From assembly GCA_028286245.1 (NCBI GenBank), contig JAQBRY010000004.1, positions 1 through 64,000 of the forward strand: DNA of 64,000 bases. The letters run 5' to 3'. Position numbers and translations under genes: made by a program. Within the stretch, counting starts at the first letter, position 1. Every line of letters starts with the position of its first letter. This document shows positions 1-64,000 of this stretch, piece by piece. The notes beneath the pieces were generated by a model that ran no database searches, had not been told where the DNA came from, and worked only from the letters and a program-made list of their open reading frames with translations. Origin of the DNA: Candidatus Saccharimonadota bacterium (GTDB taxonomy: Bacteria > Patescibacteriota > Saccharimonadia > Saccharimonadales > UBA4665).

Positions 1-662
<662 letters not shown>

Positions 663-664
663 GC

Positions 665-1087
665 GTGATTCGGTTTCAGCTCATTAGCCTTAGTGGTGTA
701 AAGTTCGATAAGGACGTCTACGAAGTTATTGTGCCAACCGCTAGCGGCCAGATTGGCGTGTTAAGCCACCACATGGCGCTCATTAGCGTCGCCGTACCCG
801 GCGCAATCGCCATTCGCCATGATTCGCGCGACCCGGACTCGCAGTTAGAATACTTTGCAATTAACGGTGGTGCCGTAGAAATCACTGACGGGCTGCTTAA
901 AGTGCTTGTAGATGACGCCGACCACGCCGATGATATTAATGAAGCCGACGCCAAAGCCGCCGTTGAGCGTGCCCAAAAGATGAAGGCTGAAGCCAAAGAC
1001 TCTGTAAGTTTGGAACACGCCCAATCGCTCGTGGACCGCCACACCGTCCGGCTGCAGGTTGCCAGCCTTAAACGCCGTAAGCGCTAA
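665..1087 (+). CDS. atpC: ATP synthase F1 subunit epsilon
   Basis: Epsilon subunit of the F1 stalk; it couples rotation to catalysis and inhibits ATP hydrolysis. 140 residues, the usual length. The N-terminal beta-sandwich carries the family pattern (PTASGQIGVLSHHMALIS near residues 25-42, then the INGG..EI turn), followed by a helical hairpin rich in Ala, Glu and Lys ending in a basic tail. The start is GTG, two bases after the atpD stop. As usual in F-type operons it is the last ATP synthase subunit; what follows is unrelated. Confidence 0.95.
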   Translation: MIRFQLISLSGVKFDKDVYEVIVPTASGQIGVLSHHMALISVAVPGAIAIRHDSRDPDSQLEYFAINGGAVEITDGLLKVLVDDADHADDINEADAKAAVERAQKMKAEAKDSVSLEHAQSLVDRHTVRLQVASLKRRKR

Positions 1088-1091
1088 GGCT

Positions 1092-1337
1092 ATGAGTATG
1101 AGTAACTTTGAGTCTGGTCCGTCCACCCCCGAGCCTGTGCCTATGTCTTTCAGTGATCACTCTAGGATAGAAGAGCTAAGGCGTGACGTTGAGGAAATAC
1201 AGTCTCCTTTACTCATGGCTATGGACAAGGATGCCCCACCGATTGTAGTCAGATATCAGCGGTGGGATATCATATTGTCGCGAGAGTTTGATTCGGAAGA
1301 GGGCTACAACGATAGGCAGCTAAGGCACCGTAAGTAA
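1092..1337 (+). CDS. small hypothetical protein downstream of atpC
   Basis: 81-residue protein of unknown function, starting four bases after the atpC stop (ATG at 1092, alternative ATG at 1098). It has an acidic, Pro-rich N-terminus, a charged helix (RIEELRRDVEEIQS) and a mixed tail with Trp and Arg residues. No signal peptide or membrane segment is visible. Its position suggests co-transcription with the ATP synthase genes, but the sequence gives no functional link. I recognise no family. Confidence 0.55.
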   Translation: MSMSNFESGPSTPEPVPMSFSDHSRIEELRRDVEEIQSPLLMAMDKDAPPIVVRYQRWDIILSREFDSEEGYNDRQLRHRK

Positions 1338-1376
1338 AATCACAGCAAAGTAGTAAAAAATAAAGTCTCACGTTGG

Positions 1377-1382
1377 TATACT
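1377..1382 (+). promoter_or_regulatory. -10 box for the 1413 gene
   Basis: TTGG followed by TATACT, 30 bases before the ATG at 1413. No good -35 box is visible. The message would have a short leader containing the ribosome site GCGGAGG just before the start. Confidence 0.45.
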
Positions 1383-1412
1383 AACGGTATTACTGATAAT
1401 TGCGGAGGCTAT

Positions 1413-1919
1413 ATGAGCACAGAAAATTATTACGAACCTACTCCGGATGCAGCTACACTTGAGCGGATGGCTTTGCAGACTCGGGCGTATAGCCTGTTGC
1501 GGCTTACGGTCGAAAATAGTTATGTCGCATCGCCTGGGGATGAGCCGCTTGTTGAGCTTACACGAGTGGTAACAGCCCCGCCCAATTATCGCTTTGATAT
1601 TCGTTGCTCCGATCGTCATGGAAGAGCACTTCTCTTGCCCGCTCACCCATGGGATGCTTTACGAATGCAACCGGCTTCCGACCAGGTTATTGGCGTAGGC
1701 GCGCAGCTAGCTGCAAAACACCTCGTTGCCACTTTTAATGAGCGTGGTGCCCGAGTTTGGGCGGTTGATCCCGACCATGAAAGAGGCTTTTTGCTAGGCC
1801 AGAGGCCGAGCTATGTAATTACTAAACTGGCTGATTCAAACCTAGTAGGTAGACCTGCTGATCTGCCGGATCCGCGCTATGACCTAAGTATGCCTGACGG
1901 GCCGCCGCTGGCGGCTTAA
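1413..1919 (+). CDS. hypothetical protein
   Basis: 168-residue soluble protein with no recognised family. The ATG follows GCGGAGG at suitable spacing. The composition is mixed alpha/beta with no signal peptide or membrane segment; the C-terminus is Pro- and Asp-rich (ADLPDPRYDLSMPDGPPLAA). The gene ends convergently with mscL and the two stop codons overlap in a TTAA palindrome at 1916-1919. It has its own promoter-like sequence and seems to be a single-gene unit. Confidence 0.6.
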   Translation: MSTENYYEPTPDAATLERMALQTRAYSLLRLTVENSYVASPGDEPLVELTRVVTAPPNYRFDIRCSDRHGRALLLPAHPWDALRMQPASDQVIGVGAQLAAKHLVATFNERGARVWAVDPDHERGFLLGQRPSYVITKLADSNLVGRPADLPDPRYDLSMPDGPPLAA

Positions 1920-2329
1920 GCCTCTGCCGTAACTTTAGCCGTGCAAAAAGCGCAACGCGTTGCCTTTTTGGGAATTTCGCTAAGGCATTCCGGGCATTTA
2001 CGCGTCGTAGGTTCTGGCGTTGAGCGCTTACGATTAGCCCGTGTTACCAGCTTGTTAACCGGTTGTACGACAAAGAAGAATACGACGGTGGCAATAATCA
2101 AAAATGAAATTACGGCGTTTAAAAAGTCACCGTATAAAAACTCGCTGCCGTTAAGCGTAAACTTGAGTTTAGAAAAGTTTGGCTGACCGCCAATGGCCGA
2201 AACCAGCGGCGTAATCATGTCTTTGACAAGCGCTGTTACTATCGCGCCAAAAGCACCGCCCACGACGACAGCGACTGCCAAATCAACAGTGTTGCCGCGT
2301 AAAATAAACTTCTTAAAATCTTTATACAT
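1916..2329 (-). CDS. mscL: large-conductance mechanosensitive channel MscL with C-terminal zinc ribbon
   Basis: Membrane channel that opens under tension and releases solutes in hypo-osmotic shock. 137 residues from the ATG at 2329; upstream in-frame codons would add a non-conserved stretch. The family pattern is clear: FKKFILRGNTVDLAVAVVVG (pore helix 1), the ITPL loop, a periplasmic segment, and TM2 (LIIATVVFFFVVQPVNK). After TM2 come CPEC and CAFC pairs, a four-cysteine ribbon also found in some actinobacterial and other MscL proteins. It follows the 2344 gene by 14 bases on the same strand, so the two are probably one transcript. Confidence 0.93.
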   Translation of the reverse strand: MYKDFKKFILRGNTVDLAVAVVVGGAFGAIVTALVKDMITPLVSAIGGQPNFSKLKFTLNGSEFLYGDFLNAVISFLIIATVVFFFVVQPVNKLVTRANRKRSTPEPTTRKCPECLSEIPKKATRCAFCTAKVTAEA

Positions 2330-2343
2330 ATTTAAAATCTCGG

Positions 2344-3219
2344 TTAGCGACGGGTTGCAATAGTTTTTACACCCAATGCCCACATAGTGCCAATGGCATC
2401 AATAAGGTCGGCAATTTCTAGCTCGCGCTTATCGAAGGGATAGTAGTCACGAATTTTATCATATGTATCGCCCGTGGCCCAAGCATCGTGGTCGTAAGTC
2501 TTCAAGCCGGCTTCGGAGGCCGCATTAGTCTTGATAGAGGTGTCTCGCCGCCTGTTTATAATGCCGTCTTCTGCGCCGTGAGGACCGACTACCACCATCG
2601 TGTTCGCGCCTTGATCGACTGTAGTTTTAGCTACCTCACGGCTGCTTGCTTTGAAGAAGCCGGCTCGTTCGGAAAGACTTTGGTGAGCAGAAAGAATACC
2701 TTCGGCAATTTGATCATCAAGTTCGCTAGTAAATAGCTCGGGAGACTGTAGTTTTGCTTCTGCTAATACTTCAGCTTTGCGTTCAGCAATAAGGCGACTA
2801 ATCGGCTGACGTAATTTAATGTAGCCGCAGCCGATGTCACCCTGTCCGTTTACGTCAAAGATGCCGTTAACTTCGCTATTGTCGTCACTGTGTACACCAA
2901 CCTTTTCGTGAGCGACATCAATAAGTACCGGAGTAATTGAACCAACTTCTTCACCAAAAGTGTCTTCGACTGAACCGGCATTATGGGCCTCGCGGATGAT
3001 AGTTAAATTGTAAGCAATGTTTGGTGGCATACCGCCGAAGACATGGATGTAAAGATCAAGATCGCTTTCGCGGTCATCGCCACAAAATATCGGGTCACGG
3101 TCGAGCGAAACGTCACTATAAAATCGTTCGCGCGATTGTAGTAGTTCGTGTTTTTGTTGTTCTTCTGCCTGCATTGATTCGCCTCCAATAGCGGTTACGT
3201 CTTCGTAAGAATTAGCCAT
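2344..3219 (-). CDS. hypothetical protein, faint carbonic-anhydrase-like motifs
   Basis: 291 residues, soluble, acidic. The visible features are CGDDRES near residue 46 (a CxDxR pattern), an HVFGG segment, and GDIGCGYIKL near residue 130. CxDxR plus a later Cys resembles the metal-binding arrangement of beta-class and cadmium-type carbonic anhydrases, but the usual His-x-x-Cys is not plain, so this is only a weak suggestion. A conserved-looking VVVGPHGAEDG stretch lies near residue 210. It is probably co-transcribed with mscL downstream. Confidence 0.6.
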   Translation of the reverse strand: MANSYEDVTAIGGESMQAEEQQKHELLQSRERFYSDVSLDRDPIFCGDDRESDLDLYIHVFGGMPPNIAYNLTIIREAHNAGSVEDTFGEEVGSITPVLIDVAHEKVGVHSDDNSEVNGIFDVNGQGDIGCGYIKLRQPISRLIAERKAEVLAEAKLQSPELFTSELDDQIAEGILSAHQSLSERAGFFKASSREVAKTTVDQGANTMVVVGPHGAEDGIINRRRDTSIKTNAASEAGLKTYDHDAWATGDTYDKIRDYYPFDKRELEIADLIDAIGTMWALGVKTIATRR

Positions 3220-3321
3220 AAGTTCCCTATTTTATATTATGTTAGTGATAATCTTCACATAATTATACGCTTTTACGTCAAGTTGTTAATACCTCTGCTA
3301 AGATGAAGGTAAGAGTAGGTT

Positions 3322-3969
3322 ATGTCAATAAATGAAACACACCATTCTATCCCCCCTAGTCCAGAGCTTGTAGACTCATTCGACAGGTCTGACATTACTG
3401 CACATCTTAAGAACTTAGGCAGTATGGATTCTACTGCATTAGTGCATATGCTCCTCCCACACCGGCTCCTCCCAAACCATGACCCTGCCGGGTATTTGAT
3501 TTCCGTACATAATTCCCAAACTGACGATATTAGTGAGATACGCTCTAGCTATGATCTGGGTGTTACGTTTGGCCGTAGCTTAGCGCATAGTTTTCATCGC
3601 GATAAAGGCATACTGCCCGTGGTTAGTGACTTTGATGCATCTAACAAGAAGATGGTCGATACTTACTTGGCGCGGTCACGTAAAATTCCAGTTTCCGAAC
3701 TAATACGTAATAGCGGACGTACACATGCCGACATTTATCGTGCAGCCGAAATATTTAAGTTGCGTTGCATTATGGTAGTGCCACATTTAATGATGGAGCC
3801 AAATGATGTAACGCGTGGTTGTCATGATTATTTTTCAATTATACGATTGCTCGAAACGGATAAACAAGAGCAACAAAAAGTGCTTCGTTTATCACTCGGA
3901 CACATTAGCCTTTGGCAGAAGTTTAGCAGTGTTTCGGCACTGTTTAATCCGGCGCATAAAGTTAGCTAA
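3322..3969 (+). CDS. hypothetical protein
   Basis: 215-residue protein of unknown function, divergent from the 2344 gene with a 102-base AT-rich intergenic region that must hold both promoters. It has several His and Arg residues, a helix around FGRSLAHSFHRDKG and a segment SELIRNSGRTHADIYRAAEIFKL that could be a helix-turn-helix (SELIRNSGRTHADIYRAAE), though this is not a confident call. No signal peptide or membrane helix. Confidence 0.6.
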   Translation: MSINETHHSIPPSPELVDSFDRSDITAHLKNLGSMDSTALVHMLLPHRLLPNHDPAGYLISVHNSQTDDISEIRSSYDLGVTFGRSLAHSFHRDKGILPVVSDFDASNKKMVDTYLARSRKIPVSELIRNSGRTHADIYRAAEIFKLRCIMVVPHLMMEPNDVTRGCHDYFSIIRLLETDKQEQQKVLRLSLGHISLWQKFSSVSALFNPAHKVS

Positions 3970-4038
3970 GCTCTAACACTTTACAAAGCCGTACAATCGG
4001 GGTACGCTTGAGTCATTAATATAAGTGGAGGTTCCAAA

Positions 4039-4875
4039 ATGTTTGGAAGACAGAAGATTGCAGCACTGGTTGCTGAATTTCTAGGTACTGGAGTTCTGAC
4101 ACTGGTTTTACTAAGTGTGCAGCGTTCTCAAATTGGTGTGCCATTTTTTGTGGCATCGGCAGCAGGTTTAGCAGTAGTACTAGTGACGTTTGCGTTTGCA
4201 GCCGTTTCTGGTGCACACTTTAATCCAGCACTTACTATTGGTATGTGGACTGCTCGTAAAATCGGTACGATTAAGGCAATCGGTTTTATTGCCTTTCAAC
4301 TGCTTGGTGGCTACGCAGCGTACTTGCTCTACACTTACTTTGTAAACAACAAGCTTGACTCTATAGGTGGTCACTTTACAAGTCGCATTTTAGTTGCAGA
4401 AGCAGTCGGTGCCGTTATCCTCGGATTTGGTTACGCAGCCGCTGTTTACCAACGCTTTACTGTAGGTGCTCAGGCAGCCGTTTCAGGCTTGTCTTACTTG
4501 CTTGCAATCGTTGCGGCTTCATCAGCTTCAATCGGTCTTATTAACCCTGCTGTTGCCTTTGGTGCACAGGCCTGGGTATGGGGTACGTACGTACTCGGAC
4601 CAATCCTCGGTGCCGTTATTGGTATCAACTTGTACGGCCTGCTTTTTGCTGACCGTGAAGTAGTACTGGCTGGTGATGCAATTTCAGTTGCTAGCAGTAG
4701 TGCAGCCGTACCGGCTACCACAACTAGCGACGCAGCCGTTGCGACCCGCAAGCCACGTGCTACAACTGCACGAGCTACCCGTGCTCGCACCACGACTAAG
4801 TCAGCTACGGCAACTAAGACGACTACCCGTCGTTCTACTGCCAAAAAGCCAGCTGCAAATCGCCGCAAGAAATAG
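4039..4875 (+). CDS. aquaporin-type (MIP family) channel with basic C-terminal tail
   Basis: Membrane channel for water or small neutral solutes. Six hydrophobic segments and both half-helices are present: AHFNPALTIG (NPA at residues 62-64) and LINPAVAFG (NPA at 169-171). In most MIP proteins the second box reads NPAR, the Arg forming the selectivity filter; here it is Val172. From about residue 205 an extra ~70-residue tail rich in Ala, Thr, Arg and Lys follows, like histone H1 or AlgP tails, and should be cytoplasmic. The ribosome site GGAGG precedes the ATG and a strong terminator follows the stop. Substrate unknown. Confidence 0.88.
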   Translation: MFGRQKIAALVAEFLGTGVLTLVLLSVQRSQIGVPFFVASAAGLAVVLVTFAFAAVSGAHFNPALTIGMWTARKIGTIKAIGFIAFQLLGGYAAYLLYTYFVNNKLDSIGGHFTSRILVAEAVGAVILGFGYAAAVYQRFTVGAQAAVSGLSYLLAIVAASSASIGLINPAVAFGAQAWVWGTYVLGPILGAVIGINLYGLLFADREVVLAGDAISVASSSAAVPATTTSDAAVATRKPRATTARATRARTTTKSATATKTTTRRSTAKKPAANRRKK

Positions 4876-4898
4876 AAAGTTACTTTTCTTAAGCGCTA

Positions 4899-4926
4899 AA
4901 ACCGTCCGAGTAATCGGACGGTTTTT
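4899..4926 (+). terminator. Rho-independent terminator after the aquaporin gene
   Basis: An 11-bp perfect stem (AAACCGTCCGA / TCGGACGGTTT) with a GTAA loop, followed by a T run. It lies between the convergent aquaporin and helicase genes and may serve both. Confidence 0.85.
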
Positions 4927-4932
4927 ATGTTA

Positions 4933-7900
4933 CTAGTGTGCAGTTTCAAGTAGCCAAGTCTCAAAGAGCTCTATGCCCTTTAAGTCGGGCGTGTAGCCAT
5001 CAGTCAGCGGAAAATCAAGCAGCATAGTTTTACCCCATACCACTTCGATGATTGCACAGAGTTGTTCCATGATGGCATCATCAAATGTAGCGTGGAGTTC
5101 CTGAATAAGGCCGTCATTATCCGGCTCAACAAACTCTAAGTAGGCGTCGGTAACAGCATAGCCGCGGTAGGTCCGTGAGCGCTCTACGAGTAATTTATAA
5201 AAGTACAGCTGGTAGCGATAAAAATGCATTTTTGTTTCGCGGGTCCAACGATTATGGCTCTTACCGGTTTTGTAGTCGACTATCACTATGGTTTTGGCCT
5301 TTTCGTCAATAATGAGCTTATCTATTTTGCCAGTTAAGTGTGCCTTGCCCACAAACACACCTTCTTCGCGGAAGTTTGCTTCGCTGCGATTTGTGGTAGC
5401 AATAGTTGGCAGGCGCTGCGCCATGTAGGCGTCTAGGCAAATCAGGCCACGGTCATACAGCAGGGCGTGTGTTTGAGCGTCCAATCGTTTACGAGTAAGT
5501 CGCTTTTGGAAGGCGGCTTCGATTACATCCATACTGGGGAGTTGTGCCTGGCGTTTGTTGTAGTCGTGAATAAACTGCAGCGTTTCGTGGATGGCGTCGC
5601 CATAGCTGCTGCTCGGCGTGGCTGCAGACGGAAAACGCAGAATGGCCCGCATAAAGTAGTTACTGGGCCCCCCGCGGCTGACGTCTATAAAGTTATTGAG
5701 CGCACTGGCACTGAGTTGAAAGTTGGTAAGTCGCGGTTGTAAAAGTTGTTTTAGCTCGGGCTGGTTTGCGGCGTTTATATGGCGCTCGTGCCAGTAGGTA
5801 GTAACATCAGCGAGGGTCGGAATGGCCTGTGAGTCAATTTGCTGAACGATAGTGTGCCCGGCTGGCATGAGAGGCGACAGCAAGCTGCCGTCTTGGAGTG
5901 GCTGTTCGTCTAAGTATTTTAGGTGACTGACATTACGGCCAACCGCGTCGGCGCTGTGGCTGGTAATGTAGAGCTGATCGGCAGCGCGAGTGATGGCCAC
6001 ATAGAGCAGCCGCAGGCGCTCATCTTCGGTGGTGCCGGCATAGCGAATAAAGGTCATATTTTGCGGCAAACTTATGCGGGAACCGGAGTTGCGTGCCCGG
6101 CCACCCCAGACTTCGTCGGTAGCATGCAGTACGAACACCACCGGGTACTCCTGCCCCTTTGATTTAAAGACCGTTTGCAGCTTTACTGCCAGCGCCGATT
6201 CTTGGTAGGGGCTGGTGTTCAGAATTTGAATGCCGGCAGCCTGATTGGCAGCTACAAAGGTTATAAAGTCCTTTAGGTGGAGCAACTCGTTATGCGGCCG
6301 ATAGTCGCGCAGACCGGCCCGTAAGGTCGTGAGGTTACTTAAGAGCTGCAGAAATGAGGCGGCGTTGGTGCTCTCGGCTGTCACTTCACCAAAGTAGTGC
6401 TCGTAAAACGGTGCCCGGATGAGGGGAAAGTCTGGTTCGTTGGTACTGAGCGGCTCAATGCCAACTAGGTAATCAATCATCAGCTCGAGGGGCGTGTAGT
6501 CGGCAATCTGGCTAAGCCGCAAAAAGAATAAGCCGATTTGGCGGGTTTGCTCAGAAGCCAGTAATAATTCCAACCAGCTGCTGTCATCGTCTCTGACTTG
6601 CCAGGTGAGCTGCCAAATAGTACTGGTGGGCACTTGCCAGCAATCCAGGCTAAGCACTTGCGGCCAGTATGTGTCGGCCATTGATTGATTGGTGGCACCC
6701 AAATGCAGTACCAGGTTACTCATGAGTACCAGCTGGCTAATAATAGGGTCGTCCAGGACATTTTCGCGCCGCTCGTAGCTAATTGGCACGCTGTTATGTT
6801 GCAGGAATGGTACCAGGGACTGGAGGTACTTATGTTTGGGTGCCAGCACGGCAATCGACTCCGGTGCTTGGCCGCCCGCAATCAGCTCGGCAATTTTATC
6901 GGCCACCCAGGCCTGTTCGGCTAGATCCGTCCTAAATTCTAGCCGCTCTATGACTGCTTGGCCGCTGGGGCGCGCCGAAACGATAACCTTACTAATAGCC
7001 TCAAATTGTTTGTGCAGGCGATTCTCTATTTGCCCGGAAATTCCCTCCGCCAAATGGAGTATGCCAGGCAGCGAGCGATAGTTTTGGGTGAGCGGTACCA
7101 CTAACACGTCTCTGTAGTCGGTGTAAAAACGGTACATGTGCGAATAGTGCGCGCCTTGAAAGGCGTAAATTGCCTGGTCGTCGTCCCCAACGGCAAGGAC
7201 ATTCGGCCGGCCCTCGTGGATGGGGCTGTCGGTGAGGAGGCCAACCAGCCGAGACTGGGCCTCATTGGTATCTTGGTACTCATCGAGTAGTAAGTACAAA
7301 AAGCGCTCCTGCAAGCTGTAACGCAAGTCGGCGTTTGATTCGAGCCCGCGAATAGCCCGTAGTATCATATCGTCGTAGTCAAAGAGTTGTCGCTCGGCCA
7401 GGGCCGCCAGATACTGTTCGTATACAGCAGCCGCCGCCCGCAACTTGCGGTTTTGCTCAGTGCCGTCAACAATAAATTGCCCTTCGGTATTCTTGGCCAA
7501 CCAGTCGTTTTTCCACTGGGTGAGGGCGCTGGTTTTACCACTGCTATCAACCTCTGCTAGCGCCTCGTGTAAACTCTCCTGCCACAGGGTTTGTAAAGAA
7601 GTAATACTAGCCGGTAATTTGCTTGAGTCAGTCTGCCCGGTTGCCGCTAATAGATTACGAAACAATCCAATACTGCCCTTAGAGATTCGCTGCATGTCGG
7701 CGAGTAATTTAGTGGTAATAGCAGAAGTATTTTCGACAAATGTTTGATTGGCAGTGGCAATCTGCAGCAGATCCTTGGGCTCCAGAAGCGCGCGCTTGCT
7801 GTCGCTAATAAGCGTTTTGACATCACGTAAAAAGATATCAGCTTTGAGAGGGTTGGTGTACGGCAGACCGGCCATAATCTCGCGGAAAATGGCGTCTATC

Positions 7901-8259
7901 GTTAAATCATCAGCCGGTTCAAGTTCGCTGTCGGCATTAAAATAATCCGGGTAACGCCGGAGTAGGTCGCTGCCAAAAGCATGATAGGTGCTGATGGTAA
8001 TGTCATAGGCGTCCTTGCCGATAATAGACACCAGGCGGTCGCGCATATTTTGGGCGGCCGATTCGGTAAAGGTTAAACAGAGAATGTTGCTTGGCAGACT
8101 GTCAGTTTTGCTGAGGATATTAGCAATGCGGAGGGCCAGCAACTGGGTTTTCCCGGTTCCGGGGCCGGCAATGACTAGCACCGGGCCCTCGATAGTATCG
8201 ACGGCTTGCTTTTGGGCAGGATTGAGCTGTTTGTAGGCGGACTGGAAGTTTGGCTGCAT
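4933..8259 (-). CDS. UvrD/PcrA-like superfamily 1 helicase with C-terminal RecB-type nuclease domain
   Basis: ATP-dependent 3'-5' DNA helicase, 1108 residues. Walker A GPGTGKT is at residues 32-38; later come LTFTESAA (motif Ia), DEYQDTN (motif II), GDDDQAIYAFQGA (motif III), QNYRS (motif IV), FKSKGQEYPVVFVL (motif V) and LLYVAITRAADQLY (motif VI). The last ~250 residues contain GDAIHETLQ, then IVDYKTGK followed by a QLYFYKLL helix, the PD-(D/E)xK pattern of the RecB/AddB nuclease family. So one chain combines unwinding and cutting, as in AddA-like repair enzymes. A -10 box sits six bases before the ATG, supporting this start. Confidence 0.92.
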   Translation of the reverse strand: MQPNFQSAYKQLNPAQKQAVDTIEGPVLVIAGPGTGKTQLLALRIANILSKTDSLPSNILCLTFTESAAQNMRDRLVSIIGKDAYDITISTYHAFGSDLLRRYPDYFNADSELEPADDLTIDAIFREIMAGLPYTNPLKADIFLRDVKTLISDSKRALLEPKDLLQIATANQTFVENTSAITTKLLADMQRISKGSIGLFRNLLAATGQTDSSKLPASITSLQTLWQESLHEALAEVDSSGKTSALTQWKNDWLAKNTEGQFIVDGTEQNRKLRAAAAVYEQYLAALAERQLFDYDDMILRAIRGLESNADLRYSLQERFLYLLLDEYQDTNEAQSRLVGLLTDSPIHEGRPNVLAVGDDDQAIYAFQGAHYSHMYRFYTDYRDVLVVPLTQNYRSLPGILHLAEGISGQIENRLHKQFEAISKVIVSARPSGQAVIERLEFRTDLAEQAWVADKIAELIAGGQAPESIAVLAPKHKYLQSLVPFLQHNSVPISYERRENVLDDPIISQLVLMSNLVLHLGATNQSMADTYWPQVLSLDCWQVPTSTIWQLTWQVRDDDSSWLELLLASEQTRQIGLFFLRLSQIADYTPLELMIDYLVGIEPLSTNEPDFPLIRAPFYEHYFGEVTAESTNAASFLQLLSNLTTLRAGLRDYRPHNELLHLKDFITFVAANQAAGIQILNTSPYQESALAVKLQTVFKSKGQEYPVVFVLHATDEVWGGRARNSGSRISLPQNMTFIRYAGTTEDERLRLLYVAITRAADQLYITSHSADAVGRNVSHLKYLDEQPLQDGSLLSPLMPAGHTIVQQIDSQAIPTLADVTTYWHERHINAANQPELKQLLQPRLTNFQLSASALNNFIDVSRGGPSNYFMRAILRFPSAATPSSSYGDAIHETLQFIHDYNKRQAQLPSMDVIEAAFQKRLTRKRLDAQTHALLYDRGLICLDAYMAQRLPTIATTNRSEANFREEGVFVGKAHLTGKIDKLIIDEKAKTIVIVDYKTGKSHNRWTRETKMHFYRYQLYFYKLLVERSRTYRGYAVTDAYLEFVEPDNDGLIQELHATFDDAIMEQLCAIIEVVWGKTMLLDFPLTDGYTPDLKGIELFETWLLETAH

Positions 8260-8265
8260 GCCTCT

Positions 8266-8271
8266 ATTGTA
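8266..8271 (-). promoter_or_regulatory. -10 box, leaderless start of helicase gene
   Basis: TACAAT ends six bases before the ATG at 8259, so transcription would begin at the start codon. Confidence 0.55.
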
Positions 8272-8295
8272 GCCTGTTAAACGAGTGTCGCCAAT

Positions 8296-9492
8296 TTAGA
8301 AGCGGGAGGCTTCGGCTATGGCGCAGACTTCGCAGTCGTCGCGGCGGTCAAAACCGGTCAGCCATTGTTCAGTGGCCTGGCGCCAAGGCTCCAGGTCCTT
8401 AAAGCCAACAAAATCAGCTGCTTCGCGCAGCACGTAGCCCAGCCAGCCGTAAATGCGGAGCTTGCCCCACATTACAGCGGCCCATTTAGGCCCGGCCGGA
8501 ATGACGGTAATCGGTTTTTTAACCCAATAGGTCTTCATATCTTTACCGCTGGCTTTGCGCCGTAGGTTTTCGGCCACAAAACTGGCATCATGGAGGGCAA
8601 TTTGGGCCAGCCCGCTGTAAGGCGTGTTGGCATTGTCGCCAATTACAAAGATATTGTCTTCGGCCTGTAGGTAGGTGTCGGTTGCAACTTTGCCGCGGCC
8701 CATAATTACAAAGTGATTATTAACAAAAAATGGATTATTGGTAACGCCGGCTGTCCAAATAACGGTATGGCTGCGGATGGGCTTGCCGCTCACGGTCAGT
8801 TCGTCCGAAGTAACACCCTGCACAATACTGTTGGTGTAGAGTTTAACGCCGAGCCGCTTGAGGCGCCGCCTAATCATGCGAGAAGTATCAATAGGTAGGC
8901 GCGGTAATAAGCGTGGAGAGGCCTCAATCAGGTCCACATGGACCGCCCGGTGCTTAATGCCGTGGTTGCGCATAATCCGACGCACGTAGCTGGGTAGTTC
9001 GCCGGCTAATTCAATGCCCGTTGGACCGGCGCCAATAATTACGTAGTTTAAGTCCGGTGATTTACCCTCTATGAGCTGCTGATGTAAATGCGTTTTGAGC
9101 CGAGCGACTTCTACTTGTGACTTAATACTGTACGAATATTCTGGCAGGCCGGGAATGCCAAAGTAGTTAGTAACCACGCCTAGCGCCAAAATAAGGGTTT
9201 CATAGGGCAGTACGCTGCCATCCGTGGTGGTAATAGTTTTGAGTTTACGATCAATAGTTTCGGCAGTGCCCTGCACTAGGGTTATTGATTTGCCTTCAAA
9301 CAGCGCCCGCAAGGTAATGCTGGAGTTGGCACGCGAGCCACCTGTGGCGGTTCGGTAGAGGGTTGGATAGTAGCGAAAGTCAGTTTGATCGCTGAGTAGT
9401 GTTATATCAAAACGACTGTCATCCGCCAGTTCCAGCGCGGCCTTGACGCCGCCAAAGCCACCGCCTACCACCAAGAGTTTTTCTTTTTTCAT
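8296..9492 (-). CDS. ndh: type II NADH dehydrogenase (NDH-2)
   Basis: Non-proton-pumping, FAD-containing NADH:quinone oxidoreductase attached to the inner membrane face. 398 residues, normal for the family. The N-terminal FAD dinucleotide fold (VVGGGFGG, residues 8-15), the second Rossmann motif for NADH (VIIGAGPTGIELAGEL, ~residue 150), and the FVIGDNAN motif that closes the FAD site are all present. The C-terminal WGKLRIYGWLGYVLREAAD segment fits a membrane-binding helix. With the FAD dehydrogenase next door and the bo3 oxidase at 26-33 kb it would make a short respiratory chain. Its promoter faces that of the 9582 gene. Confidence 0.92.
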   Translation of the reverse strand: MKKEKLLVVGGGFGGVKAALELADDSRFDITLLSDQTDFRYYPTLYRTATGGSRANSSITLRALFEGKSITLVQGTAETIDRKLKTITTTDGSVLPYETLILALGVVTNYFGIPGLPEYSYSIKSQVEVARLKTHLHQQLIEGKSPDLNYVIIGAGPTGIELAGELPSYVRRIMRNHGIKHRAVHVDLIEASPRLLPRLPIDTSRMIRRRLKRLGVKLYTNSIVQGVTSDELTVSGKPIRSHTVIWTAGVTNNPFFVNNHFVIMGRGKVATDTYLQAEDNIFVIGDNANTPYSGLAQIALHDASFVAENLRRKASGKDMKTYWVKKPITVIPAGPKWAAVMWGKLRIYGWLGYVLREAADFVGFKDLEPWRQATEQWLTGFDRRDDCEVCAIAEASRF

Positions 9493-9500
9493 CTAGCCAT

Positions 9501-9506
9501 ATTGTA
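9501..9506 (-). promoter_or_regulatory. -10 box of ndh
   Basis: TACAAT eight bases before the ndh ATG at 9492, a near-leaderless arrangement. Confidence 0.5.
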
Positions 9507-9581
9507 CCAAAGCATAAGAATCTTGCAACAGAGACTGTGAACTAGTTGCATGACGGGGGCGAAACGGTTAAGCTTAAGCGT

Positions 9582-11246
9582 ATGGATTCATACAAACAAA
9601 CACTTGTACAAGCTGGCTTTAAGGGCGAACTCGACGACACTCCTGCCAGCCGTGACTTTTATAGTCACGATGCCTCCCTATTCGAAATTAAGCCGCAATT
9701 AATTGTTTTCCCAAAGGACAGTAATGACGTGCAGATACTGGTGGCGCACACGGCCAAGCACAAAAAGGCGATTGCCGATTTGTCATTAACCGCTCGGAGC
9801 GCAGGCACCGATATGGCCGGTGGTGCTGTCAACGATTCGGTAATTGTGGACTTTAGTAAGCACCTGAATGTTATCGGTACCGTTACGCCCACTGAGGCCC
9901 ACACGCAACCGGGTGTGTTTTACCGGGACTTTGAGATACAGACCCTCAAGCATAAAGCTCTGATGCCAAGCTACCCGGCGTCTCGAGATCTGGCGACAGT
10001 CGGTGGTATGGTGGCCAACAACTCCGGCGGCGAAAAATCGCTGGAGTACGGTAAAACCAAGGACTTTGTAAACAGCCTGCAGGTAGTGTTTGCCGACGGC
10101 AAAGAGTACACCGTCAAACCGCTTAATCGTAAAGAACTTGATGTAAAGCTCAAACAAAACGACTACGAGGGCGCAATTTATAAAAAGATCTATAAACTAT
10201 GCGAAGACAACTATGCGGTCATTAAAGCCGCCAAGCCAAACGTGAGTAAAAACTCAATGGGCTATACACTCTGGGAGGTATGGGACCGCGAAACCGGCAT
10301 TTTTGACCTCACCAGATTGATTGTGGGTTCCGAGGGTACCCTGGGTTTTGTAACAGATATTACCTATCGCCTGGTACCGGCCCGCCCCCATTCCGGTCTG
10401 CTAGTTCTTTTCCTTAGGGATATTGATGACCTCGGTGAACTCATCCCCAAAATCCTGGAGCACAAGCCTGCTACCTTTGAAAGCTTTGACGACCAGACCC
10501 TATTCTTGTCTATTCGTTTTATGCCAAGCTTCCTTAAGTTATTGGGTGTCACTAAATTTATACACTTGCTGATCACACTCATCCCGGACGGCATGCAGCT
10601 ACTGCGCGGCATTCCAAAACTTATTCTAATGGTTGAGTTTAACGGCGATACCGAAAACGAAGTCCGTGAAAAAATTAAAGCTCTGCACCGCGAGCTCTCT
10701 AAGCACAAAGCCCGCTACGAAATTAACGGCTTCGAAGAAGATGCTACCGAAGCCAAGAGCGAGAAGTTTTGGATTATGCGTCGGCGTAGCTTTCAGTTAC
10801 TACGCAGCAAAGTTAAGGACAAGCACACGGCGCCATTTATTGACGACCTAATTGTTAACCCGGAGCATATGCCTAAGTTCTTGCCTGAGCTGCGCGTTAT
10901 CATCAAAAAATACAAACTGTTTGCCACCATTGCCGGACACATGGGCGACGGTAATTTTCACATTATCCCCCTTATGAAACTGGAAGATCCTAAGGAGCGG
11001 GCCAAACTATTGCCCGCCATGAAAGAAGTTGATGAACTAGTTTTAAAGTATCATGGCTCCCTTTCCGGTGAGCACAATGATGGCCTGGTGCGCGGTCCTT
11101 GGTTGCAGCAGCAGTTCGGTAAGGAAGTGCTGAACCTGTTTAAGGCTGTTAAGACCAGCTTTGACCCGGAAAACATCTTTAATCCCCACAAAAAATCCGA
11201 TGCCGACTGGGATTATAGTTACCAGCATATTCGTGAACACTTCTAG
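9582..11246 (+). CDS. FAD-binding oxidoreductase, GlcD/D-lactate dehydrogenase type
   Basis: 554 residues from the ATG at 9582; an in-frame TTG at 9546 would add 12 residues. An N-terminal FAD-binding PCMH domain is shown by SLTARSAGTDMAGGAV and VGGMVANNSGGEKSLEYG, and the C-terminal FAD-oxidase domain by GHMGDGNFHIIPLM and SGEHNDGLVRGPWL, with the His residues that bind substrate in 2-hydroxyacid dehydrogenases. It probably oxidises D-lactate or a related hydroxy acid and passes electrons to quinone. No Fe-S (GlpC-like) domain is fused, although this arrangement often has one. It is divergent from ndh, consistent with a respiratory role. Confidence 0.88.
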   Translation: MDSYKQTLVQAGFKGELDDTPASRDFYSHDASLFEIKPQLIVFPKDSNDVQILVAHTAKHKKAIADLSLTARSAGTDMAGGAVNDSVIVDFSKHLNVIGTVTPTEAHTQPGVFYRDFEIQTLKHKALMPSYPASRDLATVGGMVANNSGGEKSLEYGKTKDFVNSLQVVFADGKEYTVKPLNRKELDVKLKQNDYEGAIYKKIYKLCEDNYAVIKAAKPNVSKNSMGYTLWEVWDRETGIFDLTRLIVGSEGTLGFVTDITYRLVPARPHSGLLVLFLRDIDDLGELIPKILEHKPATFESFDDQTLFLSIRFMPSFLKLLGVTKFIHLLITLIPDGMQLLRGIPKLILMVEFNGDTENEVREKIKALHRELSKHKARYEINGFEEDATEAKSEKFWIMRRRSFQLLRSKVKDKHTAPFIDDLIVNPEHMPKFLPELRVIIKKYKLFATIAGHMGDGNFHIIPLMKLEDPKERAKLLPAMKEVDELVLKYHGSLSGEHNDGLVRGPWLQQQFGKEVLNLFKAVKTSFDPENIFNPHKKSDADWDYSYQHIREHF

Positions 11247-11303
11247 AGATTAATTGTTTCTTAAATATGACGATATAGTTTTTGCGTCTGGCGCCAGTGG
11301 CGC

Positions 11304-11309
11304 TACACT
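11304..11309 (+). promoter_or_regulatory. -10 box, leaderless start at 11316
   Basis: TACACT ends six bases before the ATG. Confidence 0.5.
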
Positions 11310-11315
11310 AGCCGC

Positions 11316-11681
11316 ATGCACAAAGTACCAAAGCCATCAGGCGTAGCCGTTGTTGATGATATTCTGACAGATGTAAGCACTGTGAGGAATAACAGCTCAT
11401 TTAGTCCGCACAAGCTTAGTTGTCAGGTGGATCGCCTGGAAACAATAGTTACTGAGGGCTTTGGTATGGTGCAAAAAAATTTGCTGCGGTATAACGTACG
11501 TTTGCAGGACTTTGACGAGCGCCTGCTTGGCCTGGAGATTAAGGTAGACGCTGTGTACACTGATATTTGCGACTTGTACGAAATGCTGGATAATTTGCGG
11601 GCTGATCATAGTGATCAGCTAGAACTACAGTCGGCCATGAACGCTAGCATTGCTACAGGGCTCCATAGCTCGCATGAGTAG
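11316..11681 (+). CDS. small coiled-coil protein
   Basis: 121 residues, no recognised family. Residues ~35-105 have a heptad-like pattern of Leu, Val and Ile (QVDRLETIV, NLLRYNVRLQDFDERLLGLEIKVDAVYTDI in parts), pointing to a long helix that may oligomerise. No signal or membrane segment. It stands alone between the FAD dehydrogenase and the convergent histidine kinase, one base apart from the latter's stop, and has a leaderless-type -10 box. Confidence 0.6.
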   Translation: MHKVPKPSGVAVVDDILTDVSTVRNNSSFSPHKLSCQVDRLETIVTEGFGMVQKNLLRYNVRLQDFDERLLGLEIKVDAVYTDICDLYEMLDNLRADHSDQLELQSAMNASIATGLHSSHE

Positions 11682-11682
11682 C

Positions 11683-12699
11683 TTACTTGTCGAGAGCTAA
11701 GCGCACGGTTGCCGTCGTGCCCTTACCGGCCTGGCTGGTAATAAGGATGGTTGCGTTGTGTGCATCGGCAATATTTTTTGCAATGCTTAGACCCAGGCCA
11801 AAGCCTTCGGCGTCTGACTTAGTGCGGGAGCTATCAGCTCGGTAGAATCGTTCAAAAATATGGTCCAGCGCCGGCCGTTCTATGCCGATGCCTTCGTCTT
11901 TGATGACTACTTCGATGTGATGGGTGGTCAGTTTACTGCTTACGGTCACTTTTGAGGCCTTTGGGCTATACTTGATAGCATTATCGAGGAGGATAACAAA
12001 GAGTTGCTCCAGGCTGGGTTGGTCGCCCCGTACTACTGCGCCGTGGGTTACTGAGTCGGTGAGACTAATGGTATGTTGTTGTGCGGTCTTACTCACGCGG
12101 CTAATGGCGCCGTTCACCAGCTCGCTGGTGTCAAGCGGTCTAAAGCTTGCCTCTAACTGCGCGGCGTCGAGCTTGGTAAGCCGTAATAAGTTATTAATGA
12201 GCAGCTCCATCTTGCCTACCTCTTCGAGGGTGCTTTTAATGGTACTTCGTAATTCGCTACTATCAGCTTTACTATCAAGCAAGGCAACTTCACTCTCCAT
12301 ACGGACCGCGGTTAAGGGCGTTCGGAGCTCGTGCGATACGTCGGAGGTAAAACGCGATTGCTGCATGTGTGCTTCCTCAATTGGCATGAGTGTGCGCTTG
12401 GCCAGTAGATAGCTAAGAATGCCAGCACCAATAAAGACCACCACATTAATACTCACCAGTCGCCAGAATATTCGAGCCGCCGCCCGATCGGCATCGGCAT
12501 CCGGCGACATGAGTCCAGGACTGTTTTGGAATACTGGATACTCGGAAGTAATGCGCGCTGATTCCAGGCGTAGCCCGCGACGGACCTCGCCAGTTGTAAC
12601 ATGAAAGAGCGCCGAGCTGAACACTAAGCTGATAATCATGACGATCATCAGGTAGTAAATGGTGAGCTTAAAGGTCGCTGAACGGAACATGGCATTCAT
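11683..12699 (-). CDS. sensor histidine kinase
   Basis: Membrane sensor of a two-component system, 338 residues. Two N-terminal membrane helices (residues ~10-32 and ~80-100) enclose a short extracellular loop of about 45 residues. There is no clear HAMP domain: the H-box VSHELRTPLT (His123) follows closely. The ATPase domain has the N-box (LLDNAIKYS), G1 (DEGIGI) and G2 (GFGLGLSIAKNI). It lies three bases after the response regulator gene, so the pair is one operon. The signal is unknown; a small extracellular loop suggests an envelope or membrane stimulus. Confidence 0.92.
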   Translation of the reverse strand: MNAMFRSATFKLTIYYLMIVMIISLVFSSALFHVTTGEVRRGLRLESARITSEYPVFQNSPGLMSPDADADRAAARIFWRLVSINVVVFIGAGILSYLLAKRTLMPIEEAHMQQSRFTSDVSHELRTPLTAVRMESEVALLDSKADSSELRSTIKSTLEEVGKMELLINNLLRLTKLDAAQLEASFRPLDTSELVNGAISRVSKTAQQHTISLTDSVTHGAVVRGDQPSLEQLFVILLDNAIKYSPKASKVTVSSKLTTHHIEVVIKDEGIGIERPALDHIFERFYRADSSRTKSDAEGFGLGLSIAKNIADAHNATILITSQAGKGTTATVRLALDK

Positions 12700-12702
12700 T
12701 GC

Positions 12703-13383
12703 TTACTCCACGCTTAGCTTATACCCAAAACCGCGGAGCGTGTGGATGAGGGGCTTAGCATCCGGGAAGGGCCGGTCAATTTTATTACGCAGGTAGCCAA
12801 TGTACACCTCGATGGTATTGGGCAGAATATCGGCACTTTCGTCCCAGACGTGGCTGACGATCATATCTTTAGTAATTACTTGGCCAGTGTGATGCATCAG
12901 GTATTCAAGCAGTGCAAACTCTTTATGAGAAAGCTTTATGGGCGTGTCACCGCGGCGAACCTCATAAGTGTTTGTATTTAATGCCACATCGTCGAGCTGT
13001 AGTGTAGTGCCCACTTGGTTGGTTGGCCGGCGTAGCAAAGCCCGCACCCGTGCTGTTAGCTCATCAAATGAGAACGGTTTTACTAAGTAGTCGTCGGCTC
13101 CGCTGTTTAGGCCCTCTACCCTGTCCCCTATGGTCCCGCGGGCGGTAAGCATAATAATGGGAGTGGCCACACCATCGGCACGGAGCTTTTGGCATAACTG
13201 CACCCCATCCAGCGCACCGGGTAACATGCGGTCCAGGACGATAGCGTCATAATCCGGGTCTGCCCCATAGCTTGCGCCGGTGTCAGAGTCGTGCACAACA
13301 TCAACTGCAAAACCCTTTAGCTCTAGGCCGCGTTTAACTGCCTGGGCGATCTTGGGCTCATCTTCGATAACCAATATTCTCAT
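12703..13383 (-). CDS. OmpR/PhoB-type response regulator
   Basis: 226 residues. The receiver domain has the acidic pair IEDE, the phospho-acceptor Asp51 (VLDRMLP), the Thr of LTARG and the Lys of LVKPF. The C-terminal winged helix carries the family ending (HVW, then TIEVYIGYLRNKID and HTLRGFGYKL). It acts as a DNA-binding transcription factor phosphorylated by the kinase encoded three bases downstream. Its own TATACT box lies six bases before the ATG. Confidence 0.94.
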   Translation of the reverse strand: MRILVIEDEPKIAQAVKRGLELKGFAVDVVHDSDTGASYGADPDYDAIVLDRMLPGALDGVQLCQKLRADGVATPIIMLTARGTIGDRVEGLNSGADDYLVKPFSFDELTARVRALLRRPTNQVGTTLQLDDVALNTNTYEVRRGDTPIKLSHKEFALLEYLMHHTGQVITKDMIVSHVWDESADILPNTIEVYIGYLRNKIDRPFPDAKPLIHTLRGFGYKLSVE

Positions 13384-13389
13384 AAGCTT

Positions 13390-13395
13390 AGTATA
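13390..13395 (-). promoter_or_regulatory. -10 box, leaderless start of response regulator gene
   Basis: TATACT ends six bases before the ATG at 13383. Confidence 0.6.
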
Positions 13396-13403
13396 GCTGC
13401 TCT

Positions 13404-14300
13404 CTATTGAGAATTAGCTGTAGGCGGCGTATCGGTTTTACGGAGTGAACGCAGTGACTTACCACTGCGTGAAAAGAAAATGATAACAATAAGGCCAAGC
13501 AGCATGGCAACATAGACGCCGCGGTCAATGAGGCTGGAGGCTACAACGGTGGCATTATCAATGCCGTGCAGGCGGTGCGCCAGGAACACAAAAGACTCCC
13601 GGAAGCCAATTGCACCGGGTGTTATAGATACAAAGAGGGCAAAATTGGCTGCGCCGGTATAAATAATGGCTTGGCCAACTCCCACCGTCGGATCAATTGA
13701 GTGGAGCTCCACGTAAAAAATAACGGCCATAACGGTCACTTGCGCCAGTACCGCTAGGCTCATGTAGGATATGGCGGTTAAATCCAGCGCCTGGAAGCGT
13801 TGCGCCTGCTTAAAGGGCAGTTTAGGCAGGTAGTAGAGGGCGCCCAATGCCAACGCCCCCAGCGGCAAGGCCCACCAGCCAATAAAGCCGGATATCAAAA
13901 ACAAGCCGCTAAAGATGGCGTATAGCGCGTAATTAAGGAGGCTGGCTAGGGCAAAATGCTTTAAATTAATATCGTGCTTCTTTTTAAGATAAAGAGCACG
14001 AAAAGCCGGACCGCTTTGCAGCGGGCCAAAAAAATTAATAATGGAGGAGTAGGCCGTAAGGAGGAGCATCTCGCCATTGCCGATGGTGGTACGGCACATC
14101 ATGATGGTAGCCTTAAAAACAAATCCCAGCGTGGCTATAAACACCAGGTAGAGTCCCAGTACAGTCGCTAGGGTGCTAAGAGGTGTTTTTTTAAGCTCCT
14201 GCCAGATTGCGGGATGGGTTTTAAAGAAATAAAGTGAAACACCAACGCTAGCTACAAGGATGGCGATGGCACCGAATTGCCGTATGGCGCGTGAATTCAT
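13404..14300 (-). CDS. UPF0104/lysylphosphatidylglycerol-synthase-type integral membrane protein
   Basis: 298 residues with about eight hydrophobic segments. The pattern resembles the flippase domain of MprF and the stand-alone UPF0104 proteins: the SIINFFGPLQSGPAFRALYLKKK stretch (here NFFGPLQSG..RALYLK) and SITPGAIGFRESFVFLAH near residue 225. In the family these proteins move lipids or lipid-linked precursors across the membrane. It has its own TATTAT box and sits 20 bases upstream of the response regulator gene on the same strand. It neighbours glycosyltransferases, so a role with polymer or lipid precursors is plausible. Confidence 0.8.
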   Translation of the reverse strand: MNSRAIRQFGAIAILVASVGVSLYFFKTHPAIWQELKKTPLSTLATVLGLYLVFIATLGFVFKATIMMCRTTIGNGEMLLLTAYSSIINFFGPLQSGPAFRALYLKKKHDINLKHFALASLLNYALYAIFSGLFLISGFIGWWALPLGALALGALYYLPKLPFKQAQRFQALDLTAISYMSLAVLAQVTVMAVIFYVELHSIDPTVGVGQAIIYTGAANFALFVSITPGAIGFRESFVFLAHRLHGIDNATVVASSLIDRGVYVAMLLGLIVIIFFSRSGKSLRSLRKTDTPPTANSQ

Positions 14301-14306
14301 ATCGAT

Positions 14307-14312
14307 ATAATA
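14307..14312 (-). promoter_or_regulatory. -10 box of the 13404-14300 gene
   Basis: TATTAT ends six bases before the ATG at 14300. Confidence 0.4.
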
Positions 14313-14354
14313 GCCTGCCAGCTAAATTTAAGCTACGGTAACGTATACTGGTCG

Positions 14355-14360
14355 TATACT
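14355..14360 (+). promoter_or_regulatory. -10 box, leaderless start at 14367
   Basis: TATACT ends six bases before the ATG. Confidence 0.55.
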
Positions 14361-14366
14361 TTATCT

Positions 14367-15881
14367 ATGCAAGTCAACAAAAAACACCTCACCAGCCCAT
14401 CTGTTATAACCCTATTGGGGTCTAAGCGCTTTTTCTGGGGCATTATGGTACTAATGGTCGTGCAGGCGGTATGGATTGCTCTGACTGCCCGCTACCCTAT
14501 GGCTTTTGATGAGGACTTTCATCTAGGAATAATTAGGCTGTATGCGCACCATATAAGCCCGTTCTGGGCTAACCATCCTAGTGGCGCTGACGCCTTTGGG
14601 GCTGTGGCGCGCGACCCATCATACCTGTTCCATTACCTTATGAGCTTTCCCTACCGTCTGATAGCAGCTTGTACTGATAATCAAACGGTCCAGGTGCTTT
14701 TTTTACGGGCAATTAACATTGGTCTGCTTACTGCAAGTTTGCCACTGTACCGCAAATTGCTGCTCAAAACAGGTGCCTCAAGGGCGATGGTGCAGACGTG
14801 CTTACTACTCTTTGTACTAGTGCCAATAGTGCCCATGCTGGCTGCCCAGATAAACTATGATAATCTTCTGCTCCCGCTGACGGCCCTATTCCTGCTGTGC
14901 GCCTTGAAAGTCCGCCAAGCCCTGCAGGCTAATGTCGTCAGCCTCACTAGCCTACTGCAATGCTTGTCGTTGGGCATGTTTGCCGGCCTGGTAAAGTACG
15001 CCTTTTTACCAATTTTTGTGGCAGTGGTTATTTACTTGGCAGTGAGTCTGCTACGCACGTTTGGCTTTAAGGCGTCAATTGTCCGCCTTCGCGATGATTT
15101 TCTAAAGGCACGGGCAAGCAAACGTCTCTGGCTCCTTCTGGCAGGTTTCTTGGTCTTGCTACTACTTTCGTTTGAACGCTACGGGGTAAATATTATTCGG
15201 TACCACACGCCTGTTCCTGATTGTGGGCAGGTACTGACCGTACAGCAGTGCAGCGCCTACGGGCCCTGGATACGGGATTATAATTTAGCCGCTCAAAATA
15301 CCGCTTCGCCCAATCCGGCTAACTATCTCAAGGAGTGGCTCTACGGCATGTGGTTCCGTAGTTTCTTTGCCGTCGATGGTCCAAGCACCCAGTTCCAAAC
15401 GCGTGGCCCGCTCTTTGTGCCAGCAGTTTCTGCCATAATCTTTGTACTTATTGCGGCCGTGGCGGCAGTTAGAGCACGCCGGTGGTTATGGCAAGAGAGC
15501 GGCCCGGCGGTGCGCTTATTTGTACTGGTTACAGCGTGCTATATTGGGGTGCTGTTTCTGCAGCAATATAAACTTTATAGCGACACCGGGCAGCCAGTGG
15601 CTATAAACGGACGTTACCTTTTGCCGCTCCTGCCGCTAGTAGTATTAGTCTGTGCCCTAGCTGTGCAGCAGGCCGTTAGTTCCCGGAGGCTCAAAGTAGG
15701 CCTGGCAATTGCGACCATAGCCTGCTTTGCTTACGGTGGTGGGGCGCTCACCTATATTTTACGTAGCAATGATACTTGGTACTGGGATAACGGTGCCGTA
15801 CGTACGGCTAACCATGCAGTCCAACGCGTTATTGGACCAGTGGTCCCCGGTAACTATACGCCGACTGCTTTCTTGCGCTAA
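14367..15881 (+). CDS. GT39/GT83-like polytopic membrane protein, probable glycosyltransferase
   Basis: 504 residues with about ten to twelve hydrophobic helices. The first extracytoplasmic loop after TM1 contains FDEDFH near residue 49, the acidic motif position used by polyprenyl-phosphate-dependent GT-C enzymes, and a later loop has conserved-looking His and Tyr residues. Such proteins transfer sugars from a lipid carrier outside the membrane. The adjacent convergent GT2 protein is of the type that makes polyprenyl-phosphate sugar, so donor and acceptor enzyme may work together. The exact family is uncertain; DUF2142-like proteins look similar. Confidence 0.7.
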   Translation: MQVNKKHLTSPSVITLLGSKRFFWGIMVLMVVQAVWIALTARYPMAFDEDFHLGIIRLYAHHISPFWANHPSGADAFGAVARDPSYLFHYLMSFPYRLIAACTDNQTVQVLFLRAINIGLLTASLPLYRKLLLKTGASRAMVQTCLLLFVLVPIVPMLAAQINYDNLLLPLTALFLLCALKVRQALQANVVSLTSLLQCLSLGMFAGLVKYAFLPIFVAVVIYLAVSLLRTFGFKASIVRLRDDFLKARASKRLWLLLAGFLVLLLLSFERYGVNIIRYHTPVPDCGQVLTVQQCSAYGPWIRDYNLAAQNTASPNPANYLKEWLYGMWFRSFFAVDGPSTQFQTRGPLFVPAVSAIIFVLIAAVAAVRARRWLWQESGPAVRLFVLVTACYIGVLFLQQYKLYSDTGQPVAINGRYLLPLLPLVVLVCALAVQQAVSSRRLKVGLAIATIACFAYGGGALTYILRSNDTWYWDNGAVRTANHAVQRVIGPVVPGNYTPTAFLR

Positions 15882-15887
15882 GGAGTA

Positions 15888-16832
15888 TTACTTAGAAAAA
15901 CGAATACGCTTGGTCTGTTCCAAGTTGTCTTCTATGAGGATACGGTTAATACGAATAAGATCAGCAATAATGTTGAGTACTAGACACAAGAACGCCGCGG
16001 TCATAAAAAGTGATCCCACAATAAGCGATTGAATGTGGCCGCGTGTAGTACCGTCTTCGATACTTACAATAATGTAGCGCGCAAAAGGAACGAGTGCCAA
16101 CAAAAATGACAGTAGTCCGAGCGAGCCAAAAACAATGTAAGGCTTATACATTACGTAGGCCCGGATAATGGTCATGGCCGACTTACGCACGTGCTCCCAG
16201 TTCGACTTAAAGAGACGCGATTCACGGAGCTTGGGGTTTGTAGTTACCGGTACGCTACTAATTGCCAGCCCCTTGTTGCCTGCCTGGATAATTGTTTCCA
16301 TGGTGTAACTAAACCGCGTGATGGTATTAATTTGGATGAGTGACTCTTTGGAGTAAGCGCGGAAGCCGCTAGGGGCGTCGGGTACGTCAGTACCGGCGGC
16401 AATGTTTACAACGCTGCTGCCAAAACGCTGCAGGAGCTTTTTAAAGGGTGAAAAGTGTTCGATGGTGCGGGTTTGACGATCGGCTACAACTATGTCTGCG
16501 CTGCCGTTTACAATAGGCTGAACCAGATCGCCAATGCGTTCCTGCGGATACTGATTATCACCGTCGGTATTAACCACAATGTCTGCACCCAGTTCAAGAG
16601 CTTTGAGTACGCCATCATGAAAAGACCGTCCCAGCCCCTGCTTTTGGGGGTGGTGCACAAAGTGCTTAACGCCCAGCGACTTAGCGACGCCCACGGTGTC
16701 GTCACTGGAGCCGTCATTAATAATCAGGACAATGATTTCATCGATACCTTTAATATGTTTAGGAATGGTCGCGAGCACCAGCGGGAGTGTTTCGGCTTCG
16801 TTCAGGCAAGGGATCTGGACAACTAACTTCAT
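15888..16832 (-). CDS. GT2 glycosyltransferase, polyprenyl-phosphate sugar synthase type with two C-terminal membrane helices
   Basis: 314 residues. The GT-A domain has PCLNEAETLP at residues 8-17, INDGSSDDT (~38-46), a QGLG..FHDG turn, and the DGDNQYP metal site (~90). Two hydrophobic helices follow (~residues 233-255 and ~270-295), as in GtrB/DPMS-like enzymes that load a sugar onto undecaprenyl phosphate at the cytoplasmic face. The ATG is preceded by AAGGA and a TATAAT box. It ends six bases from the convergent GT39-like gene; a coupled role is inferred. Confidence 0.88.
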   Translation of the reverse strand: MKLVVQIPCLNEAETLPLVLATIPKHIKGIDEIIVLIINDGSSDDTVGVAKSLGVKHFVHHPQKQGLGRSFHDGVLKALELGADIVVNTDGDNQYPQERIGDLVQPIVNGSADIVVADRQTRTIEHFSPFKKLLQRFGSSVVNIAAGTDVPDAPSGFRAYSKESLIQINTITRFSYTMETIIQAGNKGLAISSVPVTTNPKLRESRLFKSNWEHVRKSAMTIIRAYVMYKPYIVFGSLGLLSFLLALVPFARYIIVSIEDGTTRGHIQSLIVGSLFMTAAFLCLVLNIIADLIRINRILIEDNLEQTKRIRFSK

Positions 16833-16918
16833 ATATGTCCTTTATTATAACTGATGAGCGTCAAATTCGGAATCCACACTGATTTAGTTCTAGGTGTGGC
16901 CTGCCCAACTATCAATGG

Positions 16919-16924
16919 TATAAT
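16919..16924 (+). promoter_or_regulatory. extended -10 box upstream of LCP gene
   Basis: TGG then TATAAT, 12 bases before the ATG at 16937, giving a leader of only a few bases. Confidence 0.6.
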
Positions 16925-16936
16925 AGGGTCAACCAA

Positions 16937-18508
16937 ATGACACAGAAACCCCGTAGCCAGAAAAACCCTGCAAGCACTCCCGGTCTTCGGCCTGGTCAGG
17001 ATATTTTTAAGGCCAAAAACAGCAAAGCTGCCTTTCCTACTGTTGGCATGTCGCTGCCCACCTATCCCGTAAAGGGCTCAAACGGCCGTGGCCGCAACCG
17101 TAGTGCCGTTGGCGCGGGTGGCACACTGGTGGGCGGTCAAAAAGTAGGCGAAAAAAAACCACGGAGCATTAAAAAGATCATCAAACGCGTAGCGCTTGTG
17201 CTGGTGCTGCTCGTAGTTCTGATGGGTGCTTGGGTTGGTGGCAAATTTCTCTACAATGCTTACAAATTATCAAACGGAAACATATTTAGCGTTTTACAGA
17301 ATGTAAAGTTAAAGGGCGAAGAAAACGGTCGAGTAACTATACTATTAGCTGGCAACTCTGCCGATGACGTCGGGCATGACGGGGCTGAATTAACGGACTC
17401 TATAATGCTGCTCAGTATTGATACTAAAAATAATCAAGCCTATATGCTCAGCATCCCCCGTGACCTCTACGTCAACATCGATGGCGATTATGGCAAAATA
17501 AACAGTGCCTATGTGGCGGGTAAGGCCAACGACTTTACCGCCAACGGGCTGCCTGATGGTGGCATGGGGCAGCTCGAGCAAATTGTCGAAGATAACTTTG
17601 GCGTTGATATTAATTACTATGCGTTAGTAAACTACAATGCCTTTAAAGAGGCGGTAGATGCCGTTGGCGGTATTGATATTACTGTTGCCAGCAGTGATCC
17701 CCGTGGTTTGTATGATCCGAACATCGACTACACTACCAATAAGCCCCTGGTAAAACTTACCAATGGCCGGCACACGCTCCATGGCCAGGCGGCGCTTGAC
17801 CTGGCTCGTGCTCGTGGTGATGCTTATAACTCTTACGGTTTTGCCCAGTCCGACTTTGACCGGGCCAGCAACCAACGACAAATGCTACTGGCGCTTAAGA
17901 CCAAGGCCGTATCGGCAAATGTCCTGGCCAACCCTGCTAAGCTCAGTAGCCTAGCGGACGCTATTGGTGGCAATGTCAGTACTGACATGAATCTTGGTGA
18001 GGTGCGACGGCTCTTTGACCTCACTAAGTCACTGGGCGGCGAAAAGATTGCCTCCATAAGCCTCAATAATGTTTTGGGCGTAAATTTGCTGGCAAACTAT
18101 CGGGCGCCTAACGGCTCATCGGCCTTAATTCCGGCGGCCGGCGTTGATGACTACAGCGACATCCAGGCTGCCCTTAAGCGGGCTACTTCGAGTGATCCGG
18201 TGGTCCGGGAGCAAGCAACGGTGGTAGTACTAAACGGCACTGATACTATGGGGGTAGCCGGGCAACTGCGCACCAGCCTGACCGCCAAAAATATTAATGT
18301 TACGGCTGTTGGTGACGCGCTCGCCACGCAAACTAAGACGACCATTATTGATGTGAGCAAGGGCAAGAAAAACGGTACCAAGGCAGTTCTTACTAAGTTG
18401 TATGGTAATAATGTGACCACTACAAATCCGTATAGCGATGCTTACGACGCCGACTTTATTATTATTGCCGGTAGCGACCAAATAAAAAAGCCAACGGCCG
18501 GTAATTAG
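16937..18508 (+). CDS. LytR-CpsA-Psr (LCP) family glycopolymer transferase with C-terminal LytR_C domain
   Basis: 523 residues. A long basic, Gly-rich cytoplasmic N-terminus leads to one membrane helix (~84-104). The outer LCP domain shows LTDSIMLLSID, MLSIPRDLYV, INSAYV, YYALVNYNAFKEAVDAVGGIDI (in parts), and the Arg-rich signature DLARARGDA plus DFDRASNQRQMLLAL. A C-terminal LytR_C domain (VVVLNGTDTMGVAGQLRTSL onward) completes it. LCP enzymes attach polyprenyl-linked glycopolymers to the cell wall. It follows the glycosyltransferase genes, which may supply the polymer. Confidence 0.93.
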   Translation: MTQKPRSQKNPASTPGLRPGQDIFKAKNSKAAFPTVGMSLPTYPVKGSNGRGRNRSAVGAGGTLVGGQKVGEKKPRSIKKIIKRVALVLVLLVVLMGAWVGGKFLYNAYKLSNGNIFSVLQNVKLKGEENGRVTILLAGNSADDVGHDGAELTDSIMLLSIDTKNNQAYMLSIPRDLYVNIDGDYGKINSAYVAGKANDFTANGLPDGGMGQLEQIVEDNFGVDINYYALVNYNAFKEAVDAVGGIDITVASSDPRGLYDPNIDYTTNKPLVKLTNGRHTLHGQAALDLARARGDAYNSYGFAQSDFDRASNQRQMLLALKTKAVSANVLANPAKLSSLADAIGGNVSTDMNLGEVRRLFDLTKSLGGEKIASISLNNVLGVNLLANYRAPNGSSALIPAAGVDDYSDIQAALKRATSSDPVVREQATVVVLNGTDTMGVAGQLRTSLTAKNINVTAVGDALATQTKTTIIDVSKGKKNGTKAVLTKLYGNNVTTTNPYSDAYDADFIIIAGSDQIKKPTAGN

Positions 18509-18534
18509 TACTTACACTCTGGGCCTCGGCGGTG

Positions 18535-18540
18535 TACACT
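18535..18540 (+). promoter_or_regulatory. -10 box of the Crp-like gene
   Basis: TACACT ends seven bases before the ATG at 18548; leaderless type. Confidence 0.45.
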
Positions 18541-18547
18541 GGTAGAT

Positions 18548-19234
18548 ATGCCTGACACCATGGAGCAAAGAATTGCCGATTTTCTAAAGAAGTACCCAAC
18601 TAAGAGCTTCAAAAAAGGCGAAATTATAATATTTCAGGGCGAGGCACCCCGCTCCGCCTATGTTGTTAAAGCTGGCATTGTCAAAGCTTATAACTTGAGT
18701 GTTAATGGTGATGAGAAACCTGTTGAATTCTACAGCGAAAACGCGCCCTTTCCTGGCAGCTGGATATATGGCAAAGTACCCAGTGCTATTTACTACTACG
18801 AGGCATTTACAAACGATGTTGTCCTGAGCGTTATTCCCCGCGAGGAGTATACCGACTTTATCCGTTCAGACAAGGCATTGTTATCTGACGAACTGGAGCG
18901 TTATGTTACCAGCCAGCTCGGCAATTCCATGCGTTTAAACGCGCTGCAGCACTCCAGGGCGAGCGACAAGCTCATCTACACTCTGCACTACCTAGCCCTG
19001 AGCCACGGAAAGAATGTTGGCCAGCAGCTCGTAGAAATTACGCTGGACCTGACACACCAGGACTTTGCTAACCTTACGGGCCTTACCCGCGAAACCGCTG
19101 CCACCGAACTCAATAAGCTCAAACACCAAGGTGTTATTTCCTACAGCAAGAGTATGCCCTATCGCCTGGACGTTGGTAAGCTCATCAACCTGCTCAACGA
19201 CCAATACATCGCAGATATCCAAGTTAAGCTCTAG
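18548..19234 (+). CDS. Crp/Fnr-family transcription regulator
   Basis: 228 residues. The N-terminal cyclic-nucleotide-binding-type beta-barrel (residues ~15-110, with GEIIIFQGEAPRSAYVVKAGIVK) is followed by a long dimer helix and a winged helix whose recognition region is DFANLTGLTRETAATELNKL. There are no clustered cysteines for an Fe-S centre, and the cAMP-binding Arg/Thr motif of true Crp is not evident, so the ligand is unknown. It sits between the LCP gene and a long palindrome that may end its transcript. Confidence 0.88.
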   Translation: MPDTMEQRIADFLKKYPTKSFKKGEIIIFQGEAPRSAYVVKAGIVKAYNLSVNGDEKPVEFYSENAPFPGSWIYGKVPSAIYYYEAFTNDVVLSVIPREEYTDFIRSDKALLSDELERYVTSQLGNSMRLNALQHSRASDKLIYTLHYLALSHGKNVGQQLVEITLDLTHQDFANLTGLTRETAATELNKLKHQGVISYSKSMPYRLDVGKLINLLNDQYIADIQVKL

Positions 19235-19246
19235 CACATCAGCTTG

Positions 19247-19348
19247 GGCGCTGTGGGTGTAAAACACATTACGACGCAGATGCTTTATCTTCGCTTCGCT
19301 TGATACGCCCGTGCTGCGCGTCTAGATGTGTTTTACACCCACAGCGCC
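19247..19348. repeat. long palindromic element 1
   Basis: A perfect 23-bp inverted repeat (19247-19269 with 19326-19348, arm beginning GGCGCTGTGGGTG) encloses a 56-base core. The core has its own weaker stem (GACGCAG / CTGCGCGTC). The core is about 85% identical, in the opposite orientation, to the core of element 2 at 20078-20175; shared blocks are GCAGATGCTT, CTTCGCT and ACGCCCGTGCTGCGCG. The arms of the two elements differ. It lies just after the Crp-like gene and may also act as a terminator. Confidence 0.85.
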
Positions 19349-19385
19349 GAAAGAGCTTTCCTGAGTACTGTAGCTAACTTTTTGC

Positions 19386-19391
19386 TATAGT
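19386..19391 (+). promoter_or_regulatory. -10 box, leaderless start at 19398
   Basis: TATAGT ends six bases before the ATG. Confidence 0.5.
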
Positions 19392-19397
19392 AAGAGC

Positions 19398-19976
19398 ATG
19401 CAACACGTGCTCGTTATCGCCGGCCTAATCATAGGCATTATCTCTCCTATTACCTATATTGTTAGTATTACACGTGGTACTTCGAAACCACATCGAACGA
19501 CACGGTTTGTGTTTCTGTTTGTAGTCTTACTAAATCTTTTCGGTACTATTGCCGATCATGGCAATTTTGGCTCTATTGCCATCGACACCCTATTTGTCAT
19601 ACAGTCAGTGGTAATCTTTGCCATGAGCCTGAAACGTGGCATGGGCGGTATGAGCCCTTTTGATATCATCTGTTTGATCTTGGCAGTTATCGGACTGGTA
19701 GCGTGGCAAGTTTCCGGTAATGCAAGCTATGGCATTGCGCTGTCCATTGGTGCTGGAATCATCGCATATATCCCGGCGTACATCAAAACTTGGAAGCGCC
19801 CCGAAACCGAGTCACCGTGGCTCTATATTACTGGCGGCCTTGCTTCGGTAATGACACTATTTGGTTATTCTATTAGTGCCACCTCGAGCTTCCAGATTTA
19901 CAATGCAGCAATTTGTGTGGGCATGCTGGTCTGTATCTACAAGACTAAGGTGTACCCTTTCAGTAAGTCAGCATAA
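19398..19976 (+). CDS. small polytopic membrane protein with two PQ-loop-like repeats
   Basis: 192 residues, about six membrane helices in two similar halves. Each half has a Pro-x-x-Tyr near a basic loop: ISPITYIVSITRGTSKPHRT near residue 16 and AYIPAYIKTWKRPETE near residue 127. Pro-x-x-Tyr in duplicated three-helix units recalls SWEET/PQ-loop transporters, but family membership is not certain. The gene alone is flanked by palindromic elements 1 and 2, whose cores face each other. It has a leaderless-type promoter. Confidence 0.65.
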   Translation: MQHVLVIAGLIIGIISPITYIVSITRGTSKPHRTTRFVFLFVVLLNLFGTIADHGNFGSIAIDTLFVIQSVVIFAMSLKRGMGGMSPFDIICLILAVIGLVAWQVSGNASYGIALSIGAGIIAYIPAYIKTWKRPETESPWLYITGGLASVMTLFGYSISATSSFQIYNAAICVGMLVCIYKTKVYPFSKSA

Positions 19977-19981
19977 CATCT

Positions 19982-20003
19982 ACCCTTAACGTGCGTTGAG
20001 GGT
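19982..20003 (+). other. small hairpin after the 19398 gene
   Basis: ACCCTTAAC / GTTGAGGGT with a GTGC loop, just after the stop codon. No T run follows, so it is a weak or Rho-dependent terminator candidate at best. Confidence 0.35.
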
Positions 20004-20077
20004 GTCACCCTTGCCATCGCCAATGTAACGTCGGGCATAGACACTGAAATCCCATAATGAACTCAAAGAAAGCTTAG

Positions 20078-20175
20078 GCGCTTTGTGCCTTAGGGTATTG
20101 TGGCGCGCAGCACGGGCGTGCCGAGCATAGCGAAGGCTAAGCATCTGCGCCATAATACCCTAAGGTCAAAGGGCC
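20078..20175. repeat. long palindromic element 2
   Basis: Imperfect inverted repeat of about 29 bp (20078-20106 with 20147-20175; the best part is CCTTAGGGTATT..TGGCGC) around a 40-base core. The core is the reverse complement of the element 1 core, with 16 identical bases in one block (ACGCCCGTGCTGCGCG on the minus strand). It lies between the convergent 19398 and 20184 genes and its right arm reaches close to the latter's stop. Confidence 0.82.
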
Positions 20176-20183
20176 ACAACTGC

Positions 20184-20567
20184 TTAGGCTTTGACGGGGG
20201 AATCGGCTTCGAGGGCTTCGTTTATAACCTTGGCAAGGTTGTGCGGAGCGGTCCAGGACTTGATAATACAGCGGTGGGCACCGAGCTTGTAGGCTTCGGC
20301 TACTTCCGGAGAGTTTTCCATGTTGGTAAAAATTAGGACTTTGACAGCTGGATGCGCCTTAAGATCAAAGTGCTGCAAAAATTCCAGGCCACCCATAATT
20401 GGCATGAGAAGGTCCAGAAGGATAAGGTTAGGTTCAAAGTCTTTGAGCTTGTCGAGAGCCTCTTGGCCGTCAAAAGCGGACTCAACAGTATATCCTTGAT
20501 TCTCGAGGATGATACAGTATGCATTATTTAGATCTTTGTCGTCCTCAACTACTAAAATGTTCGCCAC
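20184..20567 (-). CDS. single-domain (CheY-like) response regulator
   Basis: 127 residues, receiver domain only. VVEDDKDL gives the acidic pocket, LLDLLMP the phospho-acceptor Asp52, FTNME the Thr position, and CIIKSW the conserved Lys. No output domain follows, so it must act through protein contacts or as a phosphorelay intermediate. It is the last gene of a four-gene minus-strand group with the PAS histidine kinase upstream (66 bases), the likely phospho-donor. Confidence 0.9.
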   Translation of the reverse strand: MANILVVEDDKDLNNAYCIILENQGYTVESAFDGQEALDKLKDFEPNLILLDLLMPIMGGLEFLQHFDLKAHPAVKVLIFTNMENSPEVAEAYKLGAHRCIIKSWTAPHNLAKVINEALEADSPVKA

Positions 20568-20633
20568 ATTTGCTCCTTAGCGATTACTACTTATAGTTAT
20601 ACCACGTGCCTTATCTTAAACGTATAAGAAATT

Positions 20634-21791
20634 TTACATCTTTACGGCTTTTTTTGGCGGTGCTTTAGTTAATGGCTTGGTCTTACGCTCTTTTGGCAGT
20701 GTAAAATAAAAACTGGTGCCCTTTCCTTCTGTGCTTTCGAACCAGATTTTACCGTTTAGCCGCTCTAGCAAGCCTTTTACCAAGTAAAGACCCAGCCCGG
20801 TGCCTGTTGTTTCTCGTTTAACGGTATTCTGTGCCCGAAAGAACTTACTAAAGACCTGATCGTGCGAATGCTCCGGGATACCCCAGCCATTATCGTGCAC
20901 GCTAAAGAGTACGTCCCTGGCGCGCCCCTGCACCTCTACCCGTATTGCACCGCCCTCCGAAGTGTATTTAATGGCGTTGGTAATAAGATTGGTAATAATT
21001 TCCTTTAGGATAAGGCTGTCGGTTTTAATGGTGCTGCTTATACGGCCTCTGTGCTTAAGCGAAACGGTAATTTCCTTTTCGTTGGCCGCTAAAGCTAACT
21101 CTTTTATGACTTCCTCACAAACACGTTCGCCCTTGAGTACCTTGGGCACTATGTTGATTGTCCCGCTTTCGATGCGGGTAATGTTTAGCAGTGTACTAAT
21201 GAGTTCATTCATACGGTTAGACGCCGTAATAATGGTGCGTAGAGACTTCTTTTGGGCCGGTGTGACCTCACCCATGTAGCCGTCGACCAGCATGTGCGAG
21301 TATGTTTTGATTGCCGACAGGGGTGTGCGCAGCTGGTGCGATGCTAACGATATAAATTCGCTCTTCATACGGTCCACCTCTTCTTCGAAGGTGATATCGC
21401 GGAACACCTCGATGGCGCCAATGGGCCGGTTTTCGAGCAGGATTGGCGAAACGGTGATAATTACCGGTAGTGTATCGCCGTTTTTTCGGCGATAAAACAT
21501 TTTTTCTGTAACGGATTTACCTGTCAGGAATGCTTTTGTAATGGGGCGGTCAATAAGATTTACCGGCACATTTCGATCAGTTAAAGCCAGGATTTTCTTA
21601 GGAAACCATTCTCCAAGGAGTTCCTTTTCTGAATAGCCGAGGGTCGCCAGAGCTATTGGATTTATGCGGGTAATTTTGCCGAATTCATCAGTTGCAATGG
21701 CGCCTTCGCCAATACTGCTAAATAGTGCTTCGGCTTGCGCGCGCTGCTCTTGGGCATGTTGAATAGTAAGGGACTTTTTTTGATCTGCCAT
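20634..21791 (-). CDS. PAS-domain sensor histidine kinase
   Basis: 385 residues, no membrane helix, so cytoplasmic. A PAS domain covers residues ~22-135 (IGEGAIATDEFGKITRINP, then the YRRKNGD turn and the IEVFRDIT ending). The dimerisation domain has SLASHQLRTPLSAIKTY with His152, followed by N-box (LITNAIKY), G1 (DNGWGIP) and G2 (GTGLGLYLVKGLL) of the ATPase domain. It resembles hybrid-free light, oxygen or redox sensors of the PAS type; the ligand is unknown. Five bases separate it from the 21797 gene upstream. Confidence 0.92.
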   Translation of the reverse strand: MADQKKSLTIQHAQEQRAQAEALFSSIGEGAIATDEFGKITRINPIALATLGYSEKELLGEWFPKKILALTDRNVPVNLIDRPITKAFLTGKSVTEKMFYRRKNGDTLPVIITVSPILLENRPIGAIEVFRDITFEEEVDRMKSEFISLASHQLRTPLSAIKTYSHMLVDGYMGEVTPAQKKSLRTIITASNRMNELISTLLNITRIESGTINIVPKVLKGERVCEEVIKELALAANEKEITVSLKHRGRISSTIKTDSLILKEIITNLITNAIKYTSEGGAIRVEVQGRARDVLFSVHDNGWGIPEHSHDQVFSKFFRAQNTVKRETTGTGLGLYLVKGLLERLNGKIWFESTEGKGTSFYFTLPKERKTKPLTKAPPKKAVKM

Positions 21792-21796
21792 AGTCT

Positions 21797-22060
21797 TTAC
21801 TCGGTAACCTTAGGATTACGTGTTAGGCGACGTAACTGCGTCATATACTCCTCTATGATTTCACTGTCATCGGTAATAAGGGATACGGCTACTCTGATCC
21901 AGTCGATTAGCATTAACAGGTCCTCGTTAGAGATGTCTTCTGGTTTTTTATCAAGGTGGTTTTGTACCTGCCGTGCAATAAAGCGATCGGCAGCCGGCCC
22001 CAGATATACGTGCGTTACACGAACGACGCGGGCATAAAGAAGGTTGTCTGGGTCAGACAT
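21797..22060 (-). CDS. small hypothetical protein in the PAS kinase operon
   Basis: 87 residues, probably all-helical, acidic at the C-terminal half (LITDDSEIIEEYMTQL). A YLGPAADRFIARQVQNHL segment near residue 20 looks like a conserved core. No catalytic motif is visible. Between the membrane protein gene (2 bases upstream) and the PAS kinase (5 bases downstream), it is surely co-transcribed, so it may be an accessory of the kinase or of the membrane protein. Confidence 0.65.
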   Translation of the reverse strand: MSDPDNLLYARVVRVTHVYLGPAADRFIARQVQNHLDKKPEDISNEDLLMLIDWIRVAVSLITDDSEIIEEYMTQLRRLTRNPKVTE

Positions 22061-22062
22061 AA

Positions 22063-22998
22063 TTAAACTTCTTCGATCCGTTTAAGTTTTTTAGCGCCAA
22101 AGGCAATAGCCATAAAGCCCCCAACCATGACGGCCCGAACAATATACGAAATAACCAGTGATGCATTGAGTGAAAGATAGCCGCGTCGGGGCAAAATGGC
22201 GCTTACATACTGCAGGGCTATAAAGCTTACAATAACCACCACAATGCCATACCCTATTAGCTTTAAGGCCTGCTTGTAAATATGACCATCAACATGCCTG
22301 GAATAGAGGATCAGCTCGTAGCCGGCCAGTAGCCCGATGAACCAAGAATATAAAAACGGAATGGTAATGGTCAGCAGCATCAACCAGAGCGGCAAGAAGT
22401 AGGGGTTATTTGTTGAGCCAATACTTTGCAGATCAAAGTGACGGAATGTTAAAAAGCAGTACAGCACGCCTAGCAGAACAAATACCATAATAATGACTTT
22501 TGACTGTGACAGCGAAGCTTTAATATTACTAATAGTGGTCAGTCCTCTTGAGCCAATACTCACGATAGTAAAGCCGATGAGAGGAACCAGCAGCCCGAGA
22601 TAATTGTTAATTATGATAGCCGTAGAATGGAAGCCCCGGTGATCGTTGGAAATGGTGTTAAGTATTATAGAAATTATAGAAATAATAGGCATGCCGTAGG
22701 CTAACCACTTAAGACCGGTACTGAGGGAAGAAAATTCCTCACCTTCGGTAGTAGTCTTAATGAGTGCCGCGTAATCCCGCAGCTTGGCATAGCCGTAAAA
22801 AGCTGCAAACCATATAAGGACGTAGGGGGCTAAAATTGCAAACAGTAGGATATGGTACTGGGCGGCGTCGAGGTTATAGATGGACATTACTATTTTATTT
22901 GCCGGCAAGAATAACACGAGGCCAAAATATATAATGGTGAGAAGTGCGTATGCTCGTAGGGGTGTGCTCAACATCTTCAGTAATTGCAATAGTCTCAT
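22063..22998 (-). CDS. polytopic membrane protein of unknown function
   Basis: 311 residues with about eight hydrophobic helices and a short basic C-terminus (GAKKLKRIEEV). No recognised family. It is the first gene of the group with the 87-residue protein, the PAS kinase and the CheY-like protein, which suggests it takes part in the same signalling process, perhaps as the membrane partner of a cytoplasmic kinase. AAAGG precedes the start codon. Confidence 0.65.
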   Translation of the reverse strand: MRLLQLLKMLSTPLRAYALLTIIYFGLVLFLPANKIVMSIYNLDAAQYHILLFAILAPYVLIWFAAFYGYAKLRDYAALIKTTTEGEEFSSLSTGLKWLAYGMPIISIISIILNTISNDHRGFHSTAIIINNYLGLLVPLIGFTIVSIGSRGLTTISNIKASLSQSKVIIMVFVLLGVLYCFLTFRHFDLQSIGSTNNPYFLPLWLMLLTITIPFLYSWFIGLLAGYELILYSRHVDGHIYKQALKLIGYGIVVVIVSFIALQYVSAILPRRGYLSLNASLVISYIVRAVMVGGFMAIAFGAKKLKRIEEV

Positions 22999-23118
22999 CA
23001 GCGCCTTTCAGTATTCATCTTTATTATTATACATAAACAGCGGTCGCTGGATAGTTAATTATCTCGCAGGCATTTAATTACGCTTGTGCTTTAATAGACT
23101 GCCAGTAATAATACAGTT

Positions 23119-24072
23119 GTGCAGTCAAAAAAACCTCAGCCGAACTCTCGTTTGTATCTTATGCCCGCTATCAGTATTGCCATTGTACTCTTAGTTGGGT
23201 TTATCCTTATGGGCAGTGCCAATAGTCTGCAATCCAGCTGGACTACCCTGCAGCAGGTTAATTTTAGCCTTTTTGCGTTGGACGTGGCCTTATTTGGGCT
23301 TACTTTTGTTGCGGCCAGTCTTACCTATGGCTTTTTAGCTCAAAAGCCACTGGTATACCATCAAACACTGCTAGTAGCGGTTTCCAGTGCGTTTAGTGGT
23401 AAATTATTACCGGCTGGCACCGGGGGTGTTGCCACCTACTATCTGTATCTTCGACGTAAGGGGCATAGCGTGGGCCAGGCGGGGTCGGTGGCAGCTGCCA
23501 ACAACAGCATTGGCGCTCTGGCCCACGCTGCCCTGATAGTGATTATTATTCTGATTCGTCCGCAAAGCTTTGCCGGCTTTACCACTCCGCGCGTCTCGGG
23601 GCCGCTACTAGGGATCGTAGTCGCTGCAGCGGTGCTTCTAGGAGTGCTAGGCATAGTTTTTAGCAGTCGTCTGGCCGGTATGGCGAGCAGTGCCTGGGGC
23701 GATCTGCAGCGAGTTCTGGCTACGTATCGCTCGCACCCTTTGCGCATTGCCGGCGCTTTTGGCAGCTCTCTGTGCGTAACCCTGGTGTACGCCAGCTGCT
23801 TGCAATTAGCACTGCTTGCCGTGGGCGGATCGCTGAGTATATTTGCGACACTCGCAATCTTTACGCTCGGGGCGGCCGCCTCAGGAGTTGCCCCCACTCC
23901 CGGTGGCGTCGGGGCCGTTGAGGCAGGATTAGTAGCTGGCTTTGTAGGCTATGGCATTTCGGCGCCGCTTGCCCTAGCGGCGGCAGTTATTTATCGGTTA
24001 GTTAGCTTTTGGATACCCTTTGCCGTCGGCAGCTTGGCCATTATTTTTGCCCGGCAAAAGAAGTTACTGTAA
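23119..24072 (+). CDS. UPF0104/lysylphosphatidylglycerol-synthase-type membrane protein
   Basis: 317 residues, eight or nine hydrophobic helices, GTG start. Family motifs: [22 protein letters not shown] near residue 95 (in parts [14 protein letters not shown]) and [20 protein letters not shown] near residue 258, which match the MprF flippase-like domain. Probably moves or exposes lipids; substrate unknown. A second member of the family lies at 13404-14300. The stop codon region overlaps the end of the convergent isomerase gene by nine bases. Confidence 0.82.
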
Positions 24073-25674
24073 ATTGTAATATTTGTCGATTAATTGGGCC
24101 GTTGAGCTGTCTTGATCATGGTTTTGATGGCTGGCTAGCTGCTGGTAGATGTCCTTAGCCAGCACCTTACCGAGCTCTACTCCCCACTGGTCAAACGAAT
24201 TAACATCCCAGATAACTCCCTGTACAAAAATTTTATGTTCGTAGAGTGCAATTAATTGGCCAAGCGTACCCGGCGTCAGCTTGGCTATAAGCAGAGTGTT
24301 CGTGGGTCGGTTGCCCTCAAAAGTCTTGTGAGCAAGCAACGCCTCGGGTACCTGCTCAACTCTAAGCTCTTCGGGAGTTTTGCCAAACGCCAGTGCTTTT
24401 GTTTGTGCAAATAAATTGGCGACGAGCTTATCGTGATGCGTACCGAGTGCATGCAAGGGCTGTATAAAACCGATAAAGTCACACGGTATCATCCGGGTAC
24501 CTTGGTGAATTAGTTGGTAGAACGCATGCTGGCCATTGGTACCCGGCTCACCCCAAATGACTGGCCCAGTGGTGTAGTTAACCCGCTCACCGTTCTTGGT
24601 AACCGACTTTCCATTGCTCTCCATATTGCCCTGCTGAAAATATGCAGCAAAGCGACTCAAGTACTGGTCGTAGGGCAAAATAGCTTCTGTTTGAGCACCA
24701 TAAAAATTGCCGTACCAAATGCCTAGCAGGGCCATAATGACAGGCATATTCTGCTCCAGCGGCGCAGTTTTAAAGTGTTGATCCATCTGATAGAATCCTA
24801 TGAGCATTTCATTAAAATGTTCGGGACCGATGGCGATCATAATTGATAAACCGATGGCACTGGTAAGCGAGTAACGCCCGCCAACCCAATCCCAAAAGGC
24901 AAACATATTTTTAGTGTCAATGCCAAAGGAAGTCACTTCGCGAGCATTGGTGGAGACGGCTACAAAATGCTTGGCGACGGCAGCATCATTGCCGAGGGCA
25001 CTCACTAGCCACTCGCGGGCTGTGCGTGCATTGGTCATCGTTTCGTCGGTAGTAAAGGTTTTGGAGGCAATAATAAAAAGCGTTTCTGCTGCGTCAAGCT
25101 CGCGAGTAACCTCGTAAAAATGATTAGCATCAATGTTTGAGATAAATTGCAGGTTTAGATTACGGTCACTATAGTCTTTAAGTGCCTCGCTAACCATCAC
25201 CGGTCCCAGGTCTGAGCCGCCAATGCCAATGTTTACAATATTTTTGATGGCTTTGCCGGTAAAGCCACGCCATTCTCGGCTGCGGATAGCTTGGCTAAAG
25301 TCTGCCATTTGGGCAAGTACCTGCCGAACTTCCGGCATAACATCTTTGCCATCGACGAGTACTGGTTGATTGCCCTGATTGCGTAGTGCCGTGTGCAATA
25401 CGGCGCGGTCTTCGGTGGTATTTATTTTTTGCCCGGCAAACATGGCGTCGCGTGCCTGCTCAACGCCCCGCGCTCGGGCGAGTTCTAAAAGCAAATCCCG
25501 GCCGGTGGAAGTAATACGATTTTTTGAATAATCTAAAAATATATCAAGTGCGCTCAAGCTAAACGATTGTGCTCTAGTACTGTCAACTGCAAAGTAATCA
25601 CGCAGATGATCCGTCTTGGTGTGCTCATATTCATTTTGTAAGGCCTGCCACTCTGGTAAATCGATTAGTCCCAT
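24064..25674 (-). CDS. pgi: glucose-6-phosphate isomerase
   Basis: Cytoplasmic enzyme interconverting glucose 6-phosphate and fructose 6-phosphate. 536 residues, typical of the long GPI form. Signatures: [18 protein letters not shown] (phosphate-binding), [30 protein letters not shown] with the catalytic His, and [13 protein letters not shown] with the catalytic Lys near residue 505. The start ATG is preceded by GGGGG-type ribosome site and a TGATATAGT promoter box at 25697-25702. It points to sugar-phosphate metabolism. Confidence 0.96.
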
Positions 25675-25696
25675 ACTATCCCCCTCGTTTCACTCC

Positions 25697-25702
25697 ACTA
25701 TA
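25697..25702 (-). promoter_or_regulatory. extended -10 box of pgi
   Basis: TGA-TATAGT, 22 bases before the ATG; here a leader with a ribosome site is kept. Confidence 0.5.
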
Positions 25703-25720
25703 TCATTACCAGTGTCTAAA

Positions 25721-26041
25721 TTAGCTGTTACTCAAAGTCACTTCGTAACAAACGCAGCCGCTAAAACCTACTACAGCGCTATGGGGCAGGTGCGCAGGAA
25801 TGTCTAAGGTATCGCCGGCCTGCAAGTAAAAGACTTTGTTATCGGCCGTAAATGTAATCGAGCCTTCCACGCAGTATATTTGGCGGTTGGTGTCGTGGGT
25901 GTGCAGATCAAATATGTACCCGCTTTCCTGCGTCCAGCGCTCACCTTCGCTGTCATCATCATCGTGATCGGAAAGTGCGGCCGTTAATTCCTCTTCGGAA
26001 GATTCATAGGTGCGTGACCAGCGATATTTTTTGAGTTCCAT
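25721..26041 (-). CDS. cupin-fold protein
   Basis: 106 residues, a single small beta-barrel. FDLHTHDTNRQIYCVEGSITF fits cupin motif 1 (His, His, Glu pattern) and YLQAGDTLDIPAHLPHSA fits motif 2 with the metal-binding His. An acidic insertion (SDHDDDDSEGE) precedes the barrel. Cupins of this size often bind a metal and sense or trim small molecules; the substrate is not deducible. A TATACT box six bases from the ATG supports the start. Confidence 0.85.
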   Translation of the reverse strand: MELKKYRWSRTYESSEEELTAALSDHDDDDSEGERWTQESGYIFDLHTHDTNRQIYCVEGSITFTADNKVFYLQAGDTLDIPAHLPHSAVVGFSGCVCYEVTLSNS

Positions 26042-26047
26042 TCAAGC

Positions 26048-26053
26048 AGTATA
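26048..26053 (-). promoter_or_regulatory. -10 box, leaderless start of cupin gene
   Basis: TATACT ends six bases before the ATG at 26041. Confidence 0.6.
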
Positions 26054-26138
26054 CCATCGCCGATTACAGCGTAAGTTAATTAACAGCGACGGCAACAATG
26101 GCTCGTTACTATTAGGTGGATTAAATAAGGAGATTTCC

Positions 26139-26759
26139 ATGCCTGACACTGCCGCTGTTCCACTAAAAGCTTTTGCGCTTACTTGTAGCCTCAAATCTTC
26201 GCCAGCCGAATCGTCGGCTGAACTCTTGGCCCAACAAGTGCTTGATGCGCTGGCCGAGCATGACGTAACAGGTGAACTGCTGAGAGCGGTTGACTACAAC
26301 ATTGCCCCCGGAGTAGAAACCGATATGGGTGAGGGTGACGATTGGCCGCAGCTTAGGCAAAAAATGTTAGAGGCTGACATATTTATTATTGCCACGCCAA
26401 CCTGGGTTGGGCAAATGTCGAGCATTGCTAATAGGATAGCCGAACGGCTTGATGCTGAGCTGTCAGAAAAGGATGACGAGGGTCGCTTACTTACATATGG
26501 CAAGGTAGCGGCGGTGGCAGTAGTGGGTAATGAAGACGGGGCTCATAAAATATGTGCTGACCTGTATCAAATACTTAATGACGTTGGTTTTACACTGGCC
26601 GCCGGTGCAGGCACCTACTGGAACGGTCAGGCCATGGGCTCGGTGGATTATAAGGATTTAGACGAAACACCGGAAGCAGTGGCAACTACCACAAAAACTC
26701 TGGCGGCAAATGCTGCTCATCTAGCTCGCCAGCTTAAAGCAGCTAAGTATCCCGCCTAG
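26139..26759 (+). CDS. flavodoxin-fold NAD(P)H-dependent FMN reductase-like protein
   Basis: 206 residues from the ATG at 26139, chosen because AAGGAG lies at 26127-26132; an upstream in-frame ATG overlaps the cupin gene and is not conserved in character. The fold is shown by ALTCSLKSSPAESSAELLAQQVL (phosphate-loop region), FIIATPTWVGQMSSIANRIAERLD (flavin-binding loop) and VVGNEDGAHKICADLYQIL. Likely a flavin-dependent oxidoreductase in the cytoplasm. Its end overlaps by 17 bases the convergent 26743 gene. Confidence 0.85.
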   Translation: MPDTAAVPLKAFALTCSLKSSPAESSAELLAQQVLDALAEHDVTGELLRAVDYNIAPGVETDMGEGDDWPQLRQKMLEADIFIIATPTWVGQMSSIANRIAERLDAELSEKDDEGRLLTYGKVAAVAVVGNEDGAHKICADLYQILNDVGFTLAAGAGTYWNGQAMGSVDYKDLDETPEAVATTTKTLAANAAHLARQLKAAKYPA

Positions 26760-27261
26760 CCATATAACGCCTCCGTAATACCCCGCCAGCAAGCAGAACC
26801 ACAAGTGCTGCCATGCCTCCCAGTAGGCTTACCTTGGCAGCTGTATGATTACTGATGGTCTTCTGTCCCGCCCCGCGCTCAACCTGCTGATGGGCATCAT
26901 AATGCAAGCTCGTAATCCCGGGACGCTTAGCCTGGGCGGTAAGCTCAATGTGGTACAAGCCCTGTTCGGGGAAGATATAGTTAGTACTTACCGTTTGCTT
27001 GTTTACTGTTACAAAACTATTTGTTACCTTGCCGGAGGCGTTAATAATTTTAATACCAAACGAATAATTATCTGCCGGTTGCTCAAAGTCAAAAAAGAGT
27101 TGGCTGGCCTCACCGGCCACCGGATCGTCATCGGGTGTAATGTGAAAGACCACGCCGGTCTTGGCTGTGTCGTCTTTGATTACCACATGCGCGCTGGCAT
27201 TTCCCTGCAAGCCAAGGATTGCGGCAAATAGTATTGCTAGGATAATAAGTTGTTTATTCAT
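26743..27261 (-). CDS. exported protein with C-terminal membrane anchor, end of cyo operon
   Basis: 172 residues from the ATG at 27261, which overlaps the upstream gene's stop by eight bases. An N-terminal signal peptide (MNKQLIILAILFAAIL, cleavage near ASA-H) leads to a beta-rich outer domain with PDDDPVAGEASQLFFDFEQP, then a C-terminal helix (VSLLGGMAALVVLLAGGVL) and RRRY stop-transfer. The mature protein would start with His, which recalls copper-binding exported proteins of the CopC/YcnI/FixH kind, but no clear metal motif is seen. Placement after cyoE suggests a role in oxidase assembly or copper supply. Confidence 0.65.
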   Translation of the reverse strand: MNKQLIILAILFAAILGLQGNASAHVVIKDDTAKTGVVFHITPDDDPVAGEASQLFFDFEQPADNYSFGIKIINASGKVTNSFVTVNKQTVSTNYIFPEQGLYHIELTAQAKRPGITSLHYDAHQQVERGAGQKTISNHTAAKVSLLGGMAALVVLLAGGVLRRRYMARRDT

Positions 27262-28039
27262 GACGTATCTCGCTATGACTAGTATGCCCGGCATGGTAAT
27301 TCGGTGCAAGCCGAGGCAGCAGTAATAGTAGTCCCATTAGTAGTGTCCAGATGCAAATTACCAGCGTGTAAAATAATTCTTTTTGTCCAAAGTCACTATA
27401 CCTACGCGCCAGGCGTTTCGTAAGCCTTACGGATTCTAAATAAAATAGGAGGGCCAGACAAGCGCCAACAATTATTTTTGTCGATAAATATTGACTGTGG
27501 CTGCCAATAATCCACACGTGTAATAGCACCGTTACGCCTCCAATATATCCCAGTCGGTGTAACCACTTCCACCTAGCTGGTGTCATCCAGCGCACTACCC
27601 TATCAAATGAGGTGGCAGCCATTATTACTAAAATGAGGAGCGTGATGCCGCCAAATATAAGGGCCCGTAAAAAGCTGGCCGGTAGTAGGCTAAGGCCACC
27701 AATGCCACCGAGCTGACCGTAGAGTGCAATCAGGCTGTGAGCGAGCGCAAAGCCAGCGGCCGAGACGCCGATTGCTCGGCGCAAAAAGACCAGTTGTTCT
27801 AGCATCGGCCCGGGGCCGTAGGTGCTTTTGAGCGGCGAAATGAGTAACACAACGTACCAGTAGATAAGGCTGAGGCCACCAAACACTTGCTGCAAACGAA
27901 TATAGTAGAGCTGGTCGCTGACGATAGCAGTTCGCAAATAACTGGCCACTATGCAGCTTACGCAGAGCGTACTAATAAGAAAGTAAAATCGACTGTTTGA
28001 AGCGAGTCGAGCGAGGGTATTTTTACTATGATGCTTCAT
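27254..28039 (-). CDS. ferric-reductase-like (MsrQ/YedZ-type) six-helix membrane protein
   Basis: 261 residues, six to seven membrane helices. LRRAIGVSAAGFALAHS and KWLHRLGYIGGVTVLLHVW place His residues on two helices as in the haem-binding FRD/MsrQ family. The family uses b-haem to pass electrons across the membrane; here the soluble flavin domain of full ferric reductases is absent. It lies two bases after cyoE and is translationally coupled to the exported protein that follows, so it is probably part of the respiratory operon. Confidence 0.8.
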   Translation of the reverse strand: MKHHSKNTLARLASNSRFYFLISTLCVSCIVASYLRTAIVSDQLYYIRLQQVFGGLSLIYWYVVLLISPLKSTYGPGPMLEQLVFLRRAIGVSAAGFALAHSLIALYGQLGGIGGLSLLPASFLRALIFGGITLLILVIMAATSFDRVVRWMTPARWKWLHRLGYIGGVTVLLHVWIIGSHSQYLSTKIIVGACLALLFYLESVRLTKRLARRYSDFGQKELFYTLVICIWTLLMGLLLLLPRLAPNYHAGHTSHSEIRHE

Positions 28040-28041
28040 GG

Positions 28042-28902
28042 CTAGGGCAGATAGGTTGTAACGCTAACTAGTATGCAAAAAGTTGTCAGACTTATCAGCG
28101 AGAATAAAAATACCTGCTTACCCCATTTTTGGCTGCCATCCGGGATGGATGCAATGGGTCTGAGTGCTAAGCGTAGCCAGGCGGCGCCCAAGACGAGCAT
28201 AATAATCAGGTAGCTGTAACCGGCATAGCCAAAAATAGTTAGGCCGGCGCAGGCGAGTATAAACAGCATGATGTACCCAATGATTTGCAGCCGTGTGTGT
28301 GCAGCGCCTTTTACCACCGGCAGCACCGGCAGCTTGGCGGTGGTGTAATCTTTGAGTCTATAGAGGGCAATGCCATAAAAATGCGGCATCTGCCAAACCG
28401 TCATAATTGCAAAAAGTAAAAAGGCCGCCATGTCGAGTGAGCCGGTTACGGCCGTGTAGCCACCCACGATTGGCATGGCTCCGGATATGCTGCCGAGCAG
28501 GGTGGAGTGTACCGTAAGGCGCTTAGCGGGGGTATAGATGACAACGTAGGCTATAAAACCCGCCAGGCCGACTAGTAGTGTGACTATATTTGTCCAGGTT
28601 GCCAGTATGGCTATGCCGAGTATGAGCAAAATTATGGCGTACCACAGCGCACTTGCTAGGGATATTTCGCCGGTCACCAAGGAGCGCTTATTGGTACGTG
28701 CCATGTGCGTATCAATGTCACGGTCATAGCAATTATTTACGACGCAGGCGGCACCAATAATAAGCGCCAGGCCTACTAAGGTAGCTAGTAGCGTAGCAAA
28801 ATTAATATGGCCCTGGGCAGCCAGTAAAAAGCCAGCCGTCGCCGAAAGAATATTACCGCGAATAATCCCTGGCTTTGCTAGCTGATAGTATGCCCTGAGC
28901 AA
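28042..28902 (-). CDS. cyoE: haem O synthase (protohaem IX farnesyltransferase)
   Basis: Adds a farnesyl chain to haem B to make haem O for the bo3 oxidase. 286 residues, UbiA fold with about nine helices. Motifs: KPGIIRGNILSATAGF near the start, NNCYDRDIDTHMARTNKRSL (first Asp-rich site, in parts NNCYDRDID, MARTNKR), YTPAKRLTVHSTLLGS and the second polar loop YRLKDYTTAKLPVLPVV. It follows cyoD by five bases in the order known from proteobacterial cyo operons. Confidence 0.95.
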   Translation of the reverse strand: MLRAYYQLAKPGIIRGNILSATAGFLLAAQGHINFATLLATLVGLALIIGAACVVNNCYDRDIDTHMARTNKRSLVTGEISLASALWYAIILLILGIAILATWTNIVTLLVGLAGFIAYVVIYTPAKRLTVHSTLLGSISGAMPIVGGYTAVTGSLDMAAFLLFAIMTVWQMPHFYGIALYRLKDYTTAKLPVLPVVKGAAHTRLQIIGYIMLFILACAGLTIFGYAGYSYLIIMLVLGAAWLRLALRPIASIPDGSQKWGKQVFLFSLISLTTFCILVSVTTYLP

Positions 28903-28907
28903 GGCGG

Positions 28908-29294
28908 CTAGAACCCTTCGTTATTACGAGTGTGCATGTAGCTATCCTGCTCGCTCGGCGTGAGGTGGTTGTGGTAATCCAAGTTATTCATAATCCACAA
29001 AGACCCAATCACAACAATAAAGACGACCATAACCATAAAAATAAAAGCCACCAGATTCCACCTTGGCTTTGACTCCCTGCCCAGGTGCAAAAAGAAGAAC
29101 ATTTGCACAAACAGCTGCAAGATAGCTAAGCCTATGACGGCGGTAACTAATATATTGCCGCTGAGGAGGTTTTCCGTCACTGCCAGGTAGGCGCCGATGG
29201 TTAAAATAAGCGACAGAATAAAGCCAGTGGTATAGGCGGTGTACGAGCCGAGGCCGGCTTCTGATTCGAGCGAAGCGTGCTGATGATTTGACAT
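28908..29294 (-). CDS. cyoD: cytochrome bo3 quinol oxidase subunit IV
   Basis: Small assembly subunit of the quinol oxidase. 128 residues from the ATG at 29294, which starts right after the cyoC stop; codons further upstream would overlap cyoC. Three membrane helices (residues ~25-47, ~50-72, ~87-108) and the FFLHLGRESKPRWN loop match CyoD. The C-terminal tail after the third helix is polar. Confidence 0.92.
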   Translation of the reverse strand: MSNHQHASLESEAGLGSYTAYTTGFILSLILTIGAYLAVTENLLSGNILVTAVIGLAILQLFVQMFFFLHLGRESKPRWNLVAFIFMVMVVFIVVIGSLWIMNNLDYHNHLTPSEQDSYMHTRNNEGF

Positions 29295-29295
29295 A

Positions 29296-29874
29296 CTAGG
29301 CAACTCCAATTAAATAGACAATGGTAAAAATAAAGATCCAGACAACATCTAGAAAGTGCCAGAACATACTGAGCAAGCTCAATTTACGGATGGTGGCCGT
29401 ACTTAGACCTTTACGGTAAACTTTAACGAGTAGGGTCGTCATCCACAGCAGCCCAATGCTAATGTGCAGTCCGTGGGTGCCAACGAGGGTAAAGAAAGCA
29501 GACAGGAAGCCGCTACGACGCCAGCTATTCCCCTCGACGTAGAGGTGATGGAACTCGTACAGTTCCATGGACACAAAGGCGAGACCTAGGAGGGCCGTGA
29601 TGCCGAACCACAGTAGTACCTTGCGCTTATCTAGGCGATGCGCGGCCAGTATACCCAGCCCGCTAGTGTAGCTGCTAGTTAGGAGCAGCATGGTCTCGGT
29701 AAGCACGAACGGCATGTTAAATAATTCGTGGCCCCCTGGCCCACCAAACGTGTTATTTTTAAGCACGGCATAGGTTGCAAACAAGGTGGCAAAAAGGATT
29801 AAGTCCGTCATTAAATATATCCAGAATCCAAATTCGGTTTTGGTGACGTCAGTAGATGGTATGGCCTGGGTCAT
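29296..29874 (-). CDS. cyoC: cytochrome bo3 quinol oxidase subunit III
   Basis: 192 residues, five membrane helices as in CyoC (haem-copper oxidase subunit III lacking the first two helices of the aa3 type). Motifs: [60 protein letters not shown] (in parts [24 protein letters not shown]). The start codon overlaps the cyoB stop in ATGA, which shows tight translational coupling and that UGA is a stop here. Confidence 0.96.
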
Positions 29875-31841
29875 GCGTACAGCTCCCGTTTAGCGCGCGC
29901 TTCGGTTTCGATGCGCTCAACTTCTGCGGCTGGAATCAAGTATTCACTGTCCTCGTTGTTGGTGCGAATAATTCCGGTAGTAATGGCTCCAATAAGTCCT
30001 ATGACTGCTAGCCACCAGATGTGCCAGATGATGGCAAAACCCAGTACAAAGGCAAAGCCGGCAATAATAATTCCAGCCCCACTATTTTTAGGCATCCAAA
30101 TATCTTCGTAGCGAACCTTAGCCGGTGCGACCGGTGAGCGCTTGGATTCCCAAAAGGCATCACGTTCGGTAACAGTAGGAATAATTGCAAAGTTATAAAC
30201 CGGGATGGGAGTTGGCGTGGCCCATTCGAGTGTACGGCCATCCCATGGGTCGCTGCCAACGCGATTTTCGTGCCGTTTAAAGATACTGTAGCCTATTTGC
30301 AGCAACTGGAATGCTACTCCTAAGCCAATAACTACAACTCCTACAGCCGCCACAATAAATAGCCATTGCCAGCCAAGCGAAGCGTCATAGTGATTTAGGC
30401 GGCGGGTAGCACCCATAATGCCGAGGATGTAGAGCGGTGTAAAGGCTAGTAAAAATCCAACCAACCAACACCAGAATGAGTAACGGCCCAGTCGCTCATT
30501 AAGCTTAAAGCCGGCAAATTTAGGAAACCAATAATTAAAGGCGGCAAAGTAGCCAAACAACACGCCACCAATAATCATAGTGTGGAAGTGGGCCACCAAA
30601 AACAAGCTGTTGTGGGCCTGAAAGTCGATGGCCGGTACGCTCATGAGTACGCCCATAACGCCGCCCAGCGTAAAGGTCACCACAAAGCCCAGAAACCAGC
30701 GTATGGAATTAGTAATTCGGATACGCCCGCGGTACATAGTAAACAGCCAGTTAAAGACTTTAACACCAGTTGGCACGGCAATAACCGCCGTCATAATACC
30801 AAAGAATGCGTTCACATCGGCTCCGGCACCCATGGTAAAGAAGTGGTGCAGCCAAACCGTAAACGACAGAAAAGTAATGGCCGCAATAGCATAGACCATC
30901 GATTTATAGCCAAACAACCGCTTACGCGAAAAGGTAGCGACCACTTCCGAAAAGACGCCGAATGCCGGCAGTATTAAAATGTAGACTTCCGGGTGACCCC
31001 AAGCCCATATAAGGTTGATATACATCATAGGGTTCCCACCGAAGTCGGATGTAAAGAAGTGCATGCCTAGGGTGCGATCGAGTGAAAGCATGGTCAGTGT
31101 AGCCGTGAGGATGGGAAAAGCAAAGATAACTAAGACCATACTGCCAAGTGCTGTCCAAACAAAAATCGGCATTTTCATGAGTGTCATACCCGGTGCGCGC
31201 ATCTTTATAATAGTTACCAGGAAATTAACTCCCGATAGTAAGCTGCCGAGGCCGGCAATCTGCAGGCTCCATATCCAGTAATCCACGCCCACGCCCGGAC
31301 TGTAGGCAATACCGGAGAGTGGCGGATAGGCCAGCCAACCGGCGGCCGAGAACTCGCCGACAGCCAGCGATAGGCTGACCAGTGCCACCCCGGCAGCGTA
31401 TAACCAAAAGCTCAGTGAGTTTAAAAATGGAAAGGCCACATCGCGGGATCCAATCTGGAGTGGCACAATTAAATTAAGTAATCCAAAAATAAAGCCCATG
31501 GCTACAAAGAAAATCATCAGCGTCCCGTGCGCCGAGAATATTTGCTGAAAGTGATCAGCCGATAAAAAGCCATTATTACTGCCAACGGAAACAGCTTGTT
31601 GGGTGCGCAGCATTAGCGCATCGGCCCCGCCCCTAAGGAGCATGATGGTGGCCACCAGTATATACATGATGCCAATCTTTTTAGGATCGAGGCTAGTGAG
31701 CCAGTTATTCCAGAGCCATTTCCAACGCTTAAAGTAAAACAGTGCCCCAACGACTACTAGTATGGCAGCCAGCATGGTCGCCACGCCGCCCATAACTACA
31801 AAGCCATGCTTAAAGGCATCAAGTCCGAGGCGGCCTAACAC
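29871..31841 (-). CDS. cyoB: cytochrome bo3 quinol oxidase subunit I
   Basis: Catalytic haem-copper subunit that reduces oxygen and pumps protons. 656 residues, 15 membrane helices, close to E. coli CyoB throughout. The haem b ligand is His105 ([10 protein letters not shown]). The binuclear site is shown by [12 protein letters not shown] (His plus cross-linked Tyr, and Glu of the proton path), [12 protein letters not shown] (two Cu-B His) and [11 protein letters not shown]. The quinol site residues are present: Arg70 and Asp74 (LRGGADA), His97 and Gln100 (DHFQQIF). So it should be a quinol, not cytochrome c, oxidase. Confidence 0.98.
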
Positions 31842-31850
31842 GTGACCGTC

Positions 31851-32783
31851 CTAATTTGCATAACTTGTCTCCATGCTAGCTTGATTTCCTTCGTCTGTGG
31901 CGTGTGCGGCATGTGCTGGATCCGGCCCCATATATTTGGTTATAACTGTATCATAAACACTAGCGTCTTCCCAGCCGTAGGTGAATGGCGCGGTGTTGAT
32001 GCTGGGCTTAGCCAATTGGGTGTACTCGGCCTGACTCAGACCCGTTGGTGACTGCTTTGCTTTTTGGACCCAGCTGTCAAAATCCGCCTTGGAGCTTGCG
32101 CGGGCAATAAACTTCATGCCGGCAAAACCTTCGCCACTTAAATTAGCCGATGATCCACGAAAATCACCTTTGTGCGTTGCCATGAGGTGCAGCTGCGTCT
32201 CCATGCCGGCCATGGCATAGATCTGGCCGCCCAGTTGGGGTATCCAGAGTGAATTCATGGGTGCATCCGCTGTAATCTCCAGATTAAGCGGCGTATTTTC
32301 CGGAAACTGTAAAAGATTGACGCTAGCAATATTTTGGTCGGGGTATATAAACAGCCACTTCCACTGTAGAGCCACTACTTTAACGGTTATGGGAGCTGTA
32401 GCAGAGTCGATTGGTCTAAACGGGTCGAGTGCTCGTGAACTTTGCCAGGTTACTACGCCCAATATGGTAATGAGCAGCAGCGGAAAGCCCCACCAGACAA
32501 TTTCGGCCTTGGTGCTATGGTCCCACTCCGGCTCATACCTAGTCTTGGCATTTATATTGCTCTCGCGGTACTTCCAGACAATGCCAAATGTCATGGCAAA
32601 TACCGGCACCACAATAAGTAAACAGAGCGAGGTAGCAAAAACTATCAGATTGCGTTGCTTTTCGGCGATGGTACCCTTAGGATCAAGTACTGCAAAGGTA
32701 TGCCCATGGAACAGCAAACTCATCACGACGATAGCAATAATCGCCAGCAACAAGGCTCCCCCGAATTTGTATTTGTTCCTCAT
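31851..32783 (-). CDS. cyoA: cytochrome bo3 quinol oxidase subunit II
   Basis: 310 residues from the ATG at 32783, selected because a TATAAT box lies 12 bases upstream; a TTG further out would be at or before the transcription start. Two N-terminal membrane helices are followed by a cupredoxin domain (NLEITADAPMNSLWIPQLGGQIYAMAGM and GFAGMKFIARA segments) that lacks the Cu-A cysteines, as in quinol oxidases. The lipobox Cys of E. coli CyoA is absent. First gene of the cyo operon, nine bases before cyoB. Confidence 0.96.
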   Translation of the reverse strand: MRNKYKFGGALLLAIIAIVVMSLLFHGHTFAVLDPKGTIAEKQRNLIVFATSLCLLIVVPVFAMTFGIVWKYRESNINAKTRYEPEWDHSTKAEIVWWGFPLLLITILGVVTWQSSRALDPFRPIDSATAPITVKVVALQWKWLFIYPDQNIASVNLLQFPENTPLNLEITADAPMNSLWIPQLGGQIYAMAGMETQLHLMATHKGDFRGSSANLSGEGFAGMKFIARASSKADFDSWVQKAKQSPTGLSQAEYTQLAKPSINTAPFTYGWEDASVYDTVITKYMGPDPAHAAHATDEGNQASMETSYAN

Positions 32784-32795
32784 GTTTCTAAGCAA

Positions 32796-32801
32796 ATTAT
32801 A
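32796..32801 (-). promoter_or_regulatory. extended -10 box of the cyo operon
   Basis: TGG-TATAAT, 12 bases before the cyoA ATG; transcription would start about six bases before the start codon. Confidence 0.65.
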
Positions 32802-32839
32802 CCATAACCGTCATGAGTATAGGCGGCTTATTGGGGCTT

Positions 32840-33643
32840 TTATTCTATGTCGCGGCTACGAAAACCAAGCCATGACACCACTGCGGCGGCGGCAAAGACA
32901 ATAACTAAATATACGTCAAGGCCGCCTACCCCCTGTCCGTGCAAGATGCTCGTTGGCGTGTAGTAGTGGTAGGGCAAAAATTTAGCTGGTGTTTGTATGT
33001 AGTGGCTCAAACCACTGAGGGAGGCAAGCAGGTAGCCGCCAAAACTAATACATACCGCTACCGCCATACTGGCGCGTTGCCACCGTCCACCCATAGCCGC
33101 AAAGGCAAAGGCTATGGCGCCAAAACTCAACGAGAACAGCGCAGCGTAAAGGCTGGCATTAATAATATTTCCTATTGGGATATGAATATCGACAGCGCTC
33201 GCCAAAGCTATGGTTGCTAGTAGAGACACCACCGTAACGCCGGCTACAAGCAAAATGCCGCTTACAGCCTTGGCCAAAAGGAGTTTTCCACGGCTGATCG
33301 GTCGAGACAGTAGTAATTCCAGTGTGCGACTGTGTTCGTCGCGGGCCAACAGCGAGCTACCCAGTCCCACCGACATAACAATTTGTAGCAGCGGTAGGGT
33401 AATGTAATACAGCTGCGCGTTTAGGTAGCCGATAGGGCTGGTAACATCAGTAGCGCCCCCACCGGTTTTTAGATCTCTAAGTGAGGTCGGCAACTGGTTA
33501 ATAACCTGATTAAAACTGGCGGCCTGGCTCCGGATAGACGGATAAATGCCAAGCAGTAAGGCCACAATTAAAACGGTGCCAAGCGTCCACCACAGTAAGT
33601 ACATCTTTCGCTGGCGCAATTCCCAAGCAATTAACGGCTTCAT
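32840..33643 (-). CDS. ABC-2 type transporter permease
   Basis: 267 residues, six membrane helices. The N-terminal amphipathic helix, a large first outer loop (residues ~35-75) and the DEHSRTLELLLSRPISRGKLLLAKAV stretch (in parts EHSRTLELLLSRPISRG) are typical of ABC-2 exporters. Start overlaps the stop of the ATPase gene in ATGA. With that ATPase it forms an exporter; substrate is unknown. It lies upstream of cyoA, which has its own promoter. Confidence 0.88.
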   Translation of the reverse strand: MKPLIAWELRQRKMYLLWWTLGTVLIVALLLGIYPSIRSQAASFNQVINQLPTSLRDLKTGGGATDVTSPIGYLNAQLYYITLPLLQIVMSVGLGSSLLARDEHSRTLELLLSRPISRGKLLLAKAVSGILLVAGVTVVSLLATIALASAVDIHIPIGNIINASLYAALFSLSFGAIAFAFAAMGGRWQRASMAVAVCISFGGYLLASLSGLSHYIQTPAKFLPYHYYTPTSILHGQGVGGLDVYLVIVFAAAAVVSWLGFRSRDIE

Positions 33644-34542
33644 TCTGTGGCTCCGTAGTATTCCAGAAATTCGTCTTCTAAGTCCAGCTTTTGGGTACTG
33701 AGTTCGCTAATGTCGTAACGGCTTAAGGCCTTAAGTGCCTCACCAATAGAGCCGGACGGCTTATATAACCCGCTGTGACTGTCGGTTTGTGAGACGAACG
33801 TTAGGCCGCTGGCAGATTTACTGTCGGTAAGACTAGCGGATTTTACAAAAGTAACCCGAAAGATCACCGTATCGAGCGATGACTCTGCGCTGATCTTTTG
33901 CTCGAGTACCAGCCTGCCCTGTCTAATAATGCCTATCCGGTCGCAGGTTTTTTCGGCTTCGGCAAAGCTGTGGCTACTCATAAGAATGGCAGCACCCTGC
34001 TGTTTACTCTCGGCAACGGTCTGATAAAAGGCTTCTTGCATGAGCGGATCGAGGCCGCTGGTTGGTTCATCCAAAATTAAAACCCTCGGTTGATGCATAA
34101 AGGCCTGGATAATACCGATTTTTTGCCGGTTTCCCTTAGAAAGCGTGCCAATTGGTTTAGCGAGGTCGGCCTGAAAGCGCTTTTCTAGTACTTTTCGGTA
34201 GCTGGCGGTGCCCGTGGAGGGCTGTAGGCTGCTCATAAAGTCTAAAAGTTCTTTGCCGGTTGGTTTTTTATAGAGCGCAATGTCGCCAGCCAGGTAGCCA
34301 ATATGCTTTTTGACGGCCTGGCTATCGCCTACGCTGTCGAGGCCAAGAATAGTGGCAGACCCACTGGTAGGCTGCAAAAAGTTTAAGAGCAGCCTGATGG
34401 TGGTAGACTTACCTGCTCCATTTGCACCTAAAAATCCGTACACCTCACCCGGCTGAATTTCTAAAGATAGTTCGCTCAGCGCCCGGCTGGCGCTACTGCC
34501 GTACTGCTTGGTTAATTTATTGGTAATAATGCTAGCGGCCAT
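33640..34542 (-). CDS. ABC transporter ATP-binding protein
   Basis: 300 residues from the ATG at 34542; an ATG at 34551 sits only one base past the -10 box and so is unlikely to be used. Walker A GANGAGKST, the signature LSKGNRQKIG, Walker B VLILDEPTSGLD and the switch His (SSHS) are present. The C-terminal ~80 residues resemble the extra domain of CcmA/drug-exporter ATPases. It energises the ABC-2 permease encoded next. Confidence 0.93.
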   Translation of the reverse strand: MAASIITNKLTKQYGSSASRALSELSLEIQPGEVYGFLGANGAGKSTTIRLLLNFLQPTSGSATILGLDSVGDSQAVKKHIGYLAGDIALYKKPTGKELLDFMSSLQPSTGTASYRKVLEKRFQADLAKPIGTLSKGNRQKIGIIQAFMHQPRVLILDEPTSGLDPLMQEAFYQTVAESKQQGAAILMSSHSFAEAEKTCDRIGIIRQGRLVLEQKISAESSLDTVIFRVTFVKSASLTDSKSASGLTFVSQTDSHSGLYKPSGSIGEALKALSRYDISELSTQKLDLEDEFLEYYGATE

Positions 34543-34552
34543 AATGCTCATG

Positions 34553-34558
34553 ATTATA
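34553..34558 (-). promoter_or_regulatory. -10 box of the ABC transporter operon
   Basis: TATAAT, ten bases before the ATG at 34542. Confidence 0.55.
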
Positions 34559-34579
34559 CGCCTTTTTTAAACTAGTCGC

Positions 34580-35884
34580 CTATACGGGGTCGCTGTTATC
34601 AGAATCGCCCTTATCTTTATAAGAATCTATAAAAGCATCAAAGCTTACACCAAGACGTTTTTCGCTAAATACATGATACTGAGCAAAGGTTGCCCCCATG
34701 GGAGATTCAATGACGTTCTGCAAAACGAGGTCAATCATTTTGCCCGTCCCTACGAGTTCGCGTACTACGCGCTGCTTAATTTCTGCCAATACCTGATTGT
34801 CCATCGTGCCGGAATAAACCTGGTTAGCATAATGAGTGCCAAGTCTCACGATGATTTTACTGGTAATTAACGCTTTCAGGGCATCCATGAGGCCATCGTG
34901 AACTGTTTCGATAAGCTGCCCATGAGAAATGTCTGTATAGTCAGAGGATGTTCGGCACTCGTCATCCGCCGTAAAGGAATCTTTGGCCCAAACACCAGCG
35001 TAACCATGTTGCGCTAGCCTGGCTAGGTATCGTCGTGGTGACGTTTGTAGGCTGGTACCCTTAATGGTGTCTACGTGCCTTACGTTTGCAGTATTTTGCA
35101 CAAAGTGAGCGGTTTCATGCGTCTTATCGGTAGGCCTAAAGCCGCCACCTAAGGCATAGCGCGAAAACGGTAGTACTATACCTGCCTCAAAGCAACCACC
35201 ACGCTGTCGCAATAAAAAATCGGACCAAAATACTGCACGTGATACATTGGGATAGCTGGCCGCGTAGGCATGCTTTGTTTGGGTAAATGCTAGCGGTTGA
35301 TGCACGATTCTGCTGTGCAACGGGTTTTCTACTAATCGGTAGTAACGCTGAACATTGGCGATGTAACTACGAGAGATTTTTACCAGGTCGATATCATGAT
35401 TTATGCCAATGGCGCCAATAACGGACATCTTGTCCTGCTTCCACAAGGTATTGAGAGCTGCATCCCACAGGTCGCGGCGGATGCCGCCAATGACAGGCTG
35501 AACATAACTCCCGTATATCATTCGAATGTCCAGCTCGGGGTGGGCTAACTGAGCGCTTACCATATTGTCAACAGTGCGCAAAACTTCCGGATTATCCGCC
35601 TCAGTTTCCGGCGAGTTCAAAAATAAAATAACGGCAAAGGGGTCCGCCCCCTCCTGGCGCGCATATTCGCCGAGTGCCCGCTGTATCTGGTCGGCCTCCT
35701 GGTGTGCCGCTACCGGAATTAGTACCAGCGTTTCTGGTAACGGGCCGCCCTGCTCTAAAAGATCTTGTGTGTATTCATCAAAAATGCTCTGCTGGTCAGC
35801 TGGGATTTGGGAAAAATAGTCGTTAACGGTTTCGAGTCGTCCGTTCTCGATGCTAAGGGGGTGTTCGGGTGGTATGGGCGCCAT
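34580..35884 (-). CDS. glycosyltransferase-like (GT2-type fold) protein of unknown function
   Basis: 434 residues from the ATG at 35884 (an adjacent ATG at 35887 is equally possible). The first half looks like a GT-A fold: TLVLIPVAAHQEADQIQRAL, AVILFLNSPETEADN, then INHDIDLVKISRSYI, where an acidic pair could be the metal site. FLRQRGGCFEAGIVLPFSRYALGGGFRPTDKTHET (in parts LLRQRGG, RYALGGGFR) resembles acceptor-site segments. No membrane helix. The C-terminal helical domain is unrecognised. Family membership is an inference. Confidence 0.6.
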   Translation of the reverse strand: MAPIPPEHPLSIENGRLETVNDYFSQIPADQQSIFDEYTQDLLEQGGPLPETLVLIPVAAHQEADQIQRALGEYARQEGADPFAVILFLNSPETEADNPEVLRTVDNMVSAQLAHPELDIRMIYGSYVQPVIGGIRRDLWDAALNTLWKQDKMSVIGAIGINHDIDLVKISRSYIANVQRYYRLVENPLHSRIVHQPLAFTQTKHAYAASYPNVSRAVFWSDFLLRQRGGCFEAGIVLPFSRYALGGGFRPTDKTHETAHFVQNTANVRHVDTIKGTSLQTSPRRYLARLAQHGYAGVWAKDSFTADDECRTSSDYTDISHGQLIETVHDGLMDALKALITSKIIVRLGTHYANQVYSGTMDNQVLAEIKQRVVRELVGTGKMIDLVLQNVIESPMGATFAQYHVFSEKRLGVSFDAFIDSYKDKGDSDNSDPV

Positions 35885-35993
35885 CATTGTGAGTATTATT
35901 TTACAATATAAGTAACATATGATCAATTATGATGTTTGTGTACCGATTATGGTTTAGGGCGTGCTACCATAGGGGTAAATAACCAAGGATATA

Positions 35994-37874
35994 ATGCGTA
36001 GCAAAAAAGGTATAGCGGCACTGGCACTCGGAGCAATCGGGGTGGTGTTCGGTGACGTGGGCACGAGCCCACTCTATGCTTTTCAGGCGGTTTTTGGCCG
36101 CCACGGCCAGCATCTGGCAACGACTACGGATAATATTCACGGCATTTTGTCACTTATTATTTGGTCGATAACACTGGTAGTGTCGGTAAAATACATAGCT
36201 TTCATTATGCGGGCCGACAACCAGGGCGAGGGTGGCATTATGGCGTTGGTTGGTCTTATAAAGGGTAGTACGCTGGCGCATCGTTATAAATGGCCGATAA
36301 TTGTGGTGGGCTTGGTCGGGATGTCGCTGTTTTACGGTGACAGCGCAATCACGCCGGCCATATCCGTACTATCGGCCGTAGAAGGTCTCAAGGTTGTGAG
36401 CCCTAGTCTGTCCAGCTACGTTATCCCTCTAACGCTGACCATTCTAGCCGCACTGTTTTGGATTCAAAAATACGGCACGACAATTATTGGCCGGTTATTC
36501 GGCCCGGTAATGCTGCTATGGTTTCTAGTGATAGCCGTGGGTGGAGGTGCTCAAGTTGTACGCTATCCGGCTATTTTGGGGAGCTTGTCGCCGCTGACGG
36601 CGCTGAGCTTTATTGGTAATCATCCGCTGATTGCCTTTGTGGCCATGGGAGCGGTCGTACTAACCATTACCGGTGCCGAAGCGTTATACGCTGATATGGG
36701 CCACTTTGGTCGGCCACCCATACGCCGAGCCTGGTTCGTTGTAGTCTTTCCAGCATTGCTCCTCTGCTACTTAGGGCAAGGTGCGCTGCTGCTTCATAAT
36801 CCGGCTGCCCATCAAAATCCGTTTATACTGCTTTTCCCTGCCGGCCTGCGTTTGGCGGTAGTTGTGCTGGCCGCCGCAGCGACCCTAATTGCGTCACAAT
36901 CGGTAATTTCCGGTGCCTTTTCGCTCACCAGGCAGGCCATTCGATTAGACTTTTTGCCTAAAATGACCGTTAGGCATACATCACGGCAAGAAGTCGGCCA
37001 GGTGTACGTGCCACTCGTAAATGTGGTCCTGTTTATTGCTGTGGTGGCATTAGTAGTGGGTTTTGGATCAGCCGAAAAGCTTGCGAATGCCTACGGCATT
37101 GCGGTGAGTGGCACCCTGGCTGCCGACACCATATTGTTTTTGGTGGTACTCAGAAAGCTGCGCCGCAATTCTAAGCTGGTGGTAGCGCTGGCCACCCTGG
37201 TATTCCTGACAATTGACGTGGTTTTTATTAGTGCTAACAGCGCAAAAATAGTGCATGGTGGTTGGTTCCCTTTAGCCATTGCTACAATTACTTTCTTGAC
37301 CATTACTACCTGGGTTAAGGGCCAGACTATCATAAATAAGGAGCGGCGCACCACTGAGGGCCGACTGCAGGATTTTGTTGAGCGTGTTAACCGCGATAAG
37401 CCGCTCCGTTCTCCCGGCCAAGCTGTCTATATTGGCCATCACGCACTGTATGTACCGCTGGCCCTGCACGTAGCCTACGAAAGCTCACACGAGTTGCCGG
37501 AAAGCGTCACTATTGTAAGCGTCACTATTAAGAGCGTTGCGCACGTGCCAGAATCCGACCGGGCACTATTTGATAGCTTGGAATACGCCGATGGCATTAG
37601 TCACCTGCAATTATATTATGGATTTTACGATCATGTAGATATTCCCAAGACCTTGCAGAGCCTGCGCCAGCTCAGCCCGGAACTAGATTTTGATCCGGCT
37701 AAAGCCTCTTACTTTGTATCTCTTACCCGGGTGGTGCGAACTAATCGCCGCAATATGGCCCGCTGGCGTAAATCACTCTATATCTTTATGTCTCGCAATG
37801 CCTTTAGCACTACCGAAGACTATAAATTGCCCATCAAGCACACCGAAGAAGTGCAGTCATTAATATTGCTCTAG
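35994..37874 (+). CDS. kup: Kup-type potassium uptake protein
   Basis: Proton-coupled K+ importer of the HAK/KUP/KT family. 626 residues, twelve membrane helices and a cytoplasmic C-terminal domain. Family motifs are clear: GVVFGDVGTSPLYAFQAVF (residues ~17-35), DNQGEGGIMALVGL, FYGDSAITPAISVLSAVEGL, LLCYLGQGALLL and SGAFSLTRQAI. Together with MscL it would support turgor control. The stop codon overlaps that of the convergent reductase gene in CTAG (37871-37874). Confidence 0.95.
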   Translation: MRSKKGIAALALGAIGVVFGDVGTSPLYAFQAVFGRHGQHLATTTDNIHGILSLIIWSITLVVSVKYIAFIMRADNQGEGGIMALVGLIKGSTLAHRYKWPIIVVGLVGMSLFYGDSAITPAISVLSAVEGLKVVSPSLSSYVIPLTLTILAALFWIQKYGTTIIGRLFGPVMLLWFLVIAVGGGAQVVRYPAILGSLSPLTALSFIGNHPLIAFVAMGAVVLTITGAEALYADMGHFGRPPIRRAWFVVVFPALLLCYLGQGALLLHNPAAHQNPFILLFPAGLRLAVVVLAAAATLIASQSVISGAFSLTRQAIRLDFLPKMTVRHTSRQEVGQVYVPLVNVVLFIAVVALVVGFGSAEKLANAYGIAVSGTLAADTILFLVVLRKLRRNSKLVVALATLVFLTIDVVFISANSAKIVHGGWFPLAIATITFLTITTWVKGQTIINKERRTTEGRLQDFVERVNRDKPLRSPGQAVYIGHHALYVPLALHVAYESSHELPESVTIVSVTIKSVAHVPESDRALFDSLEYADGISHLQLYYGFYDHVDIPKTLQSLRQLSPELDFDPAKASYFVSLTRVVRTNRRNMARWRKSLYIFMSRNAFSTTEDYKLPIKHTEEVQSLILL

Positions 37875-38428
37875 GCCGTGGCACGCAAGGTTTTGAGTGC
37901 AGTGGCCCAGAGGTGAAGCTCGGCTAGCATACGGTCGGCAGCGCGCTCGTGTGCTTCTTCTGGTACAAAGGTTGTAACTGCCGGTGAATGCACGCCCATT
38001 AAGTTCACGGCGTAGGGTATGGGCATGACGTTTAGGTTGGTAAAGAGTAATTTTTCTGTTTGAATGGCCCGCACGGCGCCGGTGCCACCGTACCCCACAA
38101 AGCCGACGGCCTTATGCTTCCACTCGTGGTGCAAGTAATCAATGGCATTTACCAGGGTGGGCGGTATGGTGTAATTGTATTCGGGTGTTACTACTACAAA
38201 GGCATCGGCTTGATTTATGCGCTGGCTCCAGACCTTAGTATGCTCGTTTTGGTACTTACCCTTCATAGGGTGGCCCGGCTCATCAAACATCGGTAGATTG
38301 ATTTCGTTTAAATCCGCTACACTAATGTCAAAATCGCTGTGGGCCTTGGCATATTTGGTAATCCAGGCACCAACTTGGTCGCCGATGCGGCCGGGTCGAG
38401 TGCTAACAATAATAATTTCTAACTTCAT
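37871..38428 (-). CDS. NADPH-dependent FMN reductase family protein
   Basis: 185 residues, flavodoxin-like fold. IIVSTRPGRIGDQVGAWI is the phosphate-binding loop; VVTPEYNYTIPPTLVNAIDYL is the flavin-contact motif (PEYNxxxP) of the YieF/ChrR quinone and chromate reductases; GFVGYGGTGAVRA follows. Cytoplasmic, likely two-electron reduction of quinones or other small acceptors. AGGAGG precedes the ATG. Confidence 0.92.
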   Translation of the reverse strand: MKLEIIIVSTRPGRIGDQVGAWITKYAKAHSDFDISVADLNEINLPMFDEPGHPMKGKYQNEHTKVWSQRINQADAFVVVTPEYNYTIPPTLVNAIDYLHHEWKHKAVGFVGYGGTGAVRAIQTEKLLFTNLNVMPIPYAVNLMGVHSPAVTTFVPEEAHERAADRMLAELHLWATALKTLRATA

Positions 38429-38495
38429 ACTAACTGGCCTCCTGTTTTAGTGCATCCTCTAATAGTAGCACTCTGCAGAAAGGATAGCCTGTAGC

Positions 38496-39164
38496 TTACA
38501 AACGGATCGGCTGACCAAGGATAGTCTGCTCACCCCTAACGTGCACATTGAGGACTGCCTTGACGTCGGCCAGTAGCTCTCGCCGCTTACCATTGTTGGC
38601 TTCGACGCCGCTAGAAACGCCATAGGCGTCTATGCCAAAGTGACGGCACAGGTAAATAGCTCGCGGTAAGTGGGTGCCGGCGCTGTAAATTATGACCTGG
38701 TGCAGGCCAAACACTTTAGACGCTCGTTCGCACGACTCATAGGTGCTGCGTCCGGCGTAATCCGGCTGCAGTTGCGATGCGGCAACGTGCTTAACATTTA
38801 CGAGGTAGTTTTTCATGGCATCGGGCTCGTTATAACCTTTTTGGCGATTGTCGCCGGAGAGTAGCAGTTTATCTACCTGCCCGGCTTGCAGGGCTTTGGC
38901 TGCCACATCAAGTCGGGCCTGCAATTCCTTAAACGGTTTACCACTCTTGGTAATACCAGCGCCCAGTACGAGGCCAACTCGTTCGTGCTGGTGACTGTTG
39001 GCTGACAAAATATACTTACTGTTTTTATCAATAGTAATATGGCTCAATGCTATTAAGACTACAGGCGTGAGAATAACGATAAGAAGAGCCGCCCAAACAT
39101 AGATTCGGTATTTTGAGTAGAGAGACAGTAATTTTCGAAATACGGTGTTGAAGGTTTGCAGCAT
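38496..39164 (-). CDS. SanA/YdcF-like DUF218 protein
   Basis: 222 residues: one N-terminal membrane helix (~19-40) and an outer domain with VGLVLGAGITKSGKP, ARLDVAAKAL, KLLLSGDN, EPDAMKNYL and IYSAGTHLPRAIYLC, the pattern of the DUF218/ElyC/SanA family. Family members affect envelope permeability or cell wall precursors; the enzymatic role is unclear. A TATAAT box eight bases from the ATG indicates a near-leaderless message. Confidence 0.88.
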   Translation of the reverse strand: MLQTFNTVFRKLLSLYSKYRIYVWAALLIVILTPVVLIALSHITIDKNSKYILSANSHQHERVGLVLGAGITKSGKPFKELQARLDVAAKALQAGQVDKLLLSGDNRQKGYNEPDAMKNYLVNVKHVAASQLQPDYAGRSTYESCERASKVFGLHQVIIYSAGTHLPRAIYLCRHFGIDAYGVSSGVEANNGKRRELLADVKAVLNVHVRGEQTILGQPIRL

Positions 39165-39172
39165 GTCGTCTC

Positions 39173-39178
39173 ATTATA
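39173..39178 (-). promoter_or_regulatory. -10 box of the SanA-like gene
   Basis: TATAAT ends eight bases before the ATG at 39164. Confidence 0.55.
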
Positions 39179-39205
39179 GCGCATGACCTGAGCGTTCCTA
39201 TGGCG

Positions 39206-39550
39206 CTATTTTTCTTGTTTGCGCTGGTCGTTTTCGGGATGGTAATCCACTACGGTATTACCAGCATTGGGCTCGCTGTCTTCGGCCGCACCGGCCAGTC
39301 CTTCATTATAGAATTGCACCGGATCAATATCGGTGGCGTCGTCTGTTGACTGATGCGTCGGGTCTAATTGTCCCTGCTCAGTCCGTACGTCCACATCGAG
39401 TGTAGCATCCTGTACGGCGTCGTCCGGCGCGCTAAATGGTGTAGCATTATCTTCGGCCAGGGGCGTAATTAGACTGTCGCCTTCGCGTATTTGGGCATCG
39501 TCCGCAACGGAATTATCAGTTGTATCGTCAGTAACATCATAGTCTGCCAT
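39206..39550 (-). CDS. acidic, probably disordered hypothetical protein
   Basis: 114 residues, very rich in Asp, Glu, Thr and Ala with almost no hydrophobic runs; it ends in a short basic tail (DQRKQEK). Such a composition suggests an intrinsically disordered protein. No domain is recognised. AAAAGGAG lies at good distance before the ATG, supporting that it is expressed. It is 41 bases upstream of the SanA-like gene on the same strand, which has its own promoter. Confidence 0.6.
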   Translation of the reverse strand: MADYDVTDDTTDNSVADDAQIREGDSLITPLAEDNATPFSAPDDAVQDATLDVDVRTEQGQLDPTHQSTDDATDIDPVQFYNEGLAGAAEDSEPNAGNTVVDYHPENDQRKQEK

Positions 39551-39699
39551 ACTGCGCTCCTTTTATTAGTTGCTTGATCTTGATAGTGTGACGCAATACC
39601 GTGCGCCCGACTATGAATAAAATTACACAGTTACTCACGATCCCCGACTATACTAGTAGGCATAAGTAGCTGCCGTGGCAGCGCAAAGGAGGAATTATT

Positions 39700-40674
39700 A
39701 TGAAGATGCGTAAGCTTGGTGAGCTGGAAGTCTCTGAAATAGGATTAGGTTGCATGGGAATGAGTGATTTTTATGGAGGTCGCGATGAGCAGTCGGCGCT
39801 CGATACCATTGCCTATGCGCTTGATCATGGCGTTAACTTTTTAGATACTGCGGATATGTACGGCCCGTTTACCAATGAACAGTTAGTAGGCAAGGCCATA
39901 AAAGGTCGACGCGACGAGGTTATAATTGCCACCAAATTTGGCAATGAGCGGCTGCCGGATGGAAGTTTTGTTGGGATTAACGGCAAACCGGACTATGTAA
40001 AAAAGGCATGCGAGGCCAGCCTGCAACGCTTGGGTGTGGATTACATTGATTTATATTATCAGCACCGGGTGGATACCACCGTACCCATCGAAGAGACCAT
40101 ACAGGCTATGGCGGATCTGGTAAAGGAAGGTAAGGTCCGCTACATCGGAATGAGCGAGGCCGCCCCCGATACGGTGCGGAGAGCCGCGGCCATCCACCCA
40201 ATTACGGCGCTCCAGACTGAATATTCACTGTGGTCACGCGATCCCGAAGACGAACTGTTGTCCCTGGTGAATGAACTAGGTATCGGTTTTGTAGCCTATA
40301 GTCCACTCGGGCGAGGTTTTCTAACCGGCCAGATAAAATCAATTGATGACCTCGAGCCCGATGATTCGCGTCGCCGTTGGCCGCGTTTTCAGGGCGCAAA
40401 TTTTCAGAAAAATTTAGATCTGGTACAAAAAGTCCAAGAAATTGCCAGTGAAAAAGGCGTTACAGCCGGGCAGCTGGCCCTGGCTTGGGTACTCGCTCAG
40501 AATCAGCACATAGTTCCCATCCCAGGAACTAAGCATGTTGATTATCTGCAGGAAAATATTGCCGCCACCGACCTCTTGCTTACCGTTGAGGACCTGCAAA
40601 GACTCGATGATGCAGCACCAAAAGGTGTTGCGGCCGGAGAACGCTATGCTGATATGTCGACTGTTAACAAATAA
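39700..40674 (+). CDS. aldo-keto reductase
   Basis: 324 residues, a TIM-barrel NADPH-dependent reductase of aldehydes or ketones. [20 protein letters not shown] carries the catalytic Asp and Tyr, VIIATKFG the Lys, YYQHRVD the His-position, and [18 protein letters not shown] the cofactor-binding end. It resembles the AKR13 type (YghZ/general stress). A strong AAAGGAGG ribosome site precedes the ATG, unlike the leaderless neighbours. Confidence 0.94.
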
Positions 40675-40682
40675 CGGGCACT

Positions 40683-41447
40683 TTAGCGCTTAAGCTTTGG
40701 ATGAAGTGCTGCCGTCCCAGTTGAAACAGCAGGAATCTTTTTGGAGGCCCGTCTACGTAGCACAACGAATGCTCCCCCGCCTAGCAGCAGAAAAACTACT
40801 AGAAAGAATAGGCCTAACGTAGCGTTACTGGGAGCTTTCGCACTGGCGTTGCTACCAGTAATAGTCTTGTTGAGCTCCGGGCCCTTTTGGATGCCAAATG
40901 TCTGCTTGCTGGGAGTCTTGCTGGCGGGTGTTTTGGTGGTCGTCGGAGTCGTTGCAGACTGTGTAGTGGTCGTAGGGAGTGCCGGAGGTGGTGTATCGGC
41001 AGTCGGTAGTGTTGCTGATGCGGGAGCCTTGGCAATAATAGAAATACTGGCCGGACCAGGTTCTGTTTGGTCGCCGCTGCAAGTAGTAGATACCGGTGAC
41101 GGTGTAATACTGATACTGCCCTGGAAATTCGGGTAGGATTCGCTATCGGTATCGCCAGCCGCCACTACCTTTGTAACTGCCTCGCCGTCGGTCACCGCGA
41201 ATACTACGCTCAGATCAAGCGATGACTGATTTTTGAGACTGATACTAATATCACTGCCCGCCGCCACATAGTACGGAGTGATGACACCCGTTCGCTCATT
41301 AATCTTGCCGGTGCAAGTGGTATCATCCCAATCGGCAGCCAGGTTGTAGGTTATGACACTGGCCGAAGCCGAGGCAGGCAGTAAAAATAAGACGACTGCC
41401 AATGCGGCTATTAAGGAGTTGATTTTTCGAACCGTCATACCCGACAT
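40683..41447 (-). CDS. exported, C-terminally anchored surface protein
   Basis: 254 residues. A signal peptide (INSLIAALAVVLFLLPASASA) is followed by a beta-rich outer domain of ~120 residues with two Cys in positions that could pair (TTCTGKIN, STTCSGD), then a Thr/Pro/Ser/Ala-rich stalk (~145-205) and a membrane helix (LGLFFLVVFLLLGGGAFVVL) with an RRRASKK stop-transfer. No LPxTG motif is present, so it stays anchored by the helix. Looks like a cell-surface protein, perhaps for host contact; function unknown. Confidence 0.7.
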   Translation of the reverse strand: MSGMTVRKINSLIAALAVVLFLLPASASASVITYNLAADWDDTTCTGKINERTGVITPYYVAAGSDISISLKNQSSLDLSVVFAVTDGEAVTKVVAAGDTDSESYPNFQGSISITPSPVSTTCSGDQTEPGPASISIIAKAPASATLPTADTPPPALPTTTTQSATTPTTTKTPASKTPSKQTFGIQKGPELNKTITGSNASAKAPSNATLGLFFLVVFLLLGGGAFVVLRRRASKKIPAVSTGTAALHPKLKR

Positions 41448-41524
41448 ACCCCAACATTACTGTAGATTTGAGCTGTAGTATGACGCTAGCGCTTACGCCT
41501 GTCAACACTAGAAATCGCCGCCAT

Positions 41525-42571
41525 TTAGTAGCTTAGAAAGATTTTTTGTGCAGTGCTGTCAATTCGAGCTCTGCCGCCGTATGGCAGTGCAATTTGTGGT
41601 GCCGTATGGCCAAAGTCAAGGTTTTGAATGATGGGAATTGTCTGATTGTATTCGCGTATGACTGATACTACCGTTTTTTGCTGCTGTTCTTTAAAAGCTG
41701 CTTTTTGCTCGGCCGTATTGGGCTTATCGAATTCCCAAGCCTTCGGTCGGCCCACTAATACGGCTTGAAAAACATCACCATCAAACCAACCTCGTTCGCC
41801 AAATCCGGTCAGGAGGTATTCAACAATCCAGGCATCGGGTAAATCCTCGGCAGTTTCTATGAATAGTATAGTGCCTCGTAGTTCGTCGTTACTTGGCATA
41901 TATTTCTGTGTACTGCTCTGTACAGTCAAAGATTCTACGCAACCACCCCAAAGAATACCTTCAGCGTCTCTCTCGCCGTCCCATAGTAAGCCTGAGTTAG
42001 GCTCAAATACTCGGGCTCTTTGTAAGTTTTCCTGGTCAGCCCAGTTAAGGCCTATATCGTTAAACTCAGTGGCAACATCTACGGCTACCTCACCACCATC
42101 GAAGAGCGCGTGATTAAGGTATTTGACCGTTATGTCGCTCATTTGTTGCTGGAACGCAAATTCGGTCATGATGCCCCCGCCATAGTAAGACGGTATGCCC
42201 AAACTCCACAAAAAATTATGAAGATGCGTATTATCGCTATAGCCAAAAAAGGGCTTAGGGTTGGCTGTAAAGACCACCGGGTCGAGGTATTTAATGAGCT
42301 TAATCTGATCCTCACCGCCGATTGACGCAAAGACGGCCTTATTTGCCGGATCGCTAAAGGCGGCCATGACGTCGCGGGCTCGGTCCTCGAGTGATGAACC
42401 CATCATTCTGGTGGTCGGATATTCTTTTGGAATAAGCCCAAAGTTGTCTCTCAGCCTTTGTAGCCCAAGGTCTTGTACCCATGGGAAGAGTCCAGGTAAG
42501 CCAGCAGAGGGTGAGATAATGGCGACCTGGTCACCCCTTTGTAATTTTTTAAGAGTTAAAAAGTCTTTCAT
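41525..42571 (-). CDS. S66 family serine peptidase (LD-carboxypeptidase/MccF type)
   Basis: 348 residues. AIISPSAGLPGLFP near the start, FFGYSDNTHLHNFLW with the nucleophile Ser112 (GYSD), and FGHTAPQIALPYG with the C-terminal His fit the S66 Ser-Glu-His family. Members either trim L,D bonds in muropeptides (LdcA) or cleave acyl-sulfamoyl-adenylates such as microcin C (MccF); sequence alone does not decide. No signal peptide, so cytoplasmic: recycling of cell wall peptides or self-protection. Divergent from hisS. Confidence 0.88.
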   Translation of the reverse strand: MKDFLTLKKLQRGDQVAIISPSAGLPGLFPWVQDLGLQRLRDNFGLIPKEYPTTRMMGSSLEDRARDVMAAFSDPANKAVFASIGGEDQIKLIKYLDPVVFTANPKPFFGYSDNTHLHNFLWSLGIPSYYGGGIMTEFAFQQQMSDITVKYLNHALFDGGEVAVDVATEFNDIGLNWADQENLQRARVFEPNSGLLWDGERDAEGILWGGCVESLTVQSSTQKYMPSNDELRGTILFIETAEDLPDAWIVEYLLTGFGERGWFDGDVFQAVLVGRPKAWEFDKPNTAEQKAAFKEQQQKTVVSVIREYNQTIPIIQNLDFGHTAPQIALPYGGRARIDSTAQKIFLSY

Positions 42572-42796
42572 TATTTAATAGTAGCAGGTAGCTTATACTA
42601 ATAGCATGATTATTGCGGCCCCGTGGTCTAAAGTAACTCATTAAAATTTACTGCGGTTAGTAAAAACAAGGAGATAAAACAGTCACCTCTGGGGCGGATC
42701 CGTTTGACTCTTTGGTAGCTTCGTTGTTATATTAGCTAAGCGACGTATCAATAAGTAATACTCATTTTATAATTTCTATTCGTATAAGGAGAATCC
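42572..42796 (+). promoter_or_regulatory. hisS upstream region with promoters and possible structured leader
   Basis: 225 bases without a gene. A TATACT box (42594-42599) lies six bases before a 12-codon frame (42606-42644) that ends with a His codon. A short hairpin TTTACT/AGTAAA lies at 42648-42665, and GCCCC.GTGG / CCTCTGGGGC could pair over ~75 bases. A standard promoter, TTGACT-N18-TATATT, is at 42704-42733, and a further TATAAT at 42768-42773. I see no T-box signature. Confidence 0.5.
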
Positions 42797-44095
42797 ATGG
42801 CTATTGATCAAGGACCTATGTCAGGCTTTAGGGATATGTTACCCGAGCAGATGCTTCCCCGAGAAGACGTACTTACTACTATAAAGGACATTTATGAACT
42901 GTACGGCTTTACTCCCCTAAAGACGCCGGCCTTGGAGCGTTTCGAAACTATGAATGGTAAGTACGGCGAGGAAGGTAACAAGCTGATGTACCAGTTCCAC
43001 GACAATGGAGATCGACACGTGGCACTGCGTTATGACCACACTGTTCCGTTGGCTCGTGTTGTTGCTCAGCATGGGTCTAAATTACCGTCACCTTATAAAC
43101 GTTATGTCGTTGGCGATGTTTGGCGCGGTGAAAGTCCGCAAGCTGGTCGTTACCGTGAATTTGGGCAGTTTGATGCTGACATCGTTGGTACTCACAGCTA
43201 TCTTGCTGACACAGAAGTGATCGCTATGATGAGTGACTCCATGGAGGCCATCGGTGTATCTGCGACGATCCGCGTTAATGATCGTCGTTTGCTTGATGGT
43301 CTGGCCGTAGCCTGCGGTATAGAAGGACAGAGCGGCTTTATGCAGCTTGTTACTTCGATAGACAAGGTTGAAAAAATTGGTAAAGATGGCGTCCTCGACG
43401 AAGTTCATGAATCCTTTGGAGACTTAGCAAGGTCAACAGTCGATGCCTACCTTTCTGTGGAGGGCGATGATCATCAGAAACTGGGTCGAATAACTGAACT
43501 ACTTCAAGCTAGCTCTGCTCATGAGGGCGTTGATAACCTTCGTAAAATCTTAGGGGCGCTTTCTTTTGCAGGTTATGGGGCCGAAATTGTGTTTGACCAG
43601 ACAATCGCTCGTGGGCTTAACTATTACACTAGTACTGTCTATGAGACGAGCTTAAACGATTTGCCAGGCATCGGCAGCGTCTGTAGCGGCGGCCGTTACG
43701 ATAACCTGATTGAGTCGATGGGCGGCCCTGACACTCCGGCAGTTGGCACTTCAATCGGCGTGGACCGCCTTATGGAAGGTTTGCGACAGCTAGGCTTGCT
43801 TAAGCCAATGCGTACACGCACGCGAGCCTACATTACTAACCTGGATGCCGCAATGGATAATCAACGTTTTGCACTTGCACAGCAGTTACGTAAACAGGGG
43901 GTACCAACAGAAATATCTTACGATGCACGTAAGCTTGGTAAGCAAATTGCTTCTATCGAAAAGCTGGGAGTAGGAGAGGTTGTAATTTACGGACAAAAAG
44001 AAGCCGATCAGGGTATTGTCCTGGTCAAGGATCTTTCAAATGGTGAGCAGCGTGAAGTTGCGCTTGAATCACTTGGCGAAGAATTCAAAGACTAA
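42797..44095 (+). CDS. hisS: histidyl-tRNA synthetase
   Basis: Class II aminoacyl-tRNA synthetase charging tRNA-His. 432 residues. GFRDMLPEQM begins the catalytic core; motif 2 lies in LRYDHTVPLARVVA and KRYVVGDVWRGESPQAGRYREFGQFDADIVG (in parts VWRGESPQAGRYREF); the His-binding signature is ARGLNYYTSTVYE; motif 3 is GIGSVCSGGRYDNLIE..AVGTSIGVDRLMEGL. The anticodon-binding domain follows. AAGGAG precedes the ATG. A terminator follows the stop. Confidence 0.97.
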   Translation: MAIDQGPMSGFRDMLPEQMLPREDVLTTIKDIYELYGFTPLKTPALERFETMNGKYGEEGNKLMYQFHDNGDRHVALRYDHTVPLARVVAQHGSKLPSPYKRYVVGDVWRGESPQAGRYREFGQFDADIVGTHSYLADTEVIAMMSDSMEAIGVSATIRVNDRRLLDGLAVACGIEGQSGFMQLVTSIDKVEKIGKDGVLDEVHESFGDLARSTVDAYLSVEGDDHQKLGRITELLQASSAHEGVDNLRKILGALSFAGYGAEIVFDQTIARGLNYYTSTVYETSLNDLPGIGSVCSGGRYDNLIESMGGPDTPAVGTSIGVDRLMEGLRQLGLLKPMRTRTRAYITNLDAAMDNQRFALAQQLRKQGVPTEISYDARKLGKQIASIEKLGVGEVVIYGQKEADQGIVLVKDLSNGEQREVALESLGEEFKD

Positions 44096-44110
44096 ATCTA
44101 AATATCAAAT

Positions 44111-44141
44111 AAAAAGAGTAGGAGATGATCCTACTCTTTTT
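44111..44141 (+). terminator. Rho-independent terminator after hisS (bidirectional)
   Basis: A 13-bp perfect stem (AAAAAGAGTAGGA / TCCTACTCTTTTT) with a five-base loop, A-rich on one side and T-rich on the other, between the convergent hisS and VanX-like genes. Confidence 0.88.
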
Positions 44142-44143
44142 AT

Positions 44144-44812
44144 TTACTGCTCTAGCTGCTCGTATAAGGCATTAGGCTTGTTGTAATACTTAGCCCATTC
44201 TTTATCGCCGTAAGAAAAGTGCCACCATTCACCATCATATGGTGCAAATCCCACCTGCTTCATAGTGTCCCTTAATAGCCTGCGGTTAGCCCAGGCTTGC
44301 CGACTTATGAATGGCGAGAAGGTATATGAGTCAGGTACAAATTCCCAGATGCCAGTCCCCATATTAATTGGTTTACCGGATTTGAGTATCCGTATGTCTA
44401 CGGCTGCGCCCGCGGGGTGGCCGGCAATTTCTGGAACGGCAATACTACGGTGCACGGCTTCGTACAGTTCAATACCTTGATACTTTTTTGAGTAGAGCGC
44501 GAAATATTTATCGAAAAGTGATTTTTGTATAGCCAAAGGCCGGTGACCATACACTACTTCGAGTGACATATCTTTAGAGTAGTTTCTGAGCTCACTGCTC
44601 GCCCTTTGCAGCAAATCGGCCACCGTTTTGCGTACGTAAATATCTTTGTCAAAGACAGTGAGTGTATCAGGATCAATTTCTCGAGAAGATAGTGCCTCTG
44701 AAGTAGCGATCTTGACTAAGGGTTCTTGACTATCCTTTACTGGCACGCCGACGAGGTCTGCGTAAAGTACCATTTTTTCGGATAGTTTTATGTATACATC
44801 TTGCTTGTTCAT
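44144..44812 (-). CDS. VanX-like D-Ala-D-Ala dipeptidase (peptidase M15)
   Basis: 222 residues, no signal peptide, so cytoplasmic. The zinc site of VanX is complete: His132 and Asp139 (GHPAGAAVDI, His-x6-Asp) and His198 within GEWWHF, with catalytic Glu195; VVYGHRPL gives the transition-state Arg91. VanX enzymes split free D,D-dipeptides. The ATG overlaps the stop of the GNAT-racemase fusion in ATGA, so the two are made together, which points to a joint pathway on D-amino-acid peptides. No van resistance cluster surrounds it. Confidence 0.9.
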   Translation of the reverse strand: MNKQDVYIKLSEKMVLYADLVGVPVKDSQEPLVKIATSEALSSREIDPDTLTVFDKDIYVRKTVADLLQRASSELRNYSKDMSLEVVYGHRPLAIQKSLFDKYFALYSKKYQGIELYEAVHRSIAVPEIAGHPAGAAVDIRILKSGKPINMGTGIWEFVPDSYTFSPFISRQAWANRRLLRDTMKQVGFAPYDGEWWHFSYGDKEWAKYYNKPNALYEQLEQ

Positions 44813-46170
44813 GCAAGCTTATACTCGCCATCGTACAGGATGGACACGGTACCGGCTATTCGTGACTGCATGACTTGTTTTTTAACAGGATCGTAGGTAG
44901 CACTTGTCTGAATGACTTCGCCTGTTGGCTGGATGACATCTACTGTAAGGTCATCCTTAGCTTCGGCAGCCAAGGCTACGCCTATGCAGCTCGTACCACT
45001 CCCGCAGGCAGTTTCGTCGTAAACCGTATTAACCTCTTTGACGTAAACACCAAACTCCGATTTTCCGCTCTGTTTGTCGTAGTAAGAAATACCAAAGGCT
45101 GCTTGCTGCGCAAGACCGTATTTATTGCTGACGATAAATTCTTCGCATAGATCTTTTGCACTAGTTGCACCGACCTTACTTCTATCGGTAATTACTAAGT
45201 GTGCAATGCCATAGAGCTGAACAATTGTTCCTTCGTCAACTAACTTGGTCTTGTCGTCTTCCCTGCTTAGGGGCATTTCCACGCTGACAGTACCGTCTTT
45301 AACAGTGAATGCCAGTGCTCCTTCTACACCAGAAGCTTCGATGGTGCCTTCGTAATCCTGACCACCGCTCAGTAACCATGCTCCAGTACGGGTTGCATTA
45401 CCACAAAATTCGCCACCAAACATTTCGACACGCCCGATGGCCTCCGGATCTGTGGCCGGCATTATAAAGCAACACTGCTCGATCTCTGCTTCCTCAGGGT
45501 GGTATTTCTGCCACGAAGCAACCATTCTTTTATTAAATTCTTCACGGTCTGTATCTAAGCGTTGATCAAATACAACAGCAGTTGTATTACCCGATGGGTA
45601 TGCTACCACTACTCTGTTTAAATTCGGTTCATCTTCCATATCATGTCTCAATTTCTTTCTAAGGTGTACTCTTTCATCTAGGCTAATCCGGCCACTTTCC
45701 CTGCGACTAGCCACTACTGTGGTTACGGGACCGACTGAAAATCCTTCTGATGTGTATAGCCCTATTGCTTTTATATTATCTGCGTTTGTTCGAATGCCGA
45801 AGTCGTTAGGACAAGATTCTCCTGCGACTTCGAGAAGATGCCGCAGCACCTTTCGGCCGATACCCTGACCTTGGTAGCCCGGATGCACTGCGAGCTCTTC
45901 TATGTAATAATGCCTGTCATCCTTGTAGTAGCCACCAGCTATACCCACGACGCTATCATCAATACGGCCAAGGATAAGATCCCCATCTTTGTCAAGGATG
46001 TACTGTAAGGCAGCTACTGCTTCCTCGGCTGTAAAGAATTCGCTATAAGGCGGACGCAAAAACGATTGTTGGTACACATCGACAGCTTGTGCGAGGTCCT
46101 GTGGATGTATGTCGGGCAATGCCGCTACTCGTTCAGCAGTAAAATCAACTTCAAAGTCCGGGTAGCTCAT
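44809..46170 (-). CDS. fusion: N-terminal GNAT acetyltransferase plus diaminopimelate-epimerase-like racemase
   Basis: 453 residues. Residues ~20-155 form a GNAT domain (YIEELAVHPGYQGQGIGRKVLRHLLE, acetyl-CoA loop at 100-105). Residues ~183-453 have the DapF/PhzF fold with both catalytic cysteines of the PLP-independent racemases: Cys256 in FGGEFCGNATR and Cys389 in DETACGSGTSC. The racemase half differs from housekeeping DapF in length of linkers, so the substrate may be another amino acid. Coupled to the VanX-like gene by a 4-base overlap. I know of no named enzyme with this exact pairing. Confidence 0.82.
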   Translation of the reverse strand: MSYPDFEVDFTAERVAALPDIHPQDLAQAVDVYQQSFLRPPYSEFFTAEEAVAALQYILDKDGDLILGRIDDSVVGIAGGYYKDDRHYYIEELAVHPGYQGQGIGRKVLRHLLEVAGESCPNDFGIRTNADNIKAIGLYTSEGFSVGPVTTVVASRRESGRISLDERVHLRKKLRHDMEDEPNLNRVVVAYPSGNTTAVVFDQRLDTDREEFNKRMVASWQKYHPEEAEIEQCCFIMPATDPEAIGRVEMFGGEFCGNATRTGAWLLSGGQDYEGTIEASGVEGALAFTVKDGTVSVEMPLSREDDKTKLVDEGTIVQLYGIAHLVITDRSKVGATSAKDLCEEFIVSNKYGLAQQAAFGISYYDKQSGKSEFGVYVKEVNTVYDETACGSGTSCIGVALAAEAKDDLTVDVIQPTGEVIQTSATYDPVKKQVMQSRIAGTVSILYDGEYKLA

Positions 46171-46294
46171 AGTTTGTTGTTCCTCTTGTTACGAAATTAT
46201 AGCATGCCGTCCCAGATACACAACAATAATTACGACGTACAATTGCCGGTGAACATAGTACGTGTTATTGTAACTAAAATAACGTAGGAAACTT

Positions 46295-47008
46295 ATGAGT
46301 AGTGAATATGATCCCACCACAGTAATTGATGCAAGTGAAGATCTAGGTCGGCGTATTTACATACAGGAGCAGGCATTTGTACGTGATGGCATGCAATCAC
46401 CCGAACGTTTCCGGACCATGATAGAGTGCGCGGTAAGCCTTACTATCCCACGTGCCTATGCTCACGCTGAAAGTGAACTGGATTTTTGGGAGAAACGCGC
46501 TATTGAGTTGCCTGCAGATGACTTAGTTCGTGATATGGGATATCGCGCCCTACAGACGTCCTTTTTGCAGGGTGTAACTGTCCGCCGAGTGGATGGTAGT
46601 AGCGTGACAACTGGTCCTTTGCTTGGAGAACATGAAGTCCTCGTAGCCAACTGCTACTTTTCTAACTACTACACTCTTGCTACCTCGGAGGCTGCAGCAA
46701 AGATTATGTTTTCTGATACAAGCAGCATAAGCTCGATTCGTGACCTTGCGCCAGAACGCTTAACATTGGTTTCGTTACGCAACCTTGCGCAGCGTATGTC
46801 ACCTAAAGAAGTACTAAACTGGGTGGAGCAATTTGATTTACATGATGAAACTAACGCTGCCACTCAAAATGCCGTAGATCATATTACCGCTAATAATCGG
46901 TCGGAGGATGTTCAGCCTCTGGTGGCCGCTGTCACCACTGCTACTACAAGACTCAGCGGGCGGTTACATAGTATTGTATCGAGCTTCTATAAAGAAGTTC
47001 GTCGCTAG
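46295..47008 (+). CDS. hypothetical protein
   Basis: 237 residues, soluble, mainly helical; unknown family. It is rich in Asp, Glu and Arg, with ESELDFWEKRAIELP and ALQTSFLQGVTVRRVDG in the middle and an all-helical C-terminus. TAGGA lies before the ATG. Divergent from the GNAT-racemase gene with 124 bases between; nothing in the sequence tells its role. Confidence 0.6.
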   Translation: MSSEYDPTTVIDASEDLGRRIYIQEQAFVRDGMQSPERFRTMIECAVSLTIPRAYAHAESELDFWEKRAIELPADDLVRDMGYRALQTSFLQGVTVRRVDGSSVTTGPLLGEHEVLVANCYFSNYYTLATSEAAAKIMFSDTSSISSIRDLAPERLTLVSLRNLAQRMSPKEVLNWVEQFDLHDETNAATQNAVDHITANNRSEDVQPLVAAVTTATTRLSGRLHSIVSSFYKEVRR

Positions 47009-47117
47009 GGCTATTAAATATAGTAATAAAATTGACGTTTAATAAATCAAGTTTCATTACTTGTTAAAATCACATGATTAGTATAGATTGATAGTATAAC
47101 TAGCCCGAGGAGAACCT

Positions 47118-47867
47118 ATGACGAATATGGTATTAAGTAGTGTATATGCAGCTCCAGCCATGGAACCGCGAATGGATGAGGTTGTAACTCTTTACCAAAA
47201 TGCTTTCGCAAGCGCGCCGTGGAATGAACGAACAAAATGCGCCATCGACGAAGCCACGCCAAGTTGCCCGGGTGGCTTTAGTCCACTTAGTATCGGTCAG
47301 CTCTGCATGACGTGCGATCAGCATGTAACTGAGCCTGCCTATACCGAAGAGACATTGCGAGCTAAATTTAAACCCGGTACAGAGGGGCACGGACTTTGGT
47401 ATGTCGAAGAAACTGCTGTTGAGCGCAAAATTGTACTTGCAGCCTTTGCCCGTATTACCACTATTGGCGGCCTAGCGGAAACCGTTTTCGGTGAAGACGA
47501 TGCTATGCAGTCATGGATTCTTGAACGTAATCCTGATCCAACGAGCGGCGTGTTGTGGGTAGAGGATGTCTTTGCAGATACGACGCTGCGTCCTAGCAAT
47601 AACTTGTACGACTTTGATAAAAAACTAAACCGTTTAGCTCGCGGCTCAAGTGTCCAAACATATATGTTCCAAACGCTAAACCCTAAACTTGTACGCGCAG
47701 CGCAGAGAGATTTTGCCTCTAGGTGTAAGATCGCTGATCCGTTGTTTAAAGATGTTCCCAACCGTAGTATGGTAGTAACAATCGAACGTCCGACTGAAAA
47801 ACCTATCTCCGATACGGCCGATGCTCAAGCCCAGCGTGTAGCACAGAATTACGCATCAATTGATTAG
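47118..47867 (+). CDS. GNAT-like protein with four-cysteine insertion
   Basis: 249 residues. LYQNAFASAPWNE near residue 25 looks like the start of a GNAT N-acetyltransferase fold, and VLWVEDVFADTTLRPSNNL resembles strand 4 with the acetyl-CoA loop, although the R/QxxGxG motif is degraded. Between them Cys41, Cys50, Cys63 and Cys66 (TKCAID, PSCPGG, LCMTC) could bind zinc. Activity therefore uncertain. CGAGGAGA precedes the ATG. The gene lies 109 bases after 46295 and may belong to the same transcript. Confidence 0.55.
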   Translation: MTNMVLSSVYAAPAMEPRMDEVVTLYQNAFASAPWNERTKCAIDEATPSCPGGFSPLSIGQLCMTCDQHVTEPAYTEETLRAKFKPGTEGHGLWYVEETAVERKIVLAAFARITTIGGLAETVFGEDDAMQSWILERNPDPTSGVLWVEDVFADTTLRPSNNLYDFDKKLNRLARGSSVQTYMFQTLNPKLVRAAQRDFASRCKIADPLFKDVPNRSMVVTIERPTEKPISDTADAQAQRVAQNYASID

Positions 47868-47934
47868 CTCACATTAGGCCATAGTAGTTAAGTATTGAAC
47901 GATGGTATAATCCGGATAGATAAACGAAAACGTT

Positions 47935-48966
47935 ATGACTACCGAAAATACAAATCTTACAAAACTTATAGAACTAGCCAATCACTACCCTTCGCCGCAT
48001 AACGGACAGCCTATCGAGCTACGACAGCTTAGCGCTGGCGGCTATGAGCTATGTTTTGAAACCAAACGCGGCCTTCAGGCCGCGGAAGTATCGTACTTGT
48101 TCAGCTACGTTACGATGGGAGTGTTTATTACGCACCTGGAGTTTTGTGCTGCAGCGCTAGGATATGACATTAGTTGTAGCCTAGCGTTACCACCTGTCAG
48201 TGCCCTAAAAGGTGACGGTAGCATCAGGTTTGCTACTTGTCAGATTATCGCCTCTGAACAAGCCGGTAATTCAGCCTTGCTCGATACCCTACGATTTCGA
48301 CAGACATCAAGGAAAAAGTACTTTGAGGGCGTCGATGATGAGCTCTCCGATAAAATGATTAGTCTGGCTGCAGCCAAGAATTTAGAACTTGTTAAGATGG
48401 ACCGAGCCGGAACGCATCAGGCGATATGGTTAAATCAGCGGGCTGTGTTTGATGACATGTTTGACGATGCTGTTCGAGAAGAACTTAATCACTGGCTTCG
48501 CTACAGTAAACAAGAAAAAGAGACTAAAAAGGATGGCTTGGCCTACGACTGCATGGAGCTTAGTGGCCGAGCCATGAAGTTTATCGTTAAACATTATAAA
48601 ATTCTGCGTATGCCCGGCGTCAGCCGCTTATTGCAGCAGTACTATCTGCGTACTATGAGTGATAACAGTGATGCGTATTATTTATTGACACCTTTTAGCA
48701 ATGAACAGGAAGCTTATGAGGTAGGCGTGGCTGTAATGCAGCTTTGGGAAGCCGTCGCGGATAAGCGTTACTATCTCCACCCGTTCGGAACAATTATGAG
48801 TAACCAGGCAGCCCATGATGATTTCTTGAAGCTAGCTCATATTGAGCACGAAGATATTCATAAAAACTTTCTGGTGTTTATTTTTCGCTGCGGTAAGTCC
48901 GAAAAGCCGCATACCAGCCTACGAATCCCAGTAGAAGAGCATTTATTAAGGAGTGAGCGTGTTTAG
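47935..48966 (+). CDS. nitroreductase-family protein
   Basis: 343 residues, longer than common nitroreductases (~200). YPSPHNGQPIELR near the start matches the FMN-contact motif (APSxxNxQP), RFRQTSRKKYFEG near residue 122 a phosphate-binding Arg segment, and MQLWEAVADKRYYLHPFGT the C-terminal dimer part, as in the Acg-like branch. Probably an FMN oxidoreductase, or an FMN-storing protein. It overlaps the next gene, an adenylate-forming enzyme, so they form a pair. TATAAT at 47906-47911 is the likely promoter. Confidence 0.72.
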   Translation: MTTENTNLTKLIELANHYPSPHNGQPIELRQLSAGGYELCFETKRGLQAAEVSYLFSYVTMGVFITHLEFCAAALGYDISCSLALPPVSALKGDGSIRFATCQIIASEQAGNSALLDTLRFRQTSRKKYFEGVDDELSDKMISLAAAKNLELVKMDRAGTHQAIWLNQRAVFDDMFDDAVREELNHWLRYSKQEKETKKDGLAYDCMELSGRAMKFIVKHYKILRMPGVSRLLQQYYLRTMSDNSDAYYLLTPFSNEQEAYEVGVAVMQLWEAVADKRYYLHPFGTIMSNQAAHDDFLKLAHIEHEDIHKNFLVFIFRCGKSEKPHTSLRIPVEEHLLRSERV

Positions 48967-50491
48967 TTTTATATATATCGCATTCGTAACCGTACTAGAC
49001 AAAATAATATGGGCAGTTGATGTTGGCCCGTCGGTACACAAGTTTTTCTTGGCTCCGCAGGTAGGTAACTTCAGAGTCTTTTTGGGGCGAATCCGGGCTG
49101 TTCGCGTTTACAAGTATGCCCTCCGACGTACGCCGGCCTATAGGGACTACATGTCCAAGCAAACGTATAAAGGCCCTAAGATAACTTTTTTCAAAGCAAG
49201 CCTTAACGACGTTCCGGAAATTGATAAAGCTACCTACATTAAAAAATATGTGCTTTCTGACAAGTTAACTGACGGCATCCTGCCAAAGAGCGGCGTTATG
49301 CTCGACGAGTCATCGGGTAGCAGCGGCCGGCCGACGAGCTGGGCCCGCGGCAAAAAGGAACGCCGTTTTACCCGGCGCATCATACAAGTTGCCTTTAAGC
49401 ACCTCATCGAAGATCAAAATCCGATCGTTATTAATACCTTTGCCATGGGTGCCTGGTCCACTGGCTTTAATACCTCACTTAGTCTGCTAGAAATTAGCCG
49501 CGTTAAATCAACTGGCCCAGACTTAACGAAAGTCATAGATACGCTCATAGAACTCGGCCCAGGCTACGACTACGTCATCACCGGCTATCCGCCGTTTCTA
49601 AAGCAGATCGCCGATGACACGAGAGTAGACTTGAGCAAGTATAAAATTTCGTGTATCTACGGCGGCGAAGGTATTAGCGAGCCTATGCGGAAGTCACTAC
49701 TAGAAGTGTTTACCAGTGTAATAGGATCGTACGGTGCCTCGGATTTGGAAATTAATATAGCGCACGAAACTGATTTCACGATTGCCCTCAGGCAAGCCCT
49801 CATAAAAGATGAGTCGCTTCGTACCGCCCTGCTTAAACAAAACCGCGGAATTATACCGATGATATTTCAGTATAACCCCTATGACTATTTGTTTGAGAAC
49901 AACGACAAGGGCGAACTGCTCGTGAGCATTTGCCGGGTAGAAAATCTTAGCCCACGCATTCGGTATAATATCCATGATCTCGGTCACGCCGAAGACTTTT
50001 ACGCCTTTAAGAAAAAACTCAAAGCCCTGCACCGTGATGATTTGCTAAAACTTATTGAGCTTGATTTCGGCGTCCTATTCTATTACGGTCGCAGTGACCT
50101 GTCGGTAGATTATTACGGTGGAGTTGTTGGGCCAGAAGAGATTCGCCAGATCATAAACGACAATGAAGAATATAAGCAGAAGATTGCTAACTTCCGCTTA
50201 ATAAGCTATGAAGATAAAGACCATCAGAAGCACTTACTTATTGCGCTGGAATTAGCAGCCGCAACTGATGTAGACGACGCAGAAAAACAGCGCCTTTTGG
50301 ATATTATTGTCAATCAGCTATTTGTTTTGAACTTAGACTTTAAAGCCGGCTATGACATGGCTAAGTACAAGCCCGAGCTTCAAATATATCAGCCGGGTGA
50401 AGGTATATTCGACGCATCGCACCAAAAGCTAAAGAATGACTATGTCTGGAACATCGACTTCGAGCGGGCAAAAGCCGAAGGCATTGTCTAA
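48959..50491 (+). CDS. adenylate-forming enzyme, PaaK/coenzyme F390 synthetase-like
   Basis: 510 residues from the GTG at 48959, picked because AAGGAG (48948-48953) sits five bases upstream. The ATP loop LDESSGSSGRPTSW, the IYGGEGISEPMR motif and GSYGASDLEINIA match phenylacetate-CoA-ligase and F390-synthetase-type AMP-forming enzymes. It activates a carboxylic acid (or other acid group) as an adenylate; the substrate is unknown. The 8-base overlap with the nitroreductase gene indicates a shared pathway, perhaps modification of a small molecule or cofactor. Confidence 0.82.
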   Translation: MFSFIYIAFVTVLDKIIWAVDVGPSVHKFFLAPQVGNFRVFLGRIRAVRVYKYALRRTPAYRDYMSKQTYKGPKITFFKASLNDVPEIDKATYIKKYVLSDKLTDGILPKSGVMLDESSGSSGRPTSWARGKKERRFTRRIIQVAFKHLIEDQNPIVINTFAMGAWSTGFNTSLSLLEISRVKSTGPDLTKVIDTLIELGPGYDYVITGYPPFLKQIADDTRVDLSKYKISCIYGGEGISEPMRKSLLEVFTSVIGSYGASDLEINIAHETDFTIALRQALIKDESLRTALLKQNRGIIPMIFQYNPYDYLFENNDKGELLVSICRVENLSPRIRYNIHDLGHAEDFYAFKKKLKALHRDDLLKLIELDFGVLFYYGRSDLSVDYYGGVVGPEEIRQIINDNEEYKQKIANFRLISYEDKDHQKHLLIALELAAATDVDDAEKQRLLDIIVNQLFVLNLDFKAGYDMAKYKPELQIYQPGEGIFDASHQKLKNDYVWNIDFERAKAEGIV

Positions 50492-50492
50492 A

Positions 50493-51038
50493 CTATTTAA
50501 GTGCGGGTAACTGGTCTGTGAGTTGGTCCGCGAAGGCCATCATCTCATCCCAGATAGCAGTCTCGGGTAAAATACTTACTTGTTGCTCCGCACCAACCGG
50601 GCGGTATAGGACGACACCCGGATCTTCGTAGACACTGAGTATTAGCTCTGCGCCGGCCAGTTGCAGTGCGGCACCGCCGCCGGCCTGAAGGCCGCCGCTG
50701 AATACTTCGGCAGCGTGGACATGTGTCCCTAAGTCAACGGGACGTTGCCTGAAGCGGGGCCACTTATTAAAGCCAGTTCTATGTGCCACCACCTTAGCCG
50801 CTGTCATATCTTCTGTTTCGCCGCGAGTGACGGCCAGCAAGTCAGAATATGACTCCAACTGGGAATACGCAACGCCAGAAGGCGATAATATACGTCCCGT
50901 CGGTATCCGGTACTCTCGGGGCGCTACCCTATGTGCAAAATCTAAAAAATTATATACAAATGCCTGTCTCTGATTTAATAATGGGCGATTTTCTTCTTGC
51001 TTAAACTCTTCTACTTGTTTGTCGGTAATTTGCATCAT
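50493..51038 (-). CDS. hypothetical protein
   Basis: 181 residues, no recognised family. It opens with a charged helix (ITDKQVEEFKQEENRPLLNQRQAFVYNFLDFAHR) and has a Gly/Ala-rich stretch (FSGGLQAGGGAALQLAG) near residue 120. No signal or membrane segment is clear. It ends one base after the convergent adenylate-forming enzyme gene. Confidence 0.6.
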   Translation of the reverse strand: MMQITDKQVEEFKQEENRPLLNQRQAFVYNFLDFAHRVAPREYRIPTGRILSPSGVAYSQLESYSDLLAVTRGETEDMTAAKVVAHRTGFNKWPRFRQRPVDLGTHVHAAEVFSGGLQAGGGAALQLAGAELILSVYEDPGVVLYRPVGAEQQVSILPETAIWDEMMAFADQLTDQLPALK

Positions 51039-51178
51039 ATTTGCATTGTAATCCTGTTACATGTAAACGCAAGCATGAGTGGTAAAAGGTCGCATATGAC
51101 GTCAGGTGTTACCTACAAGTTAATGGCATGGATACTATGCGGCTTTACGCAGATTTTAAATGGAGCTAGACTGTGACA

Positions 51179-51943
51179 ATGGGTAAAATTACATTGGTGC
51201 TTACGGATATTGACGGAACAATTGTGTCGCTGGGTTTGCATGACCCAACTCCAGCGGTACGTCAGGCCATCAAAGATGTTCAAGATGCCGGGATTCAACT
51301 TACCGCAGCAACCGGTAGACCATACGAGATGACCAAGGATTTGTTTGATGACCTAGGCTTAAAGGGCTTTTCTATCTTTGATGGAGGTGCCACGATACGT
51401 GATATTCAGACGGGCGAATTTGCCTGGCAAAACTGGCTTGAGGTCGACAGACTGAAGGCAATAGCGAATATATTACTACCCTACAGTACCCTAATCGATT
51501 TCTTTCCAACATTTCACGAGGTCTTACCCAAGGATACAAGCACTAACGATATTATTGAAAAGGCTCCCTATGTGTTTGCTTTTGTACGCGCAGAGCATCG
51601 AAGAGAGGTTGAACACCGCTTAGCGGAACTCTCAGACTTATCTCTTCATATCGGACCAGAACGAAAAGACATGCCGGGAGTGTTCGATATTCAGATTACT
51701 GACATAAATTCTGATAAATTTCATGCTACCAATGTGCTCAGGAAAATCGTGCGTAGTAGCAAGGCTGAGACTCTAGCAATCGGTGATAGCACCAACGACC
51801 TGCCATTGTTTCGAAACGCCGGTGTAAAAGTGGCAATGGGGAACGCCATGGACGAGCTTAAGGCTAAAGCCGACTATATCGTTAACGCTCTTGATGAAGA
51901 TGGCTTTGCTGAGGCAATGCATCGTTTTGTACTGACTTCCTAA
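51179..51943 (+). CDS. HAD-superfamily (Cof type) hydrolase
   Basis: 254 residues from the ATG at 51179 (a GTG two codons upstream is possible). LVLTDIDGTI with Asp10 and Asp12 is motif I, ATGRPYE motif II, the Lys region in motif III, and IGDSTNDLPLF motif IV with the metal Asp pair. The large C2B cap between is typical for Cof/YbiV phosphatases acting on sugar or nucleotide phosphates. Cytoplasmic; substrate unknown. Stands alone. Confidence 0.92.
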   Translation: MGKITLVLTDIDGTIVSLGLHDPTPAVRQAIKDVQDAGIQLTAATGRPYEMTKDLFDDLGLKGFSIFDGGATIRDIQTGEFAWQNWLEVDRLKAIANILLPYSTLIDFFPTFHEVLPKDTSTNDIIEKAPYVFAFVRAEHRREVEHRLAELSDLSLHIGPERKDMPGVFDIQITDINSDKFHATNVLRKIVRSSKAETLAIGDSTNDLPLFRNAGVKVAMGNAMDELKAKADYIVNALDEDGFAEAMHRFVLTS

Positions 51944-52030
51944 CTGCAATGTAATTATTGCTGTAAATCAGGCATCTAGTGTGCGGTGAAACCTTTCATC
52001 ACTGTCGCGGCGGAGTGAATATAGCGTTCG

Positions 52031-52056
52031 CCAGGATGGAGAGGGGTACGCGCTGC
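52031..52056 (+). repeat. possible degraded copy of the tRNA-Gln-associated repeat arm
   Basis: CCAGGATGGAG followed by a CGCGCTGC block resembles the left arm of module B at 53365 (GGATGGAG, then GCGCGCTGC) and the tRNA-Gln 3' end. It abuts the end of the 52059 gene. Short and imperfect, so it is only suggestive. Confidence 0.35.
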
Positions 52057-52058
52057 AA

Positions 52059-52532
52059 CTACCTAAGACCGCGGATTTTATTGGCCCGATCCAGACCTCG
52101 GCTCATGGCATCCAAAAGTCGTAACTGTCTTGTCTGATATTTTAGTAGATCTATGCTAGTAGTTGGAACTCTGCACATGTCCGTAACGGCTAAGTGACCT
52201 ATGGCAGGGCAAATTTGCTCAGGTTTAACCTCACGCTTTGCTGCCCGTCTCTCTCGCCAGCGCCTCAATAATCCAGCTTGCTGAATATTTTCTGGCGTGC
52301 TATCTTGGATGACGTCTTGCGGTGTCTGACATTCTTGAACCGCGCGAGACAGTGCCCCGGGAGTAACTTGATTAGCAAAGTCGGCACGAGTTAGGTCCAG
52401 AACATCGCTCATTCCTCCCTGGCTATCGGCCAGCGCTGCGTAACCTCTCTCATCATCAAATGGACGTCCGATGATCTCGCCTACTACGGTGCCTCGATTC
52501 GGGCACCCTTCACACATAAATGCTTCTGTCAT
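52059..52532 (-). CDS. orphan hypothetical protein, cassette gene A
   Basis: 157 residues from the ATG at 52532. CEGCPNRG near the N-terminus and CPAIGHLAVTDMC near residue 115 give four cysteines that could bind a metal. The middle is charged and helical (RRWRERRAAKREVKPE). No known family. It lies 53 bases downstream, in transcription direction, of repeat module A, the same arrangement as the neighbouring gene and module B. Confidence 0.6.
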   Translation of the reverse strand: MTEAFMCEGCPNRGTVVGEIIGRPFDDERGYAALADSQGGMSDVLDLTRADFANQVTPGALSRAVQECQTPQDVIQDSTPENIQQAGLLRRWRERRAAKREVKPEQICPAIGHLAVTDMCRVPTTSIDLLKYQTRQLRLLDAMSRGLDRANKIRGLR

Positions 52533-52584
52533 ATTATTTAAAATAGTACAACTGTAGTAGGTATATGTCAAAATCCGGCGTCTC

Positions 52585-52760
52585 GGGAGGGATGCGCTTC
52601 ACTTCGTTCCGCTTCTCAACTGCGGGGTGCTCGATGTAAGCATCTGCGCGCGTCCCTATTCTACTGAACCCCAATTGGTATGCAATAAGGCTCTAGTCTC
52701 CCTCGATCAAGACAAACACCTACTTGCGCAGGTGCCTTTATCTGGCTGGGTATGGAGGAC
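52585..52760 (-). repeat. repeat module A: palindromic element, hairpin and tRNA 3'-end remnant
   Basis: It has GGGAGGGATGCGC (52585), CTGAACCCC, then CTAGTCTCCCTCGATCAAG (52693-52711) closing an imperfect palindrome, a hairpin CACCT.../AGGTG with T-rich end (~52716-52738), and CTGGCTGGGTATGGAGGAC (52742-52760), which is like the minus-strand tRNA-Gln 3' end read on the plus strand. The same blocks in the same order occur in module B. From GGAGGGATG to TGGCTGGG is 157 bases in both. The inner part also has GTAAGCATCTGCGCGCG, shared with palindromic element 2. Confidence 0.75.
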
Positions 52761-52831
52761 AATAGTGAAACACTCTAAAACATACTCCGATTAAGCTGTA
52801 TATAGATCTCTTCGTTTAGGCTTGCACGCTA

Positions 52832-53317
52832 TTAAATCTTTGCGCCCTTGACCCAGGCAATTTCGTGCGCAATGAAATCGTGCTCGTCAAGTAGACCTGC
52901 GTTATGCGCGACAAGGAGACCGCAACGGACTACTTCTATTTCTTCACCATTAAAGCCAGTAATCGATTCAGGTAGAGGCTTTAGCTCTGGCCTGTAGAAG
53001 CTACATACTGTTATTGACCCGCAATAAAGAGGATTGCCGTACTGGATATCAACCTTGGAAAGCGTTACATGTGACGGATGTTCATAGCTACCAAATGTAT
53101 TTTTAAATAAAACAAAACCCGGCACCAAATATGTTTCAGCACCTATTGCCTCTTCCCAGGCTGTATTATACCGCTTGTCTCTATCCGGATTGTTGAGCTG
53201 AGCACGCATTTTATCTCGATATTTAATATGCAGTCCAGCGCTAACCATCATTTTGCTAATGTCGGCCAAAGTTTTGCGCTGTTCGGTTGTAATTGGGTTA
53301 ATTCGTTCGCCTGCCAT
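52832..53317 (-). CDS. orphan hypothetical protein, cassette gene B
   Basis: 161 residues from the ATG at 53317. Mixed alpha/beta, with GAETYLVPGFVLFKNTFGSYEHPSHVT in the middle (in parts VPGFVLFKNTF, YEHPSHVT) and a long hydrophilic C-terminus. No known family, no signal or membrane segment. It begins 48 bases downstream of repeat module B, close to the tRNA-Gln gene. Confidence 0.6.
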   Translation of the reverse strand: MAGERINPITTEQRKTLADISKMMVSAGLHIKYRDKMRAQLNNPDRDKRYNTAWEEAIGAETYLVPGFVLFKNTFGSYEHPSHVTLSKVDIQYGNPLYCGSITVCSFYRPELKPLPESITGFNGEEIEVVRCGLLVAHNAGLLDEHDFIAHEIAWVKGAKI

Positions 53318-53364
53318 CGTGTAATAAATATATATGTCATGATATGCTGCTGCAAGCATAAGAA

Positions 53365-53496
53365 TTGGGATGGAGGGATGCGCGCTGCGCGCTTTTACGC
53401 AAAGCCATGCTCCGAGCGCGCTCGTGCGCGTGGCTTTGCTCCACCGAACCCCTATGCCTTCGGCATGGGATTCTAGTCCCCCTCCATCCAGCCAAG
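53365..53496 (-). repeat. repeat module B: multi-hairpin palindromic element beside tRNA-Gln
   Basis: The left arm TTGGGATGGAGGGAT (53365-53379) is nearly the same as the tRNA-Gln 3' end in the plus-strand reading; the right arm TCCCCCTCCATCCAGCCAAG (53477-53496) is its inverted copy. Inside are a GCGCGCTGCGCGC hairpin, a perfect GCAAAGCCA/TGGCTTTGC stem, then CCGAACCCC, a TATGCC/GGCAT stem and CTAGTCCCCCTCC. The right arm also pairs with the tRNA 3' end across the terminator hairpin. Homologous to module A with identical 157-base spacing. Confidence 0.8.
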
Positions 53497-53521
53497 CAAA
53501 AACCCGCTCCTACGAGCGGGT
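53497..53521 (-). terminator. Rho-independent terminator of tRNA-Gln
   Basis: An 8-bp stem (ACCCGCTC / GAGCGGGT) with a four-base loop; on the minus strand it is followed by five T. It lies eight bases downstream of the tRNA. Confidence 0.85.
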
Positions 53522-53528
53522 CTTAACT

Positions 53529-53603
53529 TGGCTGGGATGGAGGGATTCGAACCCCCGAATGCCAGTACCAAAAACTGGTGCCTTACCACTTGGCGACATC
53601 CCA
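53529..53603 (-). tRNA. tRNA-Gln (anticodon TTG)
   Basis: 75 bases with CCA encoded. Acceptor stem TGGGATG/CATCCCA, discriminator G, anticodon stem CCAGT/ACTGG around the loop TTTTGGT with anticodon TTG, and T-arm GGGGGTTCGAATCCCTC. This decodes CAA and probably CAG. Its 3' end is repeated in the neighbouring modules. A standard promoter lies upstream and a hairpin terminator downstream. Confidence 0.95.
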
Positions 53604-53664
53604 TTATGGTTGTGGTAGTGTTCAAAGCGTAATGCTTTGGTGAACTTTGCGAGTTCAAGGGGTG

Positions 53665-53693
53665 ATTATATAGGTTTTAGGGCGGAAATCCAA
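53665..53693 (-). promoter_or_regulatory. promoter of tRNA-Gln
   Basis: TTGGAT (-35, 53688-53693), 17-base spacer, TATAAT (-10, 53665-53670). Transcription would start ~55 bases before the tRNA. Confidence 0.65.
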
Positions 53694-53745
53694 GGCTTGT
53701 GGCGGCAAATACGCTGTCTTTATGCTTATGTAGGGCTTGGCTTGG

Positions 53746-53751
53746 TATACT
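53746..53751 (+). promoter_or_regulatory. -10 box, leaderless start at 53758
   Basis: TTGG-TATACT ends six bases before the ATG at 53758; an in-frame ATG seven codons upstream lies before the box and is excluded. Confidence 0.65.
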
Positions 53752-53757
53752 AGCAGT

Positions 53758-55014
53758 ATGTATCAGGACTTTCAGCGTGCGCGACAAACTAGAGAAAGCC
53801 TGTGGCACAGGCGCCGAAAAACCATTATCACAGTTTTTATTCTTATAATTGTTGGGTTAGTGGCATTGCTTGTACTGCGCGCTAGGCACCAGCCTGCCAA
53901 GCCGGCCGTCAATAATACCACGCCGACGGTAGTAAAATCACCGCCCAAAGCCGATCCCGATATAAGTATGCTGCTTACCGGTGACTGGATAGCCCACGAC
54001 TCCCTCAACGCCGCCGCTAAAAAAGCCGATGGCAGCTATGATTACCTGCCACTGGTTAAGGCCTATCAGCCCCTTTTTAAACAAACGGATATTAAATTCT
54101 GTAATGATTCCATTCTTAACGGCGGCCAGGCACTGGGCATTAGTGGCTACCCTAAATTTAATTCACCCACCGAGTTCGTAACGAGTATGGGACAGCTGGG
54201 TTGTAACCTAGTAAATACGGCTTCTAATCACAGCTTTGACTTTACGCAGGCCAACATCGATGCTTCGGTAGACGCTTGGGCCTCGGTCCCAAACATGTTA
54301 GCCGTGGCCGGCGAGAATAAAACGCAGGCCGAACATGACCAGATCCACTACTTTAGCGAAAAAGGCGTTAAGTTTGCCTTCCTGGCATACACCGCCTATT
54401 CCAATACCACGCCTCAGAACTCTTACGGTGTAAATGTCTATAGCCAGGCGGTAGCGGCAGCGCAAATTAAGGAGGCCCGGACCAACGGTGCCCAGATAGT
54501 GATAGTAAGCATGCGCTGGGGAGTTGAGTACTCACCGACTATTAGCGCAGCTCAGACCACAGCAGCCCAGTTCTTAGCCGATCAGGGGGCTAACCTAGTG
54601 CTTGGGCATGGCCCGCACGTTCTGCAGCCGGTTCAGGAGCTTACTGGCACCAGTGGCAATAAAACGCTGGTGTGGTACAGCTTAGGCAACTTTGTAAACA
54701 CCCAGGAGCCACCCGAGACGCTTTTTAACGGCGTAGCTTTCCTAAAGATTGACCCCAAGACACTCGCCATCACCACCACTGGCTTTGTACCCTTTTATAT
54801 GCACTTTGAATGGACGCCCGCCCAGGCAAAGGCCGATGACACCAATGCTCGCACTGCCGTGCAGATGTACCTGTTAGAAAACACCACACAGCAAATGATC
54901 AACGCCCAACAACTGACAACCACAGTAGAGGCCCAAAAACAGCGCCTAACCACCACCCTAAACGCCCGCGGCCAAAACATCCCCCTCCTAACCTCCACCC
55001 AAATCCTCAAATAA
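53758..55014 (+). CDS. CapA family (PGA_cap) membrane-anchored metallophosphatase-like protein
   Basis: 418 residues. A basic N-terminus leads to one membrane helix (~22-42) and a Pro/Thr linker, then the outer CapA domain: MLLTGDWIAHDSL, LGCNLVNTASNHSFDF, VSMRWGVEYSP, VLGHGPHVLQPVQ and VWYSLGNFV, with the Asp, Asn and His residues that bind metal in the calcineurin-like family. The family takes part in poly-gamma-glutamate export or envelope polymer processing. No CapB/CapC is nearby, so the polymer is unknown. Confidence 0.9.
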   Translation: MYQDFQRARQTRESLWHRRRKTIITVFILIIVGLVALLVLRARHQPAKPAVNNTTPTVVKSPPKADPDISMLLTGDWIAHDSLNAAAKKADGSYDYLPLVKAYQPLFKQTDIKFCNDSILNGGQALGISGYPKFNSPTEFVTSMGQLGCNLVNTASNHSFDFTQANIDASVDAWASVPNMLAVAGENKTQAEHDQIHYFSEKGVKFAFLAYTAYSNTTPQNSYGVNVYSQAVAAAQIKEARTNGAQIVIVSMRWGVEYSPTISAAQTTAAQFLADQGANLVLGHGPHVLQPVQELTGTSGNKTLVWYSLGNFVNTQEPPETLFNGVAFLKIDPKTLAITTTGFVPFYMHFEWTPAQAKADDTNARTAVQMYLLENTTQQMINAQQLTTTVEAQKQRLTTTLNARGQNIPLLTSTQILK

Positions 55015-55110
55015 AGTAAGGCGTTCGACGCGACTGTTCCTATAAAATACGGAAGGTCAGGCTTAGAGCAACCGGACCAGCAAAGCTGGCCCGCGTGAAA
55101 CGCCTTCTTT
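55013..55110. repeat. palindromic structured element between convergent genes
   Basis: The outer stem pairs ~18 bases (AAGGCGTT..ACGCG at 55018-55032 with CGCGTGAAACGCCTT at 55092-55106). Two smaller hairpins lie inside, TTCC/GGAA and CCAGCAAAGCTGG. It starts at the capA-like stop and lies before the convergent VanY-like gene, so it may stop transcription from both sides. Sequence unlike elements 1 and 2. Confidence 0.65.
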
Positions 55111-55138
55111 AATTTACTAAAACAGCTGTCTCTAAAGT

Positions 55139-55903
55139 TTAGTAGTCTTTGCCGCCGGTAACGTCGAAGAACTGCTCAAGGGTATCAACGTGAGTGTTGT
55201 GGAGCTCGGTGGAGAGGTCGGTGCCGACGTAGCGCACATGCCAGGGCTCATATTCGTACCCGGTTATAGCTTGATCATTAATGGTGTAGCGAATAATAAA
55301 GCCAAACTTGTAAGCGTTTGCCGCCAGCCAGGTGCCCTCTGGAGTAGCAGAAAAACATTGTTCTAGTTCGCAGGTTTTACTGGCAGGTTCAATATCTGCG
55401 CCCAACCCCGTCTGGTGTTCGCTGTAGCCCGGCCGAGCGCTCTGCGTGTCGGCCGTGGCTTGGCCTTGACTAGCCACGTAGCCGTTATACAAATTAACCT
55501 GGTAGGTGTATGAGCGGTACCCACTGGAAAGCATCAAGTTGAGCCCCTGCTCTTTAGCGGCTGCAAACATGGCCTCTAGGGCTGTGGCGGTTGCCTGTCG
55601 CACTTGCATACTCTCGTTACCCGGTACGCGTAGCGGGATAGTAGGCACTACTAAATCTGCCGGTACGTAATCTTTAGGTACTAACTGGTGTTGCTTATTT
55701 ACTATCACCCAAATACTGGCCGGATCGGTGCGTGAAAACTCAGACTTGTTAAAGCTAGTGGCCGGTTTGGCTGCGGTAGGCGCCGGCTTGGGTGTATTAG
55801 TTGAAGCGGTTGGTGCCTCGGCTGGCTGAGCGAGCAGAAGCATTGCTGCAACGACTAAAATGACAATCAGCGCTAAGGACAGAAGGAGCTTGTGTTTCTT
55901 CAT
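55139..55903 (-). CDS. VanY-like D-Ala-D-Ala carboxypeptidase (peptidase M15B)
   Basis: 254 residues from the ATG at 55903, chosen because TATACT at 55911-55916 leaves seven bases. A signal anchor (LLLSLALIVILVVAAMLLL) and Ala/Pro/Thr linker precede the enzyme domain: SSGYRSYTYQ (substrate Arg), SEHQTGLGADI (zinc His and Asp) and YEPWHVRYVG (catalytic Glu area and zinc His). Acts outside the membrane, removing terminal D-Ala from peptidoglycan stems of its own or of a host cell. Confidence 0.92.
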   Translation of the reverse strand: MKKHKLLLSLALIVILVVAAMLLLAQPAEAPTASTNTPKPAPTAAKPATSFNKSEFSRTDPASIWVIVNKQHQLVPKDYVPADLVVPTIPLRVPGNESMQVRQATATALEAMFAAAKEQGLNLMLSSGYRSYTYQVNLYNGYVASQGQATADTQSARPGYSEHQTGLGADIEPASKTCELEQCFSATPEGTWLAANAYKFGFIIRYTINDQAITGYEYEPWHVRYVGTDLSTELHNTHVDTLEQFFDVTGGKDY

Positions 55904-55910
55904 TACCATT

Positions 55911-55916
55911 AGTATA
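55911..55916 (-). promoter_or_regulatory. -10 box of the VanY-like gene
   Basis: TATACT, seven bases before the chosen ATG at 55903 and one base from the alternative ATG at 55909. Confidence 0.55.
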
Positions 55917-55978
55917 GCCGATTTTAGATAATCTGTGGCGCTCGATGGCAAATTTTGGTACAGTCATAGTAATTATTT

Positions 55979-56917
55979 ATGTCTACAGATCTAGCGAACA
56001 ATCCAGTTGATTACATTGTGCCAATTAATATTAATGGGCTTAAAGGGCGCATGCTTAAATTACCGGCCCCCAAAGGCCGTAGTCGCGAAATCTTGTTTTT
56101 ATACGGCAGTCACTCTAGCTTAGAGCGCATGTTTACGCTGGCCGAAGAGCTTAATGCCTACGGTGCAGTTACCATGCCGGACTGGCCTGGTTTTGGTGGT
56201 ATGGACAGTCTATTTAAAGTTGGAGCTAAGCCCACCATTGATAATATGGCAGATTATTTAGCTACCTTTGTAAAAATGAGCTATCGCCGCCGCCGATTTA
56301 CTATTGTGGGCATGTCGTATGGATTTGCCGTGGCTACCCGCATGCTGCAAAAATATCCGGAAATTGCTGCCAAGGTAGATTTTATTGCCAGCGTGGTCGG
56401 TTTTGCCCACAAAGATGATTTTCATGTCAATAAGCGCACGCTGATTGCGTTTAAAGTGGGCACCGGTGTTCTTAAGCACCGTATCCCGAGCATGATTGCC
56501 AGAGTAGTTATTAACGGCCTCACCGTCGATGCAACCTATAGCTTGATGGCCAACAGGCATAGCAAAATGAAGGGTGCCTCCCGCGAAGAGCGCCGCACAC
56601 GCATAGAATTCGAAAAGATTTTGTGGCGTATAAACGATCTGCGGACTTATTTTTATACGGGATCAACTATGTTTACAATTGACCTCTGTAATTCGGAAGG
56701 CAATGCGCAGGTCAAGGTACCGGTGTACCACGTAGCAGTTAATAATGATCAGTTCTTTAATAATCAGCTTGTTGAACAGCATCTGGCGGTTATCTACTCA
56801 AAAGTGAACATGCTCCATGTAACGCTCACCGCCCACATGCCAACAATTGTTGCCACCGCTGCAGAAGTTGCCCCCTTTATTCCCAAGGAACTGCGTAAAG
56901 CACTGGCTGCAAAATAA
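55979..56917 (+). CDS. alpha/beta-hydrolase
   Basis: 312 residues. EILFLYGSHSSLERMFTLAEEL provides the oxyanion-type region, AVTMPDWPGFGGMDS the following strand, and VGMSYGFAVATR the nucleophile elbow with Ser113 (GxSxG). A His late in the chain (LTAHMPTI) fits the catalytic position. No signal peptide, so cytoplasmic or membrane-associated. Substrate unknown. It lies 30 bases before the first GT4 gene, which has its own promoter. Confidence 0.8.
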   Translation: MSTDLANNPVDYIVPININGLKGRMLKLPAPKGRSREILFLYGSHSSLERMFTLAEELNAYGAVTMPDWPGFGGMDSLFKVGAKPTIDNMADYLATFVKMSYRRRRFTIVGMSYGFAVATRMLQKYPEIAAKVDFIASVVGFAHKDDFHVNKRTLIAFKVGTGVLKHRIPSMIARVVINGLTVDATYSLMANRHSKMKGASREERRTRIEFEKILWRINDLRTYFYTGSTMFTIDLCNSEGNAQVKVPVYHVAVNNDQFFNNQLVEQHLAVIYSKVNMLHVTLTAHMPTIVATAAEVAPFIPKELRKALAAK

Positions 56918-56935
56918 TACGCTCAATAAGAATGG

Positions 56936-56941
56936 TATACT
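56936..56941 (+). promoter_or_regulatory. extended -10 box, leaderless start at 56948
   Basis: TGG-TATACT ends six bases before the ATG of the first GT4 gene. Confidence 0.65.
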
Positions 56942-56947
56942 GGCTCT

Positions 56948-58075
56948 ATGAAAATCGGCATTATTTGTCCGTACAACATCCTTAAGGGTGGCGGGGTCCA
57001 AGAACACGTCAAAGCACTTAAGGCGGAACTTGATAAGCGTGGCCACACGGCCATAATTATTACGCCTATGCCCCGGGACAGCGAAGTCGGCCCCATGCCA
57101 GGGGTGATATTTGTAGGTACTTCTACCGACTTCCGTTCGCCAATGCATACCAGCGTCCAAATTTCTGCCACAGCTGCCTCGGCTACCATCGACCGGGTGC
57201 TTGAGCAGGAGCAGTTCGATATCCTACATTTTCATGAGCCATGGATTCCGGTTATTAGCCGTCAAATTTTGCAGCGCTCTAAGGCTATTAATATTGCCAC
57301 CTTCCATGCCAAGGTACCCGAAACACTTATGAGCCGCACGGTGATCCGGGTGGTCACGCCCTACACCAAATCTGTGCTTAAGTATTTTCATCAATTTACG
57401 GCCGTATCCGAGTCGGCACTTGAATACGCCAGCAGCCTTACCGACGAACCTTTCGAAATTATTCCCAACGGCATCGACCTTAAGGCCTACAAGGTGGCCA
57501 AACATAGTAAATCCGCCAAACATCCTAAAAAGATTCTGTATATTGGCCGCCTGGAGCGCCGAAAAGGCGTGAACTATCTGTTAAAGGCCTTTGAGCTGCT
57601 GCAAAAAGATAACCCGGACGTGTCCTTGGTGATTGCCGGTGCCGGGCCGGACCGTGAAAAATTGGAGTTGCTCAGCGAAGATCTGGAGCTTAAGAACGTT
57701 GAATTTCTAGGCTATATTAGCGACCAAGAAAAGCACAAATTGCTGAGTGAAGCAGATTTGTTCTGCTCGCCAGCAGTGTATGGCGAGAGCTTTGGCATTG
57801 TCCTGCTCGAGGCGATGGCTACCGGGTTAGTTGCGGTTGCAGGCAATAATTCCGGGTACGCCGACCTGATGCAAGGCGTGGGCGCCTTATCAATCGTAAA
57901 TCCTAAAGACTCTATGGAGTTTGCCCGCCGCCTCGAGTCGCTATTATACGAAGAGACGCTGCGTGCCCTCTGGCGTGAATGGGCCAAAGACTATGTGCCG
58001 CAGTTTAGTTACGAGCGCATCGTTGACAAGTACGAGACGCTTTACCGGCAGGTCCTCGCCCGCAATGGCAAATAA
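56948..58075 (+). CDS. GT4-family glycosyltransferase (1)
   Basis: 375 residues, GT-B fold. ICPYNILKGGGVQEHVKAL opens the acceptor domain; HFHEPWIPVISRQIL follows; ILYIGRLERRKGVNYLLKAF starts the donor domain; FCSPAVYGESFGIVLLEAMATG has the Glu pair binding the nucleotide sugar. It resembles PimA/PimB and WaaG-like enzymes that glycosylate lipids. The next gene overlaps by 11 bases and encodes a related enzyme, so two sugars are probably added in sequence to one lipid. Confidence 0.93.
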   Translation: MKIGIICPYNILKGGGVQEHVKALKAELDKRGHTAIIITPMPRDSEVGPMPGVIFVGTSTDFRSPMHTSVQISATAASATIDRVLEQEQFDILHFHEPWIPVISRQILQRSKAINIATFHAKVPETLMSRTVIRVVTPYTKSVLKYFHQFTAVSESALEYASSLTDEPFEIIPNGIDLKAYKVAKHSKSAKHPKKILYIGRLERRKGVNYLLKAFELLQKDNPDVSLVIAGAGPDREKLELLSEDLELKNVEFLGYISDQEKHKLLSEADLFCSPAVYGESFGIVLLEAMATGLVAVAGNNSGYADLMQGVGALSIVNPKDSMEFARRLESLLYEETLRALWREWAKDYVPQFSYERIVDKYETLYRQVLARNGK

Positions 58076-59210
58076 TCCCTCACTCAAAATTGCCCTCGTT
58101 CTCGATGACTCCCTCGATAAAACCGGTGGCGTCCAGGAATATATATTGAGCATTGGCGAGTGGCTGGCAGGCCAAGGCCATGACGTGCACTACTTGGTAG
58201 GCGCTACCACACGCACCGATATCCCCAACGTGCACAGCCTGAGCAAAAATATTGGCGTCCGGTTTAATGGCAATCGTATGTCGATTCCCCTGCCTACCCC
58301 TAAGCGGCGCATAAAAGCGCTGCTTGAGCATGAACAATATGATGTACTGCACGTACAAACCCCCTACAGCCCGTGGCTGGCCCATCGCTTAATTGTAGCC
58401 GCACCGCCCAGTACCGCCGTGGTGGGAACATTCCATATTGTGGCCTATTCTAAACTCGTGACGCTTGCTACCAAAGCCCTTGCCTTCTGGACTCGTAAGA
58501 GTGTTAAGCGGTTTGATCAAATGATGAGCGTGTCGACGGCTGCCGTTACCTATGCCAAACAAACCTATGGTATTAGGAGCGTGGTGGTGCCCAATGCCAT
58601 AGATTATTATCGTTTTCACCAGGCGGCACCCTCCGTTAAGGCAAAGGAACTACGCATTATTTTTCTGGGACGACTGGTAGAGCGAAAAGGCTGCCAATAC
58701 CTACTGCAAGCTATCCAAAAATTACAGTCAGTACCCGGACTGCCACTCTATAAAGTGATTGTTGGTGGCAAGGGTCCACTTGACGGAACGTTAAAGGCCT
58801 ACGTCGGTTCGAATCATTTAGAAGACAAGGTTTCATTTGTGGGCTATGTGAGTGAGGATGAAAAGCCGAGTTTTTATGCCAGTGCCGATCTTTCGGTCTT
58901 TCCGAGCACCGGTGGCGAGAGCTTTGGCATTGTGCTCGTAGAGGCGATGGCCAGTGGCAGGAGCGTAGTACTGGCAGGCAAGAACAGTGGTTACAGTACG
59001 GTTATGGAGCCCCAGCCGGAACTACTCTTTGACGCCAAGGATAGCCAGCAGCTTGCCAACAAACTGGCCGCATTACTGCTTGATGCGGGCCGACGCCAGA
59101 GCTTAGCCAGTTGGGGCATGGAATACAGCCGTGGCTTTGACGTGGACCAGATTGGTAAGCGGATTGTGCTTGAATACGAACAGGCATTGCGTAAACGCCG
59201 CAAGTTATAG
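58065..59210 (+). CDS. GT4-family glycosyltransferase (2)
   Basis: 381 residues from the ATG at 58065, inside the end of the first GT4 gene. Longer frames upstream only read its coding sequence out of frame. LVLDDSLDKTGGVQEYILSI, VLHVQTPYSPWLAHRL, IIFLGRLVERKGCQYLLQAI and FPSTGGESFGIVLVEAMASG are the GT-B landmarks, paralogous to the preceding enzyme. Translational coupling and paralogy suggest a recent or functional pairing, as in two-step mannosyl or glucosyl lipid synthesis. Confidence 0.92.
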   Translation: MANNPSLKIALVLDDSLDKTGGVQEYILSIGEWLAGQGHDVHYLVGATTRTDIPNVHSLSKNIGVRFNGNRMSIPLPTPKRRIKALLEHEQYDVLHVQTPYSPWLAHRLIVAAPPSTAVVGTFHIVAYSKLVTLATKALAFWTRKSVKRFDQMMSVSTAAVTYAKQTYGIRSVVVPNAIDYYRFHQAAPSVKAKELRIIFLGRLVERKGCQYLLQAIQKLQSVPGLPLYKVIVGGKGPLDGTLKAYVGSNHLEDKVSFVGYVSEDEKPSFYASADLSVFPSTGGESFGIVLVEAMASGRSVVLAGKNSGYSTVMEPQPELLFDAKDSQQLANKLAALLLDAGRRQSLASWGMEYSRGFDVDQIGKRIVLEYEQALRKRRKL

Positions 59211-59223
59211 ATAATAAAGCATT

Positions 59224-60348
59224 ATGCGCATCTTTCGACACTCTGATAGCCCCGACAGCCAAGAAATTAGCCAGGTCGAAGTTACTATTTCTGTGAGGAC
59301 GTATGTAAAGGTTGCCCTATTAGTAGTGACCACCATCGCACTGATAGCTGCTTTTCGTAAGGCCACTCATGCGCTGCTATTACTATTTACGGCATTTTTC
59401 CTAGCCCTAGCCTTAAATGCCCCCGTCAGCTGGGTGGCAAGGCATTTGCCTGGCAAGCGTAAGGGTAGCCGCTCGCTGGCGACTAGCCTGTCGTACTTGA
59501 TAGTCATCTTTATTTTAGGAGCCTTTTTAGCCAGTCTTATCCCGCCGCTCGTCAAGCAGACGCACAGTCTTATTGGGGCGGCGCCCACCCTAGTAAAAGA
59601 CTTTAAGAGCCAGGATAGCCAAACTGGAAAAATAATCCGTCGCTACAACCTAGGAAAACAGGTTAACGAATTCTCCAGTCAGTTATCCGATCGGCTCAAA
59701 GGTCTTGGCAGCAGCGCCTTTTCTACTGTCCAAAAAGTGGGCAGCAGTGCCTTTTCGCTAGTAACGATTCTGGTGCTAACGTTTATGATGCTGGTTGAGG
59801 GGCCCGAGTGGCTCGCACAAGTAAAGAAGGTGACGCCGCGTAGGCATCACGAGCGCGTAAAGCGTGTTTCGTACGACATGTACCGCGTGGTAAAAGGTTA
59901 TGTAAATGGCCAGGTAATACTAGCTGCCATCGCTTCTGTCGCTATCGCTCCGGTGCTGTTTATATTAAACGTTAGCTACCCAATTGCGCTCATTTTTGTG
60001 ATATTCATCTGCGGCCTTATACCGATGGTCGGGCACACTATTGGCGCCGTAATTGTGTCGTCAGTTGCGCTTTTTACCTCTACAACGGCCGGCATTATTG
60101 TGCTCTGCTACTACATTTTGTATCAGCAACTCGAAAATATCCTGGTACAGCCACGCATCCAGGCCAACTCTACTAACATGTCGCCGCTGCTGGTTTTTGC
60201 CTCTGTTGTTGTAGGCGTGAGCTTTGGCGGACTGCTTGGCGGACTGGTTTCTATTCCGGTTGCCGGTTGTATGCGCGTGATTATCCTAGAGTATTTAGAG
60301 AGCCGGAATATCATTGATACCAAAACCGTCGAACAGGCGATTGACTAG
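59224..60348 (+). CDS. AI-2E family (PerM) transporter
   Basis: 374 residues, eight membrane helices in the typical layout: two helices, a long amphipathic region (~residues 100-170, with LVKDFKSQDSQTGKIIRRY and SSAFSTVQKVGSSAFS repeats), then the rest. The signature YLYQQLENILVQPRI appears as YYILYQQLENILVQPRI near residue 300. Members export signals or ions; actual substrates vary. It follows the GT4 pair by 13 bases and ends directly against the convergent cysS. Confidence 0.9.
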   Translation: MRIFRHSDSPDSQEISQVEVTISVRTYVKVALLVVTTIALIAAFRKATHALLLLFTAFFLALALNAPVSWVARHLPGKRKGSRSLATSLSYLIVIFILGAFLASLIPPLVKQTHSLIGAAPTLVKDFKSQDSQTGKIIRRYNLGKQVNEFSSQLSDRLKGLGSSAFSTVQKVGSSAFSLVTILVLTFMMLVEGPEWLAQVKKVTPRRHHERVKRVSYDMYRVVKGYVNGQVILAAIASVAIAPVLFILNVSYPIALIFVIFICGLIPMVGHTIGAVIVSSVALFTSTTAGIIVLCYYILYQQLENILVQPRIQANSTNMSPLLVFASVVVGVSFGGLLGGLVSIPVAGCMRVIILEYLESRNIIDTKTVEQAID

Positions 60349-61755
60349 CTAAATTCGGTACCAGATTTGTCCGTCACTAGTATCGTTTACGCCAATGCCA
60401 CGCTTGAGTAAGTGATCGCGCAGTAGGTCGGAGGCTTCCCAGTCTTTATTGGCGCGAGCAATGCTTCGCTCTTGGAAGATGGTTAACTGCTCTTCGTCTA
60501 GGTCACCTTGGGCGAGCAAGTTAATACCGAGAGCATGGTCTAGGAAGTTCAGGAAGTCTTTATAGACCGATTGCGAGCCGTGATCGAGCTGTTTGGTCTC
60601 CATGGTCGAAAATAGATCGTCTACCAGGCTCAGGGCTTGTGGAGTGCTCAGGTCGTTCGTGAGTTGCTCGGTAATGTTGGTGGTGGCGTCCACAATAGTA
60701 TCGGTGAGTGATTCACCCTCTTCGCGTTGCGACTGCCAATACAGGGCTGCCACGGCCTGCCAGTGCTTAAGGCGATTGTGGGCGGCCTCCAGACTCTCCC
60801 AGCTAAAGCGTGACTGACTGCGGTAGTGCGACTCCAGAATGTGTAATCGCACGGCTTGCACGGGCACACCTTTGTCAATAATTTCTTGCAAACGAATGCC
60901 ATTACCCAGGCTCTTGGAGATTTTTTCGCCGTTTACCGTGACGTGATTGCTGTGGAGCCAGTAGTTTGCAAAGCGCTTGCCGGTAGCGGCCTCGCTTTGG
61001 GCAATTTCGTTGGTGTGATGCACCGTAATGTGATCAATACCCCCGGTGTGGATATCGAGTGTTTCGCCGAGGTACTTCATGCTCATAGCCGAACATTCAA
61101 TGTGCCAGCCAGGAAAGCCTTTGCCCCACGGGCTGTCCCATTCCATGTCACGCGAGGCGTTTTTGGGTGAAAACTTCCAGAGTGCAAAGTCGGAGGCCTG
61201 ACGTTTTTGCGTGTTTACCTGTACCCGGCCGCTGGCCTGCTGTTCGTCCAAATCCAGTCGAGCAAAGCTGGCATAGCCCGCAAATTTAGAGGTGTCGTAG
61301 TACACGCCGTCATCAATAGTATAAGTGTAGCCCTTTGACTCAAGGGTTTGTACCAGCGCTATCTGCTCCGCAATATGGTCGGTTGCCTTAGTAATATGAT
61401 CCGGGTGCGAGATAGTAAGCAGCTCCATGCAGGCCATAAAATCATCAGTGTAAAATTCGGCAACCTCCCAAGCGGTTTTGCCCTCGCGTCGGGCACCCTT
61501 TTCCAACTTGTCTTCGCCCTCATCGCCGTCACTAACCAGGTGGCCGACATCGGTAATATTCATGACCCAGTTGGGCGCTAGACCGTCGAGCCGCAGCGTC
61601 CGAATGAGCGTATCCATGCGCACGTAGGTATACCAGTGGCCAATATGGGCATAGTCATACACGGTAGGACCGCAGGTGTACACGCTAACGGTGCCGGGGT
61701 TTATGGGCTGGAGAGTATCAGTTTGTCGAGTAAGCGTATTGTATAGTTTCATCAC
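60349..61755 (-). CDS. cysS: cysteinyl-tRNA synthetase
   Basis: Class I synthetase, 468 residues. [20 protein letters not shown] holds the first zinc Cys and the HIGH-type motif (HIGH as AHIGH). [34 protein letters not shown] (in parts [16 protein letters not shown]) has the other zinc ligands; EKISKSLGN is the KMSKS loop. The ATG overlaps the end of the nrnA-like gene by 38 bases, so the genes are coupled. Confidence 0.97.
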
Positions 61756-62764
61756 TGTTTCCTGTTTGAAGTTTGCTAAGTAAGTCCTGCGCGTAGCTTA
61801 GACACTCTGATTTAACTTCGTTAAAAGGCTTGCCGTCTGCGACCTTAAAACCACTGGCAAAGGCGTGGCCGCCGCCACCCATGTGCTCGGCGAGTTCTGC
61901 ACCGACGCCGTAGCCCGGATTGCAACGAATAGCACCCGTTACCTTACCATCGTCGTACGATTTAAACACGATGGCAATCTGCACGCCGGTGGCCTGCAGC
62001 ATGTCTCCTTGCACTAGTGGACCCGGGTTATACAGGGGGCTGTACTCGTTAATTTCGGCTTGCGGGATAGTAACGTGCGCAATAGTGCCCTCAAAGTCGA
62101 ACTGGGTGCGCTGTAATAAACGCCCCTTGTAGGCCAGAATAGTCCGTGGCATTTTGCTGTACTCGCGGCGTCGCTCCTCGAGGGCTGGCCGGTCAACGCC
62201 ACTTTTAATCATCTCACCCATAATCCGGTAGGTATCAGCCGAAGCTAGCTGATTACTGAGTCCCTGCGTATCACCAAGGATAGCCGTCATCATGCACTCC
62301 TGTGCTGCCACCGATACTTTCCATTCAAGCGCCTCGGCAATAGTATAAATAAGCTCGCCGGTAGACGACTTTTTATAATCATTAATCATGACTTCCGAAA
62401 AAGGAATAATCTGCTCCACCTTTTCGTGATGATCAAGCACAATGCATGGCTTAGCTGCCAGCCAAGACAGCTGACCGGTTTGCTGGAGTTTTTCAAGCAA
62501 CGACAGCGTGGAGGCATCTACAATAATACTGGCATCAAATTTGGCCGGCAACTCTTTGACTACCCGGTCCCAACCGGTCAGGTACTGTAAATACCCGGGC
62601 ATATCAACGCCGCAGTACAAACTTACTTGCTTGCCCATATCGGCTAGGAGATGTTCCATAGCGAGTGCGCTGCCGAGGCTATCGCCATCCGGGTTATCGG
62701 CTTGCACGACCACAATGTGCTGGGCAGCGTTCAGAATTTGAGTTATTTTTGGGAATTGTTCCAT
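61718..62764 (-). CDS. DHH/DHHA1 phosphoesterase (NrnA-like)
   Basis: 348 residues. VVVQADNPDGDSLGSALAM is the DHH motif I, IIVDAS motif II, VLDHHEK motif III, and the C-terminal DHHA1 domain ends with HMGGGGHAFASGF. Such enzymes degrade nanoRNA, pApA or pAp, linking RNA turnover with cyclic-di-AMP or sulfur metabolism. Cytoplasmic, Mn-dependent in the family. It overlaps cysS, unusual but consistent with co-regulation. Confidence 0.92.
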   Translation of the reverse strand: MEQFPKITQILNAAQHIVVVQADNPDGDSLGSALAMEHLLADMGKQVSLYCGVDMPGYLQYLTGWDRVVKELPAKFDASIIVDASTLSLLEKLQQTGQLSWLAAKPCIVLDHHEKVEQIIPFSEVMINDYKKSSTGELIYTIAEALEWKVSVAAQECMMTAILGDTQGLSNQLASADTYRIMGEMIKSGVDRPALEERRREYSKMPRTILAYKGRLLQRTQFDFEGTIAHVTIPQAEINEYSPLYNPGPLVQGDMLQATGVQIAIVFKSYDDGKVTGAIRCNPGYGVGAELAEHMGGGGHAFASGFKVADGKPFNEVKSECLSYAQDLLSKLQTGNSDETIQYAYSTN

Positions 62765-62842
62765 GGTACTGCTTGCTTAGTATTAATTGATAGCTTCTCT
62801 AGTAATAATGACACGTTACGATACCAGGGCCAAGTAAATGTT

Positions 62843-63448
62843 TTATAAGGCCCGCCGGCCCTCTAGGGCCCGCCCAAGTGTAATTTGATCGGCATATTCC
62901 AGGTCCACACCAACTGGTAGTCCGCGAGCCAACCGCGTAATACTCACATCCCTATTGCCAATCTGTTGCTGAATGTAGAGTGCGGTTGATTCCCCCTCCA
63001 CGCTGGCGTTGGTGGCCAGAATAATTTCGGTTACTTTATCTTCGTCAATACGTTGCACCAGCTCTTGGATGTGCAGCTGCTCGGGGCTGATGCCATCTAT
63101 CGGCGATACTAAGCCGCCCAGTACGTGGTAGGTGCCATGAAATTGATTAGTTTTTTCTAGAGCCACCAGGTCAAAGGGTTCAGCAACTACGGCTACGATA
63201 GTTTTATCGCGCCGAGGATCGGTATACAGATCCGAATACTCCTGGTCGGCTGATATAAGGGCAAATGTTTTTTTGCAGTAACCAATACCACCCTGTAGGT
63301 CTTTAAGACTTTCGGCCAGCTTAAGCGGCGCATCGCTGCTGTGTCGTACTAAGTAGTAGGCAAAGCGCTCGGCAGTGCGTGGACCCACACCGGGCAATGC
63401 ACCAAAAGCCTCAATTAAATCGGTGAGGGCCGGAGGAAGAATCTGCAT
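62843..63448 (-). CDS. recR: recombination protein RecR
   Basis: 201 residues, full length. Part of the RecFOR system loading RecA at gaps. LIEAFGALPGVGPRTAERFAYYL is the N-terminal HhH, and TEIILATNASVEGESTALYIQQQI is the Toprim core, closing with TRLARGLPVGVDLEYADQITLGRAL. The zinc region normally has four Cys; here only Cys in GYCKKTF remains, the second replaced by Thr and the last two by Tyr, so zinc is probably not bound. It starts nine bases after ybaB, the common pairing. Confidence 0.94.
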   Translation of the reverse strand: MQILPPALTDLIEAFGALPGVGPRTAERFAYYLVRHSSDAPLKLAESLKDLQGGIGYCKKTFALISADQEYSDLYTDPRRDKTIVAVVAEPFDLVALEKTNQFHGTYHVLGGLVSPIDGISPEQLHIQELVQRIDEDKVTEIILATNASVEGESTALYIQQQIGNRDVSITRLARGLPVGVDLEYADQITLGRALEGRRAL

Positions 63449-63456
63449 CGGGGGAG

Positions 63457-63750
63457 CTACAGCCCGAGATTGCCCAGGGCACCCATCATTGGTTGCATTT
63501 TTTCGGCAGCAATACGTTGGCTTTCTTGGATAGCTTCTTTAACAGCATCTTCGATCCAGCGCTCTAGCTGACCGATGTCAGTGACGTCAACGTATGACGG
63601 GTCAATGTGCACTTTTTTAAGTTTTTGCTCACCAGTGATTTCAACTTTGACGGCACCGTCACCCTTTTCGATGACAATAATCTGCTTTTGTAATTCTTTT
63701 TGAATTTTTTTAACGCGCATTAACATCTTAGCTTGGTCAAATCTGCTCAC
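63457..63750 (-). CDS. ybaB: YbaB/EbfC nucleoid-associated protein
   Basis: 97 residues, GTG start with GGGAGA ahead. MLMRVKKIQKELQKQIIVIEKGDGAVKVEITGEQKLKKVHID (in parts VKVEITGEQKLKKVHID) and the Met-rich end MQPMMGALGNLGL fit the family of small dimeric DNA-binding proteins. Upstream of recR as in most bacteria, though dnaX, its usual other neighbour, is not seen here. A TACAAT box at 63784-63789 is the likely promoter. Confidence 0.92.
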   Translation of the reverse strand: MSRFDQAKMLMRVKKIQKELQKQIIVIEKGDGAVKVEITGEQKLKKVHIDPSYVDVTDIGQLERWIEDAVKEAIQESQRIAAEKMQPMMGALGNLGL

Positions 63751-63783
63751 GATGGATCTCCCTGGTAATTAGTGTCTACCTCT

Positions 63784-63789
63784 ATTGTA
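63784..63789 (-). promoter_or_regulatory. -10 box of ybaB-recR
   Basis: TACAAT, 33 bases before the GTG at 63750; a normal leader with ribosome site follows. Confidence 0.45.
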
Positions 63790-63794
63790 GCAAG

Positions 63795-64000
63795 CTAGGG
63801 CTTTGAGCGAAAGCTTACCTGTGTAGCCTGGGCATGCGGCCAAGCAATAAAGTAACTGCGAAGATTGTAGCCGGCGCTCAGTAGAACGGCGAGTGTAATC
63901 AACCCAATGCCAATACTGCGGGCAAACGGGTTAATTGGAAAGGTGCGCAGCCAGTCGCGGAGTAGCCAGGCAATACCGGCGGCAGCGGCTAAATACGCCA
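63795..64000 (-). CDS. C-terminal end of a membrane protein (5' part outside window)
   Basis: 68 codons ending with TAG at 63795-63797. The translated end has LLRDWLRTFPINPFARSIG followed by a hydrophobic helix IGLITLAVLLSAGYNL and the tail RSYFIAWPHAQA. It is a polytopic membrane protein end, perhaps of a GT39-like or related transferase; the fragment is too short to say. Confidence 0.6.
   Translation of the reverse strand, partial: AYLAAAAGIAWLLRDWLRTFPINPFARSIGIGLITLAVLLSAGYNLRSYFIAWPHAQATQVSFRSKP

Follow-up and report, generated by a model that had tools for sequence, protein, structure and literature searches.

Hairpin modules and single-gene cassettes at tRNA gene 3' ends: candidate integron-like arrays in Saccharibacteria

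The tRNA-Gln(TTG) locus

The window, which is the whole stretch of 64,000 nucleotides analysed here (G000:C4:1-64000), belongs to a genome of 1.13 Mb in 4 contigs (G000). The anchor of the locus is a tRNA-Gln (TTG) gene on the minus strand (53529-53603), detected by ARAGORN and by the Rfam tRNA model with 62.5 bits. The final 18 nt of this gene (53529-53546, ATCCCTCCATCCCAGCCA read on the minus strand) constitute the first copy of a direct repeat, called DR1, whose boundary sets its extent. Downstream of the tRNA and on the same strand lie module B, a first orphan gene, module A, a second orphan gene and a short third arm.

Module B was delimited by its sequence blocks (53366-53528). It begins immediately 3' of the CCA with a terminator-like hairpin (53478-53528; from sequence and folding, z -8.4), the 3' side of which leads into the acceptor end of the tRNA, copied in inverted orientation (GGCTGGATGGAGGG). 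A second hairpin (53444-53476), found by folding and family comparison, pairs GAATCCC with GGGGTTC and has the T-arm-like end GGGGTTCGG. The core (53382-53453) reads GTGGAGCAAAGCCACGCGCA, hairpin, GAGCATGGCTTTGC; it is recognised by the covariance model R1 described below with 80.4 bits and by its covariation. The module closes with DR2 (53366-53379, ATCCCTCCATCCCA), which contains 14 nt of the tRNA 3' end. In module A (52586-52759), likewise delimited by its sequence blocks, a decayed DR1 (TCCTCCATACCCAGCCA, 52743-52759, from sequence and alignment) stands without a tRNA body, followed by a core (52602-52673, R1 65.3 bits, aligned to that of B) and a decayed DR2 (ATCCCTCC, 52586-52593).

The preliminary description of this DNA had stated that both modules carry the same blocks in the same order and that the last block is the tRNA-Gln 3' end in B and a decayed copy of it in A. 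Both statements hold: the local alignment of A and B scores 34.5, against a mean of 9.4 and a maximum of 15 in 1,000 dinucleotide shuffles. Its spacing of 157 bases between GGAGGGATG and TGGCTGGG is indeed equal in the two modules (52586 to 52743 in A, 53372 to 53529 in B), but this is a coincidence, as the distance from tRNA to core is mostly 63-106 in the family; the idea of a family constant was rejected because the spacing varies among members. Folding as single-stranded DNA bore out the expected structure for B but not for A. Compared with shuffled sequences, module B reached a z-score of -8.4 and a further copy behind tRNA-Gln(CTG) -4.1, whereas module A folded no better than shuffles (-0.45), so that module A looks decayed.

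The third arm (52030-52056, minus strand, GCAGCGCGTACCCCTCTCCATCCTGGC) is a probable but weak remnant of a module end with a tRNA 3' end. Its proposed relationship stood for the end of module B (1 of 1,000 shuffles as good) but was not significant for the end of module A.

Each of the two orphan genes was identified as an open reading frame on the strand of the tRNA. The first encodes 161 aa from the ATG at 53317 (52832-53317) and the second 157 aa (52059-52532), and neither has a match in Pfam, NCBIfam or PADLOC. Both may be cassette cargo. The preliminary description paired each module with one orphan gene as a cassette. Position, common strand and repeats agree with this, but the right-end motif of the cassettes in relatives (see below), which by eye seemed to be present upstream of module A, was dropped after 1,247 of 2,000 shuffles proved equally good. 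Modules A and B are members of the tRNA-associated family presented in the next section, and likely brought the two genes in.

Anatomy and distribution of the module family

With module A as query, a third copy was found in the same genome directly 3' of tRNA-Gln(CTG), and with module B copies were found in 16 of 99 relatives, behind Ser, Ala, Phe, Gln, Glu, Leu, Tyr, Pro, Met, Trp and Lys tRNAs. The first DNA query included the tRNA end, while the covariance model R1, built later from 24 cores (a core hairpin of ~72 nt), does not; its E-values are rough. R1 detects six copies in G000, where the four besides A and B follow tRNA-Gln(CTG), -Ala, -Leu and -Thr, and 35 in the congener G001 (UBA5145). 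Across the class 67 of 393 genomes are positive and within the family 32 of 93, and in a sample of 287 genomes of the phylum positives occur only within the class. The block pattern first noticed in the window thus belongs to a large family. A contig titled Candidatus Parcubacteria 0813_bin17 (JAHWKM010000021.1, L186) has a module at the same coordinates as contig C13 of G627; the title is probably wrong, and G627 falls in the order of the window genome.

Searches for an affiliation of the module gave little. An Rfam cmscan of positions 50000-56000 with E-values up to 1 returned the tRNA and three microRNA-model matches far below their gathering scores, so a known structured RNA family was discarded. 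In IMG/VR a loose core pattern had three matches, none accompanied by the rest of the module, and a tighter pattern and the cassette right end had none; BLAST against phage and plasmid records gave no match. A phage, virus or plasmid origin was therefore dropped.

Among 107 cores, from loci that were mostly top-scoring matches rather than a random sample, 74 lie within 200 bp (mostly 63-106) 3' of a tRNA end on the same strand, and these tRNAs cover 28 isoacceptors. None of the 107 has an opposite-strand tRNA end within that distance. Most of the remaining cores are located deeper in tandem arrays or came with flanking sequence in which no tRNA is present, and some modules sit 1-9 kb from any tRNA inside arrays. 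Direct repeats of the tRNA 3' part flank the insert at both ends: DR2 is identical to the 3' end of its own tRNA in 18 of 18 positions at 30 of the 74 loci, compared with 0 of 740 pairings with other tRNAs, and its edge is sharp, 18 nt before the CCA end. At four loci (L090, L082, L093, L110) a second terminator is found 3' of DR2, and this is plausibly the tRNA's original one, displaced. Several arrays of G001 have a second conserved block, resembling TTAATTCACAAAAACCCTATCTGTTAGAGGACGGACCTCTGGGTC, downstream of the second tRNA repeat (L104:8543, 11614, 13169 and 17011; L106:7759; L110:11048; L115 near 1800), and this block also occurs without a module.

The preliminary description had read the locus as repeated insertion at the tRNA 3' end, with old end copies left behind. 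The tRNA-specific 18-nt repeats at 28 isoacceptors and the apparently displaced terminators support this reading, as do the turnover at tRNA-Gln in four species and the tandem cassettes in relatives, both reported below. As leftover tRNA ends the repeats alone do not describe the unit, as the copies are present but a covarying core hairpin and tRNA-fitted hairpins belong to it too. Slippage or unequal crossing-over could also duplicate the tRNA 3' region in tandem, and some tRNAs do have the repeats in tandem (L121). Such duplication cannot place one core family at 28 isoacceptors in many genera, however, and we consider it hardly credible.

From the CCA onwards, a module consists of the terminator-like hairpin, a hairpin whose 3' arm has the T-arm-like GGTTCGG, the core, a small hairpin and the tRNA 3'-end copy. 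The core is made up of GAGC.AAGCCACGCGCA, a short stem and GAGCATGGCTnnGC. Over 71 distinct sequences its covariation is 0.431, compared with 0.175 after shuffling and at most 0.09 for slid structures. A covarying hairpin is also what folded recombination sites with mismatched or bulged bases look like, and a role of the core as such a site is putative. In a subset of copies (L074, L106, L107) the arm of the second hairpin is an inverted repeat of the T-arm of the module's own tRNA. T-arm copies of at least 11 nt were found in 8 of 71 comparisons with the own tRNA and in 4 of 710 with others, and inverted ones in 9 of 71 and 3 of 710.

On the tRNA-sense strand the core has 34 G.T pairs vs 8 C.A mismatches (p 7e-5, for sequences that are non-independent and an alignment that was fitted to that strand, which tilts the count). 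This strand, as RNA or single-stranded DNA, seems to be the one in which the core folds, and the excess of G.T could mean that the RNA form is what counts. The module might then be a structured RNA under selection, a 3' trailer of the tRNA transcript that serves processing or termination control or acts as a small RNA, with the repeats joining its fold. Its strong covariation, the G.T preference and the position downstream of tRNAs in the sense direction would suit such an RNA, and so would the finding that four species of the genus have a module at tRNA-Ala. But a terminator stands between the tRNA and the core, array modules lie kilobases from any tRNA, copy numbers range from 3 to 35 in one genus with gene-less modules in tandem, and most genomes of the class lack the module. 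We judge a trailer RNA to be quite unlikely.

The cores are not bound to one tRNA, because their mean identity across genomes is 0.687 at the same tRNA and equally 0.687 at different tRNAs; lineages of cores locked to one tRNA were rejected for the same reason. Within G001, cores at Ser, Leu and Val tRNAs are up to 0.92 identical. The simplest reading of these identities would be movement of cores between tRNAs, with gene conversion between copies as the alternative.

A rival reading is a MITE-like non-autonomous transposon, whose insertion point would always lie between T-loop and CCA end and which would duplicate 18 nt of its target site. Repeats that measure 18 nt whatever the tRNA sequence, a core common to different tRNAs and gene-less units of ~160 bp are consistent with it, and the short inserts nested in some modules show that the modules are not the only small elements here. 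The insert, however, carries tRNA-specific T-arm copies (in the subset above), its terminator suits the CCA end, and no transposase is associated with the module. Single-gene cassettes also go to this site, where the shared end is 6-10 nt long, as expected of tyrosine recombinases. On this evidence a transposon of the MITE type is quite unlikely.

The nested inserts are of ~95 bp (TAACTGAGCGGTTAGCGAAGATATATGCC...GAGAAGCTATAAC) and lie within the core hairpin at L107:4210-4340, L107:817-900, L108:8948-9040 and L021:1573-1710. L115 has a different yet similar insert near 1910-2010. By appearance these inserts are a further small mobile element inside the modules.

Cassettes, turnover and candidate recombinases

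In relatives, single genes are arranged as cassettes whose right end is AGTTSCGAAGTACGTCCACTA followed by a short tRNA-like CCA end. Many cassettes start near AGCATAAGCA; a terminator comes next, then AT-rich DNA resembling a promoter, and the motif with 6-10 nt of tRNA end closes the unit. The units contain a single open reading frame in the tRNA sense and measure ~380-930 bp; one unit has two reading frames. Tandem, mostly single-gene cassettes of one orientation between right ends were found at L106, L115, L184 and L185, a result obtained in relatives, with the window itself standing outside it. The tRNA-Gln(CTG) array of G001 has six copies of the motif in the form AGTTCTAAGTACGTCCACTATCCCCAGCCA between genes, and its tRNA-Asn array has six related copies. 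Modules and cassettes share arrays: at L172, tRNA-Asn is followed by a module, a perfect 18-nt DR2, a one-gene cassette, a right end and the next cassette. Scanning the class for the right-end pattern gave hits in 35 of 383 genomes, compared with one match for a reversed control pattern, and when all of GTDB was scanned for the motif with CCA behind it, 22 stretches were found, nearly all in Saccharibacteria.

Likely cassette cargo in G000 is a YgjV-like membrane protein at tRNA-His. Elsewhere the cargo comprises NUDIX, GNAT, PAS, histidine phosphatase, membrane, orphan and TIGR04255 proteins as well as a type I methylase with its specificity subunit; in UBA5145 two modules at tRNA-Met enclose such a pair (L104:13297-16594).

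The gene content next to these tRNAs turns over between congeners. Based on conserved upstream genes, the tRNA-Gln(TTG) locus is orthologous in four species (G000 to G003). Downstream of the tRNA the DNA differs among G000, G002 and G003, and in G001 it is N-masked: G000 has the two orphan genes and then a HAD hydrolase, G002 a small gene unlike these and a signal-peptidase-like gene, and G003 another gene. The suggested comparison of this locus, made here between species, came out on the side of gene turnover. G000 also has extra DNA separating the module from the next, conserved gene: ~3.4 kb at tRNA-Ala and ~4 kb at tRNA-Leu(TAG) (relative to G001/G002 and G005).

It is common for tyrosine recombinases to act at the 3' end of a tRNA gene and to restore it. 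The arrays, those of the richest carriers included, have no recombinase gene linked to them, and the modules (~160-180 bp) and the cassettes examined encode no integrase, the latter encoding other proteins. For the window, the absence of a nearby recombinase had been noted correctly, as the single tyrosine recombinase of G000 sits outside it. The sole serine-recombinase match of G000 (G000:C2:76108-76539) has four internal TAG stops and is probably a pseudogene. Each of the module-rich genomes G001, G013, G007 and G010 codes for a single tyrosine recombinase and no serine recombinase. That of G001 fits XerC and XerD best (257 and 248 bits), and its integron-integrase score is 129 against a cut-off of 265. 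A dedicated integrase was discarded, since the richest carriers have none and additional tyrosine recombinases are found in module-poor genomes (G005, G048). Integrases from elsewhere (L194-L205) have neither a module nor a right-end motif nearby. By elimination only, an XerC/D-like housekeeping enzyme is the leading candidate for the trans-acting recombinase. Equally possible are a helper that has since been lost and an enzyme that belongs to neither of the two Pfam families examined.

In G048, a restriction-modification island that encodes a tyrosine recombinase of 311 aa adjoins a module at a tRNA-Lys-like end (L193:5411-12840, contig C31). It could be a helper or an ordinary neighbour.

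The arrays might also be fossils, which is a variant of the insertion reading and overlaps with it in confidence: remnants of tRNA-integrating elements that have lost their integrases and are now inactive. This would agree with the missing linked integrase, with the decay of module A and the third arm, and with the island of L193, in which a tyrosine recombinase does stand beside a module. Perfect 18/18 repeats and intact covarying cores at many loci speak against inactivity, as do cargo that differs among congeners and a single core family over 28 isoacceptors. We hold fossil arrays to be unlikely.

Proposed mechanism and comparison with known systems

The reading that we prefer, and consider probable, is that units are inserted site-specifically at tRNA 3' ends, leave the old tails behind and work in an integron-like manner. 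Two kinds of units would use one site for recombination at the 3' end of the tRNA gene. The gene-less module of ~160-180 bp would bring the terminator hairpin, the T-arm-like hairpin, the covarying core, the small hairpin and the 18-nt repeat, which corresponds to the T-stem, acceptor strand and CCA of the tRNA. The single-gene cassette would run from its left end near AGCATAAGCA through the terminator, the promoter-like AT-rich stretch and the gene to the right end AGTTSCGAAGTACGTCCACTA with the CCA end. Every insertion would restore the tRNA 3' end and supply a new terminator, while older units and their leftover tails would be pushed downstream, so that the array grows from the tRNA, which would serve as the platform as in integron function. 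From the arrangement of these units we infer that the process is recombination, that arrays grow at the tRNA side and that the recombinase acts in trans. Several points count against the insertion reading. The arrays lack a linked recombinase gene, and the sole tyrosine recombinase of G001, with its 35 modules, is of the Xer type. One core has T-arm copies and repeats on its flanks that match many different tRNAs, a fit for which the reading does not account. The G.T excess in the core could point to a role as RNA, and in the window the right-end motif is not significant beside module A. More tentatively, we propose that genes are captured through many tRNA platforms, with one recombinase in trans, possibly the housekeeping Xer, inserting both the cassettes and a module refitted to each tRNA, in effect a distributed integron.

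Saccharibacteria are ultra-small, host-dependent bacteria with genomes of ~1 Mb, and to our knowledge their gene gain is poorly known. If the preferred reading is true, it would account for the origin of part of their accessory gene set (restriction-modification, NUDIX, acetyltransferases, orphans), and nature would have found a second answer to the problem that integrons solve. The reading makes two questions testable, namely whether one Xer-type recombinase can serve many tRNA sites and how a shared core is fitted to each tRNA. With the end motifs and the covariance model, arrays can be mapped in other genomes.

Clusters of cassettes that lack an integrase are called CALINs. With integrons and CALINs the arrays share tandem, mostly single-gene cassettes in one orientation with conserved ends resembling recombination sites, a cargo of orphan, NUDIX and GNAT proteins, a putative folded site and an array without a linked integrase (PMC8876359, PMC11389934). 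They differ in their anchor, which is a tRNA 3' end here and attI there, and in that each cassette seems to bring a terminator and a promoter-like stretch of its own. In integrons the bottom strand of attC is the one used (PMC8876359), while the core here, if it folds, favours the tRNA-sense strand. An IntI-type tyrosine recombinase next to attI was not found in G000 or G001, and module-rich carriers have Xer-type enzymes only. The palindromes were initially called reminiscent of attC sites without being the same, which is accurate: the core site GTTRRRY of attC and attI is absent from the right end AGTTSCGAAGTACGTCCACTA, which reads GTTGCGA and GTTCGAA.

Islands that integrate at tRNAs, tycheposons included, have the attB of a tyrosine recombinase between the T-loop and the 3' end of the tRNA. 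Insertion at the 3' end, restoration of the tRNA, the leftover end copy and tandem accretion are common to both. The units described here are different in that they measure only ~0.16-0.9 kb, are gene-less or have mostly one gene and contain no internal integrase, and in that one core family serves 28 isoacceptors and occupies most of the examined tRNA loci in UBA5145. MITEs and REPINs are likewise short, gene-less, hairpin-rich, multicopy and non-autonomous-looking, but the module is placed at tRNA 3' ends with tRNA-specific 18-nt repeats and internal tRNA-fitted arms. Xer-exploiting elements of the IMEX type would, like these units, rely on an XerC/D-like recombinase of the host, which for our arrays is suggested by elimination; IMEX-type elements use dif, and no dif-like site was identified here.

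The literature searched, to which most subscription journals and preprints did not belong, holds no description of such arrays, which is weak evidence for novelty. By the definitions of both, the tRNA-anchored modules and cassettes are neither an integron nor an ordinary tRNA-integrated island, and they appear to work like both. With moderate confidence, we regard tRNA-anchored cassette arrays as a new kind of system.
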